From an uncultured Pelagibacteraceae bacterium (lineage in GTDB: Bacteria > Pseudomonadota > Alphaproteobacteria > Pelagibacterales > Pelagibacteraceae): a stretch of DNA of 64,000 nt. Shown here piece after piece: positions 1-64,000 of this stretch. How positions within the stretch are numbered: position 1 is the stretch's first letter; every line of letters starts with the position of its first letter. Both the position numbers and the translations under genes were made by a program. The notes below the pieces were generated by a model, which saw only the letters and a list, made by a program, of their open reading frames with translations, made no database searches and was not told the origin of the DNA. The stretch lies in the NCBI GenBank assembly GCA_902610655.1, contig CACLWL010000001.1:62001-126000 (forward strand), given 5' to 3'.

Positions 1-600
1 AATACTTAATAAGTATTTTTCCCATAATTTTACAATTGATTTGTCTGGGCAAAAAAAAGGATTTTTAGATATAAACTTATCGTTCCATTTTTTTACATCA
101 CAACCAAGTATACCTAATTGAGTAACAGCTCCTTTAACATTATATTTTTTCCCTATTTTTTTTTCCAAAACTTTTTTTGCTATTGCTCCTGCGGCAACTC
201 TCGATGCTGTTTCTCTTGCAGACTGTCTTCCCCCACCTCTATAATCCCTTATTCCATATTTTTTAAAATATGTATAATCTGCATGACCTGGACGAAATTT
301 ATTTTTTATAGTTTCATAATCTCTTGATCTCATATCTTTGTTGTAAATAATCATAGATATTGGTGTGCCAGTTGTTTTACCGTCAAAAACTCCTGATAAA
401 ATATTTACTTTATCATCCTCTTTTCTTTGTGTTGTAAATTTTGATTGTCCTGGTTTTCTTTTGTTTAATTCTTTTTGAATATCTGCCTCATTTATACTTA
501 CATTGGGTGGACAGCCATCGACAACACACCCTATTGCAGGACCATGTGACTCACCCCAAGTGGTGAAGCGAAATATCTTTCCAAATGTGTTAAATGACAT
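1..600 (-). CDS. aroC: Chorismate synthase, 3' end cut by window edge
   Basis: FMN-dependent enzyme that converts 5-enolpyruvylshikimate-3-phosphate to chorismate, the last common step of aromatic biosynthesis. The ATG is at 600-598 and the product starts [10 protein letters not shown]. Two family signatures are visible: GESHGPAIG near residues 16-24 and [14 protein letters not shown] near 120-135. The family is about 360 residues long; only about 200 are inside the window, so the C-terminal part lies beyond position 1. It is divergent from pdxH with 33 bases between the starts, so the two share one short promoter region. The identification is secure from the signatures. Confidence 0.95.
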
Positions 601-633
601 AAAATATAATATATAGATTATTTTGTTTAAATT

Positions 634-1260
634 ATGAATCAAAAAAACTCATTTGGTCTTGATAAATGCTTTGGGGAGTTAGACGACCCATTTAAGCTAT
701 TTGGGGAGTGGTTCAATAAAGCCAAAGAAACTGAGATAAATGATCCAAATGCTTTAGCTCTCGCCACTGCAGATAAAAATGGAGCGCCATCTGTTAGAAT
801 GGTGTTGCTTAAAGATTTCAGCAAGAAAGGATTTGTTTTTTATACAAATCTTGAGAGTAAAAAAAGTGGTGACATAAAAAATAATCCAAACGTATCAATG
901 TGTTTCCATTGGAAAAGTCTATTAAGACAAATAAGAATAGTTGGAACAATAAGTAGCGTTTCAAACGAAGAAGCTGACAATTATTACAATAGTAGAGCAT
1001 ACGGTAGCCGTATTGGAGCATGGGCGTCTAAACAAAGTACAGTTTTGAAAAATAGAGATGAACTATATAAATCGATTGATAATTTTAAGAAAAAATTTCC
1101 TGACGAAAAAAATGTTCCAAGGCCAAATTATTGGTCAGGATGGATTCTCTCTCCAAATGAAATTGAATTTTGGCTAGATGGAGATAATAGAATTCATCAA
1201 AGACTGAAATATATTAAGTCAAACGGTAATAATTGGAAAAAAGTTTTACTAAGCCCTTAA
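634..1260 (+). CDS. pdxH: Pyridoxamine/pyridoxine 5'-phosphate oxidase
   Basis: FMN oxidase that makes pyridoxal 5'-phosphate from PNP or PMP using oxygen. The 208-residue product is close to the usual length (about 215). Visible family blocks are RMVLLKDF followed by GFVFYTN (FMN-binding barrel, about residues 52-72), the SRIGAWAS segment near 126, and the C-terminal [13 protein letters not shown] block near 178-190 that closes the active site. The stop overlaps the stop of the convergent polyprenyl synthase gene by four bases. PLP made here would serve enzymes such as the glycine decarboxylase encoded at 48860-51724. Confidence 0.95.
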
Positions 1261-2270
1261 AAATTTCTTTCCAAACTAAAAGAAGTTAATTTTTTTAGTA
1301 TTTCTTTTTCTTTAGACTCTGGAAAAATACTAAGTGAGTTAGATGAAAGACTAATAAAGTAATCAGCTTTTGAATAACAATCATTGATAATTTCATATTT
1401 TTTTATTAATCTTAAAATACTTTTAAATTGTTCTTCAGATCTTTCATTATTTAAAAAACAACTCTTGATATCCTTTTTCTCATATGCATTAGCTTTTTGA
1501 TTAAGTAAAATAATTGGCAATGTTACTTTTCCTTCATAAAAATCGTTTCCAATTTCTTTTCCAAATAATTTGAGCTCTGAATTGTAATCTAAAGTATCAT
1601 CAGCAATTTGAAAAGTTAATCCAAGATTTTTTCCGTAAAATTCTAATGCATCTTTAATTTTATTTTCTTTATTTGATAAAATAGCTCCAACTTTTGTTGC
1701 AGCCGCGAACAGAGATGCAGTTTTTGAAGAAATTATTTTTAAATACGTTTCCTCCAACATATCAATTTCTCTGTTATGCTGCAATTGCAGAACCTCACCC
1801 TGGGAAATTTCAGCTGATGTTGAGGATAATAGTTTTAAAACCTCTTGGTCTCCATCTTCAACCATCATCTCAAAACATCTACTAAGTAAATAGTCACCAA
1901 CCAGTATAGAGGATTGGTTTCCCCAAATTTTATTTAATGTTTTTTTTCCTCTTCTTAGATCGCCATTATCAATCACATCGTCATGCATTAGAGTAGCAGC
2001 ATGAATAAGTTCAACGCAAGCAGCAAGGTTTACATCTCTAGTCCCTTTTTCATAATCGCAAAGCTTAGCAGAGCCTAAGGTCAACAACGCTCGAAGTCTT
2101 TTTCCACCAGTATCTAAATGATATTTAGTCATTTTTTCTACCAGATCAACTTTACTTGAAAGCTTTGATTTAATTCTTTCTTCAACTAAAACTAATTTAT
2201 CCTCCACAGAATTTTTGAGGTCTAAATAAGAGTTGTTTATCTTGTTTTTAAGTTGGACTACTGTTCCCAT
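1257..2270 (-). CDS. ispB: Long-chain polyprenyl diphosphate synthase (ispB-like)
   Basis: Trans-isoprenyl diphosphate synthase, probably making the octa- to decaprenyl side chain of ubiquinone. The 337-residue protein shows the first aspartate-rich motif DDVID (residues 97-101) followed by GDLRRGK, the second motif DDTLD (224-228), and GGKRLRALL near 55-63. Length and motif spacing fit the IspB/DdsA group rather than short-chain farnesyl synthases, but product chain length cannot be read from sequence alone. It stands alone, divergent from the S49 peptidase gene across about 109 bases. Confidence 0.88.
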   Translation of the reverse strand: MGTVVQLKNKINNSYLDLKNSVEDKLVLVEERIKSKLSSKVDLVEKMTKYHLDTGGKRLRALLTLGSAKLCDYEKGTRDVNLAACVELIHAATLMHDDVIDNGDLRRGKKTLNKIWGNQSSILVGDYLLSRCFEMMVEDGDQEVLKLLSSTSAEISQGEVLQLQHNREIDMLEETYLKIISSKTASLFAAATKVGAILSNKENKIKDALEFYGKNLGLTFQIADDTLDYNSELKLFGKEIGNDFYEGKVTLPIILLNQKANAYEKKDIKSCFLNNERSEEQFKSILRLIKKYEIINDCYSKADYFISLSSNSLSIFPESKEKEILKKLTSFSLERNF

Positions 2271-2379
2271 AAAATTAGCGTATTATATATATTACTTTAT
2301 CATACTTAACAATTGACGCACCTCAATCTTCAACTATAAGGAGACTTTATATTTAATCATAAATTTTATAAGCATACAT

Positions 2380-3186
2380 ATGTTTTCAATTTTCAAAAAA
2401 AAAAAAGTTATTCCACATATTAAACTCAACGGAGTGATTGGTAATGTCGGAAAGTTTAAACAAGGTATTGATTTTGCAGGTCAAGAAGAGATCATAAAAA
2501 AAGCATTCTCACTTAAAAAATCACCAGCAGTCGCGATATCGATTAATTCACCTGGAGGATCGCCTGTTCAATCGCATTTAATTCATGATTATGTTAAACA
2601 ACAAGCAAAGAAACATAAAAAAAAGGTAATAATATTCGCTGAGGATGTAGCGGCATCTGGAGGATATTTAATTGCTTGTTGTGGTGATGAAATTTATGCA
2701 AATCAAAGCTCCATAATAGGTTCTATTGGAGTCATATATTCATCTTTTGGGTTTACAGAACTAATAAGTAAGATAGGTGTTCAAAGAAGAGTTTACACTG
2801 CCGGAAAAAATAAGAGCACACTTGATCCTTTTATGAAAGAAAAAGATGAGGATATTGAAAGACTTAAAAATATACAATTGGATCTTCATAAAGATTTCAT
2901 AGATGTTGTTGAAAAAAGCAGAGGAATAAAATTAAAAAAAGATATGGGGATAGAATTATTTTCAGGTGAATTTTGGTCAGGGAGAAGAGCTAAAGAATTA
3001 GGACTTATAGATGGAATTGGAAATGCAGATCAGATTTTAAAAGAAAAATTTGGTGACGATGTAGTTATTAAAAAATTCGAAAAAGCAAAAGGCTGGCTAG
3101 CTAGAAAACTGTCTTCAGAAAGTAATACAGAACAAGTAATTAATATTTTAGAAGAAAGATCTATCTGGCAAAGATATGGTTTCTAA
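2380..3186 (+). CDS. S49 (SppA/SohB-type) serine peptidase
   Basis: Single-domain ClpP-fold peptidase of family S49, 268 residues, matching the short SohB/SppA type. The nucleophile is the Ser in [11 protein letters not shown] (about S93), and a Lys in AGKNKS near 143-145 is the likely general base. SPGGSPVQS near 58-65 is the typical substrate-strand block. No N-terminal signal or membrane anchor is visible; the protein starts with a lysine-rich stretch, unlike membrane-anchored SppA. It overlaps glyQ by 11 bases and so heads a glyQ-glyS-ppdK operon. The family is involved in signal-peptide or membrane-protein turnover; the substrate here is unknown. Confidence 0.88.
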
Positions 3187-4060
3187 AAAAAAAAGGAAAC
3201 AACCTAAAATTCAAACATTTCAAGATACCATCTTGGATCTTCAAAAATATTGGAGCAAACATGGATGTATAATTTTACAACCATACGATATGGAAGTAGG
3301 AGCAGGCACATTTCATCCAGCAACAACACTAAGATCATTGGGACCAAAACCTTGGAAGGCAGCATATGTTCAACCTTCAAGAAGACCAACTGATGGTAGA
3401 TATGGTGATAATCCAAATAGATTACAGCATTACTATCAATTTCAAGTAATTATAAAACCATCTCCAAAAAATATTAAAAAACTTTATTTAAGTAGCTTAA
3501 ATACAATAGGTATTAACCATAATGAACATGATATTCGTTTTGTCGAGGATGATTGGGAAAGCCCCACACTAGGCGCAGCAGGACTTGGATGGGAAGTTTG
3601 GTGTGATGGAATGGAGATAACTCAATTTACATATTTCCAACAAATGGCTGGATTTGAATGCAAACCAGTATCTGTAGAACTTACATATGGTTTGGAGAGA
3701 TTATGCATGTTTACTCAACAAAAAAAAAATGTCTACGATTTAATTTGGAATAGTGAGGATGTTAAATATGGGGATGTATTTCATCAAGCGGAAAAGGAAT
3801 TTTCTACTTATAATTTCGAACTTGCAAATACAGAAAATCTTTTCAAAATTTTTGATATGACTGAAAAAGAAGCTAAGATGCTTACAGAAAAAAATGTATC
3901 ATTGCCAGCTTATGATCAATGTTTAAAGGCAAGTCATGTTTTTAACATTTTAGATGCACGAGGGGTTATAAGTGTTGCCCAAAGGGCTGAATATATCTTG
4001 AGAATAAGAGATATTACAAAAGGTGCAGCTGAAATTTGGTTAAAAAGTCAAACTGAATAA
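3176..4060 (+). CDS. glyQ: Glycyl-tRNA synthetase alpha subunit
   Basis: Catalytic class II subunit of the heterotetrameric bacterial glycyl-tRNA synthetase. The 294-residue length is normal. Diagnostic stretches are [14 protein letters not shown] near the start, [12 protein letters not shown] near residue 42, [12 protein letters not shown] near 65-77 and the class II block [14 protein letters not shown] near 146-160. It overlaps both neighbours (11 bases with the peptidase gene, 1 base with glyS), consistent with translational coupling to the beta subunit. Confidence 0.97.
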
Positions 4061-6123
4061 TGTCTGAATTTTTTTTAGAAATTTTTACAGAGGAGATACC
4101 TGCAAAATTACAAAATGACGCAAGAATTTCTCTATATGAAAAATTCAAAAGTTTATTTGAAGAAAAAAAAATAAAATTCAAAAATAGTAAAGTTTTTTCG
4201 GTTCCAAATAGATTGGTGGTATTATTTGATGGTCTAAGTAAACAAATTATTTTAGATAAGGAAGAGAAACGAGGACTAAGTACAAAATCCCCTAAAGAAG
4301 CACTTGAGGGGTTTTTAAGATCAAATAAAATCACTGAGAAAGATGTTTATAAAAAACAAACTGAAAAAGGAGAATTTTATTTTTTTTTAAAACCAAAAGA
4401 GAAAATAGATACTAAAGACATTCTTCAAAAAGAAATACCAATAATTTTAGATAAAATTGACTGGAAAAAGTCTATGAGGTGGTCAGATCATAATTTGCTA
4501 TGGGGTCGACCTTTAAAATCATTGTTAGCTTTGTTTAATGATAAGCTATTAGATTTTAATTACCATCATTTAAAAAGCTGTAATTTTACAATATTAGACA
4601 AAGAATTTGAGGATAAAAAAAAGATAATAAAAGATTATAAATCTTACGCTGACTGCTTAAAAAAGTTAAATATTATTATCGATCAAAGTCAGCGCAAATC
4701 AATTATTGAGGAGAAGTTATTAAAAAATTCAAATAAAAATAACATCTATATTGAAATAAATGAAAAACTTTTATCTGAAGTAACTGATTTAGTAGAACAA
4801 CCAAATATTCTATTATGTGAATTTGATAAACGTTTTTTATCTATGCCGAAAGAGATTTTAGTGATCACAATGCAACATCACCAAAAATATTTTCATACTT
4901 TAGATAGAAATAGAAATATTACTAACCGATTTTATGTCATTGCAAATAATAAAGACCCAAAAGGCTACATCAAGGCAGGTAATGAAAGAGTTGTAGAAGC
5001 AAGATTAAATGATGCAGAATTTTTTTGGAACAAAAACAAAAATCAAAATTTATTTAAGCAGGTATCTAAGCTTAAAAATATGAATTATTTTAAAGGACTT
5101 GGGACTTATTTTGATAAAATTCAAAGAATGAGAAAATTGGGTGGAGTAATTTCAGATGAACTTTTAATTAGTAAAGATAAAATAGAAATTTCTTGTTCAA
5201 TTTGCAAAACTGATTTGCTTTCTGATTTAGTTGGAGAATTTCCTGAACTGCAGGGAGTTATGGGGGGTTATTTTGCTGAGTCACAAGGTTTTGATAAAGA
5301 TATATCAACAGCAATTAAGGAACATTACTTGCCTAATACCCTTGAAAGTAGAGTTCCAACAAAACCCTTTAGCCTTGGCCTATCATTGACAGACAAGTTA
5401 GATACGCTAGTTGGTTTCTTTGGAGTTAATCAAAAACCCACAAGCTCAAAAGATCCATTTGCTTTGAGAAGAGCAGCATTGGGTGTTGTCAGATTAATAC
5501 TTGAAAATAAAAAAAATATTAGATTTAAAGATCTAATAAATTATTCATTGCTATTATATCAAGAACAAAATTTTAAATTTGATAATAATTATGTACAAAA
5601 CAATTTATCTGAATTTTTATTAGAACGATTAAAATTTTATATGAAAGAGAGAGGAATTAGATCCGATATTATAAATGCTGGTTTAAATAATAATATTAAT
5701 AATATAAATGAAATATACAGGAAATCTTTTTCTTTAAATAAAATTATAAACAAAGAGAATGGACAAGATATTATTTCAAGTTATAAACGAGCAGCAAATA
5801 TTATTGAAAATGAGCTTAAAAATAAAAATCTTGAATTATCGGAAACTGCCGACCCTGGAATATTTAAGAATGATTTTGAAAAGAATCTATTTAAAAAAAT
5901 AAAAGAACTAAAAAAATATTTCTCAAACATAGATAATGATGAGAATTATGAAATAACCCTAGATAATCTTAAGACAGCAAAACCTATTATTTTTGCATTT
6001 TTCGATAATATTGTTGTTAACGATGATGATGAAGTCATTAAAAAAAATCGTTTGGAACTTCTTCAAATGTTTTGTAGAACCTTTGAAAATTATATAAATT
6101 TTTCTAAAATCGAGAGTATTTGA
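4060..6123 (+). CDS. glyS: Glycyl-tRNA synthetase beta subunit
   Basis: Partner of GlyQ that binds tRNA-Gly and carries HD-type and anticodon-binding domains. The 687-residue product begins SEFFLEIFTEEIPAK, a family hallmark. Mid-protein it has MQHHQKYFH, and NERVVEARLNDAEFFW near 308-323. The stretch GVNQKPTSSKDPFALRRAALG near 463-483 is typical of GlyS. Its TGA stop shares a base with the ATG of ppdK (TGATG), so ppdK is probably co-translated. Confidence 0.97.
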   Translation: MSEFFLEIFTEEIPAKLQNDARISLYEKFKSLFEEKKIKFKNSKVFSVPNRLVVLFDGLSKQIILDKEEKRGLSTKSPKEALEGFLRSNKITEKDVYKKQTEKGEFYFFLKPKEKIDTKDILQKEIPIILDKIDWKKSMRWSDHNLLWGRPLKSLLALFNDKLLDFNYHHLKSCNFTILDKEFEDKKKIIKDYKSYADCLKKLNIIIDQSQRKSIIEEKLLKNSNKNNIYIEINEKLLSEVTDLVEQPNILLCEFDKRFLSMPKEILVITMQHHQKYFHTLDRNRNITNRFYVIANNKDPKGYIKAGNERVVEARLNDAEFFWNKNKNQNLFKQVSKLKNMNYFKGLGTYFDKIQRMRKLGGVISDELLISKDKIEISCSICKTDLLSDLVGEFPELQGVMGGYFAESQGFDKDISTAIKEHYLPNTLESRVPTKPFSLGLSLTDKLDTLVGFFGVNQKPTSSKDPFALRRAALGVVRLILENKKNIRFKDLINYSLLLYQEQNFKFDNNYVQNNLSEFLLERLKFYMKERGIRSDIINAGLNNNINNINEIYRKSFSLNKIINKENGQDIISSYKRAANIIENELKNKNLELSETADPGIFKNDFEKNLFKKIKELKKYFSNIDNDENYEITLDNLKTAKPIIFAFFDNIVVNDDDEVIKKNRLELLQMFCRTFENYINFSKIESI

Positions 6124-8786
6124 TGAGTAGTTTAATTTTAAACTTTAATTCTAAATCCTCCAAAAAAATTAAAAATCCAAAGAATCTTCTCGGTGGAAAA
6201 GGGGCAAATCTCTCACAAATGGGAAGAATGGGTTTACCCGTTCCACCAGGATTTACAATATCAACCAAGGTTTGCGATTTATTTTATAAAAATAAAAAAC
6301 AACTGAATATAAAAATTATAAGAGAAATAAAAAAGCATTTAACCAATATTGAAAAAGAAACAGACAAAAAGTTTGGAGACTTAAAAAATCCACTATTAGT
6401 ATCTGTTCGATCTGGAGCAAGAGTATCAATGCCAGGTATGATGGACACAATACTTAATCTGGGTTTGAATGATAAAACTGTTTTGGCTCTAGCTCATAAG
6501 ACCTCAAACAAAAGATTTGCTAAAGATAGCTACAGAAGATTTATTCAAATGTACTCAAGTGTAGTTATGGGTGTAGATAGCTATAATTTTGAAGAATTAA
6601 TAGAAAATTACAAGTTAACCAAAGGTGTCCTGTTAGATACCGAACTCGATGAAAAAGACTGGGATGCTTTAATAGGTGATTTTAAAAATGTTGTAAAAGA
6701 AAAAACTAAAAAAAACTTTCCTCAAGATGTCTATGAACAACTTAACGGAGCAATCTCTGCAGTTTTTTTATCATGGCAAAGCCACCGTGCAAAAGTTTAT
6801 CGAAAAATAAATCAGATCCCAGAGGACTGGGGAACTGCTGTAAATGTTCAATCAATGGTTTTTGGTAATATGGGAAATGATTGTGCTACAGGAGTAATTT
6901 TTACAAGAGATCCTTCAAGTGGAAAAAATGAAATTTACGGTGAATATTTAATTAATGCACAAGGAGAAGATGTTGTTGCAGGAACAAGAACTCCCCAACA
7001 TATTACAAAAAAAGCAAGAGTTGATGCTGGAACAAAACAACTTTCAATGGAAGAAACTATGCCAAAAGTTTTTAAACAACTTAAAAAAATATTATCTACT
7101 TTAGAAAAACATTATAAGGACATGCAAGATGTCGAGTTTACTGTCGAGAGTAAAAAACTTTGGATGCTGCAAACTAGATCTGGAAAAAGAACTGCGAAGT
7201 CTGCAGTAAAAATTGCAGTAGATATGGTTAAAGAAAAGTTGATTTCTAAAAAAGATGCAATTTTAAGAATTGATCCAAGTTCATTAGATACGCTTCTACA
7301 TCCAACTTTAGACGAAAAAAGTGAAATAAAAGTCATAGCAAAAGGTTTGCCAGCATCTCCTGGTGCCGTGAGTGGAAAAGTAGTTTTCTCGTCTGAGGAG
7401 GCTGAAAGATTAAATGGTATGATGCAAAATACTATTTTAGTTAGAGTAGAAACATCTCCAGAGGATATTCATGGAATGCATGCAGCTAAAGGAATTTTAA
7501 CATCAAGAGGTGGAATGACAAGCCATGCAGCAGTCGTTGCAAGAGGCATGGGAAGACCATGTGTTTCGGGATCAAATGAAATTGGTATAGATTATGAAAA
7601 CAGATTATTTAAAGCTGGTGAAATTGAAGTAAAAGAAGGCGAAATTATTACAATTGATGGATCTACAGGAAGAATAATCCTTGGTGAAGTTAAAACAGTA
7701 AAACCAGAAATATCAGGTGACTTTTCAAAATTAATGAGTTGGGTCGACAATTTTAGAAAATTAAAAGTGAGAACTAATTCAGAAACCCCAATTGATACAA
7801 AAACTGCAAGAGATTTTGGTGCGGAAGGTATAGGACTTTGTAGAACTGAACATATGTTCTTTGATGAGGATAGAATTATGTCTGTTAGAGAAATGATATT
7901 ATCAAAAACAACAAACGATAGAAGCAAAGCTCTAGCAAAACTTTTACCTCATCAGAAAAAAGATTTTATAGAAATATTTAAAATAATGAATGGCCTACCA
8001 GTTACAGTGAGACTTTTAGATCCTCCATTACATGAGTTTTTGCCGAAAAATGAGAAAGAAATTAAAGATGTTTCAGATGCACTTGGATTAACAGTTACTG
8101 AAATTGAGTCACGAATAGATGAATTACACGAGCACAATCCAATGTTAGGTCATAGAGGATGCAGATTAGCAATCTCTTTTCCTGAGATTTATGAAATGCA
8201 ATGTAGAGCAATTTTTGAGGCTTTAATTGAATGTAAAAATAATAAAATTAAATCAATTATTCCAGAGATTATGATTCCTTTAGTTTCTACTGAAGCTGAA
8301 ATAGAAATAATGAAAAATTTGGTTGATAGAGTGGCTGATCAAGTAAAAGTAGAAAATAAAACAAAAATAGATTATCTAATTGGTACAATGATTGAGCTAC
8401 CAAGAGCTGCAATTAAAGCTAATGATATAGCTAAACATGCAGACTTTTTTAGTTTTGGAACCAATGATTTAACACAAACTACTTTCGGTATCAGCAGGGA
8501 CGATAGTGGAAAATTTTTAAATGATTATATTGAAAATAAAATATTTGATATTGATCCATTTATATCAATTGATGAAGGTGTAGGTGATTTGATTGAAATT
8601 GCTACAATAAAAGGAAGAAAGCAAAACAAAAAACTAAAATTAGGTATTTGTGGAGAGCATGGCGGAGATCCAAAAAGTATAAATTTTTGCTCAAATACAG
8701 GTCTAAATTATGTGTCATGTTCACCGTATAGAGTTCCTGTTGCAAGGCTTGCAGCCGCACAAGCACAGTTAAAAAAAAAAAATTAA
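6123..8786 (+). CDS. ppdK: Pyruvate, phosphate dikinase
   Basis: Interconverts pyruvate + ATP + Pi and PEP + AMP + PPi. An ATG at 6123 directly follows the glyS stop and is preferred over a TTG three bases upstream; the protein then has 887 residues, the normal length. It has an N-terminal ATP-grasp part (GGKGANLSQMGRMGLPVPPGF near the start), the swivelling phosphohistidine loop GGMTSHAAVVARG (His near residue 467), and a C-terminal PEP/pyruvate barrel ending with CGEHGGDP near 842. It allows pyrophosphate-linked PEP/pyruvate interconversion, in either the glycolytic or the gluconeogenic direction. Its stop overlaps that of convergent nadC. Confidence 0.97.
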   Translation: MSSLILNFNSKSSKKIKNPKNLLGGKGANLSQMGRMGLPVPPGFTISTKVCDLFYKNKKQLNIKIIREIKKHLTNIEKETDKKFGDLKNPLLVSVRSGARVSMPGMMDTILNLGLNDKTVLALAHKTSNKRFAKDSYRRFIQMYSSVVMGVDSYNFEELIENYKLTKGVLLDTELDEKDWDALIGDFKNVVKEKTKKNFPQDVYEQLNGAISAVFLSWQSHRAKVYRKINQIPEDWGTAVNVQSMVFGNMGNDCATGVIFTRDPSSGKNEIYGEYLINAQGEDVVAGTRTPQHITKKARVDAGTKQLSMEETMPKVFKQLKKILSTLEKHYKDMQDVEFTVESKKLWMLQTRSGKRTAKSAVKIAVDMVKEKLISKKDAILRIDPSSLDTLLHPTLDEKSEIKVIAKGLPASPGAVSGKVVFSSEEAERLNGMMQNTILVRVETSPEDIHGMHAAKGILTSRGGMTSHAAVVARGMGRPCVSGSNEIGIDYENRLFKAGEIEVKEGEIITIDGSTGRIILGEVKTVKPEISGDFSKLMSWVDNFRKLKVRTNSETPIDTKTARDFGAEGIGLCRTEHMFFDEDRIMSVREMILSKTTNDRSKALAKLLPHQKKDFIEIFKIMNGLPVTVRLLDPPLHEFLPKNEKEIKDVSDALGLTVTEIESRIDELHEHNPMLGHRGCRLAISFPEIYEMQCRAIFEALIECKNNKIKSIIPEIMIPLVSTEAEIEIMKNLVDRVADQVKVENKTKIDYLIGTMIELPRAAIKANDIAKHADFFSFGTNDLTQTTFGISRDDSGKFLNDYIENKIFDIDPFISIDEGVGDLIEIATIKGRKQNKKLKLGICGEHGGDPKSINFCSNTGLNYVSCSPYRVPVARLAAAQAQLKKKN

Positions 8787-9610
8787 ATTTCTAATTTTAA
8801 ATCAATTGCAGAAATACTATGTGTTAGACGTCCAATAGAAATTCTATTTACACCAGTTGAAGCTATCTTTTTTAAATTTTTTAAATTGACATTTCCAGAT
8901 GCTTCAGTTTCATATTTATTCCGAACTAACTGAACACCTTTCTTTAGATTTCTAATATTCATATTATCAAATAAAACAGTATCAAATTTTAAATCTAATA
9001 TTTTTTTCAATTGACTTAAATTGTCAACTTCTACTGTAATTTTTTTTCTGTTTTTTTTTGCATCAGTAATTAGTTTTCTTATGTTTGAATTAGCGATATG
9101 GTTATCTTTAATTAAGTATTCGTCACTTAAATTAAAACGATGATTATAGCCACCACCTAGATTAACAGCATATTTTTGGATAGCTCTAAGACCTGGTATA
9201 GTTTTTCTTGTACAACAAATTTTTGTTTTTTTTCCAGCTTTTCTCACAAAGTTATTTGTTTTTGTGGCTATGCCCGAAACGTGAGATAAAAAATTTAGAG
9301 CTACTCTTTCACCAGTTAAGATATTTTTAATTTTACCTTGGATTTCTGCAATTACTTGTTTTTTTTTAATTTTTGAACCTTCTTTTTTTTTAATATTAAA
9401 TAATATTTTTTTATCAAGTATTTTGAAAGTTTGCTTAGCTAATTCTAAACCACCAATGATACCATTAGTATTCGATATTATTTTTGCATTAACTTTTTTG
9501 CTATTTTTTAGTAGCTTAGACGTTATATCTCCAGAGGGATATAGATCCTCTTTTAAAGCATCTTTGCAAATTTTGTAGATATATTTTTTTGATAATTTTA
9601 TTTTAGGCAC
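8783..9610 (-). CDS. nadC: Nicotinate-nucleotide pyrophosphorylase
   Basis: Quinolinate phosphoribosyltransferase: quinolinate + PRPP gives nicotinate mononucleotide, CO2 and PPi. The 275-residue length is normal. Visible blocks are DALKEDLYPSGDITS near the start, GERVALNFLSHVSGIAT near 100-116, TRKTIPGLR near 135-143, GGGYNHRF near 152-159 and the C-terminal ASGNVNLKNL. The start is GTG, five bases after nadA, so nadA-nadC form an operon. The usual partner nadB (L-aspartate oxidase) is not adjacent and was not seen in the window. Confidence 0.96.
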   Translation of the reverse strand: MPKIKLSKKYIYKICKDALKEDLYPSGDITSKLLKNSKKVNAKIISNTNGIIGGLELAKQTFKILDKKILFNIKKKEGSKIKKKQVIAEIQGKIKNILTGERVALNFLSHVSGIATKTNNFVRKAGKKTKICCTRKTIPGLRAIQKYAVNLGGGYNHRFNLSDEYLIKDNHIANSNIRKLITDAKKNRKKITVEVDNLSQLKKILDLKFDTVLFDNMNIRNLKKGVQLVRNKYETEASGNVNLKNLKKIASTGVNRISIGRLTHSISAIDLKLEI

Positions 9611-9615
9611 AGAAT

Positions 9616-10605
9616 TTATCTGCCAATCTCTGCCATTCTCTCAACTGATTTTCTAGCTTTTTCAATTGTTTCTTTACTCATAACAATTTCATTTGTCTCA
9701 TTTTCAAGACAATCTAAAATTTTAGGTAGAGTTATTCTTTTCATGTGAGGACATAAGTTACATGGTCTTATGAATTGAACATTTGGATTATCAATTTGAA
9801 CATTATCACTCATAGAGCATTCAGTAACCATCATTACTTTTTCTGGCTGATTATCTTTAACATATTTAATCATACCACTTGTTGAACCAGCAAAATCGCT
9901 TGCATTAATAACATCTGGTGGGCATTCAGGGTGAGCTATAATTTTAATACCAGGATTATTTTTTCTAATTTCATTTATTTCTTCATCATTAAATTGTTCA
10001 TGTACTTCACAAGTACCTTTCCAAGAAATTATTTCCACATCTGTTTGAGACGCTACATACTTTGCAAGATAATCATCTGGAAGGAATATTACCTTTTTAA
10101 CACCTAATGAGTTTACAATTTTTACAGCATTAGCTGACGTACAACATACATCAGTTTCTGCTTTAACATCAGCAGAAGTATTTACATAAGAAACAACTGG
10201 CACACCTGGATATTTTTTTTTGAGATTTCTGACGTCTTTGCCTGTAATAGATGAAGATAAAGAACAACCGGCCCTCATATCAGGTAGAAAAACTTTTTTT
10301 TCAGGGCTCATTAATTTTGCAGTCTCAGCCATGAAATGCACTCCACACATTATTATCATATCAGCTTTTGTTTTTGCAGCTTCGACTGCAAGAGCAAGCG
10401 AATCAGCTGAAAAATCAGAGATGCCATGATAAATTTCTGGAGTTTGATAATTATGCGCAAGTATTACAGCGTTCTTTTCTTTTTTTAGTTTATTAATTTT
10501 GTAAATGTATGGCGCGTGTACAGCCCACTCAATTTCAGGCATCGCCTTCGAAATTTTCTTATATATTGGGTCAGTTGCTTTTTTTATCTCTTGACTGGTT
10601 TCCAT
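9616..10605 (-). CDS. nadA: Quinolinate synthase A
   Basis: 4Fe-4S dehydratase that condenses iminoaspartate with dihydroxyacetone phosphate to quinolinate. The 329-residue product shows AVILAHNYQTPEIYHGISDF, CGVHFMAETAKLMSP (first cluster Cys), HPECPPDV and CNLCPHMKRITL near the C-terminus, supplying the family cysteines. It is the first gene of nadA-nadC. Its 5' end is divergent from the tRNA-Leu gene, with about 57 bases between. Confidence 0.97.
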   Translation of the reverse strand: METSQEIKKATDPIYKKISKAMPEIEWAVHAPYIYKINKLKKEKNAVILAHNYQTPEIYHGISDFSADSLALAVEAAKTKADMIIMCGVHFMAETAKLMSPEKKVFLPDMRAGCSLSSSITGKDVRNLKKKYPGVPVVSYVNTSADVKAETDVCCTSANAVKIVNSLGVKKVIFLPDDYLAKYVASQTDVEIISWKGTCEVHEQFNDEEINEIRKNNPGIKIIAHPECPPDVINASDFAGSTSGMIKYVKDNQPEKVMMVTECSMSDNVQIDNPNVQFIRPCNLCPHMKRITLPKILDCLENETNEIVMSKETIEKARKSVERMAEIGR

Positions 10606-10622
10606 AAGTTAAATCTATCAAC

Positions 10623-10651
10623 TTGAAAGATAAATGTCATTCACTTATTCT
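10623..10651 (+). promoter_or_regulatory. Sigma70-type promoter of tRNA-Leu
   Basis: TTGAAA (10623-10628), a 17-base spacer and TATTCT (10646-10651), followed by a GC-rich discriminator (GCCGC) 11 bases before the mature tRNA end. A GC-rich discriminator is typical of stringently controlled stable-RNA promoters; that regulation is inference. Confidence 0.6.
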
Positions 10652-10662
10652 GCCGCATAAAA

Positions 10663-10748
10663 GCGGCCATGCTGAAATTGGTAGACAGGCACGGTTGAGG
10701 GCCGTGTGAGCCTAGCTCATGAGAGTTCAAGTCTCTCTGGCCGCACCA
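10663..10748 (+). tRNA. tRNA-Leu (anticodon GAG)
   Basis: 86-base gene with acceptor arms GCGGCCA (10663-10669) and TGGCCGC (10738-10744), discriminator A and an encoded CCA (10746-10748). The anticodon stem CACGG/CCGTG encloses the loop TTGAGGG, giving GAG for CUC/CUU leucine codons. The long variable arm and the GTTCAAGTC T-loop region fit a type II leucine tRNA. It abuts the stop of the convergent methyltransferase gene. Confidence 0.95.
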
Positions 10749-10750
10749 TT

Positions 10751-11443
10751 CTACTTAGTGATTTTTTCAATTTTATCTTTTTTGTTATATAAATATTTTA
10801 ATTTTAATAAAAATAGAAATATTTTGCCAAAATAATAATTATAGGTCCATAACCTTTTAGTAAAGTTTGGTTTTGCTTCTTTATCACAGATTTTATAAAA
10901 TTCTGATAGACCAGTATCAGTAAAGTATTTTGTATATTTTATTAAATCTGAATTTCTATAATAAAATTTTTTAATAATATCGTCTATACCATCATTTCCT
11001 ATTGATATGAACAGAGCTTTCTGTTCTTTATAGACTCTACTTTCAGTATCATCAAAAAAAATATAACCAAATTGATTTATATATTTAAACCACTTCATTA
11101 AAGTCTTTTCTATATGTGTTGGATCATGCAAGCTATCTACATACAAGACATCAATTCCATTTTTAATTATCGGAAAGTTCTTTAAAATTTTTTCTAAGTT
11201 AAGGTCATTGGATTGAAGAAAGTTCCAATTTTTTGAATTTATATTTTTAAAGTTATCAGAATTTGTAATTTTTGAAAAATCTTGAATATCAATTGAATAT
11301 AGCTTCCCCCCTTTATCACTTACATAATTTAAAAAATTCTTTGTTGAAAGTGCAGTTGCTGCAACTCCTAATTCGACAATAATTGGTTTTTTAATTTCAT
11401 CTAATTTTTTATTAATATAAAAAAATCTATCAATTTTATTCAT
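10751..11443 (-). CDS. SAM-dependent methyltransferase-like protein
   Basis: 230-residue protein with a Rossmann methyltransferase pattern: IVELGVAATALSTKNFL (motif I position, about residues 18-34), KLYSIDIQDFSK (acidic end of strand 2) and IDVLYVDSLHDPTHIEKTL followed by YIFFDDTES. The second set resembles the class I Methyltransf_24 / cephalosporin-hydroxylase-like group that acts on sugars or small molecules. The substrate is unknown. It overlaps ygfZ by one base and probably shares its transcript. The C-terminus is basic and hydrophobic with many aromatic residues. Confidence 0.65.
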   Translation of the reverse strand: MNKIDRFFYINKKLDEIKKPIIVELGVAATALSTKNFLNYVSDKGGKLYSIDIQDFSKITNSDNFKNINSKNWNFLQSNDLNLEKILKNFPIIKNGIDVLYVDSLHDPTHIEKTLMKWFKYINQFGYIFFDDTESRVYKEQKALFISIGNDGIDDIIKKFYYRNSDLIKYTKYFTDTGLSEFYKICDKEAKPNFTKRLWTYNYYFGKIFLFLLKLKYLYNKKDKIEKITK

Positions 11444-12339
11444 TAATTTTTAATGTTTAGCCAACTAGGTAGTATGATCTTAATTTTAGCATTTCCGCAA
11501 TCAAATTCATTACTAATTTGAATATCAGAGTCTTTAAATTTAATTATTCCAAAAGGATAATCTTCATTAATAATAATTCTTCCAAATAATTTATTTTTCT
11601 GTCTTATTTCTTCATCAACTTTGATTGCACCATTTAAAATCTTAATAGGAAATAATTTTTTTGATTGTTTATTTTTTAATCTTATTCTTGCGGTATTTTC
11701 TTGGCCAACATAACATCCCTTTTTAAAATCTATAGCGTTTAATTCATCAAAATTACATTCAATACCAAAAATTTTATCTTGTAACATTTTAGTATTAATT
11801 TGTGGAATTCCTAAACTAAAAGCGTGATCGTAATACTCCTTAGTATTTGAGGATTTAAGATTAAGTTTTTTAATTGATAAATAAAGTTTTTCTATATTTA
11901 TGATTATTCTAGCACCTAGGTTTAAGTTTCTTGGATCTAAAAAAATTGGATCCGATCTATATTTTATAGTATTTCCTTTACTATTTTTAGCACCATCAAA
12001 AGATAAAAATTTCTCTTTACTAATTGCAGCTACTACAAACTCGTTACTCAGATTTAATATATCAATTTTAGATCTTAATTTGTATTGAGTTAGTTTATCA
12101 AATAGCTCTCCAATTACTTTTTTTTCGCAATCTATTAAATATCCTTTTTTATGTTTAACGATTATAAAATCGAATAAATATTTACCCTGAGGTGTTAGCA
12201 ACGAAGCGAAACAACTATTATCTTCTGATATTTTATTAAGATCATTGGTAATTAAATTTTGAAGAAATTCAAAACAATCATCACCATTGATATAAAGAAC
12301 CCCACGATCTTCTAAAATATAGATTTTATCCACATTCAT
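11443..12339 (-). CDS. ygfZ: YgfZ/IBA57-type folate-binding protein
   Basis: GcvT-related protein that uses a folate to help maturation or repair of Fe-S enzymes. The family signature K-G-C-Y-x-G-Q-E is present as FKKGCYVGQE near residues 207-216, containing the essential Cys. The N-terminal VLYINGDDCFEFLQNLITND block is also typical. 298 residues is within the normal range. It is divergent from the dihydroorotase gene across about 43 bases. Confidence 0.9.
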   Translation of the reverse strand: MNVDKIYILEDRGVLYINGDDCFEFLQNLITNDLNKISEDNSCFASLLTPQGKYLFDFIIVKHKKGYLIDCEKKVIGELFDKLTQYKLRSKIDILNLSNEFVVAAISKEKFLSFDGAKNSKGNTIKYRSDPIFLDPRNLNLGARIIINIEKLYLSIKKLNLKSSNTKEYYDHAFSLGIPQINTKMLQDKIFGIECNFDELNAIDFKKGCYVGQENTARIRLKNKQSKKLFPIKILNGAIKVDEEIRQKNKLFGRIIINEDYPFGIIKFKDSDIQISNEFDCGNAKIKIILPSWLNIKN

Positions 12340-12382
12340 AATTGATTATAAATTTTAATTAATATAATTACTATTTTTGAAA

Positions 12383-13693
12383 ATGTTAGATCTTATTATT
12401 AAAAATGGCTCTTGTTTTATTGATGGTAAACTTCAAAAAAAGGATATTGGAGTAAAAGATGGTAAAATTAAACAAATTGAAGCTCAAATAAATACAGATG
12501 CAAAAGACAACTTTAATGCAGAAAATTTAATAGTTTTACCTGGATGTATGGATACCCAGGTTCACTTTAGAGAACCGGGGTCAACTGATGCAGAGGATTT
12601 ACATTCAGGCAGTAGGGCTGCAGTAGTAGGTGGTATTACAAGTGTATTTGAAATGCCTAATACAAATCCACCAACAACATCTGCAAAAGAATTTAAAAAT
12701 AAATTAAACTTAGCAAAAAATCGAATGTTTTGTAATTATGCATTCTATTTTGGTGCTACCCCAGATAATTCAGAAGAACTTGCAAATCTAAAAAGTTTAG
12801 AAGGATGCTGTGGAGTAAAATTATTTGCTGGTTCTTCTACTGGCAGCTTATTAGTGCACAAAGAAGAGGATATAGAAAAAGTTTTTAAACATACGTCTAA
12901 AGTTGTTGCAGTTCACTCTGAAGATGAAAACATACTTAACCAAAGAAAAAAACTTAGAGTTAAAGGAGATGTAAAAAGTCATCCAGTTTGGAGAAATGAG
13001 GAATGCGCAATGTCTTCGACACGAAGAATTGTAAAGATTGCAATTAGATTAAATAAAAATGCACATATACTTCATGTAACAACGAAAGAAGAGATTGATT
13101 TTTTGTCTAAAAATAAAGGTAACATCACATTTGAAATTACTCCACAACATCTAACAATTTATGCGCCAGATTGTTATGAAGAATTAGGATCATTTGCACA
13201 AATGAATCCGCCAATCAGAGATAAATCTCATTATGATCGTCTATGGTATGCTATAAGAAACAATTACAATGATACGATTGGTTCAGATCATGCACCACAT
13301 CTTGCTGAAAATAAAAAAAAAGAATATCCAGAATCCCCTTCAGGGATGCCAGGAGTACAAACTTTGTTACCAGTGATGTTACATCATATAAATGATGGAA
13401 AGCTAAAATTAGAACAGTTAATTAAATTATTATGCGAAAACCCTGTTAAAATCTTTGGTATTCAGAATAAAGGCTTCATAAAAAAAGATTTTGATGCAGA
13501 TTTTACCGTTGTCGATATGAATAAAGAAATAGAGATCAAAAATGAAAAGATCGAAAGCAAATGTAAATGGTCGCCTTTTAATGGTAAAAAATTCAAAGGT
13601 TGTCCAGTTTCAACAATAATTGGTGGTAAAATTAAAGTTAAAAATGGTGAAATCCTTGGAGATGCAGAGGGTAAACCAATTGTATTTAATTAA
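12383..13693 (+). CDS. pyrC: Dihydroorotase (alphaproteobacterial type)
   Basis: Amidohydrolase that cyclises carbamoyl-aspartate to dihydroorotate in pyrimidine synthesis. An ATG at 12383 is preferred to a TTG six bases upstream, giving 436 residues. Motifs are DTQVHFREPGS (about 55-65), FEMPNTNPPT, GVKLFAGSSTGSL (carboxylated Lys position), VVAVHSED, HILHVTT and IGSDHAPH. The canonical HxH metal pair reads Gln-Val-His here, a variant I recall from other alphaproteobacterial PyrC proteins. An allantoinase/hydantoinase function is the alternative, but MPNTNP and the overall length favour dihydroorotase. Confidence 0.85.
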   Translation: MLDLIIKNGSCFIDGKLQKKDIGVKDGKIKQIEAQINTDAKDNFNAENLIVLPGCMDTQVHFREPGSTDAEDLHSGSRAAVVGGITSVFEMPNTNPPTTSAKEFKNKLNLAKNRMFCNYAFYFGATPDNSEELANLKSLEGCCGVKLFAGSSTGSLLVHKEEDIEKVFKHTSKVVAVHSEDENILNQRKKLRVKGDVKSHPVWRNEECAMSSTRRIVKIAIRLNKNAHILHVTTKEEIDFLSKNKGNITFEITPQHLTIYAPDCYEELGSFAQMNPPIRDKSHYDRLWYAIRNNYNDTIGSDHAPHLAENKKKEYPESPSGMPGVQTLLPVMLHHINDGKLKLEQLIKLLCENPVKIFGIQNKGFIKKDFDADFTVVDMNKEIEIKNEKIESKCKWSPFNGKKFKGCPVSTIIGGKIKVKNGEILGDAEGKPIVFN

Positions 13694-13695
13694 AA

Positions 13696-15594
13696 TTATA
13701 TTTTTAGAATTTTACTTTTAATGAGATCATCTTTGATTTCATCTAAAATAGCTGGGTCATCAATTGTTGCTGGCATTTTATACTCCTCTTTATCAGCTAT
13801 CTTTCTTATAGTGCCCCTTAAAACCTTGCCAGATCTTGTTTTTGGAAGTCTTTTAACTACTAATGTAGTTTTAAAAGCTGCAACTGGACCAACTTTGTTT
13901 CTTACCATCTGCACACACTCTTTAGAAATTATATCATTATCCTTTGTTACACCTGCCTTTAAAGCTATTAATCCAATTGGTAGTTGTCCTTTTAATTGAT
14001 CTTTAATTCCAATCACTGCACATTCAGCAACTGATTGATGTTCTGATAAAACTTCTTCTATTGCTCCAGTTGATAGTCTATGGCCTGCAACATTAATTAT
14101 ATCGTCCGTCCTAGACATAATCCAAATATATCCATCATCATCTATGTGACCTGCATCATAAGTTTGATAGTAGCCTTTATAGTTAGTCATATAATTTTCT
14201 TCATATCTTTTATCTGCATTCCATAAAGTTGGAAAAGTTCCAGGAGGTAGTGGAAGTTTTACAACTATATCTCCCATCTCATTTGGTTTTGCTAATGATT
14301 GATCTGGTTTAATTACTTTTACATCATATCCAGGAACAGCTTTACAAGCTGAACCGTATTTTGTTTTCATCATTTCTATTCCTGTACAATTTGAACTAAT
14401 TGCCCAACTTGTTTCAGTTTGCCACCAATGATCTATTACCGGAACTTTTAAAAGGGACTCTGCCCATTTAATAGTATCTGGATCTGCTCTTTCCCCAGCT
14501 AAAAAAAGAGCTTTAAATTTACTTAGATCATACTTAGAAAAAAATTTTCCATCAGGATCTTCTTTTTTAATAGCTCTAAAGGCTGTAGGTGCAGTAAAAA
14601 GTGATTTAACTTTGTATTCAGATATTATCTTCCAAAAAGCTCCTGCGTCAGGAGTGCCCACTGGTTTACCCTCAAATAAAACTGTTGTGCAACCTTTAAA
14701 CAATGGAGCATAAACTATGTAGGAGTGTCCTACAATCCACCCTATGTCACTTGCTGACCACCAGACATCATCAGCATCTATATTGTAAATATTCTTCATT
14801 GTCCATTTTAGAGCAACAATATGTCCACCAATGTCTCTTACTATTCCTTTCGGGATACCTGTAGTTCCCGATGTATAAAGTATATAAGCAAAGTCATTAG
14901 AACTCATTTCCACACAGTCAAATTCTTCAGCATTTGCTAATGCTTCGTCCCAACTTATTTCATGAGGCGCATTTAATTTGACTTCATGACCCTGTCTTTG
15001 AAATAAAATTGTCTTACTTGGTTTGTGATTGGCAAGCCTAATGGCTTGATCAACCAATGGTTTATACTCAACTGTTCTTCCTGGTTCAAAACCACATGAT
15101 GCAGTCACTAAAAGTTTAGCTTTACTGTCATCAATTCTGCTTGCAAGTTCATTTGAAGCAAATCCACCAAAGACAACTGAGTGAATTGCTCCGATCCTAC
15201 CACAAGCGAGCATAGCTACTACTGCTTCAGGTATCATTGGCATATAAATTATTACCCTGTCGCCCTTATGAACACCTTGATTTTTCAAAGCTCCAGCAAA
15301 TTTAGACACCTTAGTTCTTAGTTCTTTGTAGCTAAATTGTTTTTTGTTTCCTGTTATTGGACTATCGTAAATTAAAGCTGTTTTATCTCCTCTGCCTTGA
15401 TCTATATGAACATCTAAAGCGTTGTAACAAGTGTTTGTAACCCCATCATTGAACCATTTATAGAATGGAGGGTTATCTTTACTTAATATTTTTGTTGGTT
15501 TTTTAAACCAAAACACATCTTCAGATATTTTTTTCCAAAATTCTTCAGGATTTTTGAGAGATTTTTCGTAAATTTTATTAAAATTTGAACCCAT
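13696..15594 (-). CDS. prpE: Propionyl-CoA (or acetyl-CoA) synthetase
   Basis: AMP-forming acyl-CoA synthetase, 632 residues. It has the AMP-binding motif YTSGTTGIPKG near 240, followed by IVRDIGGHIVAL, which is typical of PrpE rather than Acs. DHWWQTETSW lies near 386-395, and the C-terminal LPKTRSGKVLRG carries the catalytic, acetylatable Lys. It activates propionate and/or acetate to the CoA ester. It is convergent with pyrC (2 bases apart) and transcribed alone. Substrate preference between propionate and acetate is inferred from motif resemblance only. Confidence 0.85.
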   Translation of the reverse strand: MGSNFNKIYEKSLKNPEEFWKKISEDVFWFKKPTKILSKDNPPFYKWFNDGVTNTCYNALDVHIDQGRGDKTALIYDSPITGNKKQFSYKELRTKVSKFAGALKNQGVHKGDRVIIYMPMIPEAVVAMLACGRIGAIHSVVFGGFASNELASRIDDSKAKLLVTASCGFEPGRTVEYKPLVDQAIRLANHKPSKTILFQRQGHEVKLNAPHEISWDEALANAEEFDCVEMSSNDFAYILYTSGTTGIPKGIVRDIGGHIVALKWTMKNIYNIDADDVWWSASDIGWIVGHSYIVYAPLFKGCTTVLFEGKPVGTPDAGAFWKIISEYKVKSLFTAPTAFRAIKKEDPDGKFFSKYDLSKFKALFLAGERADPDTIKWAESLLKVPVIDHWWQTETSWAISSNCTGIEMMKTKYGSACKAVPGYDVKVIKPDQSLAKPNEMGDIVVKLPLPPGTFPTLWNADKRYEENYMTNYKGYYQTYDAGHIDDDGYIWIMSRTDDIINVAGHRLSTGAIEEVLSEHQSVAECAVIGIKDQLKGQLPIGLIALKAGVTKDNDIISKECVQMVRNKVGPVAAFKTTLVVKRLPKTRSGKVLRGTIRKIADKEEYKMPATIDDPAILDEIKDDLIKSKILKI

Positions 15595-15727
15595 TGCTCT
15601 GACTCGATTTTGTTTGTTTTTTGATATCTAGGTTGTATTAAATTTCAAAAACTCAGTAAAATCAATACTTATTAAAGGTAAAAAAGTCTTCTATTAACTA
15701 TTTTTATTTGGTAATTAACCCATTAAC

Positions 15728-15756
15728 TTAGCAGTAAGTTAAATTACTGCTATAGT
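15728..15756 (+). promoter_or_regulatory. Putative proteorhodopsin promoter
   Basis: TTAGCA (15728-15733), exactly 17 bases, then TATAGT (15751-15756). Both boxes are imperfect sigma70 matches (4/6 and 5/6). The predicted start near 15763 gives a short leader before the GAGGGAG ribosome-binding site and the ATG at 15797. The spacer is filled by an inverted repeat (15729-15752), a geometry compatible with a regulator acting on the promoter. Confidence 0.5.
15729..15752. repeat. Perfect 9-bp inverted repeat in promoter spacer
   Basis: Arms TAGCAGTAA (15729-15737) and TTACTGCTA (15744-15752) are exact reverse complements around the 6-base centre GTTAAA. It overlaps the end of the -35 box and the start of the -10 box of the putative rhodopsin promoter, as expected of an operator. 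No T-run follows, so it is not a terminator. Confidence 0.6.
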
Positions 15757-15770
15757 TTATATAAACTATA
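15751..15770. repeat. Perfect 20-bp palindrome at rhodopsin -10/+1 region
   Basis: TATAGTTTATATAAACTATA is its own reverse complement over 20 bases with no spacer. It begins at the putative -10 box and covers the predicted transcription start. It shares two bases with the upstream inverted repeat, so the two form a continuous 42-base symmetric region. An operator role is inference; A+T richness makes short palindromes easier to get by chance. Confidence 0.6.
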
Positions 15771-15796
15771 AAAACTAACTAATGAGGGAGTTTTTT

Positions 15797-16567
15797 ATGA
15801 AAAAACTTAAAACGCTAGCAATAGCTTTATTTGCTCTTGTAGGAGCAACTACAGCGGCTAACGCAGCAACAGCCTTTTTAGCTACGGATGATTTCGTTGG
15901 TATTTCATTCTGGTTAATTTCAATGGGTATGTTGGCAGCTACAGCGTTTTTCTTTATGGAGCAAGCTAATGTTAGCACTCAGTGGAGAAAATCAGTAAAC
16001 GTAGCTGGATTAGTAACTGGTATAGCATTTATTCACTATATGTATATGAGAGCAGTATGGGTTGAAACAGGAGATACTCCAACTGTTTACAGATATATTG
16101 ACTGGTTAATAACTGTACCACTACAGTTAATAGAATTTTATTTAATTCTAGCTGCAGTTAAGAAAGTTCCAACTGGAATATTCTGGAGAATCTTAATCGG
16201 TTCACTAGTAATGTTAGTAGGTGGATATATGGGAGAAGCTGGATTCATCAACCCAATGCTTGGTTTTATAATCGGTATGGCTGGATGGATTTACATCTTA
16301 TATGAAATATTTTCAGGAGAAGCAGGAAAAGTTGTTGCTAAATCTGGAAATAAATCACTTGCAACAGCATTTGGTGCTTTAAGAATGATCGTTACAGTTG
16401 GTTGGGCAATATACCCACTAGGTTATGTATTTGGTTATCTAACAGGTGGTATTGACGCTAACTCACTTAACGTGATTTACAATTTAGCAGACTTTGTTAA
16501 TAAGATCGCTTTTGGTGTTATTATCTGGTCTTGTGCAGTTGCGAACTCTGGAAGAGCAAGAGCATAG
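15797..16567 (+). CDS. Proteorhodopsin, blue-absorbing type
   Basis: Retinal-binding light-driven proton pump of the inner membrane. The start is the ATG at 15797 behind GAGGGAG; an ATG 15 bases upstream would include that ribosome-binding site as coding. The 256-residue protein has a cleavable signal (cut near ANAA, residues 20-24) and seven membrane segments. Key residues by alignment to known proteorhodopsins are His80 (pKa-tuning partner), Asp102 (proton acceptor), Glu113 (proton donor) and Lys236 (retinal Schiff base, in DFVNKIAFG). The spectral tuning position (105 in the reference) is Gln110 in TVPLQLIEF, which marks blue absorption. No retinal or carotenoid genes lie beside it. Confidence 0.97.
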   Translation: MKKLKTLAIALFALVGATTAANAATAFLATDDFVGISFWLISMGMLAATAFFFMEQANVSTQWRKSVNVAGLVTGIAFIHYMYMRAVWVETGDTPTVYRYIDWLITVPLQLIEFYLILAAVKKVPTGIFWRILIGSLVMLVGGYMGEAGFINPMLGFIIGMAGWIYILYEIFSGEAGKVVAKSGNKSLATAFGALRMIVTVGWAIYPLGYVFGYLTGGIDANSLNVIYNLADFVNKIAFGVIIWSCAVANSGRARA

Positions 16568-16581
16568 TTCTCTAAGAGTAA

Positions 16582-16964
<383 letters not shown>

Positions 16965-16965
<1 letters not shown>

Positions 16966-17984
16966 TGATTAAAACAGATGCACTAATTGTTGGAGCAGGA
17001 CCCACAGGTTTATTTACAGCACATCAATTAAAATTAATTGGTCTTGATTGTGAGATTGTCGATAATCTCGATAAGATTGGAGGACAGTGTATCGAATTAT
17101 ATCCCGATAAACCTATTTATGATATCCCAGCAATACCAGAATGCACAGGAGAAGAATTAACAGAAAATCTTTTAAACCAATTAAAACCTTTTAATATCAA
17201 GTTTCATTTAAGTGAAAGGGTAGATGAATTGAAACAAGATAAAAATAAATGGAGAGTAAAAACGAATAAAGGCACGGAATTTGAAACACCAAACGTAATA
17301 ATTGCAGGGGGTGTTGGATCTTTTGAGCCTAGAAAATTTTCACCTATAGAATGTGAAAAATTTGAAAATAAAACTATTTTATATTCAATAAAGGATAAAA
17401 AAATATTTTATGGAAAAACAGTATCTATTTTTGGTGGGGGTGACAGTGCACTAGATTGGGCATTAGAGTTATCCGAAAAATCTAAAGTTAATTTAATCCA
17501 CAGAAGAGATGAATTTAGAGCAGCCCAAGCAACAGTTGATAAAGTCAAAGAACTTTCAAATGCTGGAAAAATTAATTTAATAGTTAATTCTCAGCTCAAA
17601 ACTGTAAATGGCAATGGAAAACTTGAAGAAATTGAAGTTGAGAATGATAATAAAGAGACAAAAAAACTTAAATCTGATTATGCTTTAGGTTTTTTTGGTC
17701 TAATAATGCAATTAGGTCCAATTGCAAATTGGGGGCTAAATTTAGATAAAAAAACTATAGAAGTTGATACTGAGAAGTTTGAGACTAACCAAAAAGGTAT
17801 ATATGCAGTCGGAGATATTTGTAATTATCCTGGCAAACTAAAATTAATTTTATCTGGATTTCATGAAGGCGCGCTTGCGGCAAGAGCATGCTTTAAATTA
17901 GCAAGACCTAATGAAAAATATAAATTTGAATTCACCACATCATCAAAAACAATTAAAAATAGACTTGGCGTAAAAAGTGATTGA
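16965..17984 (+). CDS. Ferredoxin-NADP reductase, thioredoxin-reductase-like
   Basis: 339-residue flavoprotein with FAD motif DALIVGAGPTGLFTAHQL at the N-terminus, GGQCIELYPDKP near 41-52, a central NADP motif SIFGGGDSALDWALEL near 153-168, and C-terminal GIYAVGDICNYPGK. It lacks the CxxC redox pair of true thioredoxin reductases, so it fits the ferredoxin/flavodoxin-NADP reductase (YumC-like) group. Translational coupling with the 2Fe-2S ferredoxin gene supports electron exchange between NADPH and ferredoxin. Confidence 0.88.
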
Positions 17985-18600
17985 GCTATTCGCGTCTGAT
18001 ACTCCAAACGGAAAAAAAATTAGTATTATGCTTGAGGAAATCAAGCTTTCTTACAAAGTTAACAAAGTTAATCTTTCAGAAGGAGAACAATTTAAAGAAG
18101 AGTTTGTAAAGATAAGTCCATTCAGCAAAATTCCAGTAATTATAGATAGTGAAAATAAGCACAGAGTTTTTGGTTCTGGAGCAATTTTAATTTATTTGGC
18201 CGATAAAACTCAAAAATTTTATCATAAAGAGAATAAAGTAAATATTGACCAATGGTTAATGGCTCAGATGGGATTAATTGGTCCACTAATTGGAGCTTAC
18301 CATCACTTTTATCATTTTAATAAAGGTAAGAGTAAATATAGCGAAGAGAGATATTTCAAAATAACAAAAGATCTATATCAAAGATTAAATGATAGATTGT
18401 CAGCGTCTAAATATCTTGCAGGAGATGATTACACAATAGCAGATATAGCTACATGGCCTTGGGTAGCGAGACATCGATGGCACTATATTGGTTTAAGTAA
18501 TTATTCAAGTCTATGTAAATGGTATGAAGAGATTTCTAAGAGAGAAGCAGTTATAAAAGGATATAATTTTATGGGAGGTGGAGAAATTCCAAAACCTTAG
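17977..18600 (+). CDS. Glutathione S-transferase family protein
   Basis: 207 residues, GTG start, overlapping the reductase gene by 8 bases. It has an N-terminal thioredoxin-like domain beginning IELFASDTPNGKKISIMLEE with the cis-Pro block SPFSKIPVI, then GSGAILIYLADK and the helical C-terminal domain with YTIADIATWPW. It resembles the YfcG/Nu-class proteins that act as disulfide reductases or peroxidases with glutathione. The specific substrate is unknown. The stop overlaps convergent dksA by four bases. Confidence 0.87.
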   Translation: MIELFASDTPNGKKISIMLEEIKLSYKVNKVNLSEGEQFKEEFVKISPFSKIPVIIDSENKHRVFGSGAILIYLADKTQKFYHKENKVNIDQWLMAQMGLIGPLIGAYHHFYHFNKGKSKYSEERYFKITKDLYQRLNDRLSASKYLAGDDYTIADIATWPWVARHRWHYIGLSNYSSLCKWYEEISKREAVIKGYNFMGGGEIPKP

Positions 18601-19013
18601 TCGTCGGCATAAACTTTTTCGTCTTTTTCATGCTTTTCTTGGGCAGCAATACAAAGATTAGCAATTGGTCTTGCCATCAATCTTTTTAATCCGATTGGTT
18701 CTGCTGTTTCTTCACAAAAACCATATGTACCTTCCTGAATTTTTTTCATAGCAGCATCAATTTTGGAAATTAGCTTCATTTGCCTGTTAATAGCTCTCAT
18801 CTCAACATTTTTTTCCGTATATGAACTTGCCTGATCAACTATGTCCGCAGATGTGCTGTTATCATCTAATGAACTATTATAAAGAGCTTCATTATTTGTT
18901 CTTACTAAATCTTTTTTCCATTCAGTAAGTTTATTTTTAAAATAGAGTTTGTGCTTTTCACACATGTACTTCTCCGATTCTTTTGGAGTATACTTTTTTG
19001 ATATCTTGACCAT
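18597..19013 (-). CDS. dksA: DksA-type RNA polymerase-binding regulator
   Basis: Secondary-channel transcription factor acting with ppGpp. The 138-residue protein has the coiled-coil tip motif DIVDQA (D57, D60, A62) matching DxxDxA, and the globular end GFCEETAEPIGLKRLMARP. Of the four zinc Cys of E. coli DksA only C100 and C121 remain; positions 103 and 124 are Thr and Ala. Partial loss of the zinc site is common in alphaproteobacterial DksA, so this is probably functional. A DksA could tie ribosome output to nutrient stress in this slow grower. Confidence 0.9.
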   Translation of the reverse strand: MVKISKKYTPKESEKYMCEKHKLYFKNKLTEWKKDLVRTNNEALYNSSLDDNSTSADIVDQASSYTEKNVEMRAINRQMKLISKIDAAMKKIQEGTYGFCEETAEPIGLKRLMARPIANLCIAAQEKHEKDEKVYADD

Positions 19014-19091
19014 ATTAACGTTTTAAGCGCTCGGAGTATATTCAGCAAATAGGTAGTGTCAAGCAAGGTTTAATTGTATAAATTCAAACAA

Positions 19092-20414
19092 ATGGCGGTT
19101 TATAAAAAAAAAATAAAAATTTTCTTTTATATTTTTTTGATGACACATTTAGTTATATGGACTTTGATTCCATACTTAACTAATCATAATTTACCTTTAG
19201 ATACTATCGAGGCTCTTGCATGGGGAAGTAACCTAGATTGGGGATTTGATAAACATCCACCTATGAGTGCTTTTATTATTGAGATTTTTTATAATATCTT
19301 TGGATCGAATGATTGGGCCTATTACTTGCTAAGCCAAATATTTATAATTTTCTCTTTTTTTGTTATTTTTCAATTAAGTAAAGAAATATTAAAAAATGAA
19401 ACCTTGGCTCTTTTATCGGTATTATTATTAGAGAGTATTTATTTTTATAATTTTTCAACTCCAGAATTTAATGTGAATGTTTGCCAAATTCCTTTTTGGG
19501 CTTTAACAGTATATTTTTCATGGAAAGTTTTTAACCAAAAAATACCCTCTGTTAAAGATTGTGTATTAGTTGGTTTATTTGCTGCTGGAGGTTTTTTATC
19601 TAAGTATTTATTTATTTATTTATTAATATCAATTGATTTACTTTTTATTTATTTGATTTTTATAACAAAGGAGCGGAAGTTTAATTTTAATTATATTTTT
19701 TCAATTGAAGTTTTTTTAGTCTTAATGATACCTCATGTTATCTGGTTATTTGAGAATGAATTCATTACAATTACTTATGGTCTTGCAAGATCAGGGTTAG
19801 AGACTTCAAATATTGTTGATCATTTTAATTATCCAATTTCATTTTTAATAAAGCAGATAGGAATTATTTTGCCATTTGTTTTTATGGCAGCCATTATCGT
19901 AAAAAAAATAAAATATAAATTAAACTTTAAAGATAAAAATCTTTTATTTTTAGTTTTTATAAATATTCTTCCAATTTTTTTGGTGCTTTTAACTTCAATG
20001 ATAACAGGTTCAAAGATTAGAACAATGTGGATGACACCATTCTATCTATTTTTTGGAACTTTAGTAATTTATATTTTTCAAAAACAAATATTAAAAATAA
20101 ATTTAAAAAAGTTTTTTATTGCTTTTATTTTTATCTTTTTATTATCTCCGATTACCTATGGATACATATCAATAATTAAAACAGACAAAAGAACAGATTA
20201 TCCTGGAAAAGAAATTGCTCAAAAAGTTCAAGCAAAATGGAGCAAAGAATTTGATGATCCAATTAATATTGTTTTAGGCAATGAGTGGAATGCTGGAAAT
20301 TTATCTTATCATTTAAAATCAAGACCTGTTTGGGATGGCGAGGTAGATAAAAATAAGCTAGAAACTTATAATAAGTATATTTGTATAGATCAAATTTGTG
20401 TAGGAAATAAATGA
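19092..20414 (+). CDS. GT39-like integral membrane glycosyltransferase
   Basis: 440-residue polytopic protein, taking the ATG at 19092 (MAVYKKKIK) rather than an upstream TTG. An early luminal loop with Asp-Glu (NLPLDTIEALAWGSN) and DWGFDKHPPMSAFIIE matches the ArnT/PMT family that moves sugars from polyprenyl phosphate. About ten membrane helices follow, then a soluble C-terminal tail. It probably transfers a lipid-linked sugar to lipid A, peptide or glycolipid; acceptor unknown. Its stop overlaps the next small gene by ATGA. Confidence 0.8.
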   Translation: MAVYKKKIKIFFYIFLMTHLVIWTLIPYLTNHNLPLDTIEALAWGSNLDWGFDKHPPMSAFIIEIFYNIFGSNDWAYYLLSQIFIIFSFFVIFQLSKEILKNETLALLSVLLLESIYFYNFSTPEFNVNVCQIPFWALTVYFSWKVFNQKIPSVKDCVLVGLFAAGGFLSKYLFIYLLISIDLLFIYLIFITKERKFNFNYIFSIEVFLVLMIPHVIWLFENEFITITYGLARSGLETSNIVDHFNYPISFLIKQIGIILPFVFMAAIIVKKIKYKLNFKDKNLLFLVFINILPIFLVLLTSMITGSKIRTMWMTPFYLFFGTLVIYIFQKQILKINLKKFFIAFIFIFLLSPITYGYISIIKTDKRTDYPGKEIAQKVQAKWSKEFDDPINIVLGNEWNAGNLSYHLKSRPVWDGEVDKNKLETYNKYICIDQICVGNK

Positions 20415-20536
20415 ATGAATTTTTAAATACAAAATTTAAAAAAGTTGTTTTCATTATCGCAATTATTGCAATGATCGAACTTTCAGGTCATGGAATATTT
20501 GCCTCATTATTTAGATTTTTAAATTCTCTTAATTAA
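20411..20536 (+). CDS. 41-residue single-pass membrane peptide
   Basis: Short gene with start ATG overlapping the glycosyltransferase stop (ATGA) and stop three bases before the next glycosyltransferase ATG. The product begins MNEFLNTKFKK, then one hydrophobic segment VVFIIAIIAMIELSG, then FASLFRFLNSLN. The exact fit between two co-transcribed glycosyltransferase genes supports translation. I recognise no family; it could assist or anchor the flanking enzymes. Confidence 0.6.
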   Translation: MNEFLNTKFKKVVFIIAIIAMIELSGHGIFASLFRFLNSLN

Positions 20537-20538
20537 AA

Positions 20539-21408
20539 ATGAAAATAAAAATTTTGATACCAATTTACAATGATTGGCAATCTGTTAAGAAACTTTTAGA
20601 AAAAATTAATCATGAAGTAAAGGGTATGGATCACTCATTTTCCGTAACTTTAGTAAATGATGCATCTACAGAACAATTAACAGAAAATTTTTCTAATTTA
20701 TCCAATTTAAATTCTATCGAAGTTATTAATCTAAAAAATAATGTTGGTCACACAAGATGTATCGCAACAGGTTTAAAGCATATAAATGAAAATCAACAAT
20801 TAGATTATATTATTCCAATGGACGGAGATGGTGAAGATAGACCTGAAGAAATAAAGTTGTTTGTAGAAAATTTTAATTATCATCCAAATAAAACAATTGT
20901 TGGAGAAAGAGTAAAAAGATCTGAAAATATTTTATTTAAAATATGTTATTTTTTTCACAAAATTTTAACCTATACTTTCACAGGACAATCAATCAAATTT
21001 GGAAATTATACTTGCTTAACAAAATCAACTATTGAAAAAATGTTGAGTGATAAAGCAACATGGAGTAGTTTTTCGGGATCGTTAGCAAAGAACTGTAATG
21101 ACAAAGCAACAATTTCCTCAGAAAGAGGAAAAAGATATTTTGGTCCTTCAAAAATGAGCTTTTTAAATCTTATAAAACATTCTCTAGCAATAATTGGAGT
21201 ATTTAAATTTAGTGTTTTAGTTAGATCAATACTTTTTGTTTTAGTTTATATGTTTTTAATATACCAAAAAATATCATTTATAATGATACTACCCATAATA
21301 TTTATTGGTATATTTCTAATCTCTACTTTTATAATTTCACAAAGAGGAAGTTTGAAAGAAATGAATAATTCACTATCCAATATTTCAATAATTGATAAGA
21401 TTATATAA
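20539..21408 (+). CDS. Family 2 glycosyltransferase with C-terminal membrane segments
   Basis: 289 residues. It has a GT-A fold with KILIPIYNDWQSVKKLL at the start, VNDAST near residue 40, NVGHTRCIATGL and the sugar-nucleotide motif PMDGDGEDRPEE near 94-105. Two C-terminal hydrophobic helices (about 225-265) suggest a DPM1/GtrB-like enzyme that loads a sugar onto polyprenyl phosphate at the membrane. That would supply the GT39-like enzyme two genes upstream. It overlaps the TauD gene by one base. Confidence 0.85.
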   Translation: MKIKILIPIYNDWQSVKKLLEKINHEVKGMDHSFSVTLVNDASTEQLTENFSNLSNLNSIEVINLKNNVGHTRCIATGLKHINENQQLDYIIPMDGDGEDRPEEIKLFVENFNYHPNKTIVGERVKRSENILFKICYFFHKILTYTFTGQSIKFGNYTCLTKSTIEKMLSDKATWSSFSGSLAKNCNDKATISSERGKRYFGPSKMSFLNLIKHSLAIIGVFKFSVLVRSILFVLVYMFLIYQKISFIMILPIIFIGIFLISTFIISQRGSLKEMNNSLSNISIIDKII

Positions 21409-22235
21409 TGAAAATTAACTTAATTTCTGGTGCATTGGGAGCTGAAATATCTGGGTTAGATTTAAAAGATTCTTCAGAAGAAAATTGGAACGTAATCAAC
21501 CAGCTTCTTTTGGAACATAAAGTTCTTTTTTTTAGAAATCAAAATATTTCAGCAGAGGAGCAAATTAATTTCGCAAAACGGTTTGGACCTTTAGAAAAAC
21601 ATGTATATGTTAAGGGAAGAAATCAATACCCAGAAATAATTAGAATAATTAAAAAACCAGATGAAAAACAGCAGTGGGGGGAAACTTGGCACACAGATGT
21701 AAGTTATAATCCAAAACCTACCAAAGTAATTATTTTAAGATCAATCAAAATTCCTCCTGTCGGTGGAGACACGATGTTTTCTAATATGGAGCTGGCTTAT
21801 GAAACTTTAGATAATGATCTTAAAGAAAAAATTAAAGACAAGAAAGCAGTTCATAGTTCTCTTGGTGCTGCAGCATTTGTCGATGCTTATAAAGGTATGG
21901 AAGGTAATGGTAATTTAGATGAATATTCAAATATTCATCCAATTGTTAGAACTCATCCAGAAACAGGTAAAAAAATCCTATATGTTAATTCTATGTATAC
22001 AAAAAGAATTGAAGGTTTAGATGAAAGTGAAAGTAACAAATTATTAAAAAAGTTATTTGCTCAACAAGAAAGATTAGATCTAACTTGTAGATTTAAATGG
22101 ACTGAAAATGCTGTTGCTATTTGGGATAACAGAAGTACACAGCATCAGGGCTTAACTGATTTCTTCCCTGGCCGAGGATTGGGACACGAAAGAGTTATGG
22201 ATAGAATTGCTATAGAAGGCGATCAGCCAATATAA
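21408..22235 (+). CDS. TauD/TfdA-family Fe(II)/2-oxoglutarate dioxygenase
   Basis: 275 residues. The iron triad is visible as His95 and Asp97 in WHTDVSY and His246 in RSTQHQG; Arg262 in HERVMDR is the likely 2-oxoglutarate anchor. The family hydroxylates taurine, alkylsulfates, carnitine precursors and related compounds, releasing succinate and CO2. The substrate is unassigned; taurine is only one option. It is embedded in a run with glycosyltransferases and an ammonium transporter, so a nitrogen-containing substrate is possible. Confidence 0.85.
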   Translation: MKINLISGALGAEISGLDLKDSSEENWNVINQLLLEHKVLFFRNQNISAEEQINFAKRFGPLEKHVYVKGRNQYPEIIRIIKKPDEKQQWGETWHTDVSYNPKPTKVIILRSIKIPPVGGDTMFSNMELAYETLDNDLKEKIKDKKAVHSSLGAAAFVDAYKGMEGNGNLDEYSNIHPIVRTHPETGKKILYVNSMYTKRIEGLDESESNKLLKKLFAQQERLDLTCRFKWTENAVAIWDNRSTQHQGLTDFFPGRGLGHERVMDRIAIEGDQPI

Positions 22236-22251
22236 ATAATTAAATAAAGAT

Positions 22252-24366
22252 ATGTCCCAAGAAATAATAGACGCACTAAAAAATAATATTGACACCTTGT
22301 GGGTAATTGATTGTGCAATTTTAGTTTTTATTATGCAAGCAGGTTTTATGTGTATGGAAACCGGTTTATCTAGATATAAAAATAGTATCAATGTTGCGTT
22401 AAAAAATGCAGCAGACTTTGGCGTTTCCGTAGTTATTTTTTGGATTTTTGGATTTGGTATTATGTTTGGTACCTCTTATAACGGTTTTTTTGGTACCGAT
22501 TTATTTTTCTTTAAAACAGAAAAAGCGGAATACATGACTTATTTTGTTTTCCAAGCAATGTTTGTTGCAACTGCCGCAACAATTATTTCTGGTGCTGTTG
22601 CAGAAAGAATGAAATTTAATGGATATTTGATTATGACAGTTTTAGCTACTGGAGTAATTTATCCTATTGTTGGCCATTGGGCTTGGTCTTCGAGTTATCT
22701 TACTGGTTCGGTTAAATCTTCAGGTTGGCTGTCAGATATAGGATTTGTAGATTTTGCTGGGAGTACAATTGTACACTCAGTAGGAGGATGGATTGCCTTA
22801 GCAGCAGTTATTATATTGGGTCCAAGAATTGGTAAATATTCAGAGGCAAATAAAGGCAAGTTTACTGGATCTAGTTTTCCTTTAGCAGTTTTGGGAACAC
22901 TTATTTTATGGTTTGGTTGGTTTGGTTTTAATGGAGGAAGCAATGGGGCAATGGATGAGGCAGTACCATTAATTTTAATTAATACATTTTTAGCAGCAGC
23001 ATTTGGTTTATTAACAGGTTTATTTATTTCATATCTTAAATTTAAAAAACCTGATCCTTTTTATATTATTTTAGGTCCATTAGCAGGATTGGTTGCAATT
23101 ACGGCTGGGTGTAATTCAATGTCATCAGTAATTTCAATTTTTGTCGGAATAATAGGGTCAATAATTGCTATCATTGTAAATGAAACTTTGAATAAGTTTG
23201 AAATTGATGATGTTGTTGGTGCAGTTCCAGTTCATTTAGCTGCGGGTATTTGGGGAACTTTAGCGGTAGGTCTATTCTCAGATTTAACAATTTTAGATAC
23301 TGGGTTAGACAGATTTTCACAAATTAAAATTCAATTAATTGGTATTACATCAATCGGTTTATTTACGTTTATTTCATCTTACTCTGTTTTGAGTATAGTA
23401 AATAAATTTTATCCTCTACGGGTAAGTCCTGTACAAGAGGAGTTAGGATTAAACATTGCTGAGCACAATGCAGTTTCAGTTGAGCATGATTTAATTTCGA
23501 TTTTAGACAAACAATCTGAGTCAGGAGATCTTAAAATTAGAGGACCTCAAGATCCATTTACTGCAGGTGGAGTAATTGGTCTTTATTATAACAAGTTAAT
23601 GAGCAAGCTAGAAACAAGTGAAGAAGAGAAAAATAAGTGGCGTGCGAGAATATCCAAAGAAGTTAAGTTAGCAGTGAAGGTTCAAGAAAACTTTTTGCCA
23701 AAAAGAAATTTAGATAATTATCCTGTAAAAGGTATAAATATAGCTGCCAGAGAGGTTTCAGGAGATTTTTTTAGTTTTTATCCTCATAACGATAATGTTT
23801 ATTTCATTATTGCAGATGTAGCTGGCAAAGGAATACATGCCGGAATGGTTATGGCTAAAGCGTCAACTTTATTTGAAATAATGGCTAGAGATAAAGTTGA
23901 TGTAGATGAAATTGCATTTCATATGAACAATGATTTATTTTATACTAAAACAAGTGGAATGTTCGTAACCTCGATTATTGGAAATTATAATATTACTACT
24001 GGTGAAATAGTATGGGTAAACGCTGGTCATCAACCAGCGCTAGTAAGAGATAAAAATGGAAATTTTCAAGAATATGAAAGTAAATCTCCTCCATTAGGTG
24101 TAATTGTACAAAAAGCAAAATCCAGCTATTCTATTAATAGAATTAATTTAAATAGTAACAGACTTTATGCATTTACAGATGGATTATCTGAAAGTTTAGA
24201 CGAAAATAATCAAGAAATAGGCATCGAAGGTTCAAAAAAAGTAATTAATAATAATTTTAGTAATAATATTAATGATGAATTAAATAATATTACAAAAGAA
24301 ATTACCACTTCCTCTAAAATTGAAAAATTAAGTGATGATTTAACTATAGTTGTTATAGGTAAATGA
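22252..24366 (+). CDS. Ammonium transporter fused to SpoIIE/RsbU-type phosphatase
   Basis: 704-residue two-part protein. Residues about 10-390 are an Amt channel with the pore twin histidines His175 (STIVHSVGG) and His328 (VPVHLAAGIWGT) and the conserved DFAGS. Residues about 395-450 form a linker resembling the HAMP-like region of other Amt fusions, then a charged helix (455-485). Residues about 490-704 are a PP2C-like serine phosphatase of the SpoIIE/RsbU group with all metal aspartates: Asp505 (GDFFSF), Asp522 (ADVAGKG), Asp643 (TDGLSES) and Asp696 (SDDLT). Both halves look active. It could sense ammonium and dephosphorylate an anti-sigma antagonist; no such partner is adjacent. It overlaps the next gene by four bases. 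Confidence 0.93.
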   Translation: MSQEIIDALKNNIDTLWVIDCAILVFIMQAGFMCMETGLSRYKNSINVALKNAADFGVSVVIFWIFGFGIMFGTSYNGFFGTDLFFFKTEKAEYMTYFVFQAMFVATAATIISGAVAERMKFNGYLIMTVLATGVIYPIVGHWAWSSSYLTGSVKSSGWLSDIGFVDFAGSTIVHSVGGWIALAAVIILGPRIGKYSEANKGKFTGSSFPLAVLGTLILWFGWFGFNGGSNGAMDEAVPLILINTFLAAAFGLLTGLFISYLKFKKPDPFYIILGPLAGLVAITAGCNSMSSVISIFVGIIGSIIAIIVNETLNKFEIDDVVGAVPVHLAAGIWGTLAVGLFSDLTILDTGLDRFSQIKIQLIGITSIGLFTFISSYSVLSIVNKFYPLRVSPVQEELGLNIAEHNAVSVEHDLISILDKQSESGDLKIRGPQDPFTAGGVIGLYYNKLMSKLETSEEEKNKWRARISKEVKLAVKVQENFLPKRNLDNYPVKGINIAAREVSGDFFSFYPHNDNVYFIIADVAGKGIHAGMVMAKASTLFEIMARDKVDVDEIAFHMNNDLFYTKTSGMFVTSIIGNYNITTGEIVWVNAGHQPALVRDKNGNFQEYESKSPPLGVIVQKAKSSYSINRINLNSNRLYAFTDGLSESLDENNQEIGIEGSKKVINNNFSNNINDELNNITKEITTSSKIEKLSDDLTIVVIGK

Positions 24367-25199
24367 AAAAAATTTTTTACTTTCTATTTTTAATCTTTAT
24401 ATTTTTTTCAAATTTATGTTTTGCAGATCAACACAAAACTAAATTTAAAGATATAAAAGGTTATAAGGAGCAATTTTTATCTTTAGCATATAAAAAAACT
24501 AACAGAATTAAGGAAGTAAAAAAAAGTGATGGCTTCCCCGTATATGAAGGAAAGACAAGTATTCAAGTTACAGTAAATAGAGAAGATGCTGGATGTGGAA
24601 AAGGAAAATCTGCCAAATTGCAAATTGGATGTGATGGCAAAGGAAATAGGAGCAGACAAGAAATTCACCTTGGTGATCTTAGATTAAAAAATAAAGAACA
24701 TATTTATGAATATGCAGTTTACTTTGATGAAGATTATATAAGTTTAGAAAAGGGTGCAGTTGTTGTAATTGGTCAAATGCATACAGACAATAAAGCTAAA
24801 GGTTGTCATAACTGCTGTCATTTTTGGGCTCAAGATACAAAGTATAAAGGTGAAAATTATTACACTTGGGTTAGTAAATCAGCATACTCTTCCGACCCAG
24901 TAATAATTGGCAAGATTGATGATTTAAAAGGTAAATGGACCCATTTGAAATTTCATGTTCTCTGGAAGCTAGACGAGACTGGAAGATTTAAAATATATAA
25001 AAATAATGAAGTTATTGCTGACTTAAAAAACATTAAAACACTAGCTGATACCTGCGCAGGTGGCTATATGAAATTTGGAATATATAGACATAGAACAATT
25101 GGTTATTGGAATTCTGATTGGGAAAGTCTTCAAGATCAAAGAATTTATTTGGATAGTATAGTTCTTAGAAAACCCAAAAAGGAAGAGAAATTTAAATAG
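24363..25199 (+). CDS. Secreted polysaccharide-lyase-like protein
   Basis: 278 residues with a signal peptide (KKIFYFLFLIFIFFSNLCFA, cut near residue 20). It resembles the heparin-lyase-like (Polysacc_lyase, PF14099) beta-sandwich family: RQEIHLGDLRL, YEYAVYFDEDY, VVIGQMHTD and a late DTCAGGYMKFGIYRHR block. It carries a Cys-rich loop (CHNCCHFW near 143-150) plus Cys in EDAGCGKGK and LQIGCDGKG, giving likely disulfides in the periplasm. Substrate unknown. ATGA overlap with the Amt fusion ties it to the same operon. Confidence 0.65.
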   Translation: MKKIFYFLFLIFIFFSNLCFADQHKTKFKDIKGYKEQFLSLAYKKTNRIKEVKKSDGFPVYEGKTSIQVTVNREDAGCGKGKSAKLQIGCDGKGNRSRQEIHLGDLRLKNKEHIYEYAVYFDEDYISLEKGAVVVIGQMHTDNKAKGCHNCCHFWAQDTKYKGENYYTWVSKSAYSSDPVIIGKIDDLKGKWTHLKFHVLWKLDETGRFKIYKNNEVIADLKNIKTLADTCAGGYMKFGIYRHRTIGYWNSDWESLQDQRIYLDSIVLRKPKKEEKFK

Positions 25200-25205
25200 C
25201 GATGC

Positions 25206-26483
25206 TCAGGCTTTTATCTTAGGTAAAGAATAAAAGTCAGCTGTATCAATTTTAGATGAATGTTCTCTTCTCATATTCCATTTTTTGTAAACACCTGCGC
25301 TTGCAAGACTTAATGTAGATCTTCCATAACGGTAATTTGTATTATCCATTGATCTCATCAATCTATTTATTTTTTCATCTTTTTCAGATGAGAACAAATT
25401 TTCTTTTTGATTTTCATTTGATAGCCCCGTTAACATTACTCCTGCTTTTTGGTATCGACAACCATGTCTAAAAATATCTTCTAATATTGAAACCGCAGCT
25501 GTAACAGTTTCAATACTATTATTTGTTGCTATTGGAAAATCAATTGTTTTTGAATTTGAATAGTAACCAAAGTTTCTTTGGAAGGGACTTGTTCTAACAA
25601 AAACTGTTATTGCTTTCGCAACTAAATTTTCTGATCTGATTTTTTCAGATGCATTTAAGCAGTAATTTGCAACTGCTTCTTTTAATTCTTGAAAATGTTC
25701 AACTCTTTTTCCAAACGAACGAGACACAACACAACTTTTTCTTTTTGATTGTGTTGTTTCTAAATCAATACAAGGAATACCCCTAAGCTCCATAGCAGTT
25801 CTTGAACTTAAAACATTTGAACATTTTTTGATCCAGGTATTCGATTTATTTTTTAATTGCTTTGCATTATAAACTCCATTTTTTTGATAAAATTTAGTTA
25901 ACTGTCTTCCAACTCCCCAAACATCATTTATTTCAATTTTTTCTAATATTGGATCAAGATTTTCAATACCAATTAAACTTGTAACACCGGATAGTTTTTT
26001 CTTTGCGATATGATTTGCAATTTTACTTAAAGTCTTTGTTTTCGCTATACCGATACTTGTTGGTATACCCGTCCACTGTAAAACAGTATTTCTGATTTCT
26101 TTACCAACTTTTTCAACTTCTTGATCAGAAAAGTTTGATAAATCCATAAATGCTTCATCAATTGAATAAACCTCTATATCAGAGTTAAATCTTTTTAGAG
26201 TTCTCATTACTCTTCTTGATAAATCACCGTATAAAGAGTAATTCGATGAAAATACATTTACTTTATTTTTAATAATTATATCTTTTGCTTTAAAATAAGG
26301 TTCGCCCATTTTAATGCCTAAAGCTTTTGCTTCGTTAGATCTTGAAATTATACAACCGTCATTATTAGACAAAACTACAACAGGTTTTTTTCTTATTTTT
26401 GGGTTAAATAATCTTTCGCAAGAAACATAGAAAGAATTACAATCTATTAATGCGATTTTTTTAGTATACTGAGTGAATGACAT
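25206..26483 (-). CDS. umuC: Error-prone DNA polymerase V catalytic subunit
   Basis: Y-family translesion polymerase, 425 residues, full length for UmuC. Catalytic residues are in [16 protein letters not shown] (first Asp) and [11 protein letters not shown] (SxDE). [20 protein letters not shown] and [12 protein letters not shown] form the palm/thumb helix-hairpin-helix. The C-terminal part carries the UmuC-specific tail. It overlaps umuD by 23 bases and would be expressed with it under SOS control. Confidence 0.95.
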
Positions 26484-26856
26484 AAGTTACAACTCCCCAA
26501 ATAAAAATATCTTCTTCTTCGTTGATTAAAATTCTATCTTTAAAATCTTTAGATCCTGAGGTTAAAAATTTTTTATCTCTTTCTTGCACAAAGCTTTTAA
26601 CCACTAATTCGTCATGAACATTTGCAATTACAGTTGAGAAATTTCTAGGTGTTAAACTTTTGTCGACAACTAGTATGTCTCCATCATTGATTCCAACATC
26701 AATCATTGACTTTCCTTGAACCCTGATCACAAAGGTTGCTGGAACATTCTTGATCAAGTGAACGTTCAGATCTATATCTTCCTCTATGTAATCAGTTGCT
26801 GGAGACGGAAAACCAGCTCCTGCTTTGTGTAAATAGTAAGGTATGGTCAGCTTCAT
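26461..26856 (-). CDS. umuD: UmuD, LexA-like autoprotease subunit of Pol V
   Basis: The preferred start is the ATG at 26856 ([13 protein letters not shown]), which follows the LexA box; an upstream ATG would place the operator inside the gene. The product is 131 residues. [12 protein letters not shown] matches the UmuD cleavage region, with Ala14-Gly15 as the self-cleavage bond (Cys-Gly in E. coli). The Ser-Lys dyad is Ser50 (GKSMIDVG) and Lys87 (LVVKSF). There is no DNA-binding domain, so it is UmuD rather than LexA. Confidence 0.93.
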
Positions 26857-26863
26857 AATAAAT

Positions 26864-26878
26864 GTTCCTATTTTGTTC
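26864..26878 (-). promoter_or_regulatory. LexA (SOS) box of umuDC, alphaproteobacterial type
   Basis: GTTC (26864-26867), seven bases, GTTC (26875-26878): an exact GTTC-N7-GTTC direct repeat, the known alphaproteobacterial LexA operator. On the coding strand it reads GAAC-N7-GAAC, lies just downstream of the -10 box and ends 8 bases before the umuD ATG, so a bound repressor would block initiation. Confidence 0.88.
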
Positions 26879-26881
26879 TTA

Positions 26882-26910
26882 TTAGTACAACACTTATTCA
26901 ATGGTGTCAA
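26882..26910 (-). promoter_or_regulatory. umuDC promoter
   Basis: On the minus strand: TTGACA (26910-26905, perfect -35), 17 bases, TACTAA (26887-26882). The LexA box begins a few bases downstream and covers the predicted start. Confidence 0.7.
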
Positions 26911-26935
26911 ATAGGTTGTATTTTGAGTCTGGAAC

Positions 26936-26956
26936 TGAATCAAAAGTGAATCAAAA
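26936..26956. repeat. Direct repeat TGAATCAAAA x2
   Basis: Two exact 10-base copies (26936-26945 and 26947-26956) spaced 11 bases start to start, one helical turn. A degenerate third TGAAC follows at 26959. They lie between divergent umuD and the first GFA gene, a place for a regulator of either side. Function unknown. Confidence 0.5.
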
Positions 26957-27029
26957 CGTGAACATCCAAACTACATTTTGTTGGATTGTGGATAACTTAG
27001 ACAAGGGATAGATTGCTTAGATAAAAATT

Positions 27030-27401
27030 ATGGAAAAACTGAATTGTCATTGTGGTCAAATCGAAATCGAAGTGAATTTAACTAAAGGCTTAGAAGATCT
27101 TTATAGATGTAATTGTTCTATGTGTAAAAGAAAGGGAGCAATAAGTACTGTGATTGATAAAAAAGATTTGAAGGTGACAAAAGGGGAAGAGTTATTAAAA
27201 TTTTATCAATTTAAGACAAATGTTGCAAAACATTATTTTTGTACTAATTGTGGAATATACACTCACAATCAAAGAAGAGCAGATCCTAATACATATGGTA
27301 TAAATGTAGGATGTTTAAATGGAGTAACTGAAGATGAGTTATTTAAATTTAAAGTAAGAATAAATGATGGACATAATCATATATTAGATAGGAAAAAATA
27401 A
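27030..27401 (+). CDS. GFA/CENP-V-type zinc protein, copy 1
   Basis: 123 residues with the GFA zinc pattern: CHCGQIEIEV (residues 5-14), RCNCSMCKRKG (about 31-41) and FCTNCGIYTHNQ (about 74-85). The founding member is glutathione-dependent formaldehyde-activating enzyme, but most relatives have unknown substrates. It shares a one-base overlap with a clear paralogue. A role in formaldehyde/glutathione chemistry is plausible in a methyl-group oxidising cell but not shown by the sequence. Confidence 0.85.
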   Translation: MEKLNCHCGQIEIEVNLTKGLEDLYRCNCSMCKRKGAISTVIDKKDLKVTKGEELLKFYQFKTNVAKHYFCTNCGIYTHNQRRADPNTYGINVGCLNGVTEDELFKFKVRINDGHNHILDRKK

Positions 27402-27769
27402 TGATAAAAAAATTAAAATGCCACTGTGGAAATGTTGAAGCTGAAGTAAATATTCCAGACAATGGAATTGAAAAAATAATGAGGTGCAATTGTTCTATCT
27501 GTAAAAAAAAGGGATATGTAATTGGAGTATTGGGTGAAAATGATTTTAAATTAACTAAAGGAGAAGATTCTTTAAAACTTTATCAATTTTATACTAATAC
27601 TGCTAAACATTATTTTTGCATGAACTGTGGAATTCATACACATAATAGACCAAGAATAAATCCGAAAATTTATGGAATAAATGTTGCTTGTATAGATGAT
27701 ATCGATGTTTTTCAATTTAAAGATATTTTAGTTAATAACGGTCGTAATCATCCTTTAGATAAAAAATAA
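27401..27769 (+). CDS. GFA/CENP-V-type zinc protein, copy 2
   Basis: 122 residues, paralogue of the preceding gene: same Cys layout (CHCGNVEAEV, RCNCSICKKKG, FCMNCGIHTHNRPR) and a shared LYQFxTNxAKHYF stretch. The two copies have diverged mainly in the middle and C-terminus. Adjacent duplication suggests a two-subunit unit or substrate diversification. One base separates it from the kinase gene. Confidence 0.85.
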   Translation: MIKKLKCHCGNVEAEVNIPDNGIEKIMRCNCSICKKKGYVIGVLGENDFKLTKGEDSLKLYQFYTNTAKHYFCMNCGIHTHNRPRINPKIYGINVACIDDIDVFQFKDILVNNGRNHPLDKK

Positions 27770-27770
27770 A

Positions 27771-28697
27771 ATGTCCCAAATTTCTGCATGTTTAAATAAA
27801 GTCAAAAAACCTTGTTATAGTTTTATATCAACTCAGGAAATCTCTAGCGAAAAATTTAAAAATAAAGATAAAATGTTAAGGTCTTTCCTTATCCCAGTTT
27901 GTTTTTGGATGGCTAAAAAAGTGAAAAAAAACAAAACTATGATTGTTGGTTTATCAGGGGGTCAAGGAACAGGGAAAACAACAATTTCGTCTATTATTAA
28001 AATAATACTAGAAAAGTACTTCAAATTGAATGTATTTAAAATTTCGATTGACGATTTTTATAAAACACGAAAAGAAAGAATTATTTTGTCTAAAAAAGTC
28101 CATCCATTGTTAAAAACTAGAGGAGTTCCAGGAACTCATGATATTGATATGATGTTAAATTTATTTAGAAAAGTGAAAGCAAAAAAAGTTAAAGCGTTAT
28201 CTTTGCCAAAGTTTGATAAATCAGTCGATGATAGAGTTTCAAAAGATAAGTGGTATAAAATCAAATCAAAACCAGATATTGTAATATTTGAAGGTTGGTG
28301 TGTTGGGGCAAAATCACAAAGCAAAAAACAACTTATAAAACCAATCAATTCTTTAGAAAGATTAAATGATCAATCTATGAAATGGAGAAAATACGTAAAT
28401 TTAAACCTCAAAAACAAGTATAAAAAGTTTCATAGCATGATGGATTGCTTATTGTATTTGAAAGCAGAAAATTTTGCTTTATTAAGGAAGTGGAGATTGG
28501 TCCAAGAGAAAAAACTTAAAATTACAAATAAAGATAAAAAAAATTTGAAAGTAATGAATAAACAAGAAGTATTAAATTTTATGATGACATATCAAAGAAT
28601 TACTGAACATATGTTTAAAACTGCAACAAAATACTCATCAATTGTGATGTCATTAAATGGACATCATCAAATTACAAAACTCAAATATAATAAATGA
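27771..28697 (+). CDS. D-glycerate 3-kinase-like P-loop kinase
   Basis: 308 residues. Walker A is GLSGGQGTGKTT near residue 62; SIDDFYKTRKE and HPLLKTRGVPGTHD follow, the pattern of plant-type glycerate 3-kinase and its yeast/bacterial relatives. VIFEGWCVGA is the Walker B region. Phosphorylating glycerate to 3-phosphoglycerate would feed carbon from glyoxylate/serine into central metabolism, but substrate assignment is by family resemblance. It overlaps the TolC gene by four bases. Confidence 0.75.
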   Translation: MSQISACLNKVKKPCYSFISTQEISSEKFKNKDKMLRSFLIPVCFWMAKKVKKNKTMIVGLSGGQGTGKTTISSIIKIILEKYFKLNVFKISIDDFYKTRKERIILSKKVHPLLKTRGVPGTHDIDMMLNLFRKVKAKKVKALSLPKFDKSVDDRVSKDKWYKIKSKPDIVIFEGWCVGAKSQSKKQLIKPINSLERLNDQSMKWRKYVNLNLKNKYKKFHSMMDCLLYLKAENFALLRKWRLVQEKKLKITNKDKKNLKVMNKQEVLNFMMTYQRITEHMFKTATKYSSIVMSLNGHHQITKLKYNK

Positions 28698-29995
28698 AAA
28701 AAATATTAATAATCTTATTGTCAATTTACTTTTTTTCTTCAAGTGCTTTTGCAATAAATTTATCTCAAGCATTAAAAGAAGCTTATCAGAACAATCCTGA
28801 ACTAAATGCTGAAAGAGAGAATATTAAAGTTTCCAAATCTGATCTTAATATCTCTCGAAGTGATTTTTTACCTTCTGTGACGCTATCAGGTTCTAAAAGT
28901 TCCGAGGACACCTCTAAGTTGACCAATCAAGATGGTACAAGTGCTACAATTACTGACGTTAATCCTGAAACAAGATCAGTTAAAATTGAGCAAAAAATAT
29001 TTAAAGGTTTTGGTGGTGTTGCTGATTTCAAAAAAAGCAAATTGGGTTTAGATTTAGCTGATGCTAAATTGCTTAAATCTGAACAAGAAATATTACTTAA
29101 AGCAGTTGAAGCTTTTTCCGGAATGATTTTAGCTAACGAAAAGTTTTCAATTAATGAGCGAAATGTTGGCCTACTAGAAAGACAAGTTGAAACTGATAGA
29201 ATTAGACTTGATAGAGGTGAAGTAAGTGTAGCAGATCTTGCACAATCAGAATCCTCTTTAGCCGAGGCTCAAGCAAATTTTATTCAAGCAAAGAATGCCG
29301 TTGTAACTGCAAGACTTAATTACGAAAATATAATTGGTCCAATTCAAGATACTTTTAGTTTAAACAAAAAATCTGATCTTAACTTTAAAATTCCAATGAC
29401 TTTAGAAAACGCAATTAATATTTCTCAAACTAAAAATCCAGAACTTATAATTGCAAAACTAGAGTATGAGCAATCAGAGCAAGATGTAAAAATTTCACAA
29501 TCTGATTTATCACCTTCTGCTACTTTGTCATTTGAGTCAAAAGAGACAGATGATTTAAGCTCTACACTTGATCAACAGGATAAAGAAACTGTTCAAGCGA
29601 CAGTGTCGTGGCCAATTTTTTCTGGAGGAAAAAATTACGCTGGTCTAAATAAATCTAAAAACTTAAGAAATAGAAAAAAATTATTATTAGATAATGCCAT
29701 ACAAATTAATGAGACTAAAGTTACTACCGCTTGGTCAAATATGAAATCTAATGCTAGTATGCTAGAGTCTGTTAAATTACAAGTTAATGCGGCAGAAATT
29801 GCAAATGAAGGAATTACAGCTGAATATGAAAGTGGCAAAGGAAGATCTACGTTAGATGTTATCCAATCAAATTCTATATTATTAAATTCTCAGATTAGCC
29901 TCGCTAATTCTGAGAGAGAATTCTTATTATCAAAATTTAAATTACTTCAATCAGCTGGTATTTTGAGCGCTGATTACTTAGGTCTCAATAAATAG
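28694..29995 (+). CDS. tolC: TolC-family outer membrane efflux channel
   Basis: 433 residues with a signal peptide (MKKILIILLSIYFFSSSAFA). The two halves repeat the TolC pattern: INLSQALKEAYQNNPEL and later LENAINISQTKNPEL, each followed by long coiled helices and a short beta segment. It forms the outer-membrane exit duct of type I secretion or RND efflux systems; no pump or adaptor is adjacent. It ends the operon that begins with the GFA genes. Confidence 0.92.
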   Translation: MKKILIILLSIYFFSSSAFAINLSQALKEAYQNNPELNAERENIKVSKSDLNISRSDFLPSVTLSGSKSSEDTSKLTNQDGTSATITDVNPETRSVKIEQKIFKGFGGVADFKKSKLGLDLADAKLLKSEQEILLKAVEAFSGMILANEKFSINERNVGLLERQVETDRIRLDRGEVSVADLAQSESSLAEAQANFIQAKNAVVTARLNYENIIGPIQDTFSLNKKSDLNFKIPMTLENAINISQTKNPELIIAKLEYEQSEQDVKISQSDLSPSATLSFESKETDDLSSTLDQQDKETVQATVSWPIFSGGKNYAGLNKSKNLRNRKKLLLDNAIQINETKVTTAWSNMKSNASMLESVKLQVNAAEIANEGITAEYESGKGRSTLDVIQSNSILLNSQISLANSEREFLLSKFKLLQSAGILSADYLGLNK

Positions 29996-30033
29996 TCTAT
30001 TTTTGTGTATTTTCACTCAATTAAATTAATTTC

Positions 30034-30061
30034 TTGCCAATGAGAACAAAATGTGTACATT
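30034..30061 (+). promoter_or_regulatory. recA promoter with LexA-like box
   Basis: TTGCCA (30034-30039), 16 bases, TACATT (30056-30061). Within the spacer and overlapping the -10 lies GAAC-N7-GTAC (30044-30058), one mismatch from the alphaproteobacterial GAAC-N7-GAAC LexA site. The arrangement matches repression of recA by LexA, but the second half-site is imperfect. Confidence 0.5.
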
Positions 30062-30108
30062 TAATATCATGATTCGAGTGATAAAAACGCAAAAAAAAGA
30101 GGCATTAA

Positions 30109-31230
30109 ATGACTAAAAACAACTTAAAAGTGGTTAAATCCGCAAAAGAAAAAGATACAGAAAGTAAAGAAAAGAATAAAGCTTTAGAAGCTGCAATCAG
30201 TCAAATTACAGATAATTTTGGTAAAGGATCTGTAATGAAATTAGGCCAACAAAAAGCAATGGACGTTGAGTCTATTTCAACAGGTTCATTAAGTTTAGAC
30301 TTAGCTTTAGGAATTGGTGGTCTGCCAAAAGGAAGAATTATTGAAATTTATGGTCCAGAATCTTCTGGAAAAACAACGCTTGCTTTGCAAGTTGTTGCAG
30401 AGGCACAAAAAGCAGGTGGTATATGTGGTTTTGTTGACGCTGAACATGCATTAGACCCAGTTTATGCTAAGAAATTAGGTGTAAATACTGAAGAACTTTT
30501 AATTTCACAACCAGATACTGGCGAACAAGCATTAGAAATTACAGATACATTAATAAAATCTGGTTCAATGTCAGTTCTAGTAGTTGATTCTGTAGCTGCA
30601 CTTACACCAAGAGCTGAAATTGAAGGTGAAATGGGCGATCATCATGTTGGATTGCAATCAAGATTGATGAGTCAAGCTCTTAGAAAATTAACGGGATCTA
30701 TATCTAGAACAAATACGATGGTAATTTTTATTAATCAAATAAGAATGAAAATTGGTGTTATGTTTGGAAGTCCAGAAACAACTTCTGGAGGAAATGCTCT
30801 TAAATTCTATTCATCTGTTAGAATGGATATTAGAAGAATAGGTGCAATTAAAGATAAAGATCAGATCATAGGAAACGCAACAAGAGTAAAAGTCGTTAAA
30901 AATAAAGTTGCACCACCTTTTAAAGTAGTAGAATTCGATCTAATGTATGGCAAAGGAATAAGTAAAACAGGAGAACTTATAGATCTCGGTGCTAAAGCAG
31001 AAATAGTTGAAAAAGCTGGCGCATGGTATGCTTACAAAGGTGAAAAAATAGGACAAGGAAAAGAAAATGCAAAACTTTACCTTGAGCAAAATCCAAAAGT
31101 TGCTGCAGAAATTGAGATGGCTATAAGAGAAAAAGCAGGCTTAATTTCAAAAAAGATTGAGGGAAACCCCATTGATCAAGAAAAAGTAAAAGCAGAAGCA
31201 AAAGAAGAAACAACTCCTGAAAAGAATTAA
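30109..31230 (+). CDS. recA: Recombinase RecA
   Basis: 373 residues. Walker [10 protein letters not shown] near residues 84-92, the [20 protein letters not shown] block (Walker B and loop L1), [18 protein letters not shown] (L2) and the C-terminal domain are intact. It drives strand exchange and stimulates self-cleavage of LexA and UmuD, tying it to umuDC 3 kb upstream. The lysine-rich N-terminal extension of about 20 residues is slightly longer than in E. coli. It is followed by a strong terminator. Confidence 0.98.
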
Positions 31231-31244
31231 CTTTTAGTTATCTA

Positions 31245-31273
31245 AAAAGGCGCTTATTTTAAGCGCCTTTTTT
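31245..31273 (+). terminator. Intrinsic terminator after recA
   Basis: A 12-bp perfect stem, AAAAGGCGCTTA (31245-31256) and TAAGCGCCTTTT (31260-31271), with TTT loop and a T-run. It lies 15 bases after the recA stop and isolates it from alaS. Confidence 0.92.
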
Positions 31274-31320
31274 CCCTACTGTTTACTAGACATCAATTAA
31301 AAAAGCTGTATTTTTAAAAT

Positions 31321-33987
31321 ATGGCTGACAAATCATTAAACGAAATAAGAACTGCATTCCTAAAATATTTTGAGAAAAATGGTCATTCAATTGTGGATTC
31401 TAGTAATCTAGTTCCAAATAACGATCCAACATTAATGTTTGCTAATTCAGGTATGGTTCAGTTTAAAAATGTATTTACTGGACTTGAAAAAAGAGATTAT
31501 AAAAGAGCAACGACTTCTCAAAAATGTGTAAGAGCAGGTGGAAAACATAATGATTTAGAAAATGTAGGCTACACACCAAGACACCATACATTCTTTGAAA
31601 TGTTGGGAAATTTTTCTTTTGGGGATTATTTTAAAGAAAGAGCAATTGAACTAGCTTGGAATTTAATTACAAAAGATTTTGCACTAGATAAGAATAGACT
31701 TTATTTCACAGTTTTTAATGAGGATGATGAAGCTTTTAATTTATGGAGGAAAATCACAGGTTTTGGTGAAGATAGGATTATTAGAATATCAACTTCAGAT
31801 AACTTTTGGTCAATGGGAGAAACAGGCCCTTGTGGTCCGTGTTCTGAGATATTTTACGATCATGGTGATCATCTTCAAGGAGGATTACCTGGTACAAAAG
31901 ATCAAGATGGTGACAGATATATAGAAATCTGGAACCTAGTTTTCATGCAATATGAACAGATAACTAAAGAAAAAAGAATTGATTTACCAAAGCCATCTGT
32001 TGATACGGGAATGGGTTTAGAGAGAATAGTAGCTTTACTTCAAGGAACGCATGATAATTATAAAACAGATCATTTCCTAAAATTAATTAATTCAATCTCC
32101 GACACAGTAAAAGTAAAACCTTCTGATGCAAATCTATCTAGTTTTAGAGTAATTGCTGATCATTTAAGAGCAAGTTCTTTTTTACTAGCCGAGGGTGTTC
32201 TTCCTTCCAATGAAGGTAGAGGTTATGTTTTAAGACGGATTATGAGGAGAGGCATGAGGCACTCGCATCTTCTAGGAGCAAAAGAACCAATTTTTTATAA
32301 TATTTTTAAAACTTTAGTAAAAGAAATGTCTAGTAATTATCCTGAATTAGAAAGAGCACAATCTTTAATAAAAGAAACTCTAAAAATGGAAGAGGAGAAA
32401 TTTTTAGTTCTATTAGAAAGAGGAATGGGAATATTAGATGATGAGATTGAAAAAATAGATAAAGTTCTTCCAGGGGAAGTGGCATTTAAGCTTTATGATA
32501 CCTATGGTTTTCCATTAGACTTAACAGAGGACATTCTTAAAAACAAATCACTTGGATTAGATCATGACAAGTTTCATAAATTAATGAAGGATAGTAAAGA
32601 ACTAGCAAAAAAAAACTGGAAAGGATCTGGTGATAGTTCAGTTGATGAAATATGGTTTGGAATTAAGGACAAAATAGGTTCAACGGAATTTTTAGGTTAT
32701 GAAACTAATCAAGCAGAGGGAGTAATTCTAAGTCTAATAAAAAATAATAAACAATCTGAAAATTTAAAAGAAGGTGATGAGGGTATGATGATTTTAAACC
32801 AGACACCCTTTTATGCAGAATCTGGAGGACAAGTCGGAGATTTAGGTACAATTTCAAATGGTGAAAATATATTTAAAGTTTCAGATATTCAAAAAAAACT
32901 TGGTAATTTATTTGTTCATTATGGAAAGGTAGAAAAGGGGAATTTCAATTTAAAGGATAGTGTAGAATTAAAAATTGATACTGAAAGAAGAGCAAATGTA
33001 AAAGCATATCATTCAGCAACACACTTATTACATGAATCTTTAAGACGGATACTTGGTACTCATGTTATGCAAAAGGGATCATTAGTAGCGCCTGATAGAC
33101 TTCGTTTTGATTTTAGTCATATGAAGCCAATCTCAGCAGATGAAATGATAAAAATAGACCAATATGTGAATCAAATAATAAATAAAAAATCTGAGGTAAT
33201 AACAAGAATTATGACACCAAAAGAGGGTATAGCTCATGGTGCATTAGCATTATTTGGAGAAAAATATGGGGATGAAGTTAGAGTTGTTTTTATGGGTGAA
33301 GAAGGAAATAAATATTTTTCTACTGAATTATGTGGTGGAACACATGTAAAAAATACCAGTGATATTGGTAATTTTAAAGTAGTTAGTCAATCAGCTATAG
33401 CAGCGGGTGTGAGAAGAGTTGAAGCTTTAAGAGATAAACAATTAGATGAATTTTTAAAAAATAAAGAAAAACAATCTAGTCTTTCTGAACAAAAGGATGA
33501 TGAAACAATTAAAATTTTATCTGAAGAAATTAAAAAACTCGGTGGAAAGCTTAATTTAAATAAAGAAAATAAAAAAGATTTAATTAAAGAATTAAATAAA
33601 GAATTAGAAAAGTTATCAATTAATGAAATTATAAATAATAAATCTAAAAATATCATTAAAGATGAAAAAATTAATGGAGTATTCATAAGAATGCAAAAAA
33701 TTGACGGGCTTCCACCCAAAGAATTAAGAAGATTAATTGATAGTGGAAAAAAAGAAATTGGTGAAGGGATAGTTATTATATTTGCAAGTAAAGATGACAA
33801 AGTAGGTTTAGCCGTAGGTGTCACAGATGAATTAAAAAATAAATATGATGCTGTTAAACTTGTTAAAAATGCTTCAGAGATTATCGGAGGTAAAGGTGGT
33901 GGAGGAAGACCAGATTTTGCTCAAGCAGGTGGAGTAAATAAAAATAAAATTGATGATGCTTTAAAAAGTTTAAAGGCTTTGATTTAG
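31321..33987 (+). CDS. alaS: Alanyl-tRNA synthetase
   Basis: 888 residues, full length. The class II core begins [14 protein letters not shown] with motif 2 region [22 protein letters not shown]. The editing domain has [12 protein letters not shown] and LCGGTHV zinc/editing residues, and the C-terminal C-Ala domain carries [16 protein letters not shown]. Its 3' end overlaps that of convergent icd by 18 bases. The insertion around 700-750 is lysine-rich, as usual in this A+T-rich genome. Confidence 0.98.
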
Positions 33988-35193
33988 TCTTTTTTTTAAA
34001 TTTCCATCTATTACATCTAAAAATTCATTAGTAGTTAAATATTTAGTTGATGGACCAACTAAAATTGCCAAATCTTTTGTCATTGAACCTGATTCGACTG
34101 TTTGTATACACGTCTTCTCTAGGCTTTTTACAAATTTTTTTAAATCCTCATTATTATCTAGTTTTGCTCTATGATAAAGACCTCTTGCCCACGCAAAAAT
34201 TGATGCAATAGGATTGGTAGAAGTTTCTTTTCCTTGTTGATGTAATCTATAATGTCTTGTGACAGTTCCATGAGCAGCTTCTGCTTCTATAGTCTTTCCA
34301 TCTGGACTCATTAACACACTAGACATTAAACCCAATGAACCAAAGCCTTGAGCAACAGTATCAGATTGAACGTCTCCGTCATAATTTTTACATGCCCATA
34401 TATAATTTCCATTCCACTTCATTGCACATGCAACCATATCATCGATAAGTCTATGTTCGTATGTTATCTCTCTTTCTTTAAATTTTTCTTTAAATTCTTT
34501 TTCATATACTTCTTGAAATAAATCTTTAAATCTTCCATCATATTTTTTTAATATTGTATTTTTAGTTGATAGAAATACTGGCCATTTTCTATTTAGACCA
34601 TAATTCATACAAGATCTTGCAAAGTCTATAATAGACTGATCCAAGTTATACATTGAAAGAGCTACTCCTGGACCAGGAAAATTAAAAACTTCAAATTCTT
34701 TTTTATCTTTTCCATCCTCCGACGTCCATTTTATTTCTAATTTACCTTTTCCTGGAACTTGAAAATCTGTTGCTCTGTATTGATCTCCAAACGCATGTCT
34801 TCCAATACAAATTGGATTCTCCCAACTTGGCACTAACTTTGGAATATTTTTACAAAGTATTGGTTCTCTGAAAACAGTTCCACCTAAAATATTTCGAATA
34901 GTTCCATTAGGCGATCGCCACATTTTTTTTAATTTAAACTCTTCAACTCTTGCTTCATCTGGGGTAATTGTGGCACACTTAATACCTACACCATATTTTC
35001 TAATTGCATGCGCACAATCAATAGTAATTTTATCTGACGTGTTGTCTCTACTTTTTATTCCAAGATCGTAATATTTAATATCTAGTTCAAGATAAGGAAG
35101 TATGAGCTTGTTCTTGATAAAATCCCATATCACTCTTGTCATTTCATCACCATCTAACTCAACGACGGGGTTTTTAACCTTAATTTTGCTCAT
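33970..35193 (-). CDS. icd: NADP-dependent isocitrate dehydrogenase
   Basis: TCA-cycle enzyme making 2-oxoglutarate, CO2 and NADPH. The 407-residue length and start [19 protein letters not shown] place it in the eukaryote-like homodimeric class II, normal for alphaproteobacteria. Substrate residues lie in [19 protein letters not shown] near 96-114, and [13 protein letters not shown] near 306-318 is the cofactor block. It is transcribed alone, divergent from psd across 76 bases. Confidence 0.97.
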
Positions 35194-35269
35194 ATTAGAG
35201 TATATATCTTAATAATTGAATTTTGGAGTTTAATATACATATTAGGACCATATTGCCAATTATAGAATT

Positions 35270-35917
35270 ATGATAGACAAAATTTTTCCACCGATTCATA
35301 ACGAAGGTTATAAATTTTTAGTAATTTTTGCTGTTGCAACAATTATACTATACCTAATAAGCAGTTTCTTAGGATTGATTGGATTGGTTCTAACGATTTG
35401 GTGTTATTATTTTTTTAGAGATCCTGAAAGATATTCGATTGATGATGATGATTATTTAGTAAGCCCCGCTGATGGTTTAGTATTACAAGTTCAGGAAAAT
35501 GATGGTCCAAAAGAATTAAATCTTGAAAATAAAAAATTCACAAAGGTTAGTATTTTCATGAATGTTTTTGATTGTCATGTGAATAGATCACCATGTTCTG
35601 GAAAAGTATCAGAAATTTTATATAAGCCTGGAAAGTTTTTCAATGCTTCATTAGATAAGGCTAGTGAGGAAAATGAAAGAAATTATTATAAAATTACCAA
35701 TTCAAAAGGTGAGAATATAATTGTTGTCCAGATTGCAGGATTAATTGCAAGAAGGATTGTAACAGAAACTTCAGAAAGTTCTGATCTTATACAAGGGGAA
35801 AGGATTGGAATGATTAGATTTGGAAGTAGAGCAGATTTATACTTTGAAAATTATAAACCACTTGTGAAAGTAAATCAAAAAACAAGAGCAGGTGAAACTT
35901 TAATAGCTAAAAGATAA
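35270..35917 (+). CDS. psd: Phosphatidylserine decarboxylase, short (archaeal-like) type
   Basis: 215 residues, inner membrane protein that makes phosphatidylethanolamine. A hydrophobic N-terminus (about 18-50) anchors it. YLVSPADGLVL and VFDCHVNRSPCSGKV are family blocks, and MIRFGSRADLYF near 182-193 carries the Gly-Ser at which the precursor cleaves itself to form the pyruvoyl group. Adjacent pssA (1 base apart) makes its substrate. Confidence 0.93.
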   Translation: MIDKIFPPIHNEGYKFLVIFAVATIILYLISSFLGLIGLVLTIWCYYFFRDPERYSIDDDDYLVSPADGLVLQVQENDGPKELNLENKKFTKVSIFMNVFDCHVNRSPCSGKVSEILYKPGKFFNASLDKASEENERNYYKITNSKGENIIVVQIAGLIARRIVTETSESSDLIQGERIGMIRFGSRADLYFENYKPLVKVNQKTRAGETLIAKR

Positions 35918-35918
35918 A

Positions 35919-36719
35919 ATGAATGAACCAAGGAAAAAATTTAAAATTGTAACGGATAAAAGTGCAAGAGTAATATTACCTAATACTTTAACATTGATTG
36001 GAGTATGTATTGGTTTGACTTCTATAAATTTTGCTCTTAACCAAAATTTCAAACTTGCAATTATAGCAATTGTGTGTGCTGCTATTATAGATGGACTCGA
36101 TGGTAGAATTGCAAGATTAATAAAAGGAACATCAAAAGTTGGTAAGGAACTTGACTCTTTAACAGATATAATAAGTTTTGGAGTCGCGCCAGCATTTATA
36201 ATGTATTTTTGGACTTTAAATTCTTTAGGAAAAATAGGATGGTTGATCTCGCTAATTTATGTGGTTTGTGTTGCTTTGAGACTTGCTAGGTTTAATATCA
36301 ATACAGGTGGAGAACCTTCTTGGAGAGATAATTTTTTTGAGGGTGTTCCATCACCTGCTGGTGGAATATTAGTATTAAGCCCTCTTGTTTATAAACAGAG
36401 TGGTTTAAATATATTTAATTTTGATCTAAAAATAATAACACCAGTTCTTTTTATAATTGTCTCAATTTTGCTAATAAGCAAAATACCTACTTATTCGTTT
36501 AAAAAAATTGTGGTACCTAGAAGTACAACAATTTTTCTACTTTTAGGAATAGTTTCACTTTTTGGGCTTTTATTAATATTTCCTTTTAACGTTATCGCTT
36601 TAGGTTCTACAATTTATCTTCTCGCATTACCTTTTAGTATTTTTCATTATAATAAGTTGAAAAAAGGTTCATTAGCAAACAAACTACCAGCAGAAGATGA
36701 GCCTGAAGACGTATTATAG
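35919..36719 (+). CDS. pssA: Phosphatidylserine synthase
   Basis: CDP-diacylglycerol:serine phosphatidyltransferase, 266 residues with multiple membrane helices. The CDP-alcohol phosphatidyltransferase signature is DGLDGRIARLIKGTSKVGKELDSLTD, at about residues 50-75 (D-G-x2-A-R-x8-G-x3-D-x3-D type). It is paired with psd for phosphatidylethanolamine synthesis. Its stop directly abuts the start of the glycosyltransferase gene. Confidence 0.92.
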   Translation: MNEPRKKFKIVTDKSARVILPNTLTLIGVCIGLTSINFALNQNFKLAIIAIVCAAIIDGLDGRIARLIKGTSKVGKELDSLTDIISFGVAPAFIMYFWTLNSLGKIGWLISLIYVVCVALRLARFNINTGGEPSWRDNFFEGVPSPAGGILVLSPLVYKQSGLNIFNFDLKIITPVLFIIVSILLISKIPTYSFKKIVVPRSTTIFLLLGIVSLFGLLLIFPFNVIALGSTIYLLALPFSIFHYNKLKKGSLANKLPAEDEPEDVL

Positions 36720-37631
36720 ATGAAGAAAAATGTAATAGTTTCTCTTGCTGACTCAAATTACTTTAACTTATTAAATGAGTTAATAGATTCTATTAAACAA
36801 TTTGATCAAAAAAATTCTGTTGCAATATGTATTTTAGATGCTGGACTAGAAAAAGTTCAATTAAATGAACTTTCAGCTAAAGTGGATGAAATTAAAAATG
36901 CTGAATGGGATATTCAAGTTTCTTCAATAAAAGTTAGAGGAAAAGAATGGTTAAAGAGCCAAGTTTCAAGAGCTTTTTTACCAAAATACTTTCCAAATTA
37001 TGAAAAATATCTTTGGATAGATTGTGATGCCTGGGTAAATGATTGGAATGCTGTAGATCTATATTTTAAAGCATGTGAAAATGGGAAATTAGGTATTACT
37101 CAGACAATAGGTCCAGGTTACAGAATAATGTCTAAAGTAAATTGGTTGTTTGGCAAAATAGCAGTAATTAAATCACAAAATTTTAAACACGCAATAAGTT
37201 CAAAAATAGGTATGAATGATGCAAGAAAACTTGCTTTTGCACCCCACGTTAATATAGGTGTTTTTTCATTACAGAAAAACTCAAGATGTTGGGATGTTTG
37301 GCAAAAAAATTTAAAAACTACACTCAAATCTGGAAAAATATTTGGTTCAGAAGGTTTAGCAATTAATATGAGCATTTATATTGATAATGTTGAGACAGAA
37401 TTTCTTCCATTAAATTGTAATTGGATTGCAAGCAATCTATTGCCGAAGTTTGATGAGAAAGAACGTATGTTTGTAGAGCCTTATTTGCCAAATACTAAAA
37501 TTGGAATTATGCATCTTGCAGCAGGCATTTGGGATAACAAAAAAGATATGAGGGTAGATAGCTCTGTTAAAATTCAAATTAAAACTTTAGAAAATAAGAA
37601 TATATCAAAGAGCTTAAGATTTGGTCAGTAG
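36720..37631 (+). CDS. Glycosyltransferase, DxD type
   Basis: 303 residues, soluble. A GT-A-like fold is suggested by NVIVSLADSNYFNLLNELI at the start and the metal motif WIDCDAWVNDW near residues 99-109, with HVNIGVFSL near 177 and GSEGLAINM later. It resembles GT8-like hexosyltransferases but I cannot name donor or acceptor. The operon position after psd/pssA suggests a lipid or envelope target. Confidence 0.65.
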   Translation: MKKNVIVSLADSNYFNLLNELIDSIKQFDQKNSVAICILDAGLEKVQLNELSAKVDEIKNAEWDIQVSSIKVRGKEWLKSQVSRAFLPKYFPNYEKYLWIDCDAWVNDWNAVDLYFKACENGKLGITQTIGPGYRIMSKVNWLFGKIAVIKSQNFKHAISSKIGMNDARKLAFAPHVNIGVFSLQKNSRCWDVWQKNLKTTLKSGKIFGSEGLAINMSIYIDNVETEFLPLNCNWIASNLLPKFDEKERMFVEPYLPNTKIGIMHLAAGIWDNKKDMRVDSSVKIQIKTLENKNISKSLRFGQ

Positions 37632-38243
37632 TTGAAAAAAAATAAAATTTCAAAAAATTGGATAAACAAGCAACATAGAGACATATATGTTCGAAAATCA
37701 AAAATAGAAGGCTATAGATCAAGGGCAATTTATAAATTAGAGGAAATAGATCAAAAATTTAAAATCTTAAAAGAAGTTCACACGGCGATTGATCTTGGCG
37801 CTGCTCCAGGAAGCTGGTCTCAATATCTTTCTGAAAAAATACTTAATGGCAAAATACTGGCAATTGATTTATTAGAATTCAAAAAAATAAACAGAGTGCA
37901 TCAAATAATTGGTGATTTTTCAAAGGATGAATCTAAGCAAAAGATTATAGAACACTTTAATAAAAAAGTGGATTTAGTTGTCTCAGATATGGCGGTCAAT
38001 ACTACAGGAAATAAAAACCTTGATTCCATTGTAACCGGAGAACTTTGCTTAGATGCGATGATTTTTGCAAAAAATCAGCTAAATCATAAGGGAAAATTTA
38101 TATCTAAGTTATTTATGGGTTCTAGTTTTAATGATGTAGTCTCTGAGGCTAAAAAAACATTTAAAGAAGTAAGATTTTTTAAACCGTCATCAAGCAGAAA
38201 AGATTCAAAAGAAAGTTTTATAATTTGTAAGATATTACGTTAA
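37632..38243 (+). CDS. rlmE: 23S rRNA 2'-O-methyltransferase RlmE (FtsJ)
   Basis: 203 residues with a TTG start directly after the upstream stop. SAM motif I is AIDLGAAPGSWSQYL near 52-66; the catalytic tetrad K-D-K-E is represented by the Lys of YRSRAIYKL, Asp in VVSDMAVN near 117, Lys in GKFISKLFMG and Glu in SRKDSKESF. It methylates U2552 of 23S rRNA in E. coli and is needed for large-subunit maturation. Confidence 0.93.
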   Translation: MKKNKISKNWINKQHRDIYVRKSKIEGYRSRAIYKLEEIDQKFKILKEVHTAIDLGAAPGSWSQYLSEKILNGKILAIDLLEFKKINRVHQIIGDFSKDESKQKIIEHFNKKVDLVVSDMAVNTTGNKNLDSIVTGELCLDAMIFAKNQLNHKGKFISKLFMGSSFNDVVSEAKKTFKEVRFFKPSSSRKDSKESFIICKILR

Positions 38244-38282
38244 GTCCTCTTTTATTTTTATAAGAATCGTATATATAAGATC

Positions 38283-39359
38283 ATGGGTCCTATAAAAGAA
38301 GCACTTACTTTTGATGACGTTACACTTGCACCAAAGTATTCAGAAATTTTGCCCTCACAAGTAGACACATCAACCTATTTAAGAAATGACTTTAAAATAA
38401 GCATACCTTTATTATCTTCCGCAATGGATACTGTAACAGAATCTAAAATGGCTATAGCCATAGCTAAAGCAGGAGGTATAGGCGTTATACATAGAAACTT
38501 AACGATTGATAGTCAAATAAAAGAGATAAAAAAAGTTCAATCAAAAAATTTAAAAGTTGGCGCAGCTGTTGGTGCTGGAGATCTAGAATCAAAAAGAGCT
38601 CTTGCGATCCTAAAAGAAAAAGTTGACATGATCGTTGTTGATACTGCGCATGGACATACAAAAAAGGTAAAAGAAATAATAAAAAAGATTAAAAAAAATA
38701 AAAATAAAAAAACACTTCTATGTGCTGGAAATATTGCAACTGCTGAAGCTGCAAATTTTCTGGCAAATTTAGGTGTAGATATAGTTAAAGTTGGTATTGG
38801 CCCTGGCTCAATTTGCACGACAAGACTTGTTGCAGGAATTGGTGTCCCTCAATTAAGTGCGATAATTAATGTAAAAAAAGGTTTAAAAAATAAAAAAATT
38901 AAAATAATCGCAGACGGCGGTATAAAATTTTCTGGAGATATTGCAAAAGCACTAGCAGCAGGAGCAGATGCAGTAATGATTGGTTCTTTATTTGCTGGAA
39001 GTATTGAGTCACCAGGTAAAATTTTAAAAAAAAATGGAAAAATGTTTAAAGTTTTCAGAGGTATGGGCTCTATAGGTGCAATGAACAAAGGATCAGCAGA
39101 TAGATATTTTCAATCTAAACAAAAAGATAAATCTAAATATGTTCCAGAAGGTGTCGAAGGTTTTGTAAAATTTAAAGGCCCAGTAGATAAAATAATTTTT
39201 AAATTAATAGGAGGTTTAAAATCCTCAATGGGTTATTTAGGATCTAAAAAAGTTTTAACCTTAAGAAATAAACCTAAATTTGTTAAAATTACAAAAGCAG
39301 GTTTCTATGAAAGTATGGTACATAATATAGATGAGGTAAAAAAAGATGAAATGTATTAG
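38283..39359 (+). CDS. guaB: IMP dehydrogenase lacking CBS domains
   Basis: Oxidises IMP to XMP in GTP synthesis. At 358 residues it is about 130 short of the usual 490: the chain passes from [20 protein letters not shown] directly to [10 protein letters not shown], exactly where the paired CBS domains normally sit. The catalytic Cys is in [15 protein letters not shown], and the flap Arg-Tyr dyad is kept in GSADRYFQ with YVPEGVEG, which separates it from GMP reductase. Loss of CBS would remove adenine/guanine nucleotide control. It overlaps the following TPR gene by 14 bases, with guaA beyond. Confidence 0.93.
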
Positions 39360-39792
39360 TGCAAAAATAGTTATTTTTATATTTTCGCTTGTTTGTACTT
39401 TTTTTATTACAAGCCATTCACAATCAGAAAACTTTTTTGTTGAAGCTAAACAAAAATTTGATCAAAAAAAATATGAAGATTCAAAATTCCTCTTTCAAAG
39501 AAATATCGTATTTAATCCAAAAGATGCAGAATCTTATTTATATTTAGCAAAAATTTATAAAAATGAAGAAAATGAAAAAGAAGAAATTAAAAACTTAAAT
39601 ACTACATTATTGTTAGATCCTACTAATGAAGAAGCAATGTATTTAATGATAAATTATGAACTTAAAAAGTCAAATTATGCTAAAGTAAAAGACCTTAAAG
39701 AAAGCTTTTTATTAATTTGTAAAAAACTTTGTAAAGAAGTTGATCAAATAGAAAAATCATTAGCAGATATAGAACCAAAAAATGGATCTTAA
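39346..39792 (+). CDS. Small secreted TPR protein between guaB and guaA
   Basis: 148 residues: a hydrophobic N-terminal signal (about residues 7-25), then TPR-like helices ([58 protein letters not shown]). The C-terminal part has Cys-x3-Cys in [13 protein letters not shown]. It overlaps guaB by 14 bases and guaA by 11, so it is in the gua operon although export makes a direct enzymatic role unlikely. Function unknown; it resembles the two TPR genes at 42782-43891 in plan. Confidence 0.75.
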
Positions 39793-41344
39793 TAATAATT
39801 TAAATAAAATTTTAATTATTGATTTTGGTTCACAATTTACTCAACTTATAGCAAGAAGAATAAGAGAGTTAGGAGTGTTTTCAGAAATAATTAGCCACAC
39901 AAAACTAAGTTCAAAATTAAATAAAACAGATGTAAAAGGAATAATATTATCAGGAGGCCCCTTAAATGTTTATCAATCCAAAAAGGTTAAGTTTAGAAAG
40001 GATATATTTAAATGGAAAATCCCAATTTTGGGAATTTGTTTTGGCCATCAAGTTATTTCTAAAGAATTAGGTGGTAATGTTAAAAAGGCAAAGAGTAGAG
40101 AATTTGGTTTAGCAAAACTTAAAAGATTATCTAAAAGCAGACTTACTGAAGATTTTTTTGATAAAAAAGGATCAAATAATGTTTGGATGAGTCATGCTGA
40201 TGAAGTTACAAAATTAGCTAAAGGTTTCAAAGCAGTTGCAAAAACAGAAACTTCTAAGTTTTCAATTGTTGAAAATTCCTCAAGAAAACTTTATGGCATA
40301 CAGTTTCACCCTGAGGTGACACACACTGAAAAAGGAAAAGTAATTCTTAAAAATTTTGTTTTTTCAATTTGCATGATAAAAAAAAATTGGTCTTTGAAAA
40401 ATCAAAAATTAAGACTAGTTAAAGATGTTAGAAAAAAAGTTGGAAAATCAAAAGTAATTTGTGCTTTGTCAGGGGGAGTCGATAGTAGCGTCGTTGCAAA
40501 GTTAATCCACAATGCTGTAGGTAATCAACTAACTTGTGTCTTTGTTAATACTGGATTATTAAGGAAAAACGAAGAATTGCAGGTTGTTAAAACATTCAGA
40601 AAGAAATTTAAAATTAATCTTGTTTATGTGGACGCTAAAAACCTTTTTTTAAATAAATTAAAAAAAATTAGTGATCCTGAAAAAAAAAGAAAAATAATAG
40701 GAAATTTATTTATCAAAATTTTTGAAAAATATGCGAAAAAAATTAAAAATGTTAAATATTTAGCTCAAGGAACCCTTTATCCAGATTTAATAGAAAGCAA
40801 GTCTGTAACTGGAAGTCAAACTTCAAAAATAAAATCTCATCATAATGTTGGTGGATTACCAAAAAAAATGAAATTAAAACTAGTTGAACCGTTAAAACTG
40901 TTATTTAAAGATGAGGTAAGAAAATTAGGTTTAGAACTTAAGTTATCAAAAGAGATTGTATTAAGACATCCATTTCCCGGTCCTGGTCTTGCAATAAGAA
41001 TACCTGGAGAGATTACAAAAGAAAAAGTAAAAATTTTAAAGGATGCAGATGATATATTTATTAATGCATTGAGAAACCACAATTTATATAATTATATATG
41101 GCAAGCTTATGCCGCGTTACTACCTGTAAAAACTGTTGGGGTCATGGGCGATAATCGAACATATGAATATATGTGTCTACTTAGAGCAATTACTTCTGAG
41201 GATGGAATGACAGCAGACACCTTTAACTTTAAAAAAGAGTTTATGCAGCTTGTTTCAAACAAAATAATAAATAATATAAAAGGTATTAATAGAGTAGTTT
41301 ATGACATAACATCTAAACCACCTAGCACAATAGAATTAGAGTGA
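39782..41344 (+). CDS. guaA: GMP synthase (glutamine-hydrolysing)
   Basis: 520 residues. The class I glutaminase domain has [12 protein letters not shown] (nucleophile Cys near 85) and [11 protein letters not shown]. The ATP pyrophosphatase domain has [15 protein letters not shown] near 227-241, and the C-terminal dimerisation domain ends [13 protein letters not shown]. It amidates XMP to GMP, the step after GuaB. The stop overlaps the panB start (TGATG). Confidence 0.98.
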
Positions 41345-42120
41345 TGAATAGTAAAATTAAAAAGATTATTAATAAAAAAAATAAATCCAAAATTGTTTGT
41401 TTAACTGCATACTCAAAAAATATTGCAGAAATTGTAGATAATCATGCTGATATAGTTCTTGTAGGTGACTCTCTAGGATCAGTTCTTTATAACTATAAAA
41501 CAACTAGAAAAGTTAATCTTAAGATGATGCTAGAACACACAAAAAGTGTAAGGATGGGTGTTAAAAAAAGCCTCCTTGTGATTGATATGCCTTACAATAC
41601 ATATAGAAATAAATCTGAGGCGCTCAAAAACTCAAAACTTGCAATGAGAGAAACAAAGTGCGATGCAGTTAAATTGGAAGGTGGAGTTAGGGTACAACAT
41701 ATAGTTCAACATTTAGTAAAAAACAAAATCCCAGTGATGGGTCACATTGGATTAACTCCACAGACTATTAAAGGAAAATTTAAATCAGTAGGCAAAAATG
41801 AAAAAGAGAGAAAAAAACTCTATAAGGACGCTAAAGCTTTAGAGGAGAGCGGTGTATTCGGAATAGTTTTAGAATGTACTTATAGTGATATTTCAAAAAA
41901 AATTTCTAAATTATTAAAAATTCCAACTATAGGTATCGGAGCTTCTGTTCATTGTGATGGTCAGGTCTTAGTAACAGACGATATTTTAGGTTTAACAGAA
42001 GCCAAAATTAAATTTGTTAAAAAATATGTAAATATAAAAAAAATTATAAATTTAGCAGTATCAAAATTTAAATCTGATGTTAAATCAGAAAAATATCCTA
42101 CGAAAAAATATTCTTATTAG
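41344..42120 (+). CDS. panB: 3-methyl-2-oxobutanoate hydroxymethyltransferase
   Basis: First step of pantothenate synthesis, transferring a one-carbon unit from methylene-tetrahydrofolate to ketoisovalerate. ATG at 41344 gives 258 residues. Family blocks are VCLTAYSKNIAEI, LVGDSLGSVLYNY (metal Asp), DAVKLEGG near 109-116, MGHIGLTPQ near 134 and GIGASVHCDGQVLV near 200-213. Links to the folate-dependent glycine cleavage system in the same window. panC is not adjacent. Confidence 0.95.
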   Translation: MNSKIKKIINKKNKSKIVCLTAYSKNIAEIVDNHADIVLVGDSLGSVLYNYKTTRKVNLKMMLEHTKSVRMGVKKSLLVIDMPYNTYRNKSEALKNSKLAMRETKCDAVKLEGGVRVQHIVQHLVKNKIPVMGHIGLTPQTIKGKFKSVGKNEKERKKLYKDAKALEESGVFGIVLECTYSDISKKISKLLKIPTIGIGASVHCDGQVLVTDDILGLTEAKIKFVKKYVNIKKIINLAVSKFKSDVKSEKYPTKKYSY

Positions 42121-42728
42121 AAATATTTTTTAAAGCTTTCGTTGATCGATAATATTTCTAAATCTACTAATCCGCCTATAACAAGTTGAAGGGCAACTAA
42201 CAAAATAAAACCTAACCCCACGTAAGCAATCCATAAATGTTTTTGAATATAATTAGCAAGAACAGTAGCAAGAGCCCCAGTTAAGATTACAGATAAAACT
42301 AATCCAAATATCATAAAGCCAAAATGCCCTTTTGATGCACCAACCACACCAATAACGTTATCAAAGCTAATTGTTATATCTGCAAATAAAACTTTATATA
42401 CGCTTTGAATATAAGAGGGTTCTTTTGACTTTTTTGTCGGTGATTTAATTTTTTTTATTTCAAATAAGTCTTTTTTAAGATCATAAACAATCCAAATTAA
42501 TAATAAACCTCCGAGAATTTTAATAAAATAAAATTTAAATAAATATGTGGCGAATAAAGCAAAAACTACCTTGAATACTAATGCTCCAGCAACACCCCAA
42601 AGTATTATTTGTTTTCGGTTTTTTGGTACAAAGTTAGCAGCAATTAATCCTATTATTATTGCATTGTCCGCAGCTAAAATTATATCAATAAAAATAATTT
42701 GTGTTAATATTACAATTTCTTCTATCAA
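42117..42728 (-). CDS. TerC/YjbE-family integral membrane protein
   Basis: 203 residues and about six membrane segments. TerC-type acidic motifs in membranes are IFIDIILAADNAIIIG (near 12-27) and ADITISFDNVIGVVG (near 115-129), with paired Asp/Asn typical of metal-exporting TerC proteins. Some members export manganese or support secreted metalloproteins; exact role here is unknown. Its stop overlaps convergent panB. Confidence 0.88.
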   Translation of the reverse strand: MIEEIVILTQIIFIDIILAADNAIIIGLIAANFVPKNRKQIILWGVAGALVFKVVFALFATYLFKFYFIKILGGLLLIWIVYDLKKDLFEIKKIKSPTKKSKEPSYIQSVYKVLFADITISFDNVIGVVGASKGHFGFMIFGLVLSVILTGALATVLANYIQKHLWIAYVGLGFILLVALQLVIGGLVDLEILSINESFKKYF

Positions 42729-42781
42729 TGTGATCTATATTTTAAAAAAAATTAATATTTTCCTGTCTCAAGCTGGATTTA

Positions 42782-43324
42782 CTAATACTTTGAAATTCTT
42801 TTTCCGTCAATTATTTCTTTAAGTTGATCGTATTCTTTGCAATTGCAGCTTTCTAAAATAGTTAATTGCTCAATTGCTTTACCTTTTCTGTTTGTATTTA
42901 GATAAAGTTCACCTAGATATTGGTTTATTCTTTTATGATTTGGCTTAATTTTTAAACCAGATAAATAATATCTTTCAGCTTCAGTATAATTTCCCAGTTT
43001 TCGACTAGTAAATCCTAAATAATTAAGCGTGTCTGCATTGTTCGGTTTTTCTTTGTCAGATTCTAGAAATAAATTAAAAGCTTTCTTATATGTCTTTTCT
43101 GCTTTTGCTAAATTTTTTTCTGCCTTAGTTGTGTTACCTTTTTTTAAGAACTTATCTGCTTTTTTTTCCAAATACTTACCCGACAAAACTAGTTTATGTC
43201 CTTTATCGTATTTTGATACATTGCCCTCATTTCCGCCATCTGAATCGCCAGCTGATCCTGCGGAAAAAGCTGATACAGTTGAAAGTAAAAAAATAACAAT
43301 TAGAACACTAATTTTCTTGAACAT
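42782..43324 (-). CDS. Secreted TPR protein with C-terminal Cys-x-Cys
   Basis: 180 residues with a signal peptide (cut near TVSAFSAG), a Gly/Asp-rich linker, then TPR helices: AEKTYKKAFNLFLESDKEKP, ADTLNYLGFTSRKLGNYTEAERYY, HKRINQYLGELYLNTNRKGKAIEQL. The tail reads LESCNCKEYDQLKEII. The neighbouring gene encodes a paralogue with the same plan and tail. The Cys-x-Cys could bind metal or form a disulfide; unproven. 75 bases separate the two genes. Confidence 0.8.
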   Translation of the reverse strand: MFKKISVLIVIFLLSTVSAFSAGSAGDSDGGNEGNVSKYDKGHKLVLSGKYLEKKADKFLKKGNTTKAEKNLAKAEKTYKKAFNLFLESDKEKPNNADTLNYLGFTSRKLGNYTEAERYYLSGLKIKPNHKRINQYLGELYLNTNRKGKAIEQLTILESCNCKEYDQLKEIIDGKRISKY

Positions 43325-43399
43325 GATTGCAATATAGGAATTAAAGTTTTTTTAACAACCATCTTTTTAATTAGTGGACAATTTAACACTTTATTTTGA

Positions 43400-43891
43400 C
43401 TAATTTATTTGCATTTTTAAATTTTCGTATTCTTCGCATCCACAATTTTTAAGAGAATTAAGTATTTCCTTGGTATCGCTAATTCTATTTTGATTTTTGT
43501 AAAAAACTCCCAAATTGTACTTAATACTACTATGCTGATCATTTAATTCTAAACCTAAAAGGTAATAAATTTCGGCATTCTCATCAAATCCTAATTTCGC
43601 GCTGCATAAACCCAGATAATTTAAAATATCAGGATTAGCAGGATCTTCTGCATTTGCTTCTAAAAGATGTTCTAGGGCCTTTTCGTATTTAATCTTTGCT
43701 TTTTTAAACTTACCTTTTTTTTCTGTTTTGATAGCTCTTTCAAGTTCTTTAACTCCCAGTTTATATGGCCCTGCTGGAGGTGGTCCAGATCTTCCCATAT
43801 TTTCATTAATATCTCTAACATCGAGCGAATATACTTCAAATGATATTAAAATTGTAAAAAGAAATAAAAGTGTAAATTTTAGATTTTTCAT
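43400..43891 (-). CDS. Secreted TPR protein, paralogue with C-terminal Cys-x-Cys
   Basis: 163 residues, signal peptide at the N-terminus (cut near FEVYS). A Gly-Pro stretch GRSGPPPAGPYKLG precedes TPR helices, including NPDILNYLGLCSAKLGFDEN and SSIKYNLGVFYKNQNR. The end LKNCGCEEYENLKMQI aligns with SCNCKEYDQLKE of the adjacent gene. Its ATG abuts the pxpA stop, so it may be co-transcribed with pxpA. No known function. Confidence 0.8.
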   Translation of the reverse strand: MKNLKFTLLFLFTILISFEVYSLDVRDINENMGRSGPPPAGPYKLGVKELERAIKTEKKGKFKKAKIKYEKALEHLLEANAEDPANPDILNYLGLCSAKLGFDENAEIYYLLGLELNDQHSSIKYNLGVFYKNQNRISDTKEILNSLKNCGCEEYENLKMQIN

Positions 43892-44661
43892 TAACTAAAT
43901 TTTCTCATTTTATTAAGAGCTTTTAAATTTAATTTGTTTTTTAAAAGTTCTTTTTTAATTGCTCTTGCTGTGTTTAAAGAACTTTCATTGTCACCGTGAA
44001 TACATACAGAGTCTATTTCACATGAGATTTGTTTACCTGAATAACAATTAATAGCTTGGTTTCGGACCATTGATAAAACATGTTTTTTGGCTATGTCAGG
44101 ATCTGTTATTAATGCATTTGGTTTAGATCTAGAAACTAAATTTCCATCATCCTCATAATTTCGATCAGCAAATATTTCGCAAGCAATTTTCATATTTAAT
44201 TTTTTTGCTGCTAATTCCATTTTTGAACCTGTTGGAACAAGATAAATTAAATCTTTATTTAGTTTATAAATTATATTTGCAAGTATGGTTGCTAAATTAA
44301 TGTCTTCACACGCCATATTATTTAATGCTCCATGGGGTTTCATATGGGTTACATTTTCATTATGTTTTTCAGCAATAGCTTGAAGAATTTCATATTGTAC
44401 TAAAATTAGTTTTTCAATTTCATTTTTAGAAAGATTAAGTCTTTTTCTTCCAAAATTTTCAGGATCATTAAAGGATGGATGAGCACCAATACTAACTGCA
44501 TTTTCCTTTGAAACTAAAATAGTACTATTCATTGTTTCATAATCACCAGCATGATAGCCACACGCAATATTTGCTGAATTAACAATTTCTAATAATTTTG
44601 GATCATTGACGTTTGAGTGATGTTTAGATTTTTCTCCTAAATCACAATTAATATTAATTTC
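43891..44661 (-). CDS. pxpA: 5-oxoprolinase subunit A (LamB/YcsF)
   Basis: 256 residues if started at the ATG at 44661 (MEININCDLGE), the usual family N-terminus; an ATG at 44694 would overlap the divergent pxpB start. Motifs are NCDLGEKSKHH, NIACGYHAGDYETM, IGAHPSFND, VTHMKPHGALNN and CIHGDNESS. PxpABC opens 5-oxoproline (pyroglutamate) to glutamate with ATP. Here pxpA is divergent from pxpB-pxpC, sharing a very short intergenic region. Confidence 0.92.
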   Translation of the reverse strand, partial: EININCDLGEKSKHHSNVNDPKLLEIVNSANIACGYHAGDYETMNSTILVSKENAVSIGAHPSFNDPENFGRKRLNLSKNEIEKLILVQYEILQAIAEKHNENVTHMKPHGALNNMACEDINLATILANIIYKLNKDLIYLVPTGSKMELAAKKLNMKIACEIFADRNYEDDGNLVSRSKPNALITDPDIAKKHVLSMVRNQAINCYSGKQISCEIDSVCIHGDNESSLNTARAIKKELLKNKLNLKALNKMRKFS

Positions 44662-44692
44662 CATACTGTTCATTGATAAAGTATAACATTTC

Positions 44693-45376
44693 ATGATTAA
44701 AAATATATTAAATCTTGGTGACGCAGCACTGTATTGTGATTTTGGAAATAAGGTCGATCAGAAAACAAACATTAAAGTAATTAAGTATTTTGAAAATATA
44801 AAGAAGCAAAAAATATATGGAATAAATAATTTAACCCCCTCTTATAATAAACTTATAATCTCATTTGACTTAAATATATTAAATTTTACAGAACTTAAAA
44901 AAAAGATTGAAGATATCAAGGTTTCTGAAAGTGATGTCAAACAAAATCAAAAAATTGTCAAAATACCAACTTGTTGTGATGATGAATTTGCCCTTGATAT
45001 AGAAAGACTTTCATTAAAATTAAATTTAACCAAAAAAGAAATTTTAGAAAAATATTTTAATAAAGAATATTTTTGTTATATGACAGGATTTATTGCTGGA
45101 ATGCCTTTCTTAGGCGATATTGATAAAAAAATTAGATTCCAAAGACTTGACACACCAAGAGTTAAAGTTCCCAAAGGTGCTGTAGGTATTACAGAGCAAT
45201 TTACAAATATTTATACTTTTGAAAGTCCTGGTGGATGGAATATTTTAGGAAGAACTCCTATAAAAATTTTTGATCAAGTAAGAGAGAAACAACCTACTTT
45301 AATTAATCCTGGTGATAAAGTTTTATTCTATGAAATTAACAAAAAAGAATACCTCAAACTTAATGAAAATAAATAA
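44693..45376 (+). CDS. pxpB: 5-oxoprolinase subunit B (KipI-like)
   Basis: 227 residues. Family blocks are NLGDAALYCDFGN near the start, CYMTGFIAGMPFLGDID near 127-143, RLDTPRVKVPKGAVGITEQFT and SPGGWNILGRTP. It partners PxpC in carboxylation-type activation of 5-oxoproline. It overlaps pxpC by 14 bases. Its start is 31 bases from that of divergent pxpA. Confidence 0.92.
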   Translation: MIKNILNLGDAALYCDFGNKVDQKTNIKVIKYFENIKKQKIYGINNLTPSYNKLIISFDLNILNFTELKKKIEDIKVSESDVKQNQKIVKIPTCCDDEFALDIERLSLKLNLTKKEILEKYFNKEYFCYMTGFIAGMPFLGDIDKKIRFQRLDTPRVKVPKGAVGITEQFTNIYTFESPGGWNILGRTPIKIFDQVREKQPTLINPGDKVLFYEINKKEYLKLNENK

Positions 45377-46307
45377 AATTACAATTTTAAGAGAAGGAAT
45401 AAATTCAACTTTCCAAGATTTAGGAAGGAGCAATTTTTATCATATTGGCTTACCCTTTAGTGGTGCAATGGATAAAAGAAACTACTTGATCGCTAATAAA
45501 TTAGTTGGAAATAAAAATAATGAAGCAGTTATTGAATTTGCGTATCAGGGGCCACTGATAAAAATTCAGGATGGTAATATAAATTTTGCAGTATCAGGTG
45601 ATATCAATTTTAATATAAAAAAAAATGGTAAATTAATAAATGGTGATTGTTATAAAACATATTTTTTGTCGAAAAATGATGAAATAGATATTGTATCAAC
45701 TAATAACTCAGTTTATGGATATTTCGCTGTGAGTGGTGGTTTTGAATTAAAAAAAAATTTTGGAAGTTTTTCTACCACAGTAAGAGCAAGTGTTGGCGCT
45801 AACAACGGAAATAAAATCTCGAAAAATCAAAATTTTATTATTAATGATTTTGGAAATAAATATATCGATAAAAGTCTAAAATATATCAATTCAAAAATTG
45901 AATATATAAGGATATTAAAAGGAACCAATTTCGATTATTTTTTTGAACAATCAATAAAAGAACTTATTTCTAAAGAATTTATAGTCTCAAAACTTTCCGA
46001 TCGAATGGGTATGAGACTTCAAGGACCTAAGATTAAAAATCTAAAAGAGATAAATATTAGGTCAGAAGGTCTTATTAAAGGATTAATCCAAGTTCCGCCA
46101 GATGGTAACCCAATTATTATGTTGTCTGACCATGGAACTATTGGAGGATATCCAAAGATTGGTGCAGTTATAAGCGCTGATTATGATAGATTAATTCAAA
46201 TACCTTCAAGAAAAAAAATAAAATTTAAATTAATTGAATTAAAAGAAGCTGAAAAGCTTTACAAATTATATCAAATGGAAACAGAAAATCTTTTAAATCA
46301 AATTTAA
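45363..46307 (+). CDS. pxpC: 5-oxoprolinase subunit C (KipA-like)
   Basis: 314 residues from ATG 45363 (MKINKITILREG); a longer in-frame start inside pxpB is less likely. Typical stretches are STFQDLGRSNFYHIGLPFSGAMD near 14-36, SDRMGMRLQGP near 217 and ILSDHGTIGGYPKIG-like MLSDHGTIGGYPKIGAVI near 255-272. It shares one base with the EamA transporter gene, suggesting uptake or export linked to oxoproline use. Confidence 0.92.
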   Translation: MKINKITILREGINSTFQDLGRSNFYHIGLPFSGAMDKRNYLIANKLVGNKNNEAVIEFAYQGPLIKIQDGNINFAVSGDINFNIKKNGKLINGDCYKTYFLSKNDEIDIVSTNNSVYGYFAVSGGFELKKNFGSFSTTVRASVGANNGNKISKNQNFIINDFGNKYIDKSLKYINSKIEYIRILKGTNFDYFFEQSIKELISKEFIVSKLSDRMGMRLQGPKIKNLKEINIRSEGLIKGLIQVPPDGNPIIMLSDHGTIGGYPKIGAVISADYDRLIQIPSRKKIKFKLIELKEAEKLYKLYQMETENLLNQI

Positions 46308-47185
46308 TGAAAATTATATCTAAATTACCTGGTCCATTTTTGGTTTTTTTAGGAGCTTTAAGTTTAAGTTTTGGAGGATTGATTGTAAAATCATTTCAAG
46401 GCGCAAATTTATGGCAAATTCTATTTTGGCGATCAATTTTTTTTATATTAGTTGTAAGTATTTTTTTAATACTGACATATCGAAAAAAAGTTTTTACCGT
46501 TTTTATTAAATCTGGAGTTCCTGGATTAGTTGGTGGTTTAGTATTATCGACAGGTTTTTGTGGATATGTGTTTGCTATGTATAATACTACTGTTGCAAAC
46601 ACAAATTTTATAATTCAAACTCAAACGATATTTTTAGCAATATTTGGATATTTATTCTTAAAAGAAAAAGTTTCAAAACTAACCTTAGTTTCAATTGGTT
46701 TAGCAATTTCAGGAATTATTTTAATGGTTGGTACCTCACTATCTTCAGGACAAATGTCGGGTAATATTGCAGCTTTTATAATGCCTATATCATTTGCAAT
46801 TTTGATTTTGATCATAAGAAAATATCCTAATGTAGATATGGTACCATTACAACTAGTTGCAGGGATAATTGCTATGACGATCGGTTATATGATTGCTGGA
46901 AAAATTATTATTTCTTATTATGATATATATTTAGGCTTCTTAGCAGGATTTTTTCAATTAGGTTTTGGCTTTATCTTAATTACTATTGGGGCACGACGGA
47001 CGCCATCAGCATTAGTGGGAATCATAATGTTAACAGAGGCTGTTTTGGGACCTTTGTGGGCCTGGCTTTTCATTAATGAGCAACCACCCGCAATGGTTCT
47101 TATAGGGGGATGTGTTGTAATTATTGCCGTTTTGCTTCAATTTTTACCACTTTTAAAAAAAAATAAGTCTTCATTACAATCTTAA
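46307..47185 (+). CDS. EamA/DMT-family transporter
   Basis: 292 residues with ten predicted membrane helices in two EamA halves (LGALSLSFGGLIVKSFQG at the start; AGIIAMTIGYMIAG in the second). The family exports or imports amino acids and metabolites. The overlap with pxpC suggests 5-oxoproline or a relative as substrate, an inference from position only. Confidence 0.85.
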   Translation: MKIISKLPGPFLVFLGALSLSFGGLIVKSFQGANLWQILFWRSIFFILVVSIFLILTYRKKVFTVFIKSGVPGLVGGLVLSTGFCGYVFAMYNTTVANTNFIIQTQTIFLAIFGYLFLKEKVSKLTLVSIGLAISGIILMVGTSLSSGQMSGNIAAFIMPISFAILILIIRKYPNVDMVPLQLVAGIIAMTIGYMIAGKIIISYYDIYLGFLAGFFQLGFGFILITIGARRTPSALVGIIMLTEAVLGPLWAWLFINEQPPAMVLIGGCVVIIAVLLQFLPLLKKNKSSLQS

Positions 47186-47209
47186 AAGGCTATCATTTTT
47201 ATAAGCTTA

Positions 47210-47218
47210 TGTTATAAG
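47210..47218 (+). promoter_or_regulatory. Extended -10 promoter of gcv operon
   Basis: TGTTATAAG: TG, one base, then TATAAG, an extended -10 element. No good -35 is seen. Transcription would start near 47225, right at the 5' edge of the first riboswitch aptamer, which fits. Confidence 0.55.
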
Positions 47219-47226
47219 ATAACTAT

Positions 47227-47381
47227 CGGGAGAGACCACTTTAATGTGGCGCCGAAGGAGCAACCACCCCGGAAACTCTCAGGCAAAAGGACCGTAAATA
47301 TTAACTCTGGAAAGAGAAAATTTCTCGCCGAAGGAGCAAATCTCTCAGGCACATAGACAGAGGGGGCGAAGAGTTAATATT
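47227..47381 (+). ncRNA. Tandem glycine riboswitch upstream of gcvT
   Basis: Two glycine aptamers in series. The first (47227-47294) has CGGGAGAGACC, GCCGAAGGAGCAA and CTCTCAGGCAAAAGGACCG; the second (47305-47363) has CTCTGGAAAGAG, GCCGAAGGAGCAA, CTCTCAGGCACATAGACAGAG. The paired conserved GCCGAAGGAGCAA and CTCTCAGGCA blocks are diagnostic. It lies directly before gcvT, whose product degrades glycine, so an ON response is expected. A 12-base stretch before the gcvT ATG (47370-47381) can pair with 47297-47308, giving a plausible switching helix. Confidence 0.95.
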
Positions 47382-47383
47382 TT

Positions 47384-48493
47384 ATGAAAAAAACACCTCT
47401 GTACAATCTTCATCAAAAATATAAAGCAAAATTTGTACAATTTGCTGGTTATGAAATGCCAATTCAATATGAAACCGGAATTGTAAAAGAGCACATAACT
47501 ACACGAAATGCCTCAGGAATATTTGACGTATCTCACATGGGTCAGCTATTTCTTAAGGGTGGGGATGAATTAACAAATGATTTACAAAAAATATTCCCAA
47601 TCGATTTAGCAAAAATTTCAATAAATCAAAGTAAATATTCTTTTTTGATGAAAGAAAATGGAGGAATTTACGATGATCTTATAATCACAAAGTTAAAAGA
47701 TGGTTACATGATAATATTAAATGCTGCCTGTAAAGAGACCGATCTTAATATTTTAAAAAAGAAAATCGGAGAAAAATATCAAATTAACTTGTCAGATAAC
47801 TTATCTTTAATAGCAATACAGGGGCCCAAAGCAAAAGATGTATTAGAAAAAATTGTACCAGGTGTGATTAAATTGAAATTTATGAATGGTAGTCAATTTA
47901 AGTACAACGATTTAGATATCTATATAACACGGTCTGGTTATACTGGTGAAGATGGTTTTGAAATTTCAATTAATAATAAAATTGTAGAAAGTTTTGTAGA
48001 AAAACTTATTGAAAATGGATCATCGATGATCGGATTAGGTGCGAGAGATACTTTGAGACTTGAGGCTGGACTTTGTTTATATGGGCATGACCTAGATGAA
48101 AATACTAGCCCAATAGAAGCAAATCTTAAGTGGGCAATCTCAAAAAGTAGGATTAATGATGAGTTTCCAGGATCAGAATTTATTAAAAAACAATATAATG
48201 AAGGTGTCTCAAAGCTCAGAGTTGGAATAAAACCAGACACAAAAGTTATAGCAAGAGAGTCAGTTAAGATATTTGATGGAAAAAATAACGAAATAGGAAA
48301 AGTTACTAGTGGTACTTTTGGACCTAGTGTTAATGGTCCTATAGCAATGGGATATATTAACAATGACTTTTCTAAGACAAATACTAAAATTTTTTTAGAA
48401 GTAAGAGGTAAAAAGGTTCCAGCAAGTATCTGTAAAATGCCTTTTTATAAAAAAAACTACGTAAAAGGAGGAGAAGATAATGTCAGAAGTTAA
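47384..48493 (+). CDS. gcvT: Glycine cleavage system T protein (aminomethyltransferase)
   Basis: 369 residues. Transfers the methylene group from aminomethylated GcvH lipoate to tetrahydrofolate. Typical blocks are [29 protein letters not shown] near 25-53, [14 protein letters not shown]-type [13 protein letters not shown] near 184-196, and [21 protein letters not shown]. First gene of gcvT-gcvH-gcvP; overlaps gcvH by 14 bases. Control is by the glycine riboswitch in its leader. Confidence 0.97.
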
Positions 48494-48860
48494 ATTTTCA
48501 AAAGAACATGAATGGATAACAGTTGAGGGAGAAGTAGCAACCATAGGGATAACCAAACATGCTACTGAATTATTAGGAGATATTGTTTTTGCTGAATTAC
48601 CAGAGAAAGGATCGAACGTAAATAAAGACGCTACAGCAGGTGTTGTTGAATCAACTAAAGCTGCAAGCGATGTATATACTCCTATATCTGGAGAAGTAGT
48701 AGATACTAATCAATCAATTGTTGACGATCCTTCTAAAATTAATTCTGATCCTGAAGGAGATGGGTGGTTTTTCAAACTTAAAATAAAAGATCCTGCTGAA
48801 ATGAATACTTTAATGAACAGAGATGAATACTATAAATTTGCAAAGGAGAATGCTAGCTAA
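48480..48860 (+). CDS. gcvH: Glycine cleavage system H protein
   Basis: 126 residues. Lipoyl carrier: the lipoylated Lys lies in [18 protein letters not shown] (about residue 60). [12 protein letters not shown] at the start and [10 protein letters not shown] near 95-104 are typical. It shuttles the aminomethyl group between GcvP and GcvT. One-base overlap with gcvP. A lipoate ligase/synthase is not in the window. Confidence 0.97.
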
Positions 48861-51724
48861 TGTTACACAACTCAGAAAAAGATTTTATAAAACGTCATAT
48901 TGGACCTTCTAAAAAAGATGAGAAGAATATGCTGGAGGAACTTGGCTATCAATCATTAAATGAATTGATTAAACAAACCGTGCCAGAGAAAATTTTATTT
49001 AAAGGAGAATTAAATATTGGTGAACCAAATTCAGAATATGAAGCTTTAAGAAAACTAAAAGCTATCTCTAAAAAAAATCAAATTTATTCAAATTTTATTG
49101 GTATGGGTTATTATGGGACCTATACTCCAAACGTAATAATAAGAAATATATTGGAAAATCCAGGTTGGTACACTTCCTATACCCCTTATCAACCTGAAGT
49201 AGCTCAAGGTAGATTAGAAATGCTACTTAATTTTCAACAAATGATAGTTGACTTTACTGGAATGGACATAGCAAATGCTTCTCTGTTAGATGAAGGTACA
49301 GCGGCTGCTGAAGCTATGGGTCTTAGTCATAGATTAAATAAAAAAGACAGTAATATGGTTTTTATTTCTAAAGATTGTCATCCACAAACAATTGAGGTGA
49401 TTAAAACTAGAGCAGAACCTTTAGGTCTTAATGTATTAATCGGAGAAGATGACGATCTGAATAAAATTAAAGATGATATTGTTTGTGGTATTTTGCAATA
49501 CCCTGGTACATTAGGAGATATTAAAGATCCGAGTGAAAATATTAGTAGAATTAAAAAAAGAAATGGAAAATCTATACTTGCTTGTGATCTTCTATCCTTG
49601 GCAAAATTAAAGACACCTGCAGAGTTAGGTGCTGATATTGCGATTGGAAGCTCGCAAAGATTTGGTATTCCTTTAGGTTATGGAGGGCCGCATGCTGCAT
49701 TTTTTGCAACTAAGGATGAATTCAAAAGATCGATGCCTGGAAGAATTATTGGTGTTTCCATGGATAGACATGGTAATAAAGCATACAGACTTGCACTTCA
49801 AACTAGAGAACAACATATAAGAAGAGATAAAGCTACAAGCAATATTTGTACTGCGCAGGCTTTATTAGCAATAGTTTCAGCAGCATACGCAATTTATCAC
49901 GGACCAAAGGGAATTCGCACGATATCAGAACGAGTTTCACAACTAGCAAAAAATTTTGCTGATAAATTAAAGCAATCAGGATACGAACTATATTCTGACT
50001 ATTTTTTTGATACTGTTACAGTTCTAACAAAAGATAAAACGGAGCAAATATTTCAAAACGCATTATTACAGAAGGTAAATATCAGAAAAGTAAATTCAAA
50101 AATGTTAGCAATATCATTTGATGAAAAGAAAAATGTATATAGAGCTAATCAACTTTTAAAAATATTTAATTGTGCAGAGTCAATTAAAGAAAATCCAACT
50201 GAAAGCTTACCAAATCTTCCAAAAAAATTATTAAGAACTTCTGCTTTTTTACAACATAAGGTCTTCAATAGTTACCATTCAGAGACAGAAATGCTTAGAT
50301 ATTTAAAAAGACTTGAAGAAAAAGATATAGCTTTGAATCGATCAATGATTGCACTTGGCTCTTGCACAATGAAGCTTAATGCAGTTGCTGAAATGATACC
50401 AATTAGTTGGAGAGAATTCTCAGAACCACATCCTTTTGTTCCAATAGAACAAATGGAAGGTTTTAGAACTTTGTTTACAGATTTAAAAAATTGGCTACGT
50501 TCAGTAACAGGATTCTCTGGAGTTTCTCTGCAACCAAACGCTGGTGCTCAAGGAGAATACGCAGGTCTAATGGTGATTAGAAAATATCATATAGATAGAG
50601 GGGAAAAAAATAGAAATGTTTGTTTAATACCGAGTTCTGCACATGGTACAAATCCAGCAAGCGCTCAAATGGTCGGTATGAAAGTAGTGGTTGTGAATTG
50701 TGATAAAGATGGAAATGTAGACTTTGAGGACCTTAAAAAGAAGACTGAACAACACAGTGAAAATCTTGGTGCCTTAATGGTTACTTACCCGTCTACTCAT
50801 GGAGTTTTTGAGGAAAAAATTTCACAGATATGTGCACTGATACACAAACATGGTGGTCAAGTATATATGGATGGAGCCAATCTTAATGCTTTAGTTGGAA
50901 TCGCTAAACCTGGAAACTTTGGTCCTGATGTTTGTCATATTAATTTACATAAAACTTTTTGTATCCCACATGGTGGTGGTGGTCCAGGTATGGGGCCAAT
51001 AGCTTGTAAAAGACACCTAGAGGTATACTTACCATCACATCCAGTAATTAAAGATTGTGGTCCGGCTACAGGCATTGGTCCGATATCAGCTGCCCCATGG
51101 GGAAGTTCAAGTATTTTGTCTATTTCATGGATGTATATTAAAATGATGGGATCTGAAGGATTAAAACTTTCTACACAAATAGCAATTTTAAATGCAAATT
51201 ATATAGCAAATAAACTAAAAGATTATTTTCCAATATTATACAAAGGCACTAATGGAAATGTAGCGCATGAATGTATTATTGATATCAGATCTATAAAAAA
51301 TGACACAGGAATAACAGAAGAGGATATTGCAAAGAGGTTGATTGATTTTGGTTTTCATGCTCCGACAATGTCTTGGCCAGTGCCTGGAACTATGATGATC
51401 GAACCAACAGAAAGCGAAAGTTTGACAGAAATAAATAGATTTTGCGACACTTTAATTAAAATTAAAAAGGAAATTGACAAAGTTAAAAATGGAGAATTTG
51501 ATAAGGTTGATAACCCAATTAAAAATGCTCCACACACTGATTTAGAATTAGCTTCAAATGAGTGGAAACATAAATATTCTAGAGAAGAAGCCGCCTATCC
51601 ATCACAATTTTTAAAATCCAATAAATTTTGGCCACCAGTTTCAAGAGTTGATAATGTGTACGGTGACAAAAACCTTTTTTGTACTTGTCCAAGCATGGAT
51701 GAATTTAAAGAAGACGCTGCGTAA
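48860..51724 (+). CDS. gcvP: Glycine dehydrogenase (decarboxylating), P protein
   Basis: 954 residues, fused single-chain form as in E. coli and mitochondria (other bacteria split it in two). FIKRHIGPSKKDEKNML opens the protein; SLLDEGTAAAEAM near 141-153 and the PLP-lysine block NLHKTFCIPHGGGGPGMGPI near 694-713 (Lys in LHKTF) are intact. Decarboxylates glycine and loads GcvH. Together with GcvT it feeds methylene-THF into one-carbon metabolism. Confidence 0.98.
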   Translation: MLHNSEKDFIKRHIGPSKKDEKNMLEELGYQSLNELIKQTVPEKILFKGELNIGEPNSEYEALRKLKAISKKNQIYSNFIGMGYYGTYTPNVIIRNILENPGWYTSYTPYQPEVAQGRLEMLLNFQQMIVDFTGMDIANASLLDEGTAAAEAMGLSHRLNKKDSNMVFISKDCHPQTIEVIKTRAEPLGLNVLIGEDDDLNKIKDDIVCGILQYPGTLGDIKDPSENISRIKKRNGKSILACDLLSLAKLKTPAELGADIAIGSSQRFGIPLGYGGPHAAFFATKDEFKRSMPGRIIGVSMDRHGNKAYRLALQTREQHIRRDKATSNICTAQALLAIVSAAYAIYHGPKGIRTISERVSQLAKNFADKLKQSGYELYSDYFFDTVTVLTKDKTEQIFQNALLQKVNIRKVNSKMLAISFDEKKNVYRANQLLKIFNCAESIKENPTESLPNLPKKLLRTSAFLQHKVFNSYHSETEMLRYLKRLEEKDIALNRSMIALGSCTMKLNAVAEMIPISWREFSEPHPFVPIEQMEGFRTLFTDLKNWLRSVTGFSGVSLQPNAGAQGEYAGLMVIRKYHIDRGEKNRNVCLIPSSAHGTNPASAQMVGMKVVVVNCDKDGNVDFEDLKKKTEQHSENLGALMVTYPSTHGVFEEKISQICALIHKHGGQVYMDGANLNALVGIAKPGNFGPDVCHINLHKTFCIPHGGGGPGMGPIACKRHLEVYLPSHPVIKDCGPATGIGPISAAPWGSSSILSISWMYIKMMGSEGLKLSTQIAILNANYIANKLKDYFPILYKGTNGNVAHECIIDIRSIKNDTGITEEDIAKRLIDFGFHAPTMSWPVPGTMMIEPTESESLTEINRFCDTLIKIKKEIDKVKNGEFDKVDNPIKNAPHTDLELASNEWKHKYSREEAAYPSQFLKSNKFWPPVSRVDNVYGDKNLFCTCPSMDEFKEDAA

Positions 51725-51730
51725 AAACTG

Positions 51731-52978
51731 ATGAAAATTGCTGTAATTGGCTCAGGCATTTCAGGTTTAAGTTCTGCTTATTTTTTGTCAAAAAAACACA
51801 AAGTTGATCTCTTTGAAAAAGAAGACCATTTTGGTGGTCATGCTCATACGATAGACATTAATTATGATAATTATAACAAAAAAAAAATATCGATCGATAT
51901 TGGTTTTATTGTCTTCAACAATAAAACATACCCAAATCTAATAAATTTTTTTAATGAAAATAAAATTGAAATAGAAAAAAGTAATATGAGCTTTTCTGTT
52001 TCAGTAAAAGGTGAAAATATTGAATATTGTGGAAAAGGTCTTAACGGTATTTTTGTAAATAAAGAAAATCTTTTAAAGTTTAAATTTTTAAAAATGGTTT
52101 TTGAAATTATTTATTTTTATAATAAATGTGACAAATTAAAAAATTTAAATGATGAAGTTACTTTAGATAATTATCTTAAAATTAATAAACTGTCTCAATA
52201 TTTTATTGATTTTCATATTTTACCTATGGTTTCAGCTATCTGGTCTATGCCACCTTATGAGGCAGGTCAGATGCCATTAAAATTTTTTTTAAAGTTTTTT
52301 CAAAATCATGGGCTTTTTAAAATAAAAAATAGGCCTCAATGGTATACTGTAAAAAATAGAAGTAGAACTTATGTAAACAAGGTTTTAGAAAATATTAGTG
52401 GCGAATATTTTAAAAATTACAATATTACCAAGGTAGAAAGAGGTTTAAATGGAGCGAGAGTTTTTTATGGGGATGATAATGAATTTTTTGACTATGATAA
52501 AGTAGTCTTTGCTACTCATGCAGACCAAACAATTTCTATTTTGAAAAATCCATCAGACGAAGAAAAAAATATACTTACAAAATTTAATTATAAAAAAAAT
52601 ATAGCCATAATTCATTCAGATGAAAAAGTAATGCCTATAAATAAAAAAGCCTGGTCCTCTTGGAACTCTTCAATAAATTCTGAAAATTTAAAGCAAAGTT
52701 CAATAACCTATTGGTTAAATTTGCTGCAGAATTTAAATATAGAAAAGAATATATTTTTAACGTTAAATCCTTTTTTTAAGATTGATAAAGACAAAATAAT
52801 CAAAAAAATTGAATTTACACACCCTTACTATAACCAAGAAGCTTTGAGTTTTCAAAAAAGTTTAAGTACTATACAAAATAAAAAAAATATTTTGTTTTGC
52901 GGAAGCTATTTTGGTTATGGTTTCCACGAAGACGGAATAAAATCATCAATCGATATGCTCAAATTTTTAGATGATTAA
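51731..52978 (+). CDS. FAD-dependent amine-oxidase-like protein of lipid module
   Basis: 415 residues. FAD motif KIAVIGSGISGLSSAYFLS at the N-terminus, followed by FEKEDHFGGHAHTIDI. Further blocks are IDIGFIVFNNKTYPNL and GSYFGYGFHEDGIKSS at the C-terminus. It is the oxidase that accompanies DUF1365 and CFA-type methyltransferase genes; in Rhodobacter, relatives take part in fatty-acid modification during singlet-oxygen stress. Overlaps DUF1365 by 8 bases. Confidence 0.85.
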   Translation: MKIAVIGSGISGLSSAYFLSKKHKVDLFEKEDHFGGHAHTIDINYDNYNKKKISIDIGFIVFNNKTYPNLINFFNENKIEIEKSNMSFSVSVKGENIEYCGKGLNGIFVNKENLLKFKFLKMVFEIIYFYNKCDKLKNLNDEVTLDNYLKINKLSQYFIDFHILPMVSAIWSMPPYEAGQMPLKFFLKFFQNHGLFKIKNRPQWYTVKNRSRTYVNKVLENISGEYFKNYNITKVERGLNGARVFYGDDNEFFDYDKVVFATHADQTISILKNPSDEEKNILTKFNYKKNIAIIHSDEKVMPINKKAWSSWNSSINSENLKQSSITYWLNLLQNLNIEKNIFLTLNPFFKIDKDKIIKKIEFTHPYYNQEALSFQKSLSTIQNKKNILFCGSYFGYGFHEDGIKSSIDMLKFLDD

Positions 52979-53741
52979 AGAATCTTGCATTTATAACGGA
53001 AAAGTAATTCATAAAAGATTTAAACCAAAGAAACATTTTTTTAGTTATAAAGTATTTTCTTTGCTTATAGATTTGGATGAAATTAATAATATAGATAAGA
53101 AAATTACTTTTTTTTCTCATAATAAATTTAACCTGATAAGTTTTTATGACAAAGATCATGGAGATAGAAATAATACTAACTTGAAAGACTGGGTTTTAAA
53201 AAATTTAAAGAGTATAAATATTAATGACCAAAATATAAAAATTAAAATTCTTTGTTATCCAAGGATTTTAGGTTATGTTTTTAATCCTTTAAGTATTTTT
53301 TTTGTTTATAATTTAAATTCATCATTAATAGCAATACTGTATGAGGTCAAAAATACGTTTGGCGAGCAACACACATATGTATTTAAAGCAAATTCTGTAA
53401 ATAAGAATATTAAGAATGACTGCACCAAAAAGTTTTATGTTTCTCCATTTATGGATCTTAACTCTAGATATTTTTTTAGAATTACGAATCCTGGAGAAAA
53501 TTTATCAGTTCTAATTAATCAAGAAGATAAGGACGGGAAACTATTGTTTGCATCACAGGACGGCAGTAGGACAGATTTTAATACGAAAAACCTTATATTT
53601 TCCTATTTAAAACACCCCTTAATGACTTTTAAAGTAATTTTAGCGATACATTTTGAGGCATTAAGATTGTGGTTAAAAGGAATAAAATTAGTATCAAAAA
53701 AAATTAAAATTAAAAACAACATAAGCATAGAAAAAAAATGA
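52971..53741 (+). CDS. DUF1365 protein
   Basis: 256 residues. Typical opening (ESCIYNGKVIHKRFKPKKHFFSYKVF) and KILCYPRILGYVFNPLSIFFVY near 101-122 define DUF1365. EVKNTFGEQHTYVF and FYVSPFMDLNSRYFF follow. No biochemical role is established; co-occurrence with CFA synthase and the FAD oxidase suggests membrane fatty-acid modification. Four-base overlap with the methyltransferase gene. Confidence 0.88.
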   Translation: MIKESCIYNGKVIHKRFKPKKHFFSYKVFSLLIDLDEINNIDKKITFFSHNKFNLISFYDKDHGDRNNTNLKDWVLKNLKSININDQNIKIKILCYPRILGYVFNPLSIFFVYNLNSSLIAILYEVKNTFGEQHTYVFKANSVNKNIKNDCTKKFYVSPFMDLNSRYFFRITNPGENLSVLINQEDKDGKLLFASQDGSRTDFNTKNLIFSYLKHPLMTFKVILAIHFEALRLWLKGIKLVSKKIKIKNNISIEKK

Positions 53742-54916
53742 ACTTAGTATCTACTGCAGATAAAATAGTTTTTTCATCTCTTAAAAATCTCAATCATGGT
53801 TATATAGAGTTAACAAATTACGATGGCAGACAATATAAATTAGGTGACTCAAAATCTATTTTAAAAGCAAGTTTAATTATCAAAAAACCAGGCGTAACTC
53901 TAAGCATTTTAAGCAGAGGGAGTATCGGTTTAGCTGAGTCTTACATGCGAGAAGAATTTGAGACAGATAATTTGACAAATTTAATAGAAATTACTGCAAA
54001 AAATATTAAAAAAGTCCATAAATTTTCTGGTGTCTTCGACTTACCTATAATTAATTTTTTTAAACATTTTATAATTAAAAATACAAAGAAAAGAAGCAAG
54101 GAAAACATCTCTAAGCATTATGATCTTGGAAATGAGTTTTTTTCTTTATGGCTTGATAAAACTTTAACTTATTCAAGCGCAATATTCGATAAAGATAAAA
54201 CTGATTTAGAGTCTGCTCAAATTAATAAGTATAAAAAATTATCCTTTTTAGTAAAACCAAAAGTAGGAGATAAGATGTTAGAAATAGGATGTGGTTGGGG
54301 AGGCTTTGCTGAATATGTTGGTAAAAATTATGATATTAAACTAGACTGTATTACCATATCTCAAAAGCAGTATGAGTATGCTAAAGAAAGAATTTTTAAA
54401 AATGGATTAAATGAGAAAGTAAATATCAAGATGCAAGACTATCGTGACGTTGACTGTAAATATAATTCAATAACATCTATAGAAATGATAGAAGCTGTAG
54501 GACAAAATTATTTAAGTAATTTTTTTAATAAAATAAAACAAAATTTAGTTCCAAATGGGAGTGCAGCAATACAGGCAATTATAATAGATGATAGTCTGTA
54601 TGATAGATATAAAACAAAGCAAGATTTCATTCAAAAATATATATTTCCAGGTGGATTTTTACCTTGTAAAAAAAGCTTAATAAAATACGCGGAAAAAACA
54701 AATTTAAATTTTGATCAATGTAATTCTTATGGTTTACATTATTCAAGCACTCTAATGATGTGGAGAGATGAATTTTTAAATAAATGGGACAATATTTCTA
54801 GACAAGGTTTTGATTTAACTTTTAAAAGAATGTGGAACTTTTATTTATCTTACTGCGAAGCTGGTTTTAAATCAAAAAATATTGATTTAATTCAATTTTC
54901 ATTACAAAATAAATAA
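53738..54916 (+). CDS. cfa: CFA-type fatty-acyl phospholipid methyltransferase
   Basis: 392 residues. SAM motif MLEIGCGWGGFAEYVG near 179-194, DCITISQKQYEYAKERI, MQDYRDVDCKY and SIEMIEAVG near 245-253 (Glu of the bicarbonate site). FIQKYIFPGGFLP near 292-304 is the family PGG block. The E. coli HTIG stretch is replaced by IQAIIID, as in the alphaproteobacterial subgroup, so the product may be a methylated rather than cyclopropane fatty acid. N-terminal 90 residues are the usual lipid-binding domain. Confidence 0.85.
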   Translation: MNLVSTADKIVFSSLKNLNHGYIELTNYDGRQYKLGDSKSILKASLIIKKPGVTLSILSRGSIGLAESYMREEFETDNLTNLIEITAKNIKKVHKFSGVFDLPIINFFKHFIIKNTKKRSKENISKHYDLGNEFFSLWLDKTLTYSSAIFDKDKTDLESAQINKYKKLSFLVKPKVGDKMLEIGCGWGGFAEYVGKNYDIKLDCITISQKQYEYAKERIFKNGLNEKVNIKMQDYRDVDCKYNSITSIEMIEAVGQNYLSNFFNKIKQNLVPNGSAAIQAIIIDDSLYDRYKTKQDFIQKYIFPGGFLPCKKSLIKYAEKTNLNFDQCNSYGLHYSSTLMMWRDEFLNKWDNISRQGFDLTFKRMWNFYLSYCEAGFKSKNIDLIQFSLQNK

Positions 54917-54919
54917 TTC

Positions 54920-55468
54920 ATGAAAATATTTTTGCATTATAAAAAATTTTTATTGCTAATTATTTTTTCATTCATTACAAGTTGCTCTGGAAATAGTTCG
55001 ATGAAACCCATAGATTTTAAAGATCAAAAACCGAGATTAATTATTGAAGAATACCTATCTGGGAATGTGAAAGCATGGGGAATTTTACAAAATAGATCAG
55101 GAAAGGTAACTAGGCAATTTTCTGCTGATTTGAATGGGAAGTGGGATGGTAAGCAGCTTATATTAGATGAAAAATTTAATTGGAATGATGGAGAAGTACA
55201 AACTCGTCAGTGGAAAATTAATAAAATTGATGAACATAATTATGAAGGAACAGCCGGTGATGTCGTTGGAAAGGCTAAAGGATATTCTTATGGTCCAGCA
55301 TTTAAATTTGAATATGTACTTCTAGTGCCAGTTAAAGGAAGAGTGATTAAAATTACATTTGATGATTGGATCTTTAAACAAGATGATAGAGTTGCTATTA
55401 ATAGAGCTGTTATGACAAAGTTCGGTATCAAAGTTGCTGAGTTGACAGTAATGTTTGTAAAAGATTAA
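54920..55468 (+). CDS. DUF3833 lipoprotein
   Basis: 182 residues. Hydrophobic signal ending in a lipobox-like FITSCSGNS (Cys near 23), so a lipid-anchored periplasmic protein. KPIDFKDQKPRLIIEEYL and the AWGILQNRSGKVTRQFSADL stretch are typical of DUF3833. It accompanies the CFA-type gene here and in other alphaproteobacteria. Function unknown. Confidence 0.85.
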   Translation: MKIFLHYKKFLLLIIFSFITSCSGNSSMKPIDFKDQKPRLIIEEYLSGNVKAWGILQNRSGKVTRQFSADLNGKWDGKQLILDEKFNWNDGEVQTRQWKINKIDEHNYEGTAGDVVGKAKGYSYGPAFKFEYVLLVPVKGRVIKITFDDWIFKQDDRVAINRAVMTKFGIKVAELTVMFVKD

Positions 55469-56223
55469 CGCTTTTGATATTTCGTAAGTTTCCCAACTAA
55501 TTTAAGATATAGCCAATTTGGTAATATTTTTAGAAATTTTAAGATTAATGTAAGTTGTTTTGGAAAATGAATTTCAAATACATTAGTATTTACTAAACCA
55601 TGATAGATTTTGTCTGCAGCATACTCACTTGTTTTTAAAAAAGGCATTTTAAAATCATTTTTATCAGTCATAGGAGTTTTTATAAAACCTGGAGATATTA
55701 AGGATATTCTTACACCATATTTTTTAAAATCAAAATACAAACTTTCAGCTAAATTATTTAGTGCTGATTTTGATGGCCCATATCCTGTTGAATTTGGTAA
55801 ACCCCTATAACCGGCAATTGATGAAACTATAGAGATATGTCCCTTCCCCGAATCTTTAAAATATTTTTCAACAGATTTAATTGAGTTTAATGTTCCAAAA
55901 AAATTAACTTTCATTACATTTTCAATTTGATCAATGTCTATATCCTTTTCTTTTTTAGGATCCCATGTCCCAGTAGAAAAAACACAAATATCTATATTTT
56001 GAAGTTTATTCTTAACTTCTAAAAAAACTTTCTTACATTCTTCTTTATTTGTAACATCTAAAGGGAATGGAAAAATATTTTCATTTTGTCTTGATATGTC
56101 ATCAAGTATCTCAGCTCTTCTTGCAGAAATAGCAACTTTCCACCCATTTTTTGAAAATTTAATCGCAAGAGATTTTCCTATCCCAGTACTCGCTCCCGTT
56201 ATCCAAATTACTTTATCGTTCAT
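55465..56223 (-). CDS. Short-chain dehydrogenase/reductase
   Basis: 252 residues. NAD(P) motif ITGASTGIGKSLA near 6-18, catalytic Ser in SIVSSIAGYRG and YxxxK in GYGPSKSAL near 148-156. It is convergent with the DUF3833 gene (stops overlap) and divergent from tspO. An SDR of this sort is part of the related Rhodobacter lipid/stress gene set, so a fatty-acid-linked role is plausible; the substrate is unknown. Confidence 0.88.
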   Translation of the reverse strand: MNDKVIWITGASTGIGKSLAIKFSKNGWKVAISARRAEILDDISRQNENIFPFPLDVTNKEECKKVFLEVKNKLQNIDICVFSTGTWDPKKEKDIDIDQIENVMKVNFFGTLNSIKSVEKYFKDSGKGHISIVSSIAGYRGLPNSTGYGPSKSALNNLAESLYFDFKKYGVRISLISPGFIKTPMTDKNDFKMPFLKTSEYAADKIYHGLVNTNVFEIHFPKQLTLILKFLKILPNWLYLKLVGKLTKYQKR

Positions 56224-56246
56224 TTTGAGGTGATATATATATTATT

Positions 56247-56714
56247 ATGTTAAAAAATAAATTTTTATCTTTTATAATTTTTATATTTATTACGTTTTCT
56301 GCGTCTTTTATAGGAAGTGTAGCGACAATTACATCAAAAGAACCTTGGTATTCATCTTTAAATAAATCAACTTTAAATCCTCCTGATTGGGTATTTGCAC
56401 CTGTTTGGACTACATTGTATTTGTTTATGACTATAGCAATTTGGTTAGCTTGGCATAAAAATTACAAAAATTTAAATCTAGTATATATTTATTTCATACA
56501 TTTATTTTTTAACCTTACATGGAGCATTGTATTTTTTGTTTTTCATAATATTTTTGTCGCACTTATAAACCTTGTAATAATTATACTCTTCATAATTTAC
56601 CTAATGTTGAAATTTAAAAAGATTAACAATTTGAGTTTTATGCTGATGATTCCTTATTTACTTTGGTGTCTTTATGCATTAGTTCTTAATACTAGTTTAT
56701 ATATATTAAATTAG
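56247..56714 (+). CDS. tspO: TspO/MBR-family membrane protein
   Basis: 155 residues, five membrane helices. Family marks are EPWYSSLNKSTLNPPDWVFAPVWTTLY near 28-54 and FFNLTWSIVFFVFHN near 92-106. TspO binds porphyrins and sterols and affects oxidative or light-stress responses in other bacteria. One base separates it from the FAD oxidoreductase gene. Role here inferred from family. Confidence 0.92.
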   Translation: MLKNKFLSFIIFIFITFSASFIGSVATITSKEPWYSSLNKSTLNPPDWVFAPVWTTLYLFMTIAIWLAWHKNYKNLNLVYIYFIHLFFNLTWSIVFFVFHNIFVALINLVIIILFIIYLMLKFKKINNLSFMLMIPYLLWCLYALVLNTSLYILN

Positions 56715-56715
56715 T

Positions 56716-57819
56716 ATGGATGATGTTGTAATAGTTGGAGGAGGTATTATTGGAGTAGCTACAGCTTATTTTCTATCTAAAGAGGGAAGAAAAGTTAAAG
56801 TTATTGAAAGAGATCCAACATATAAAAAGGCTTCTTTCCCGTTATCTTTAGGGGGATTTCGAAGACAATTTTTTCAAAAAGAAAATATATTGCTTGGAAA
56901 GTTTGCAAGAGAATTTATAAATCAGATACCAGAACTATTGAAAACTGAAAAAAACCCTAAACCTACAGCAAGCATAGTTCCCAATGGTTATTTATTAATG
57001 TTTGGACCTGAGCATGCTGAGGAGCAATATAGGGCATTAGAAAATCATAAGGCTTGCGATGCAGGCACAAAGAATATCAAAGGGACTGAATTAAATAAGG
57101 TTTTTTCATATATAAATCCTGAAGGTATTGAAACTGCCACATATACAGACAATAAAACAGAGGGATGGATTGATCCTTTTATGTTTCATGGAGCTTTAAA
57201 AAGTAAAGCTATGGAACTTGGGGCAAAATTTATAAAAGGAGACGTCAAAAGTTTAAGTGAAATCAAAGCAAAAACAATAGTATCAGCAGCTGGATGTTGG
57301 ACAAAAGAATTATTAGATGACATACCAGTAGTTCCACAAAAACATACAGTGTTTAGAATCAAGTGCCCTAAACATATTCCAGAAATGCCTTTGACTGGTG
57401 ATTTAACAACAGGTGTTTACTGGAGACCGGAAGGAAAAGAATATTTAGCAGGTTCTCCAATTTCTACTTTTGACTCAAAAGATTTAGAACCTGTTTGGAA
57501 TGATTTTGAGGAATTAGTTTGGCCCGCTCTTGCAAAAAGAGTACCTATTTTTGAGGAGTTAAAACTTACTGGGGGTTGGGCAGGTTTTTATGATTGTAAT
57601 AAATTAGATAATAACGCTGTGGTGGGGAAACATCCAAAATATGAAAATGTATATATGGCAACTGGCTTTACCGGTAGAGGTTTAATGCAAGCACCAGGAA
57701 TTGGCAGAGCTTTAACTGAATTAATTACAACAGGATCTTACAATACAATTGACTTAAATGTTTTTGATGTTGATAGAATTTTCAAAGAAAACGCACGTCC
57801 AGAACCGTATGTACTATAA
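56716..57819 (+). CDS. Sarcosine-oxidase-like FAD oxidoreductase (DAO family)
   Basis: 367 residues. FAD motif VVIVGGGIIGVATAYFLS and the second half GFTGRGLMQAPGIGRALTELI, the DAO signature. FPLSLGGFRRQFFQKENILLG matches the monomeric sarcosine/dimethylglycine-like group of marine alphaproteobacteria. It probably oxidises a methylated or secondary amine, releasing formaldehyde or an aldehyde; the exact substrate is unknown. Formate dehydrogenase lies next to it on the opposite strand. Confidence 0.8.
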   Translation: MDDVVIVGGGIIGVATAYFLSKEGRKVKVIERDPTYKKASFPLSLGGFRRQFFQKENILLGKFAREFINQIPELLKTEKNPKPTASIVPNGYLLMFGPEHAEEQYRALENHKACDAGTKNIKGTELNKVFSYINPEGIETATYTDNKTEGWIDPFMFHGALKSKAMELGAKFIKGDVKSLSEIKAKTIVSAAGCWTKELLDDIPVVPQKHTVFRIKCPKHIPEMPLTGDLTTGVYWRPEGKEYLAGSPISTFDSKDLEPVWNDFEELVWPALAKRVPIFEELKLTGGWAGFYDCNKLDNNAVVGKHPKYENVYMATGFTGRGLMQAPGIGRALTELITTGSYNTIDLNVFDVDRIFKENARPEPYVL

Positions 57820-58083
57820 TTTTTTAATTACTGTACCTAGGTAACCATTGAATGCAGATACAGCAATTATAAGAAATTGACCTTTAAATGAATAAAAATC
57901 AAAAGAAGGATAAAAACTTATTGCAACACTAAAAAGAATATAAGTTACAATAAAAGGCCTTAAAAACTTCTTTATAAAAAATTTATTTCTTTTTATATTT
58001 CGCAGCCTCCTCAGACCCACTAGTAGCTGACCCTTTACTATAAGAGTGAGCTCCCATACCAGCAAGCTGTCCATTTTGTACAA
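57814..58083 (-). CDS. Possible small membrane protein downstream of fdh
   Basis: 89-codon frame overlapping the fdh 3' end by about 100 bases; only the last 55 codons lie in free space. That part has two hydrophobic segments (LRPFIVTYILFSVAISFYP and GQFLIIAVSAFNGYLGT). No ATG exists downstream of the fdh stop, so a start inside fdh would be required. It may be a real short gene or a chance frame; I recognise no family. Confidence 0.3.
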   Translation of the reverse strand: MYKMDSLLVWELTLIVKGQLLVGLRRLRNIKRNKFFIKKFLRPFIVTYILFSVAISFYPSFDFYSFKGQFLIIAVSAFNGYLGTVIKKL

Positions 58084-59182
58084 TCAAATACTGGTTTCTA
58101 ATTTCTTTTTTTTCAAAAAAACATTCTAAGATTTCTCTTACTCCGTCTGCATATCTAGCTTGTGCAGTTAAAGAGGTACCAGATGTATGTGGCGTCATTC
58201 CATGATTTGGCATAGTTCTCCATACATGATCATTAGGCGCAGGTTGAGGAAACCAAACATCTCCTGCATAACCACTTAGTTGACCACTTTTAAGGGCTTT
58301 TGCAATTGCATCTTTATTACAAATCTTACCTCTAGCAGTGTTAACTATGTAGGCACCTTTTTTCATTTTACTGATCATCGCGTCATCAAAAAGATTTTCT
58401 GTTTCAGGGTGAAGAGGACAATTTATTGTAACTACATCGCAAACTTTTACCATTGACTCTACAGTTTCATGAAAAGTTAAATTTAGCTCTTTTTCAACAC
58501 TTTCAGGTAATCTATGCCTATCAAAGTAATGTAAGTGAGTATCAAATGGTTTCATCTTTCTCAAAGCATCTAAACCAATCCTACCAGCAGCAACTGTTCC
58601 AATGTGCATTCCTTCAACATCATAAGATCTTTGGACTGCATCAGCAATATTCCATCCACCTTCATTAACAATTCTATGTTGGTTGTGATAATCTCTTACC
58701 ATCGAAACAATCATCATAACTATGTGTTCCGCAACTGATCGAGAATTACAGAATGTGACTTCTACTACATCAATTTTATTATCCATTGCTGCTTGAAGAT
58801 CCACGTGATCTGACCCTATTCCTGCCGTTATTGCCATTTTAAGATTTTTGGCTTTTGCAATTCTTTCTTTAGTCAAATAATACGGGAAAAATGGCTGAGA
58901 AATGACGATATCTGCATCAACAATATGTTTGTCTGCTTCGCATCCATCACCATCTTTACTATTAGTGACTACTAACTCATGGCCATTGCTTTCTAAAAAT
59001 TTTCTTAAACCAAGTTCACCTGATACACATCCTAACAATTGTCCAGGGGTATAATCTCTACCTTTTGGTGATGGCAAGGTCATTCCGTCAGGATATTTTT
59101 CAATTTTAGGTAATTCCGATAGTGGATAAGATTTTGGCATTCCACCTTTTGGATCATCATATAGTATACACAATACTTTCAT
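57983..59182 (-). CDS. fdh: NAD-dependent formate dehydrogenase
   Basis: 399 residues, single-subunit, metal-free D-2-hydroxyacid dehydrogenase type. GTVAAGRIGLDALRKM near 195-210 is the NAD loop; catalytic Arg in NTARGKICN and His in GMTPHTSGTSLTAQARYADG; C-terminal SKGSATSGSEEAAK is diagnostic of formate dehydrogenase. It oxidises formate to CO2 with NADH formation, ending one-carbon oxidation. The start follows a good AGGAGAT ribosome-binding site. Confidence 0.96.
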   Translation of the reverse strand: MKVLCILYDDPKGGMPKSYPLSELPKIEKYPDGMTLPSPKGRDYTPGQLLGCVSGELGLRKFLESNGHELVVTNSKDGDGCEADKHIVDADIVISQPFFPYYLTKERIAKAKNLKMAITAGIGSDHVDLQAAMDNKIDVVEVTFCNSRSVAEHIVMMIVSMVRDYHNQHRIVNEGGWNIADAVQRSYDVEGMHIGTVAAGRIGLDALRKMKPFDTHLHYFDRHRLPESVEKELNLTFHETVESMVKVCDVVTINCPLHPETENLFDDAMISKMKKGAYIVNTARGKICNKDAIAKALKSGQLSGYAGDVWFPQPAPNDHVWRTMPNHGMTPHTSGTSLTAQARYADGVREILECFFEKKEIRNQYLIVQNGQLAGMGAHSYSKGSATSGSEEAAKYKKK

Positions 59183-59203
59183 TTTATCTCCTAATTAAAT
59201 TTT

Positions 59204-59219
59204 TAATCATTAATGATTA
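59204..59219. repeat. 16-bp palindrome upstream of fdh
   Basis: TAATCATTAATGATTA is its own reverse complement and ends 21 bases before the fdh ATG. It may be an operator, but a palindrome of this length in such A+T-rich sequence can easily occur by chance. Confidence 0.35.
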
Positions 59220-59306
59220 TTTATATTAGAAAGCGTAACATAAAAATGGATAACCAGGCAATCAAATAATGATAGTAATAATCAATAGTTTTCTTATATT
59301 TGCATA

Positions 59307-59774
59307 TTACTTTGGATATTTCTTTTTTAATAATAACTTATTAATTATAACACCGAATAAGATCACAACTATTGAACCAGCAATAACTGGTGTTAGCAAA
59401 TAGTCATAAGAGACCGATCCAATTATTACGATTATTGGATTACCACCAGCAGGTGGATGGGTAACTTTAAATAATATCATAAGCATAACGCCAAAACCTA
59501 CAGCTAATGGAATATTGATAAAAATTGGCAGATGCACAAAGTTTAAAAAGATTATTCCTACTAATGATGTTAAAAAGTGACCAACAATTATATTTTTTGG
59601 TTGAGCAAAAGGACTTTCAGGATAACCATAAAGAAGGACCATTGTGGACCCAAAAGAAGCAATGAGAAACAATCCATACGGTGTTTTGTAAGTTAAAATA
59701 GTAAGAGTTAATATAGTTATAAATGAAAAAATTCCAGCTATAGAGGATTGTATTAATAGTTTTTTATCAATCAT
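59307..59774 (-). CDS. HPP-family membrane protein
   Basis: 155 residues with four membrane helices and the defining HPP motif in KVTHPPAGGNPIIV near 106-118. ASFGSTMVLLYGYPESPFAQPKNIIVGH near 38-65 is the other family block. Some HPP proteins transport nitrite in cyanobacteria and plastids; the role here is unknown. Overlaps the SufU-like gene by 8 bases. Confidence 0.88.
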   Translation of the reverse strand: MIDKKLLIQSSIAGIFSFITILTLTILTYKTPYGLFLIASFGSTMVLLYGYPESPFAQPKNIIVGHFLTSLVGIIFLNFVHLPIFINIPLAVGFGVMLMILFKVTHPPAGGNPIIVIIGSVSYDYLLTPVIAGSIVVILFGVIINKLLLKKKYPK

Positions 59775-60171
59775 TTTTTTTTATAATTTTCATTAAAGCA
59801 TTGACCGGAAGTAATAAACATTCTTTTCTCGAGAGATTTTGTTTTTTAAAAATTATATTAAATGACCTCCAATATTTTGGAACTAACTTCGAATTTTCTT
59901 GAAATAAAAAATTTGCAGTATTTAAAAATTCATTAATTTCATCAATTTTTTTATTTTTTGATTTCCTAGATAAAAGACTCGCCGACGCTTGACAATATAT
60001 ACATGATTTAGTTTGGTATCCAAAATCTATTACTTTTCTATTTTTTATTTTAAGAGTAATTTCAATTTCATCACCACAAATTGAATTTTTATACTTTAAT
60101 TTATGCGAATAATTTTTAACAGATTTATAGTTTATTGTATTTTCAGCAATCTTTAATACATCTAAATCCAT
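59767..60171 (-). CDS. SufU/IscU-like Fe-S scaffold protein
   Basis: 134 residues. Three cluster-ligand cysteines are recognisable: Cys32 in ICGDEIEI (with Asp34), Cys57 in KSCIYCQASASLLS and Cys118 in RKECLLLPVNAL; Cys60 is additional. Length and motif order match SufU rather than IscU (no LPPVK). No other suf gene is adjacent, and pairing with an HPP membrane protein is unusual. It could instead be a sulfur-transfer relay. Confidence 0.8.
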   Translation of the reverse strand: MDLDVLKIAENTINYKSVKNYSHKLKYKNSICGDEIEITLKIKNRKVIDFGYQTKSCIYCQASASLLSRKSKNKKIDEINEFLNTANFLFQENSKLVPKYWRSFNIIFKKQNLSRKECLLLPVNALMKIIKKND

Positions 60172-60253
60172 ATTATAATATATTTAATTTTGGTAATTTT
60201 ATTATATGAAAAATTATATTGTAGTATCTCTAAATAGCTATTAAAAATTCATA

Positions 60254-61159
60254 ATGTTTAAATTAAAAAATGACAGTATAGCAATACCTGTTGTTCTGTT
60301 TGCAGGTATTCTTTGGTCTTTTGGTCCGCTTGTAGTTAGATATATGGATCAGCCCAATTTAGTGCCGTGGCAATATTTGTTTGCGAGAGGTATTACTATT
60401 TTTATTTTATTAAACATTTACTTATTTTTTGAAGAGGGAGTTACTTTTTATAAAAATTATTATAAAATTGGAATTTCGGGAGTTGTCGGTGGTGTTGGTT
60501 TGGGTATAGCCATGATTACTTTTATTTGGTCTATCACTCATACTTCTGCAGCAATTACTTTGCTTTGTCTATCTGCAATGCCTTTTATGACTGCATTGTT
60601 AGGTTTTTTATTTTTAAAGGAAACAATTTCAACAAATGTATGGGTAGCGATTATAATTGCGACTATTGGGATATTTATTATGGCAATAGGAGATTTTGAA
60701 AGAGGTTCGTTATTTGGTCTAATATTTGGATTAATTTCTGCTCTTGGATTTTCTGTATTTTCAGTATCCTTAAGATGGAGGAAAGAAACACCAAAATTTA
60801 CCACAGTTGCTTTTGCTGGAATTTTTTGTGCAGTCGTATCATCATTTGTAATTTTACAGTCGCAATCTTCTTTTTTGTCATCAAGTCTTAACCAAGGTTT
60901 ATTTGCAGTTCATGGAACTTTGGTTTGTTTAGGCTTAATTCTTTATTCAATTGGGTCTAAAGTAATTCCAGCTGCAGAGCTAACGCTGCTTTCATTAACT
61001 GAAGTAATAGGTGGAATATTCTGGGTTTGGCTTCCAATACTTGGAATAAATGAAGTCCCATCAAACACAACAGTTATTGGTGGTTTTTTAATTTTTTTGG
61101 CAATTATCTACTATAGTTTAATCATAAAGCACAACAGAAGATTTATAGCTCTCAATTAA
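60254..61159 (+). CDS. EamA/DMT-family transporter
   Basis: 301 residues, ten membrane helices, two EamA repeats (LFAGILWSFGPLVVRYMD at the start; LFGLIFGLISALGFSVFSVSL mid-protein). Different from the EamA gene at 46307, though similar in plan. Four bases before the amidinotransferase gene, so it may import the substrate or export the product of that enzyme. Confidence 0.85.
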   Translation: MFKLKNDSIAIPVVLFAGILWSFGPLVVRYMDQPNLVPWQYLFARGITIFILLNIYLFFEEGVTFYKNYYKIGISGVVGGVGLGIAMITFIWSITHTSAAITLLCLSAMPFMTALLGFLFLKETISTNVWVAIIIATIGIFIMAIGDFERGSLFGLIFGLISALGFSVFSVSLRWRKETPKFTTVAFAGIFCAVVSSFVILQSQSSFLSSSLNQGLFAVHGTLVCLGLILYSIGSKVIPAAELTLLSLTEVIGGIFWVWLPILGINEVPSNTTVIGGFLIFLAIIYYSLIIKHNRRFIALN

Positions 61160-61162
61160 TTT

Positions 61163-62278
61163 ATGAGTGTCACTAAAACAATCGTTAACAGCTGGAATGA
61201 ATGGGATCCATTAAAACATGTGATTGTTGGAAGAGCTGATGGTACTTGTATACCTGCCCCTGAACCTGCTTTAGAAGCTAAAGTTCCTGAAGATTCTGAT
61301 ATGAAAGGAAAACATGGACCAAGAACAATCGAGACAGTGGAAAAAGCAAATGAATTGCTCAATAATTTTGTATCCTTATTAGAAAAAAGGGGAATCAAAG
61401 TAGATAGACCAACACCAATCAAACAAAACCAAAAAATTTCTACACCGGATTGGGAAGTTGAAAGTATGTTTGGTTGTATGCCAGCTAGAGATATAATTTT
61501 AACAGTTGGAAATGAGATGTTGGAAGCTACTATGAGTTATAGATGTAGATGGTTTGAGTATCTTAATTATAGACCTTTATTGCAAAAATATTTTGTAGAT
61601 GATCCTAATATGAGGCATGAGATAGCTCCAAAACCAAGATTAACTGATCATGATTACAGAAAAGATTATTTGTCTGAGAAAATAGGAGTACAAAAAAGAC
61701 TTAAATGGACTGAGGAAAAATTCTTCGTAACTACTGAAGAAGAACCTTTATTTGATGCCGCAGACATTTTAAGATTTGGTAAAGATTTAATTGTTCAACA
61801 TGGATTTACAACGAATCTAAAGGGAATCGAATGGTTAAGAAGACATTTTAAAGATCACAGAGTACATGCTGTAAACTTTCCTGGCGACCCTTATCCAATA
61901 CATATTGATGCAACTTTTACACCAATAAAGGAAGGCACGATTATAAATAATCCACAAAGAAGAATTCCCAATGAGCAAAAAAAATTATTTGAGAACAATG
62001 GTTGGAAAATAATTGATGCCGCACAACCAGCTCATAACTCACCGCCACCATTATGCTATTCATCTGTCTGGTTATCAATGAACGTTCTCGTACTAGATCC
62101 AAAAACAGTGTGTGTAGAAAAAAGTGAAATTTATCAAGCTGAACAATTAGACAAACTTGGAATGGAAGTGTTGCCTGTGGATTTAAGAGATGCTTATGCA
62201 TTTGGAGGAGGTTTGCACTGTTGTACAGCTGATGTTTATAGAGAGGGAGAATTAAAGGATTATTTCCCAAAACAGTAG
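61163..62278 (+). CDS. Glycine amidinotransferase-like enzyme (GATM family)
   Basis: 371 residues, strongly similar in layout to animal arginine:glycine amidinotransferase. NEWDPLKHVIVGRADG opens the protein; ARDIILTVGNEMLEA (Asp110), FDAADILRFGKD (Asp201), YPIHIDATF (His247) and GGGLHCCTADVYREGE (nucleophile Cys353) form the catalytic set. It moves an amidino group from arginine to an amine such as glycine. The acceptor is not defined by sequence; inosamine transferases are relatives. Confidence 0.85.
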   Translation: MSVTKTIVNSWNEWDPLKHVIVGRADGTCIPAPEPALEAKVPEDSDMKGKHGPRTIETVEKANELLNNFVSLLEKRGIKVDRPTPIKQNQKISTPDWEVESMFGCMPARDIILTVGNEMLEATMSYRCRWFEYLNYRPLLQKYFVDDPNMRHEIAPKPRLTDHDYRKDYLSEKIGVQKRLKWTEEKFFVTTEEEPLFDAADILRFGKDLIVQHGFTTNLKGIEWLRRHFKDHRVHAVNFPGDPYPIHIDATFTPIKEGTIINNPQRRIPNEQKKLFENNGWKIIDAAQPAHNSPPPLCYSSVWLSMNVLVLDPKTVCVEKSEIYQAEQLDKLGMEVLPVDLRDAYAFGGGLHCCTADVYREGELKDYFPKQ

Positions 62279-62506
62279 TTAATTTGGGTTATTTTTTAAA
62301 TATTTAATGTAATCGACTACTTCATTAAATTTTACATCATCTATATCTTTATAACTTTTATTAAATTTTGTCTTTATGCATAAAGCTACATGTGCGTAAG
62401 GGTTTCTACCTTTAGGATGGTTTGGGTGATTAGGAAGTTTATTCTTTAAAAAATCCCCTGCTTCTTGAATCATCTTCCAAATTCTGGCAGAATTTTCTTT
62501 TTGCAA
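62279..62506 (-). CDS. Small uncharacterised basic protein
   Basis: 75 residues, soluble, no signal. ENSARIWKMIQEAGDFLKNKL, then a His/Pro run HPNHPKGRNPYAHVALCI and a helical end. It lies right behind the coiled-coil gene (4 bases) and converges on the amidinotransferase stop. I recognise no family. Sensible composition and tight spacing support it being real. Confidence 0.6.
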   Translation of the reverse strand: MQKENSARIWKMIQEAGDFLKNKLPNHPNHPKGRNPYAHVALCIKTKFNKSYKDIDDVKFNEVVDYIKYLKNNPN

Positions 62507-62510
62507 ATAA

Positions 62511-63242
62511 CTAATTTTTGGTTGTCTTATCTATACTAAAATCTTTTAATCGATTTGATAATTCATCTTTGACTTCTTGTTCTTCTAACTCCAATTTTTT
62601 AAGACTTTCTAATTCTCTTCTTCTTATTTTTTGCTCTCTAAGTTTTTCCTCTTCCTCTTTCAATTTTTGTTCTTTATCAAATTTTTCTTCCCATTCTTTA
62701 ATTTTTATATATTCAAGTTTCTTTTTTCTTTCCTCTTCTTCCTTGACAACTTTAATTGCCTTATACTTCCTTCTTTGTTCTTTTAATTCTTTGTTTTTTT
62801 GCTCTTCCTCTCTTACTTTCAAATCAATGTCTTTTCTATTTTGCTCTTCTTCTCTTAACTTGAGTTCTTTTTCTTTAGATCTTAACTCTTTATTGAATAA
62901 ATTTTGATCCTCTTCTTTTCTTATTAGTCTTTCGTTTTCATTTTTAAGTTTTTCATCTTTTGACTTTAATTCTCTTTCCTTATTTTTTAAATATTCCTCT
63001 TTTGATTTCAACTTATCTATATCTTTTTTAAATTGGTCTTCTCTTATCTTTAATTCCTTTTTTTCCTTAATTAATTTGTTGTTTTCTTCAAGTTTACGTA
63101 ATTTGATTTCTTCTACTTTTTTTTGTTCTTGTTGTTTCTTATAGCTTGAATAAGCACTACTTATTGATTGAGCTGTGAACGAAGCAATTTTTGATAAATT
63201 ACTTTTGTTTCTACTTTTAGTAATTTTTTTTTTCCTAGCCAT
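62511..63242 (-). CDS. Highly charged long coiled-coil protein
   Basis: 243 residues. A short basic N-terminus (ARKKKITKSRNKS) and a mildly hydrophobic stretch SKIASFTAQSISSAYSSY precede about 190 residues of almost pure Lys/Glu/Arg/Leu heptads with recurring units such as ELKSKDEKLK, ELKLREEEQN and DLKVREEEQK. Predicted to be one long alpha-helical coiled coil. Family unknown; a structural or scaffold role is the obvious guess. It appears to form a two-gene unit with the small downstream gene. Confidence 0.7.
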   Translation of the reverse strand: MARKKKITKSRNKSNLSKIASFTAQSISSAYSSYKKQQEQKKVEEIKLRKLEENNKLIKEKKELKIREDQFKKDIDKLKSKEEYLKNKERELKSKDEKLKNENERLIRKEEDQNLFNKELRSKEKELKLREEEQNRKDIDLKVREEEQKNKELKEQRRKYKAIKVVKEEEERKKKLEYIKIKEWEEKFDKEQKLKEEEEKLREQKIRRRELESLKKLELEEQEVKDELSNRLKDFSIDKTTKN

Positions 63243-63357
63243 TTTTATATAAGTCTATTTCAACAAAAAAAATTCAAAGAGACAAGTGGAAGATTATTTT
63301 TTTTTAATTAAATTATAGTTAAACACAACTTGAAGTAGGTATATTTGTATAAATATT

Positions 63358-64000
63358 TTATTCTTTAGATATCTTCTCTTCTTTTTTTTTAATAACAACA
63401 CCTTTTCTTTTTAACATTTTCTGTACGCTTTCAGAGTAAGGCTCATCAATATGCTCTGTAACAGGGCTTAGCTCTAATCCTAAAGGTGTAATAGTTTGAG
63501 GTATTGGAGTAAATTGAGAATCTGGATTATCTACAACTGCTCTGACTTTCATTCTATAAATTCCAAAAACTCCAATACATGAATGAAATAAAATTAAATA
63601 AATAAAAAAACCATTTGCACCTGCAAAATCCATAAAAAAAGAACATAAAAATGGCCCCATCATTGCACCTAAGCCAAAAGCAAATTGCAAACCCGCTCCA
63701 GCTGCAACAAATTTTTCTTTTGGAATAAAATCGTTTGTATGTGCAAAGATTAATGCAAACATTGGGAGACTACAGAATGAAAATAACATAACAAAAATAT
63801 AAAACCAAAATTTTGATGTTGCTAATCCATCAGGCATATACATCTGTGATGACGCAAATATTGCGCAAATAGCAAAAAAGGATGAGCCAAATGTACAATA
63901 AATTATTACCAATCTTCTATCTAAAGCATCAGATAATTTCCCAATAGGCCACTGTGAAATTGCACCAGAAATTGCAACTAAAAAAGTAACTATCGATATT
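63358..64000 (-). CDS. MFS transporter, 5' end beyond window
   Basis: The frame stays open to the right edge, reading ISGAISQWPIGKLSDALDRR, the MFS loop-2/3 motif, so the visible 213 residues are the C-terminal part, with about six helices. An in-frame ATG at 63912 is internal. The soluble tail ends KMLKRKGVVIKKKEEKISKE. Substrate unknown. Confidence 0.85.
   Translation of the reverse strand, partial: ISIVTFLVAISGAISQWPIGKLSDALDRRLVIIYCTFGSSFFAICAIFASSQMYMPDGLATSKFWFYIFVMLFSFCSLPMFALIFAHTNDFIPKEKFVAAGAGLQFAFGLGAMMGPFLCSFFMDFAGANGFFIYLILFHSCIGVFGIYRMKVRAVVDNPDSQFTPIPQTITPLGLELSPVTEHIDEPYSESVQKMLKRKGVVIKKKEEKISKE

Follow-up and report, generated by a model that had tools for sequence, protein, structure and literature searches.

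An ammonium transporter domain fused to a predicted SpoIIE-type phosphatase in Pelagibacteraceae, and its probable partner switch

The fusion gene and its domains

The window is a 64 kb stretch of DNA (positions 62001-126000 of contig C1) from the genome of an uncultured member of the Pelagibacteraceae (G000; 82% complete, 1.07 Mb, 44 contigs). At 22252-24366, on the plus strand, it carries an Amt-SpoIIE fusion gene of the A type, a single open frame of 704 aa whose product, P0001, is the reference for residue numbers throughout. A Pfam scan placed an Amt domain at residues 17-407 (PF00909, E = 7.9e-113, far above the curated cut-off; 22300-23472, +) and a SpoIIE/PP2C domain at residues 514-702 (PF07228, E = 1e-32, 114.1 bits against a cut-off of 25; 23791-24357, +). 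A preliminary description, made from the letters alone, had read one 704-residue frame joining Amt to SpoIIE/PP2C and proposed a search with these two families; both are found. The gene is tightly packed between two others on the same strand, a TauD-family dioxygenase (21408-22235, +), which ends 16 bp upstream and is present in 7 of 80 named loci, and a PF14099 polysaccharide lyase-like protein (24363-25199, +), the start of which overlaps the stop of the fusion; both are regarded as neighbours only. A rhodopsin-like gene (15782-16567; a proteorhodopsin by eye) lies in the same syntenic block. The AlphaFold model of P0001 has a mean pLDDT of 66.9, mostly below 50 in the linker, so it served fold matching only and does not settle the fold of the linker. 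A search of a viral library with P0001 gave clear matches to PP2C-fold proteins and was uninformative.

The pore residues of the Amt half are intact: the twin histidines H175 and H328 named in the preliminary description, the Phe gate F104/F226 and the filter residues W145/S230 are all present. It also resembles Ks-Amt5 of Kuenenia stuttgartiensis (PDB 6eu6), an Amt-histidine kinase which, according to PMC5764959, binds two NH4+ at an intramembrane site formed by Q24, E31, N47, D50, T51, T109 and T112, and does not translocate ammonium efficiently. The counterparts in P0001 are Q29, E36, N52, D55, F56, T110 and S113, so that five of the seven are identical, including both acids, and the differences are T51 to F56 and T112 to S113. 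The five shared residues (Q24, E31, N47, D50 and T109 in Ks-Amt5 numbering) are common to all 13 Amt fusions compared (3 SpoIIE, 6 histidine kinase, 1 EAL and 3 MCP), and among the 10 alphaproteobacterial fusions to histidine kinase, EAL or MCP outputs, position 51 is F in seven and position 112 is S in all ten. This pocket signature is found in every one of 97 fusion copies (78 A and 19 B type, see below). The seven stand-alone Amts of SAR11 that were compared have A or H at position 24, L or K at 50 and S at 109, while retaining E31 and N47; six further stand-alone Amts also lack the signature (6/6, not counting L110, a piece of a broken fusion), and E. coli AmtB is without all five residues. 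The pore plug of Ks-Amt5 (F27, Y30, F34) is represented in P0001 by F, M35 and L39, one of three being kept.

Structure comparisons with the predicted model gave the best fold matches of the Amt half to entries titled 'Receptor Sd-Amt1' (Z 43.5–45.3), then to the 'Sensor Amt Protein' 6eu6 (Z 42.2), with the transporter 2b2f next (Z 39.8). Receptor Sd-Amt1 of Shewanella denitrificans (PDB 8qj3, 8qj4, 8qpf) is also the best sequence match, aligned through residue 464, that is, over Amt and most of the linker, and so is the closest solved relative in both sequence and fold. In a tree of 26 Amt domains the SpoIIE-fused proteins form a group (support 93/99), the branching order among the fused Amts is mostly open, support for the stand-alone group is 67/58 and E. 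coli AmtB, on a long branch, falls among the fused Amts. Because of these open forks, the weak stand-alone group, the long branches and the position of AmtB, the tree alone does not prove a single clade of receptor Amts. Also in the window genome is a second, divergent Amt of 466 aa (L028:7328-8728), which has Cys in place of the filter serine and sits on a long branch of the tree. Assimilatory transporters of the AmtB type stand alone and lack the receptor pocket; P0001 is fused and has the pocket signature, and its Amt half looks more likely to be a receptor of the Ks-Amt5 kind. Since the signature is present and Ks-Amt5 is reported to be inefficient in translocation, ammonium is more likely to be read by binding than by flux. 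Of the coupling of ammonium flux directly to partner switching, as first proposed, the link to partner switching stands (see below), but the pocket favours binding over flux.

In the phosphatase half, the aspartates D505 (just before the Pfam boundary), D522, D643, D695 and D696 are invariant in all full-length relatives, 78 of A type and 19 of B type. Four metal ligands had been assigned to positions 505, 522, 643 and 696; the first three hold, while the fourth, by homology to the SDNMT motif of PP2C-alpha, is presumably D695 rather than its equally invariant neighbour. The model of this half matched the RsbU domain of Rv1364c (Z 23.0), SiaA-PP2C (Z 23.0) and SpoIIE (Z 21.3). With an above-threshold PF07228 match and the metal aspartates in place, P0001 is a predicted phosphatase of the SpoIIE/RsbU-type PPM class. 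Matches to the other PP2C family, PF00481, were absent from all 13 genomes tested.

The linker, at residues 405-466 (23464-23649, +), was examined by alignment, profile comparison and dN/dS, and is common to the Amt-histidine kinases. Compared with shuffled sequences, its similarity to the linkers of seven histidine kinase or EAL fusions reached z values of 9–22, against 3–5 for three MCP fusions, and profile comparison gave 98% for the histidine kinase/EAL set and 65% for the MCP set of three. It had been described at the outset as HAMP-like. The Pfam HAMP profile gave no match to P0001 at E ≤ 1, but where the linker aligns with three Amt-MCP relatives, two of these give a HAMP score (29.8 bits in L086, above the cut-off of 25, and 22.7 bits in L075, below it); together with the MCP profile comparison, this faintly suggests a HAMP-like linker.

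Orthologues and related Amt fusions

Named genomes were scanned with the linker and phosphatase part as the query, and the best 80 of 477 relatives were taken, all titled Pelagibacteraceae. The whole fusion lies in one frame at 78 of these 80 loci, the exceptions being a split or edge copy (L110) and an edge copy (L156). The preliminary description had called for a survey of Pelagibacterales, and at E ≤ 1e-150 there were matches in 83 of 397 genomes of the order, 82 of them within the genus of the window and one (G004) in another; three of the 83 are partial (G131, G1225, G1220) and one, in G296, carries two in-frame stops. When the window copy was compared with L089, L091, L092 and L096, dN/dS was 0.05–0.06 overall and 0.02–0.10 for the linker alone, indicating purifying selection on the fusion, with no weaker constraint on the linker than on the domains.

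A second, B type of the fusion is 53–56% identical to P0001, is about 745 aa long and has an extra N-terminal stretch. It is found in the same locus as an A-type copy in 19 of the 80 named loci and without an A copy in G170; since only three candidates per genome were scored in the order survey, B-type counts from that survey are lower bounds. G004 has a third, divergent copy, 51% identical to P0001, which groups with the A type in the Amt tree (95/76), though by identity it is as distant from P0001 as the B type. The receptor-pocket and phosphatase positions that were checked are invariant in all full-length copies (78/78 A, 19/19 B) save S230 of the selectivity filter, which is A in 19/19 B copies. 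The fusion remnant of G296 (L057:6988-8856), with its two stops, lies in a genome with no above-threshold match to STAS, the small RsbW-like kinase or secretin, a possible case of joint loss of fusion, switch and secretin. Each of the 19 B-type fusions shares its locus with the gene for a small protein (cluster c13, e.g. L029:12575-12904); this protein starts with a signal-like stretch, contains a GMMCxKC motif that by eye resembles a metal-binding site, and has no Pfam match.

Outside the family, no Amt-SpoIIE fusion occurred among 33 foreign frames that were domain-scanned (24 of 35 rows from a class survey and 9 of 22 from a phylum survey). Their outputs were HisKA-HATPase (19), GGDEF-EAL (8, one from the class survey), MCP (3), PAS-GGDEF (1), PAS only (1) and Amt only (1). 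The class survey covered 385 genomes, of which 34, our own included, had a match at E ≤ 1e-80; its 24 scanned rows gave 19 histidine kinases, 3 MCP, 1 GGDEF-EAL and 1 Amt only, the last being L088, where the frame ends after the Amt domain. In 10 of its 35 rows the alignment extends beyond residue 500 of P0001, and all ten were scanned (8 histidine kinase, 1 MCP, 1 Amt only). In the phylum survey of 398 genomes, 22 had a match at E ≤ 1e-90 (own included) and no foreign alignment went beyond residue 484; the nine scanned frames, several of them cut by the locus end, were 7 GGDEF-EAL, 1 PAS-GGDEF and 1 PAS only. The unscanned rows number 11 of 35 and 13 of 22 (among the latter, G324 was scanned via the class survey), and each survey scored the top two or three candidates per genome, so that a divergent fusion could escape.

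Among the foreign frames, three from Alphaproteobacteria combine Amt with a methyl-accepting chemotaxis signalling domain (L072:10011-12338, L075:1508-4018 and L086:1902-4361) and have the same five pocket residues; from their domains they are possible ammonium chemoreceptors. The Amt-GGDEF-EAL fusions carry PAS domains (L074:1055-4135; L169-L174, L177), and the pocket signature was checked in L074 alone. Exchange of sensor domains among outputs has been proposed for other sensors (PMC12143880), and the Amt fusions provide a natural case, a single sensor module whose output is variously a histidine kinase, GGDEF-EAL, a chemoreceptor or a phosphatase. No published record of an Amt-SpoIIE fusion was found in the open-licence literature, going by title among the matches listed, nor anything relevant there on partner switching in SAR11 or SpoIIE in Pelagibacter.

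A probable STAS/RsbW switch within a type IV pilus locus

Profile searches of the window gave no match to STAS or a small RsbW-like kinase, in line with the initial remark that no antagonist or kinase lies nearby; that remark does not extend to the genome as a whole. Contig C2 of the window genome carries its one STAS gene (C2:24625-24924, -; TIGR00377, 69.5 bits against a cut-off of 53.45) and its one small RsbW-like kinase gene (C2:24212-24625, -), which overlap by one base. Two further SpoIIE proteins are encoded near the pair, one with a CHASE2 domain (C2:29129-31222) and one with a GAF domain (C2:13995-15299). Around the pair is a type IV pilus cluster with matches to PilM/PilN, secretin, T2SSE ATPase and PilY1, a sub-threshold match to PilO, together with pilin-like and further genes identified by sight or from their neighbours. 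The same genome thus has the elements of a partner-switching module, a STAS protein with the phosphosite motif and a small GHKL kinase. The STAS motif DSSG is present in 51/51, and the kinase N-box EAAQNIVKHAY is exact in 35 of 40 and changed at one residue in the other five.

STAS-domain partners had also been suggested as a subject for a survey, and among 78 chosen genomes the STAS/RsbW pair was found in 37 of 38 with the fusion and in 13 of 40 without it, the sole fusion genome lacking it being G296, with its interrupted fusion and no secretin match. As those 13 keep the switch, it does not depend on the fusion, which is one of its inputs. A SpoIIE domain is present in all 50 genomes with the pair, occurs without the pair in G146, G172 and G296, and has no match in 25 of the 78. 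The pair and secretin go together in 74/78 genomes (both in 48, neither in 26, pair only in 2, secretin only in 2), and in the two pair-only genomes, G134 and G160, the pair lies within 2 kb of a contig end (the contig start in G160). The 40 fusion-less genomes were hand-picked from 259, favouring high completeness, and the genomes are related, so these co-occurrence counts and the locus counts below are not independent, and Fisher p-values computed on the co-occurrence serve as description.

In 41 of the 80 named loci the fusion lies with pilus genes, and 39 of these 41 include the pair; between STAS and the first fusion gene lie 1107–1801 bp in 38 loci, and 6859 bp in the remaining one. Another 23 loci are of the same site type as the window, between a glycosyltransferase and umuC, with the pair absent from the locus, and 16 show neither pilus genes nor this site, several being short contigs. 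Overall, the pair is absent from 41 of the 80 loci, many of them cut by contig ends. In G051 (L039, L050) about 9 kb separate a window-type site from the closest pilus gene, and 20 kb separate it from the pair. An autotransporter beta-domain protein (cluster c7, e.g. L049:7477-9915) adjoins the pilus/switch locus; autotransporter adhesins beside type IV pilus genes have been reported in SAR11 (PMC12636525). From these arrangements, the fusion probably works with the kinase and switch protein of the pilus cluster, and the window gene, an orthologue at a second type of site, probably still serves partners on another contig.

Two sigma-70 region-2 matches (PF04542) were found in all 27 genomes tested, with or without the switch, a count that agrees with PMC13198564, and no dedicated alternative sigma factor was seen in these 27. 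The classical alternative-sigma target of such switches is therefore unavailable. Judged by location and co-occurrence, the switch most likely has its output in the surrounding type IV pilus/adhesin locus. The 2025 phosphoproteome of strain HTCC1062 (PMC13198564) describes 555 proteins with 1014 S/T/Y sites between them, gives no predicted Ser/Thr kinase other than RsbW, and has six annotated phosphatases, none predicted to act on proteins; it gives SAR11_0057 as rsbW, and SAR11_0054 is pilA (PMC2864753). In genome G026 the order is pilin (65846-66331, -), STAS, STAS and RsbW (from 67078, +), B and A fusions lie near this kinase gene, downstream of two pilin genes, after two small genes, and a GAF-SpoIIE and a fourth SpoIIE frame are also present. 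This gene order fits HTCC1062, and because of that fit (the identity is our inference) the cultured strain is a likely test bed. The SpoIIE and fusion genes of G026 are candidates for the missing protein phosphatases of HTCC1062.

Proposed mechanism and alternatives

On sequence grounds the Amt-SpoIIE fusion is real, a gene under purifying selection with intact catalytic and pocket residues and a recurrent neighbourhood and co-occurrence with the switch. We consider it probable that it is an ammonium-receptor phosphatase acting on the STAS/RsbW switch with a pilus-linked output, an explanation in which ammonium binding, phosphatase activity, the choice of STAS as substrate, the direction of the response and the link to the pilus are what we infer. 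NH4+ would bind in the intramembrane pocket of the receptor-type Amt, as in Ks-Amt5, and the change in the pocket would be transmitted via the conserved linker and helix to the PP2C domain. This domain would remove from the serine of the STAS protein the phosphate put there by the RsbW-like kinase, and dephosphorylated STAS would then bind the kinase and so alter what the kinase holds or modifies. The CHASE2-SpoIIE and GAF-SpoIIE proteins would be parallel inputs into the same switch. A structural puzzle would count against this mechanism: related phosphatases are argued to form dimers, with crossing helices as the drive (PMC12143880), but Amt is a trimer and the kinase of Ks-Amt5 is trimeric (PMC5764959), so that a dimeric phosphatase would be fed by an Amt trimer.

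Parts of the system have known counterparts. Ks-Amt5 shares the pocket and a C-terminal signalling output with P0001, but its output is a histidine kinase (PMC5764959), where P0001 has a predicted serine phosphatase and its genome a STAS/RsbW pair, and two of three plug residues differ. The PPM phosphatases of the RsbU/SpoIIE and Rv1364c type, with STAS/RsbW, share the PP2C fold, metal aspartates, the phosphorylatable-serine motif of STAS and the small GHKL kinase; they differ from the system of P0001 in that its input is an Amt receptor and its genome is without a dedicated alternative sigma factor. HmpU-V-W of Nostoc punctiforme, as described in PMC6495340, is an Rsb-like switch on which the development and motility of hormogonia depend, as they also do on type IV pilus genes, and has a non-standard output; it belongs to an unrelated organism, and the passages describing it name no Amt domain. 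In the Rsb network of Chlamydia trachomatis, the primary sigma factor is bound by RsbW (PMC4552016), which might serve as a model where a genome has just two sigma factors, although the abstract names neither an Amt input nor a pilus locus.

Were P0001 a bifunctional transporter-phosphatase, its Amt half would conduct ammonium and the flux would drive the phosphatase, the view taken in the preliminary description. The intact twin histidines, Phe gate, W145 and S230 and the difference at two of three plug residues speak for it, but the receptor pocket is invariant in 97/97 fusion copies and missing from the lineage's own stand-alone Amts, Ks-Amt5, which shares this signature, reportedly translocates ammonium inefficiently (PMC5764959), and the nearest solved structures are titled receptor or sensor; we judge this reading unlikely. 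We give similarly little weight to a general protein phosphatase that reverses many Ser/Thr phosphorylations in SAR11, with STAS as one substrate at most. The many phosphosites of HTCC1062 with no known protein phosphatase (PMC13198564) and the absence of PF00481 from 13/13 genomes would suit such a role, but the pair never occurs without SpoIIE (50/50) and has the fusion as a neighbour in 39 of 80 loci, substrate specificity is reported for SpoIIE and RsbU (PMC11418112), and a SpoIIE match is missing in 25/78 genomes.

It is less probable again that the window copy has left the switch and serves its neighbours TauD and polysaccharide lyase in another process. The tight packing between these genes and the 23 loci of window type point that way, yet this site type also occurs without a TauD or lyase gene (e.g. 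L096-L109), the phosphatase and linker are equally conserved there, and the partners are kept in the same genome. That a frameshift or assembly error joined two genes, the refutation envisaged at the start, is hardly credible: nothing in the window favours it, the nearest cases being the two stops of G296 and the split L110 elsewhere, and we reject it on the intact single frame at 78 of 80 named loci and a dN/dS of about 0.05 across the junction. An ammonium-receptor phosphatase working on the STAS/RsbW switch is thus the reading we prefer.

A broader proposal is more speculative, and we hold it as somewhat less than an even prospect: the missing protein phosphatases of SAR11 may be hidden in ammonium-transporter-like genes, and Amt, CHASE2 and GAF signals may converge on one STAS/RsbW switch that acts on RpoD/RpoH or on the pilus machinery directly. 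SAR11 are very abundant ocean bacteria with very few regulators per cell, and the finding offers them candidate protein phosphatases, a plausible signal in ammonium, and a locus, that of the type IV pilus.
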